Assembly (NCBI GenBank): GCA_027033555.1
Contig: JALVLE010000114.1
Location: 1 to 5,127, forward strand
DNA: 5,127 nucleotides
From: Caldifarciminota bacterium
GTDB lineage: Bacteria > Hydrothermota > Hydrothermia > UBA1063 > CAJXJZ01
Direction of reading: 5' to 3'
Each line of letters starts with the position of its first letter. Within the stretch, counting starts at the first letter, position 1. Both the position numbers and the translations under genes were made by a program. This document shows, piece by piece, positions 1 to 5,127 of the stretch. Below the pieces are notes generated by a model. It was not told the origin of the DNA. It worked only from the letters and a program-made list of their open reading frames with translations, and ran no database searches.

Positions 1-1
1 T

Positions 2-607
2 TTCCATCAAAAGGGAGAGTATTTGTTTGTTGAAGGGACTTTGATTAACAAAAAAACGTTTAAGAGCAAAGAGTTCAGGAGAAAATTCCGCAAGAATGTG
101 CAGATAGTGTTTCAGGAACCTGATGTAATGCTTTTTAATCCCACTGTGTATGATGAGATAGCATTTGGACTCAGAGTGTTTGGCATTGATAATGAGGAAG
201 AAAAAGTAATTAAAGTTGCAAGGATGCTCTTCATAGATAAATTACTTGAAAGGTCTATTTATAATCTCAGCGGAGGAGAGAAGCAAAAGGTAGCGATAGC
301 CGCGTGTCTGGTGGTTGAGCCATCTTTATTATTGCTTGATGAGCCCACTGCCTACCTTGATACAAAGAGTGCTCTTACACTAAGTAAAATAATAAGAGAT
401 AGTGACCTGACAGTTATAACAGCCGTTCATGACATTCATACAGCAAGGCTTTTTGCAGATCGCTTTGTTGCACTGTCTTCAGAGCACAAGAAGGTATTTG
501 ATGGTACCTTTGACGAGTTATACTCAAACAGGGATAAACTCAGAGATTTTGGTATTCATATATTTGATGATGCAGAGTGTGTAAAGGAGGAGGAAAATGG
601 AGGATAA
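2..607 (+). CDS. cbiO: ECF-type ABC transporter ATPase, probably nickel/cobalt uptake (CbiO/NikO-like), 5'-truncated by the window edge
   Basis: ATP-hydrolysing subunit of an energy-coupling-factor importer, acting on the cytoplasmic face of the membrane. The reading frame is open from base 2, so the gene starts upstream; 201 residues are visible and roughly the first 60-70, including the Walker A loop, are missing. Seen in order: Q-loop VFQEPD (107-124), ABC signature LSGGEKQ (266-286), Walker B LLLLDEP (326-346) with catalytic Glu at 341-343, D-loop AYLD just after, and the switch His in AVHD (428-430). The FQ-P-D Q-loop is typical of the CbiO/EcfA family. Substrate is not readable from the ATPase itself; nickel is inferred because nikR follows with a short overlap (597-607) and hydrogenase genes lie downstream. 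Cobalt or a vitamin would be the alternatives. The TTG at 23 is internal, not a start. Confidence 0.88.
583..594 (+). promoter_or_regulatory. Ribosome binding site of nikR
   Basis: The purine-rich stretch AAAGGAGGAGGA lies inside the last codons of the upstream ABC ATPase gene and ends two bases before the nikR ATG, with the GGAGG core 6 bases from it. It fixes the nikR start at 597. Confidence 0.8.
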
Positions 608-1004
608 AGTTGTAAGGTTCAGTGTATCGTTGCCTGAGTCTCTTTTAAAGAAACTTGATGAGAAAACCCTTGATAAGGGCTATACATCACGCTCTGAGCT
701 TATAAGGGATTTTATAAGGGAGCTTATCATTGAGGAGAAATGGGAAAAAGATGAGGAAGTGGTTGGTGTGCTTGTTATGATTTATGACCATCACAGAAGA
801 GGTCTTTCGGAAAAGATGCTTGAAGTGCAGCACAGCAGGGTACATAATATTTTGTGTACCACTCATGTCCATCTTGACCATGACTCCTGTCTTGAAACCA
901 TTGTAATTAAGGGAAAGCCAGATTTAATTGAGGGAATGGTCACAAAAATTGCAGGCCTAAAAGGTGTGAAGTTTGCAAAACTTGTAAAAACGGCTCTTGT
1001 GTAG
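597..1004 (+). CDS. nikR: Nickel-responsive transcriptional regulator NikR
   Basis: Ribbon-helix-helix repressor that binds Ni(II) and shuts down nickel uptake genes. Length is 135 residues, close to E. coli NikR (133). The N-terminal DNA-binding part is at about residues 4-46 (strand VVRFSVSLP, then helices with the [11 protein letters not shown] segment). The C-terminal ACT-like nickel domain holds His79, His90, His92 and Cys98; their spacing matches the E. coli high-affinity site His76, His87, His89, Cys95 exactly, offset by three. All four ligands are present, so it should be functional. The ATG start at 597 has an AAAGGAGGAGGA ribosome binding site directly upstream and overlaps the end of the ABC ATPase gene by 11 bases, so the two are co-transcribed and probably translationally coupled. 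Its targets are likely the transporter and perhaps the hyp/hyd genes, but I see no convincing NikR operator in the window. Confidence 0.96.
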
Positions 1005-1035
1005 GGATGACCATTTTTAAGTGGTTGGAATGTAT

Positions 1036-1060
1036 GGGGCGGCCCCGAAGGGGCCGCCCT
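1036..1060. terminator. GC-rich perfect hairpin, candidate bidirectional terminator
   Basis: GGGCGGCCCC (1037-1046) is followed by the triloop GAA and its exact reverse complement (1050-1059): a 10-bp all-G/C stem, with a possible G-U pair at 1036/1060. It lies 32 bases after the nikR stop on the plus strand and 6 bases after the last stop of the minus-strand pseudogene, between converging genes. Neither side has a proper T-tract: the plus-strand 3' flank is TCTCCCTTAGTG and the minus-strand flank ATACATTCC. So it may terminate inefficiently, with Rho help, or mainly stabilise the two 3' ends. Confidence 0.7.
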
Positions 1061-1065
1061 CTCCC

Positions 1066-1725
1066 TTAGTGTTTCACAATCTTTTTCATATACCCTGCTA
1101 CTTTCAGAAAATAAATCCCTTTTCGGTATCTGCGTATATCAAAAGTCATTACAGGAGTCTCTATTCTTCTTTTTTCTATACACCGGCCTTTTGTGCAGCC
1201 TCTTTAATCTCGCTTGGACTGTGCCAGTGCTTTACCACCTTAACCATAGCGTATCTGGTTGGGATATGTGAGACGCGGAAAAAAAGTGTTCAGGTTTGTG
1301 TCTTCAGGTGGTTGCACATAATCCGCTATTTCAATCCATGTACTTCCTCCATCTGTGGATATGTAAACGTCTGCATAATCTTTTCCCTCCCAGATTATTT
1401 TTTCCTTTGCTCCAACATTCCACACCTCGCCTCCCTTGGGAGATATGAGCTTAAACATAAAAAAGTCACTCAAATAGGCTGCTCCTGCTGAGGTATTGCC
1501 GCCAAATTCATTCTGGAACGCTCCCACAATTATATCATCGTATCCGTCTCCGTTAACATCTCCTGCATTGAAAACAGAGCGTCCCAACCAGCTGTATTCT
1601 GTTTCTCAGGCCATTTTTAACTTTCTATCGTGTGTTAGCGTATTTAGTATCCCTGCGGTAAGGATGAGAGTAAATATCACCTGTACTACCCTTTTTATCA
1701 CAGGGGTGGATAGGTTATACTGCAT
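1066..1725 (-). pseudogene. Decayed secreted protein gene: signal peptide, FG-GAP motif, Ig-like domain, sorting-domain-like tail
   Basis: The start ATG (1725-1723) has an AGGAGG site 6 bases upstream and opens a short signal-peptide-like segment: basic VIKR, then hydrophobic VVQVIFTLILTAGIL. Frame is lost at TGA 1608-1606 (codon 40), but the same frame resumes with WLGRSVFNAGDVNGDGYDD, a single FG-GAP/EF-hand-like calcium motif (1519-1560), then SPKGGEVWNVG and ISTDGGSTWIEIA, typical of Ig-like repeats in extracellular proteins. At a run of seven T (minus strand; 1279-1285) the frame shifts: as read it stops at 1240, but with one T fewer it continues RVSHIPTRYAMVKVV to a TAG at 1176-1178. 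The original frame then resumes and ends in RRYRKGIYFLKV and KKIVKH before TAA (1068-1066), like the end of a type A C-terminal sorting domain. Intact relatives usually have several FG-GAP repeats, so internal deletion is also likely. Sequencing error could explain the homopolymer shift but less easily the TGA. The parent protein and its role are unknown to me. Confidence 0.75.
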
Positions 1726-1731
1726 GATAGA

Positions 1732-1737
1732 CCTCCT
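1732..1737 (-). promoter_or_regulatory. Ribosome binding site of the minus-strand pseudogene
   Basis: A perfect AGGAGG on the minus strand sits 6 bases before the ATG at 1725. It is intact even though the gene behind it is broken, and it supports 1725 as the original start rather than the TTG at 1587. Confidence 0.7.
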
Positions 1738-1930
1738 GAAAAGTGAAACTTTGAAGCAAATATAAAGTATTTAAAAAGACATGTGAAGTAGAACAAAATT
1801 CAAGTAGTAAATGCATCCTATGAGCTGTATTGCATAAATTTAAAGGTATAATCCCGATACTCAGGTTTTTCCCATAATCTTTTGGTGAGGAATAACTTAC
1901 GTGTAGCACATAATATGCAAGTTCCAGCAC
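1738..1930. other. Divergent intergenic region without a recognised gene
   Basis: AT-rich sequence between the pseudogene start and the hypA promoter. I find no RNA gene and no convincing coding frame. Apart from the candidate minus-strand promoter, the only small symmetry worth noting is GTAT-N7-ATAC at 1846-1860, whose half-site spacing does not fit known NikR operators. Confidence 0.5.
1759..1787 (-). promoter_or_regulatory. Candidate sigma70-type promoter of the pseudogene
   Basis: On the minus strand TTCACA (1787-1782) and TATATT (1764-1759) are separated by 17 bases, about 30 bases upstream of the intact AGGAGG/ATG. The match is fair and the surrounding sequence is AT-rich, so chance occurrence is possible. 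Confidence 0.4.
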
Positions 1931-1959
1931 TTGACAATACTTATTGAATACATTATCAT
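1931..1959 (+). promoter_or_regulatory. Near-consensus sigma70-type promoter of hypA, giving a leaderless mRNA
   Basis: TTGACA (1931-1936, perfect -35) and TATCAT (1954-1959, five of six -10 bases) are separated by the optimal 17 bases. Transcription would start about 6-8 bases after the -10 box, at roughly 1965-1968, on or just before the hypA ATG at 1968. No Shine-Dalgarno sequence lies before that ATG. It also argues against the in-frame ATG at 1944, which lies between the two promoter boxes. Confidence 0.7.
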
Positions 1960-1967
1960 ATTTACAA

Positions 1968-2366
1968 ATGCATGAATGGGCTTTAGCGCAATCGGTTATA
2001 GATGCAACTATCAAAATCGTAAAAGAGGAAGGCATTACTTCCCCTCGTAGAGTTACCGTTGGTATTGGCGAATTGCAGGATATAGATCTGGATATATTCA
2101 AGAAGGCTATAGATGACATTAAAAAGACCACATCTCTTAAAGAGGTGGAATTTGTGTATAAGACGAATCCAGCTGTTCTAAAATGTAATAATTGTGGGCA
2201 CGAGTGGATGTACCACGATAGTGTGAAGGAACTTTCTGAGGAAGAGAGGGAAAATATACATTTTATTCCTGAAATTGTTCACATATATGTAAGGTGTCCA
2301 GTATGTGGGAGTTCTGATTTTGAAATGAAAAATGGAAGGGGGGTGTTCATTGAAAGGATTGAGTGA
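1968..2366 (+). CDS. hypA: [NiFe]-hydrogenase nickel metallochaperone HypA, long archaeal-type form
   Basis: Delivers Ni(II) to the hydrogenase large-subunit precursor in the cytoplasm, working with a HypB-type NTPase. I start it at ATG 1968 because HypA must begin Met-His-Glu: the N-terminal MHEW binds nickel through the N terminus and His2. The product is 132 residues, longer than bacterial HypA (about 113-118). The zinc domain has Cys73-x2-Cys76 and Cys110-x2-Cys113, separated by a 33-residue insert that contains His98. As I recall the Thermococcus kodakarensis HypA structures, zinc is held by Cys73/76/110/113 and nickel additionally by His98, so this protein matches that form residue for residue. 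Bacterial HypA has a much shorter spacing between the CxxC pairs. It is first in a tight pair with the overlapping Mrp/MinD-type ATPase and has its own promoter directly in front. Confidence 0.95.
   Translation: MHEWALAQSVIDATIKIVKEEGITSPRRVTVGIGELQDIDLDIFKKAIDDIKKTTSLKEVEFVYKTNPAVLKCNNCGHEWMYHDSVKELSEEERENIHFIPEIVHIYVRCPVCGSSDFEMKNGRGVFIERIE
2334..2343 (+). promoter_or_regulatory. Ribosome binding site that favours the TTG start of the Mrp/MinD-type ATPase
   Basis: The purine run GGAAGGGGGG within the 3' end of hypA lies 6 bases before TTG 2350. It overlaps the alternative ATG at 2332, which itself has no purine-rich site in front, so translation most likely begins at TTG. Confidence 0.5.
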
Positions 2367-3108
2367 GCCCCTTGACCCGAGAAAAATATTTGTTAAAAAT
2401 AAATACAGCAAGTTTTCCAACTTACTTGCTTTTGCAAGTGGTAAAGGAGGAGTAGGAAAAAGCACACTCTCCGGTCTTTTTTCTATGTATCTTGCGCAAA
2501 AAGGGTATAAAACCGGACTTTTGGACCTTGACCTTTATGGACCATCTGCACATATAATACTCGGAGCTCCGGTAGAAGGGTTACCAGAGGAAGAAAATGG
2601 TGTGATTCCCAAAGAAATAAATGGTGTACATTTTATGTCTGTTGTGTTTTATTCTGAAAATAGACCTCTTGTAATGCGTGGAAAAGACCTCAAAGATGCA
2701 GTCCTTGAACTTTTGACCATCACAAACTGGCCTGAACTTGACTGGTTAATCTTTGATATGCCACCAGGTCTTGGTGATACACTTTTGGAAGTATCAGAAC
2801 TTACACCTGCCAGATATATTGTTGTAACGAATTCCAGCAGGCTTTCCATGGAGAGTGTGGAGAAACTTATAGAATTCATTAAAACAGAGAATCTGGAATA
2901 TCACGGTCTTGTTGAAAATATGGTTATGAACGGAGGTCTGAAGTATATAAGAGATAAAAGCGAGGAGATGGGGGTACCATATCTTGGTACAGTTGGTTTT
3001 TATAAAGACATTGAGAAATTATATGGCGACCCAGATGCGCTAATGTCCTCTCCTCTAAAGGAGGAGTTTGATAGACTTTTCAAGAATATAGTGGAAGGTA
3101 GAAAATGA
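2350..3108 (+). CDS. hypB: Mrp/MinD-family P-loop ATPase, probable archaeal-type HypB (HypA partner)
   Basis: SIMIBI-class ATPase with a deviant Walker A GKGGVGKST (residues 31-39 counted from the TTG at 2350), switch region LDLDLYGPSAH (about 58-68) and Walker B/switch II FDMPPGLGD (135-143), as in Mrp/Nbp35 proteins. It has no CxxC pair near the C terminus (no cysteine at all from this start), so it is unlikely to be an Fe-S carrier like Mrp/Nbp35. In Thermococcus the HypB role is filled by such an Mrp/MinD-type ATPase that pairs with HypA; direct overlap with hypA and the hydrogenase downstream support the same role here. Canonical HypB is a GTPase of a different SIMIBI branch and is not seen in this window. 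The start is uncertain: TTG 2350 follows a GGAAGGGGGG stretch at good spacing and overlaps hypA by 17 bases; ATG 2332 (258 residues) has no ribosome binding site. General Fe-S biogenesis is the alternative function. Confidence 0.85.
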   Translation: MKGLSEPLDPRKIFVKNKYSKFSNLLAFASGKGGVGKSTLSGLFSMYLAQKGYKTGLLDLDLYGPSAHIILGAPVEGLPEEENGVIPKEINGVHFMSVVFYSENRPLVMRGKDLKDAVLELLTITNWPELDWLIFDMPPGLGDTLLEVSELTPARYIVVTNSSRLSMESVEKLIEFIKTENLEYHGLVENMVMNGGLKYIRDKSEEMGVPYLGTVGFYKDIEKLYGDPDALMSSPLKEEFDRLFKNIVEGRK

Positions 3109-3124
3109 AATTTTTTTTGGAGCT

Positions 3125-3138
3125 ATATATGCATATAT
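3125..3138 (+). promoter_or_regulatory. 14-bp perfect AT-rich palindrome upstream of the hydrogenase beta gene
   Basis: ATATATGCATATAT is its own reverse complement and lies in the 58-base gap between the ATPase gene and the beta subunit gene, after a run of eight T (3111-3118) and 28 bases before the ATG. It could be an operator, or part of a promoter (TATATT at 3134-3139 is -10-like, but no good -35 lies 17 bases upstream). AT-rich palindromes of this kind also arise by chance. Confidence 0.35.
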
Positions 3139-3156
3139 TTCAAAATAGCAAACATA

Positions 3157-3162
3157 AGGAGG
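3157..3162 (+). promoter_or_regulatory. Ribosome binding site of the hydrogenase beta subunit gene
   Basis: A perfect AGGAGG (in AAGGAGGTG) ends 4 bases before ATG 3167. This supports that start over the in-frame ATG at 3182, which would be 19 bases away. Confidence 0.7.
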
Positions 3163-3166
3163 TGTT

Positions 3167-4213
3167 ATGAGGGTATTTAAAATGAAGAAGGGTAATCTTG
3201 TACCCTTCTTGAGGAGCCTGAAAGAGTATGGAGAAGTATGGGGGCCTGTGAAAAAAGGTAACAGTTATGTGTATGCCAACGCTGACCCAGAAGAGTTTGA
3301 TATAACTGCTGTAAGAACATTGATACCTGCCAAGAAATTCTTTCTTCCACAAAAGGACACATTTCTGAAATTTAAAAAGGGTGGCTGGAAGGAGAATTTG
3401 AATGCCCCCAGAAGGGTGATTTTCGGATTGCACCCGTGTGATTTGCATGCTCTGAATATTTATCACGAGTTCTACACAAGAATTTATGAAGATCCCTTTT
3501 ACCTTGCCAAACGGAATGCTGCTATTCTCATAGGGCTTTCCTGTATGCCAGATGAGCATTGTTTCTGTCATCTTACGGATACTTCTACCATTGAAGAGGG
3601 CTTTGACCTGTTCTTTACAGACCTTGGAGATAGGTTCCTTGTCTGGATAGGCTCCCCGAAGGGTGACGAGATTGTGGCAAAACGAAAAGAGATGGTGGAA
3701 GAGACCACCAGAGAGGATATAAAAGATTATATAGAGTGGAGAAAGAGAAGAGAAAAGGCCTTTAAAGTTGACCTATCTTTTACCGGTTTGCCCGAGATTG
3801 TCAGTGCAAGTTATGACTCTGATATATGGGAAAAAATGGGGGACGCATGCTTGAGCTGTGGTACCTGTACAATGGTGTGTCCTTCCTGCACATGTTTTGA
3901 CGTGGAAGATGAATATGATATAAGAAATGAGGAGGTAAATCGTAATAGGAAGTGGTATTCCTGTATGTTTAGAGAGTACTCACTTGTGGCTGGCGGGCAC
4001 AACTTCAGAGAGGCTCGCTCTGAAAGACTGAGACTGTGGTACACTCACAAACTTGTTGGATTCATGAGTGAGTACGGGGAACCTGCCTGTACTGGATGCG
4101 GAAGATGTGTTGTATATTGCCCTGTAGAGATAAATGTTCTGTCTGTTGTAAGAGCTTTGATGGAAGAGAAAAATGATGCGTTTTGGGCAAAAACGGAGGT
4201 CAAGAAATTATGA
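3167..4213 (+). CDS. hydB: Group 3b [NiFe] hydrogenase (sulfhydrogenase) beta subunit, iron-sulfur electron carrier
   Basis: Cytoplasmic subunit that relays electrons through Fe-S clusters between the NiFe core (alpha/delta) and the flavin gamma subunit; in Thermococcales the beta-gamma half is credited with sulfur/polysulfide reduction. The product is 348 residues, somewhat shorter than the archaeal homologue (about 370). Seen in the sequence: GLHPCDLHAL (87-96), a family hallmark, and GLSCMPDEHCFC (123-134). The C-terminal two-cluster ferredoxin part has Cys228-x2-Cys231-x2-Cys234-x3-Cys238, with Cys241 and Cys243 close by, and Cys308-x2-Cys311-x2-Cys314-x3-Cys318. The additional cysteines 91, 126, 132, 134 and 266 could support further metal or cluster sites (inference). 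It overlaps the gamma gene by 4 bases (ATGA), so translation is coupled. Anaerobic sulfite reductase subunit A is a relative, but the neighbouring gamma gene, hypA and the beta-gamma order favour the hydrogenase. Confidence 0.9.
   Translation: MRVFKMKKGNLVPFLRSLKEYGEVWGPVKKGNSYVYANADPEEFDITAVRTLIPAKKFFLPQKDTFLKFKKGGWKENLNAPRRVIFGLHPCDLHALNIYHEFYTRIYEDPFYLAKRNAAILIGLSCMPDEHCFCHLTDTSTIEEGFDLFFTDLGDRFLVWIGSPKGDEIVAKRKEMVEETTREDIKDYIEWRKRREKAFKVDLSFTGLPEIVSASYDSDIWEKMGDACLSCGTCTMVCPSCTCFDVEDEYDIRNEEVNRNRKWYSCMFREYSLVAGGHNFREARSERLRLWYTHKLVGFMSEYGEPACTGCGRCVVYCPVEINVLSVVRALMEEKNDAFWAKTEVKKL
4195..4200 (+). promoter_or_regulatory. Ribosome binding site of the gamma subunit gene
   Basis: GGAGGT within the last codons of the beta gene sits 9 bases before ATG 4210. 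It decides for that start over the in-frame TTG at 4183, which has no purine-rich site at suitable distance and would extend the overlap to 31 bases. Confidence 0.65.
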
Positions 4214-5091
4214 GCCCAAGAGAAGAAATTTTAAAATGTGAAGTGCCCGAAAAGGAAAACCCATATATTCCCGAAAGGGCAAGAATTATAAGAAAATATG
4301 ACCTCACAAAGGATGTGAGGTTCTTTCAGGTAAGACTGTGCAACAGAACCAAAGCAATGGAATGGACAGCCAATTATAAACCGGGGCAGTTTATGATGAT
4401 TTCCATACCTGGCGTAGGCGAAGCACCCTTCTCTATTACATCTTCTCCCACAAGACCTGGAATATTTGAATTTTGTATAAGAAAAGTGGGCAGATTGACC
4501 AGTAAGCTTTTTGAACTTAAGGAAAATGATTTTATTTGGCTGCGTGGCCCATTTGGAAACGGGTTCCCCGTGGAAAAAATGGGAGAAAAAGACCTCCTGT
4601 TTGTAGCTGGAGGACTTGGAGCTGCGCCTTTAAGGTCCGTTCTATTATACGCTCTTGATTTCAGGGAAGCTTTTGGGAAAATATATTATCTATATGGAGC
4701 CAAGACCCCTGATGAGATGCTTTTTAGGGAAGAGTTTATTGCAATGAAAGAAAGAGATGATTTTGAGTGTTATCTATCAGTGGACAGGGACCCGGATGGA
4801 AGTTGGCCATACGATGTGGGTGTTGTGACCACGCTGTTTAAATATGTAAAAGACATTGATGCCAAAAATACTGTCGCTGTTGTGTGTGGCCCCCCTGTGA
4901 TGTACAAGTATGTGGTAGATGAGTTTTTGAAACTGGGTATTCCGGAGGAAAACATATACATGACCCTGGAGAGGAAGATGAAGTGTGGAATGGGTAAGTG
5001 CGGACAGTGTGTGGTTGGTCATAAATACACCTGCGTTGATGGTCCTGTTTTCACTCTATGGGATGTTAAAACTATCAGGAATTTGATTTAA
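4210..5091 (+). CDS. hydG: Group 3b [NiFe] hydrogenase (sulfhydrogenase) gamma subunit, FAD/NAD(P)H oxidoreductase
   Basis: Flavoprotein that exchanges electrons with NAD(P)H and passes them to or from the beta subunit. From ATG 4210 it has 293 residues, about the length of the Pyrococcus furiosus gamma subunit. It is a ferredoxin-NADP reductase fold of the PyrK-like class: FAD-binding EAPFSIT (71-77, where classical reductases have R-x-Y-S), a G-x-x-T flavin phosphate segment VGRLTSKL (93-100), nucleotide-binding GGLGAAP (134-140), YGAKTPDEML (162-171) and CGPPVM (226-231). A C-terminal [2Fe-2S] motif follows with Cys259-x4-Cys264-x2-Cys267-x7-Cys275. All expected cofactor residues are present. 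The start codon overlaps the beta stop (ATGA), and a gene beginning like a hydrogenase small subunit follows after 12 bases. NADH versus NADPH preference cannot be read from the sequence. The symbol follows Pyrococcus usage and is unrelated to the [FeFe]-hydrogenase maturase HydG. Confidence 0.93.
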   Translation: MSPREEILKCEVPEKENPYIPERARIIRKYDLTKDVRFFQVRLCNRTKAMEWTANYKPGQFMMISIPGVGEAPFSITSSPTRPGIFEFCIRKVGRLTSKLFELKENDFIWLRGPFGNGFPVEKMGEKDLLFVAGGLGAAPLRSVLLYALDFREAFGKIYYLYGAKTPDEMLFREEFIAMKERDDFECYLSVDRDPDGSWPYDVGVVTTLFKYVKDIDAKNTVAVVCGPPVMYKYVVDEFLKLGIPEENIYMTLERKMKCGMGKCGQCVVGHKYTCVDGPVFTLWDVKTIRNLI

Positions 5092-5097
5092 GGAGGG
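5092..5097 (+). promoter_or_regulatory. Ribosome binding site of the downstream (delta subunit) gene
   Basis: GGAGGG begins immediately after the gamma stop codon and lies 6 bases before ATG 5104, marking the start of a further operon gene. Confidence 0.75.
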
Positions 5098-5103
5098 TGT
5101 ATT

Positions 5104-5127
5104 ATGGGAAAACCAAAAATTGGGATT
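5104..5127 (+). CDS. hydD: Start of next operon gene, presumably group 3b hydrogenase delta (small) subunit; cut by the window edge
   Basis: Only eight codons are present (MGKPKIGI). The good ribosome binding site, the 12-base gap after gamma, and the known beta-gamma-delta-alpha order of Pyrococcus-type sulfhydrogenase operons make the NiFe small subunit, which carries Fe-S clusters next to the catalytic subunit, the expected product. A short M-G-K-x-(K/R)-I-G start is compatible with that family, but the identification rests almost wholly on context. Confidence 0.6.

Follow-up and report, generated by a model that had tools for sequence, protein, structure and literature searches.

A HypA gene paired with a probable ATPase-type HypB in a [NiFe] hydrogenase gene cluster of a Hydrothermota bacterium

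Which NTPase would work with HypA in nickel loading in a bacterium whose hypA gene overlaps the gene of an Mrp/MinD-family ATPase, and did the two genes arrive together with the hydrogenase they would serve? The question is raised by a contig of 5,127 nucleotides from Caldifarciminota bacterium (JALVLE010000114.1; hereafter the window, i.e., the whole stretch of DNA that was analysed), which makes up the whole of C114, one of the 433 contigs in a MAG of 1.96 Mb (92.4% complete, 7.49% contaminated). Our reading, to which we give a probability of roughly 85%, is that the window encodes, in a bacterial version, the nickel-loading pair of the Thermococcus kodakarensis type, HypA and an ATPase likely to act in place of the GTPase HypB, within a cluster of nikR and a sulfhydrogenase-type [NiFe] hydrogenase; that the phylum contains three lineages of this ATPase and genomes with either NTPase; and that the ATPase, and probably the pair, was inherited apart from the hydrogenase. 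The host is bacterial, as a first-pass annotation made from the sequence alone had proposed, since its RpoB is of the bacterial kind (1598 bits, cut-off 801). The alpha hydrogenase subunit of a genome of the same class (G017) is identical, from residue 6 onward, to a database protein labelled Candidatus Hydrothermota, which points to this as the likely lineage; NCBI now places that name under Caldifarciminota, and the abstract of PMC12285271 lists Hydrothermota among the names of the WOR-3 lineage.

Gene order around hypA

The features of the window are as follows.

2..607, plus strand: ECF-type (CbiO-like) transporter ATP-binding subunit, 5' end cut by the contig (PF00005, 60.7 bits)
597..1004, plus strand: nikR, nickel-responsive regulator, 135 residues (PF08753, 95.5 bits; PF01402; NF001884, 188.9 bits, cut-off 119)
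1240..1587, minus strand: FG-GAP repeat gene remnant, lying between nikR and hypA (PF01839, 32.4 bits)
1931..1959, plus strand: probable hypA promoter, TTGACA-N17-TATCAT (11 of 12 consensus positions)
1968..2366, plus strand: hypA from an ATG, 132 residues, long zinc-domain type with His98 (profile, phmmer, AlphaFold)
2350..3108, plus strand: probable ATPase-type HypB of the Mrp/MinD family, 252 residues from the likely TTG start or 258 from the alternative ATG at 2332
3167..4213, plus strand: hydrogenase beta subunit, sulfhydrogenase type, Fe-S (NF040829, 314.8 bits, under the cut-off of 690)
4210..5091, plus strand: hydrogenase gamma subunit, FAD/NAD binding (NF006220, 324.9 bits, cut-off 395; scored on the frame from 4183)
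5104..5127, plus strand: beginning of the delta subunit of the hydrogenase, truncated where the contig ends

The ATG of the gamma gene at 4210 overlaps the stop codon of the beta gene. Another contig of the same bin, C292, overlaps the last 231 bases of the window (4897–5127) with four mismatches, and beyond the overlap it encodes the delta and alpha subunits, a maturation protease and HypF; four mismatches within one bin suggest that it combines two strains. In two siblings (G046 and G048) a single contig carries the whole order of transporter ATPase, nikR, hypA, ATPase, beta, gamma, delta, alpha, protease and hypF. In G046, CbiM and a CbiQ-like gene (24.3 bits, cut-off 25) lie upstream of the same transporter ATPase gene, and from these matches the transporter genes are likely to form a nickel uptake system. 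A hypD gene was found in all four genus members.

The FG-GAP remnant and the sigma70 promoter named in the first-pass annotation both stood up. Besides its PF01839 match, the remnant has a counterpart in a third sibling (G047): positions 1192–1468 of the window align at 81% to part of a 737-residue FG-GAP frame that lies there between nikR and hypA and has a weak match, under the cut-off, to a Por secretion tail. The nikR–hypA gap in G046 and G048 is ~100 bases with no gene inside, and the remnant stands outside the nickel system. The promoter ends 8 bases ahead of the hypA ATG, and both the element and its distance are kept upstream of hypA in G046, G047 and G048; promoter-like sites as such occur in the region at about chance frequency (7 found, 6.4 expected). 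Since the promoter ends so near the ATG and the spacing is the same in three siblings, the hypA transcript is probably leaderless or nearly so.

HypA, the overlapping ATPase and their distribution

HypA matched NCBIfam NF003008 (167 bits, cut-off 125) and PF01155 (79 bits, cut-off 28.9), has the N-terminal MHE (here MHEW) and two CxxC pairs, at 73 and 110 (Cys73/76/110/113), and shows the long zinc-domain spacing, with 33 residues between the pairs and His98 in the motif IHFIPE. It aligned by phmmer to T. kodakarensis HypA 3a43 without gaps over residues 1–131 (1.9e-31), and thus the residue numbers that the first-pass annotation had given hold, as does its description of a Thermococcus-style long zinc domain. 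The AlphaFold model (pLDDT 90) had as its best PDB match 5aun_A, the HypA of the HypAB-Ni complex.

From either possible start the ATPase frame overlaps hypA (by 17 bases from TTG 2350); we favour the TTG over ATG 2332 because a homologue, P0001, has 252 residues and because pLDDT is low over residues 1–11. The best PDB match of the protein was T. kodakarensis HypB 3vx3/5aun (8e-62; 212 bits to 3vx3), the next protein reaching 4e-28 and 102 bits. Its AlphaFold model (pLDDT 91) agreed, the 12 best PDB matches all being T. kodakarensis ATPase-type HypB (TMt 0.90–0.93). Named relatives among the matches listed include Dictyoglomus, Caldisericia and a Patescibacteria MAG.

When we searched for canonical HypB with TIGR00073 (cut-off 121.2 bits), no protein of the window's genome scored over the cut-off, the best reaching 22.7 bits, and none did so in three genus mates (95–98% complete, 30–100 contigs). 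A census of the phylum with a 25-row ATPase profile gave at least 280 bits in 22 of 147 genomes and at most 172.3 bits everywhere else, with nothing between, which sets the ATPase cleanly apart from housekeeping Mrp. The GTPase HypB was over the cut-off in 91 of the 147, and only one genome (G092) had both NTPases. HypA was over the cut-off in 110 genomes, among which 20 had only the ATPase, 86 only the GTPase, one both and three neither (Fisher p 8e-18 for exclusion, a statistic that ignores kinship). Put differently, HypB reaches the cut-off in just one of the 22 ATPase genomes. These 22 fall into eight families, two of which (f22 and f30) also contain GTPase genomes. As neither the genome nor its genus mates yielded a HypB over the cut-off and the distribution is so nearly exclusive, the proposal that the ATPase stands in place of the GTPase HypB is upheld, and on homology it likely replaces it.

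A few genomes depart from this pattern. The ATPase of G092 begins a contig of 5 kb that is possibly foreign to its bin. In G127 a 243-residue frame gave a weak HypB match, 49 bits and below the cut-off. The genomes with HypA over the cut-off and neither NTPase are G064, G105 and G146; G105, a single 3.26 Mb contig at 89% completeness, encodes a hydrogenase large subunit as well as a HypA of the short form. G125 has the HypA–ATPase pair and, at 95% completeness, no match to a [NiFe] hydrogenase large subunit.

Fifteen of the 22 ATPase genomes have HypA no more than 375 bases away from the ATPase. The exceptions are G047 and G143, where HypA is cut by a contig end, G092, where the ATPase begins its contig, and the four genomes of family f3, in which the two genes are on different contigs. 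A scan of 80 loci, mostly drawn by the general P-loop motif, contained four with hypA directly before the ATPase gene (Thermoplasmatota, two Bathyarchaeota, Thermoproteota), all archaeal and all with a long HypA; HypB over the cut-off was not found in these four genomes, for which completeness is not given. At a further locus (L034) a neighbour of the ATPase matched HypA at only 9e-4.

The form of HypA goes with the NTPase. We defined a long HypA by 31–33 residues between the CxxC pairs and the motif [IVL]HFxP[ED], which contains His98, and found it in 20 of the 22 ATPase genomes, the other two having a 52-residue fragment (G143) and a short HypA only (G092); it also occurs in G146. Across 41 long HypAs (that of the window and 40 of 61 search hits), neither His98 nor any of the four cysteines varies. 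We read the HypAs of 28 of 87 GTPase genomes: the motif is absent from all 28, although several have some histidine in the loop, and the CxxC pairs are 12–22 residues apart in 22 and lack their second member in six. In these six (G103, G108, G113, G114, G116 and G117) the single CxxC is accompanied by a CxC-like motif as the second site (CACN, CKCN, CSCN, CTCN). The long His98 form thus accompanies the ATPase.

Descent of the pair and of the hydrogenase

A tree of 63 ATPase rows, including 36 of the 120 search hits listed, joined the window's family (f1) with Dictyoglomus and Caldisericia (100/98), a family of the same class (f3) with Thermococcales (100/99, three other rows included) and 14 rows of six other families into a third clade (100/98). 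AU tests rejected one clade for all 22 ATPases (p 8e-53) and also rejected f1 with f3 (5.5e-6) and f1 with Thermococcales (7.6e-6), these last two tests having been framed after the tree was seen and with nearest kin moved along. P-loops were seen for nine of the 14 third-lineage ATPases, and read GGKGGIGKS in G144, G145, G133, G135, G136, G139, G072 and G092 and GGKGGVGKS in G126; that of the window is SGKGGVGKS.

The 54-row HypA tree likewise placed f3 with T. kodakarensis, a Desulfurococcales and two other rows (99/97) and f1 apart, which suggests that HypA moves with the ATPase; the AU test rejected neither f1 with f3 (p 0.18) nor f1 with T. kodakarensis (p 0.13), HypA is too short for firm placement, and its tree alone is too weak to decide on transfer.

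The only PDB match of the beta subunit at E 1e-10 was sulfhydrogenase 1 beta, and group 3b is the label that we take to apply to this hydrogenase. The first-pass annotation had called it Thermococcales-type, and this is right as regards the sulfhydrogenase type and goes too far otherwise: beta remained below both NCBIfam cut-offs (the 314.8 bits above, and 273 bits against 750), gamma scored 274.4 (cut-off 650) and 261.1 (cut-off 600) as well as missing the subfamily cut-off of 395, and the alpha subunit is 40% identical to that of Thermococcus. By these scores beta and gamma are relatives of the Thermococcales enzymes, not equivalogs. A first alpha tree had 44 rows, with 26 hand-picked phylum frames of 429–461 residues standing for part of the hydrogenases of the phylum, and a second had 37, leaving out G057, G098, P0297, P0218, P0228, P0258 and the outgroup. 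In the latter, f1, f3, the GTPase genome G025 and one other row form one clade (100/99), the third-lineage ATPase genome G132 goes with the GTPase genomes G010 and G012 (100/100), and a 100/100 split separates the alpha of the window's genome from the Thermococcales sulfhydrogenases. One clade for nine alphas of ATPase genomes was rejected (1e-52). The alpha identities to the window's genome were 76% for G017 (f3), 62% for G025 (GTPase) and 40% for T. kodakarensis, and comparison of the two sets of trees together with these identities shows that the ATPase does not follow the hydrogenase. The ATPase was passed on independently of its client hydrogenase, and so, probably, was the HypA–ATPase pair.

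Three other accounts of the locus deserve weighing. The ATPase might belong to the Fe-S cluster carriers of the Mrp/Nbp35/ApbC family, lie beside hypA by chance and serve the Fe-S-rich hydrogenase subunits. Its top Pfam family is indeed PF10609 (iron-transfer NTPase), and the public names of several relatives are Mrp/NBP35 or Fe-S cluster carrier, labels owing to which such genomes look as if they had no HypB at all. We nevertheless consider this account very improbable and rejected the carrier function: the protein has no CxxC, the ligands of such carriers, as the first-pass annotation had noted together with the overlap with hypA, and the genome encodes a separate Mrp on C277 (352-residue frame) with CPKC. 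On the clade model, which includes the window's own sequence, the ATPase scored 369 bits and that Mrp 147, the gap between 280 and 172 bits holds over all 147 genomes, and the fold search ranked the 12 ATPase-type HypB chains above ApbC by more than six orders of magnitude in E-value. The ATPase, moreover, occurs where HypB is missing, and in both sequence and fold it lies nearest T. kodakarensis HypB instead of grouping with housekeeping Mrp. Less probable than either of the other two accounts is that a canonical HypB is encoded in the unassembled part of the genome and the ATPase is an auxiliary factor, as the 92.4% completeness, the 433 contigs and the presence of both NTPases in G092 might allow; the three near-complete genus mates are without HypB too, as are 21 of the 22 ATPase genomes, and the weak match in the genome itself is a 42-position stretch of a 440-residue protein whose score exceeds the cut-off for the broad CobW/HypB/UreG family alone (28.2 bits, cut-off 20.7, with part of the domain aligned) and is 22–23 bits on the HypB model. 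We therefore rejected a hidden HypB as well.

The remaining account, which we place a little below the Fe-S carrier in likelihood, is that pair and client hydrogenase came from a Thermococcales-like archaeon as one module, much as the first-pass annotation had suggested when it had them move together between domains. The genes are neighbours, the HypA residue numbers are those of T. kodakarensis, family f3 has a Thermococcales-like ATPase, and AU tests rejected neither the f3 alpha with Thermococcus (0.095) nor, as given above, the HypA of f1 with that of T. kodakarensis. Joint transfer is nonetheless not supported by the ATPase, which belongs with Dictyoglomus and Caldisericia and for which a Thermococcales grouping was rejected, or by the alpha subunit, which is 62–76% identical to those of five genomes of the same class that have either the GTPase or an ATPase of another lineage; even the alpha of f3, including that of G017 with its Thermococcales-type ATPase, still groups with f1. 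Within our preferred reading, of a T. kodakarensis-type pair inherited apart from the hydrogenase, we lean slightly towards a further idea: that the HypA–ATPase pair is a plug-in nickel loader, spreading as a unit and, on several occasions in a single bacterial phylum, swapped with the HypA–GTPase HypB pair around a hydrogenase that did not move, and that the long His98 loop is the coupling part, placing the nickel site in HypA because the ATPase has none.

Comparison with known systems

In T. kodakarensis the hypA and ATPase genes are adjacent, and no GTPase HypB is known to be present. This pair is reportedly the subject of Sasaki et al. 2013 and Watanabe et al. 2015 (PDB 3vx3, 5aun, 5auo, 5aup), and the abstract of the 2013 paper is said to describe the ATPase gene as conserved in species without hypB and adjacent to hypA. 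By analogy with that complex, the ATPase is predicted to stay dimeric with ATP bound and to bind two HypA; HypA in this state would coordinate one nickel ion with His98 and with Met1-His2 at its N-terminus; on hydrolysis the nickel-loaded HypA would be set free; and this would pass the ion to the unprocessed alpha subunit, which the protease encoded in the cluster would then trim. According to PMC7055735, the nickel ligands of the T. kodakarensis complex lie in the MHE motif and at His98, the ATPase activity of HypB rises threefold with HypA, and no nickel site was found in HypB itself.

The excerpts of PMC7055735, PMC12134894 and PMC9164220 ascribe the ATPase HypB to T. kodakarensis or to "some archaeal" homologues, PMC9164220 adding "some organisms", and in the titles and abstracts of the literature that we searched ATPase-type HypB was not described in bacteria, which the original 2013 and 2015 papers may mention. 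As far as these partial sources go, the suggestion that the variant is wider than usually described was well founded: the mechanism itself is known, and its range among bacteria has been little described. ATP-driven nickel loading, presented in them through T. kodakarensis or some archaea, would here operate in a bacterial phylum, with three ATPase lineages, a near exclusion of the GTPase system and a matching form of HypA. Relatives that have the same kind of hydrogenase and either chaperone pair amount to a natural swap experiment, ATP against GTP for nickel insertion.

The pair of the window shares its predicted role, nickel insertion into [NiFe] hydrogenase, with the canonical HypA–HypB GTPase pair of, for example, E. 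coli and H. pylori. Its NTPase is of another family, canonical HypB being a G3E GTPase according to PMC9164220, and the HypAs of the phylum's GTPase genomes, 28 of which were read, differ in their missing [IVL]HFxP[ED] motif and in their shorter CxxC gap or missing second CxxC. With the Mrp/ApbC/Nbp35 carriers the ATPase has in common the P-loop NTPase fold and a deviant Walker A (GKGGVGKS), whereas the genome's own Mrp has, besides CPKC, ~100 extra N-terminal residues. The hydrogenase resembles the sulfhydrogenases I/II of Thermococcales in its subunit families and in its beta-gamma-delta-alpha order, which is also the gene order of those enzymes; it differs in scoring under the NCBIfam equivalog cut-offs and in the identity and the split of its alpha subunit. 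The closest likeness is to T. kodakarensis HypAB, in the length class of HypA, its four cysteines and His98, and in an ATPase that is ~43% identical, of the same fold and likewise devoid of CxxC; unlike that system, the pair of the window has a bacterial host, an ATPase nearer those of Dictyoglomus and Caldisericia, a place in a nikR–hydrogenase cluster, and a client whose alpha subunit is far from that of Thermococcus.
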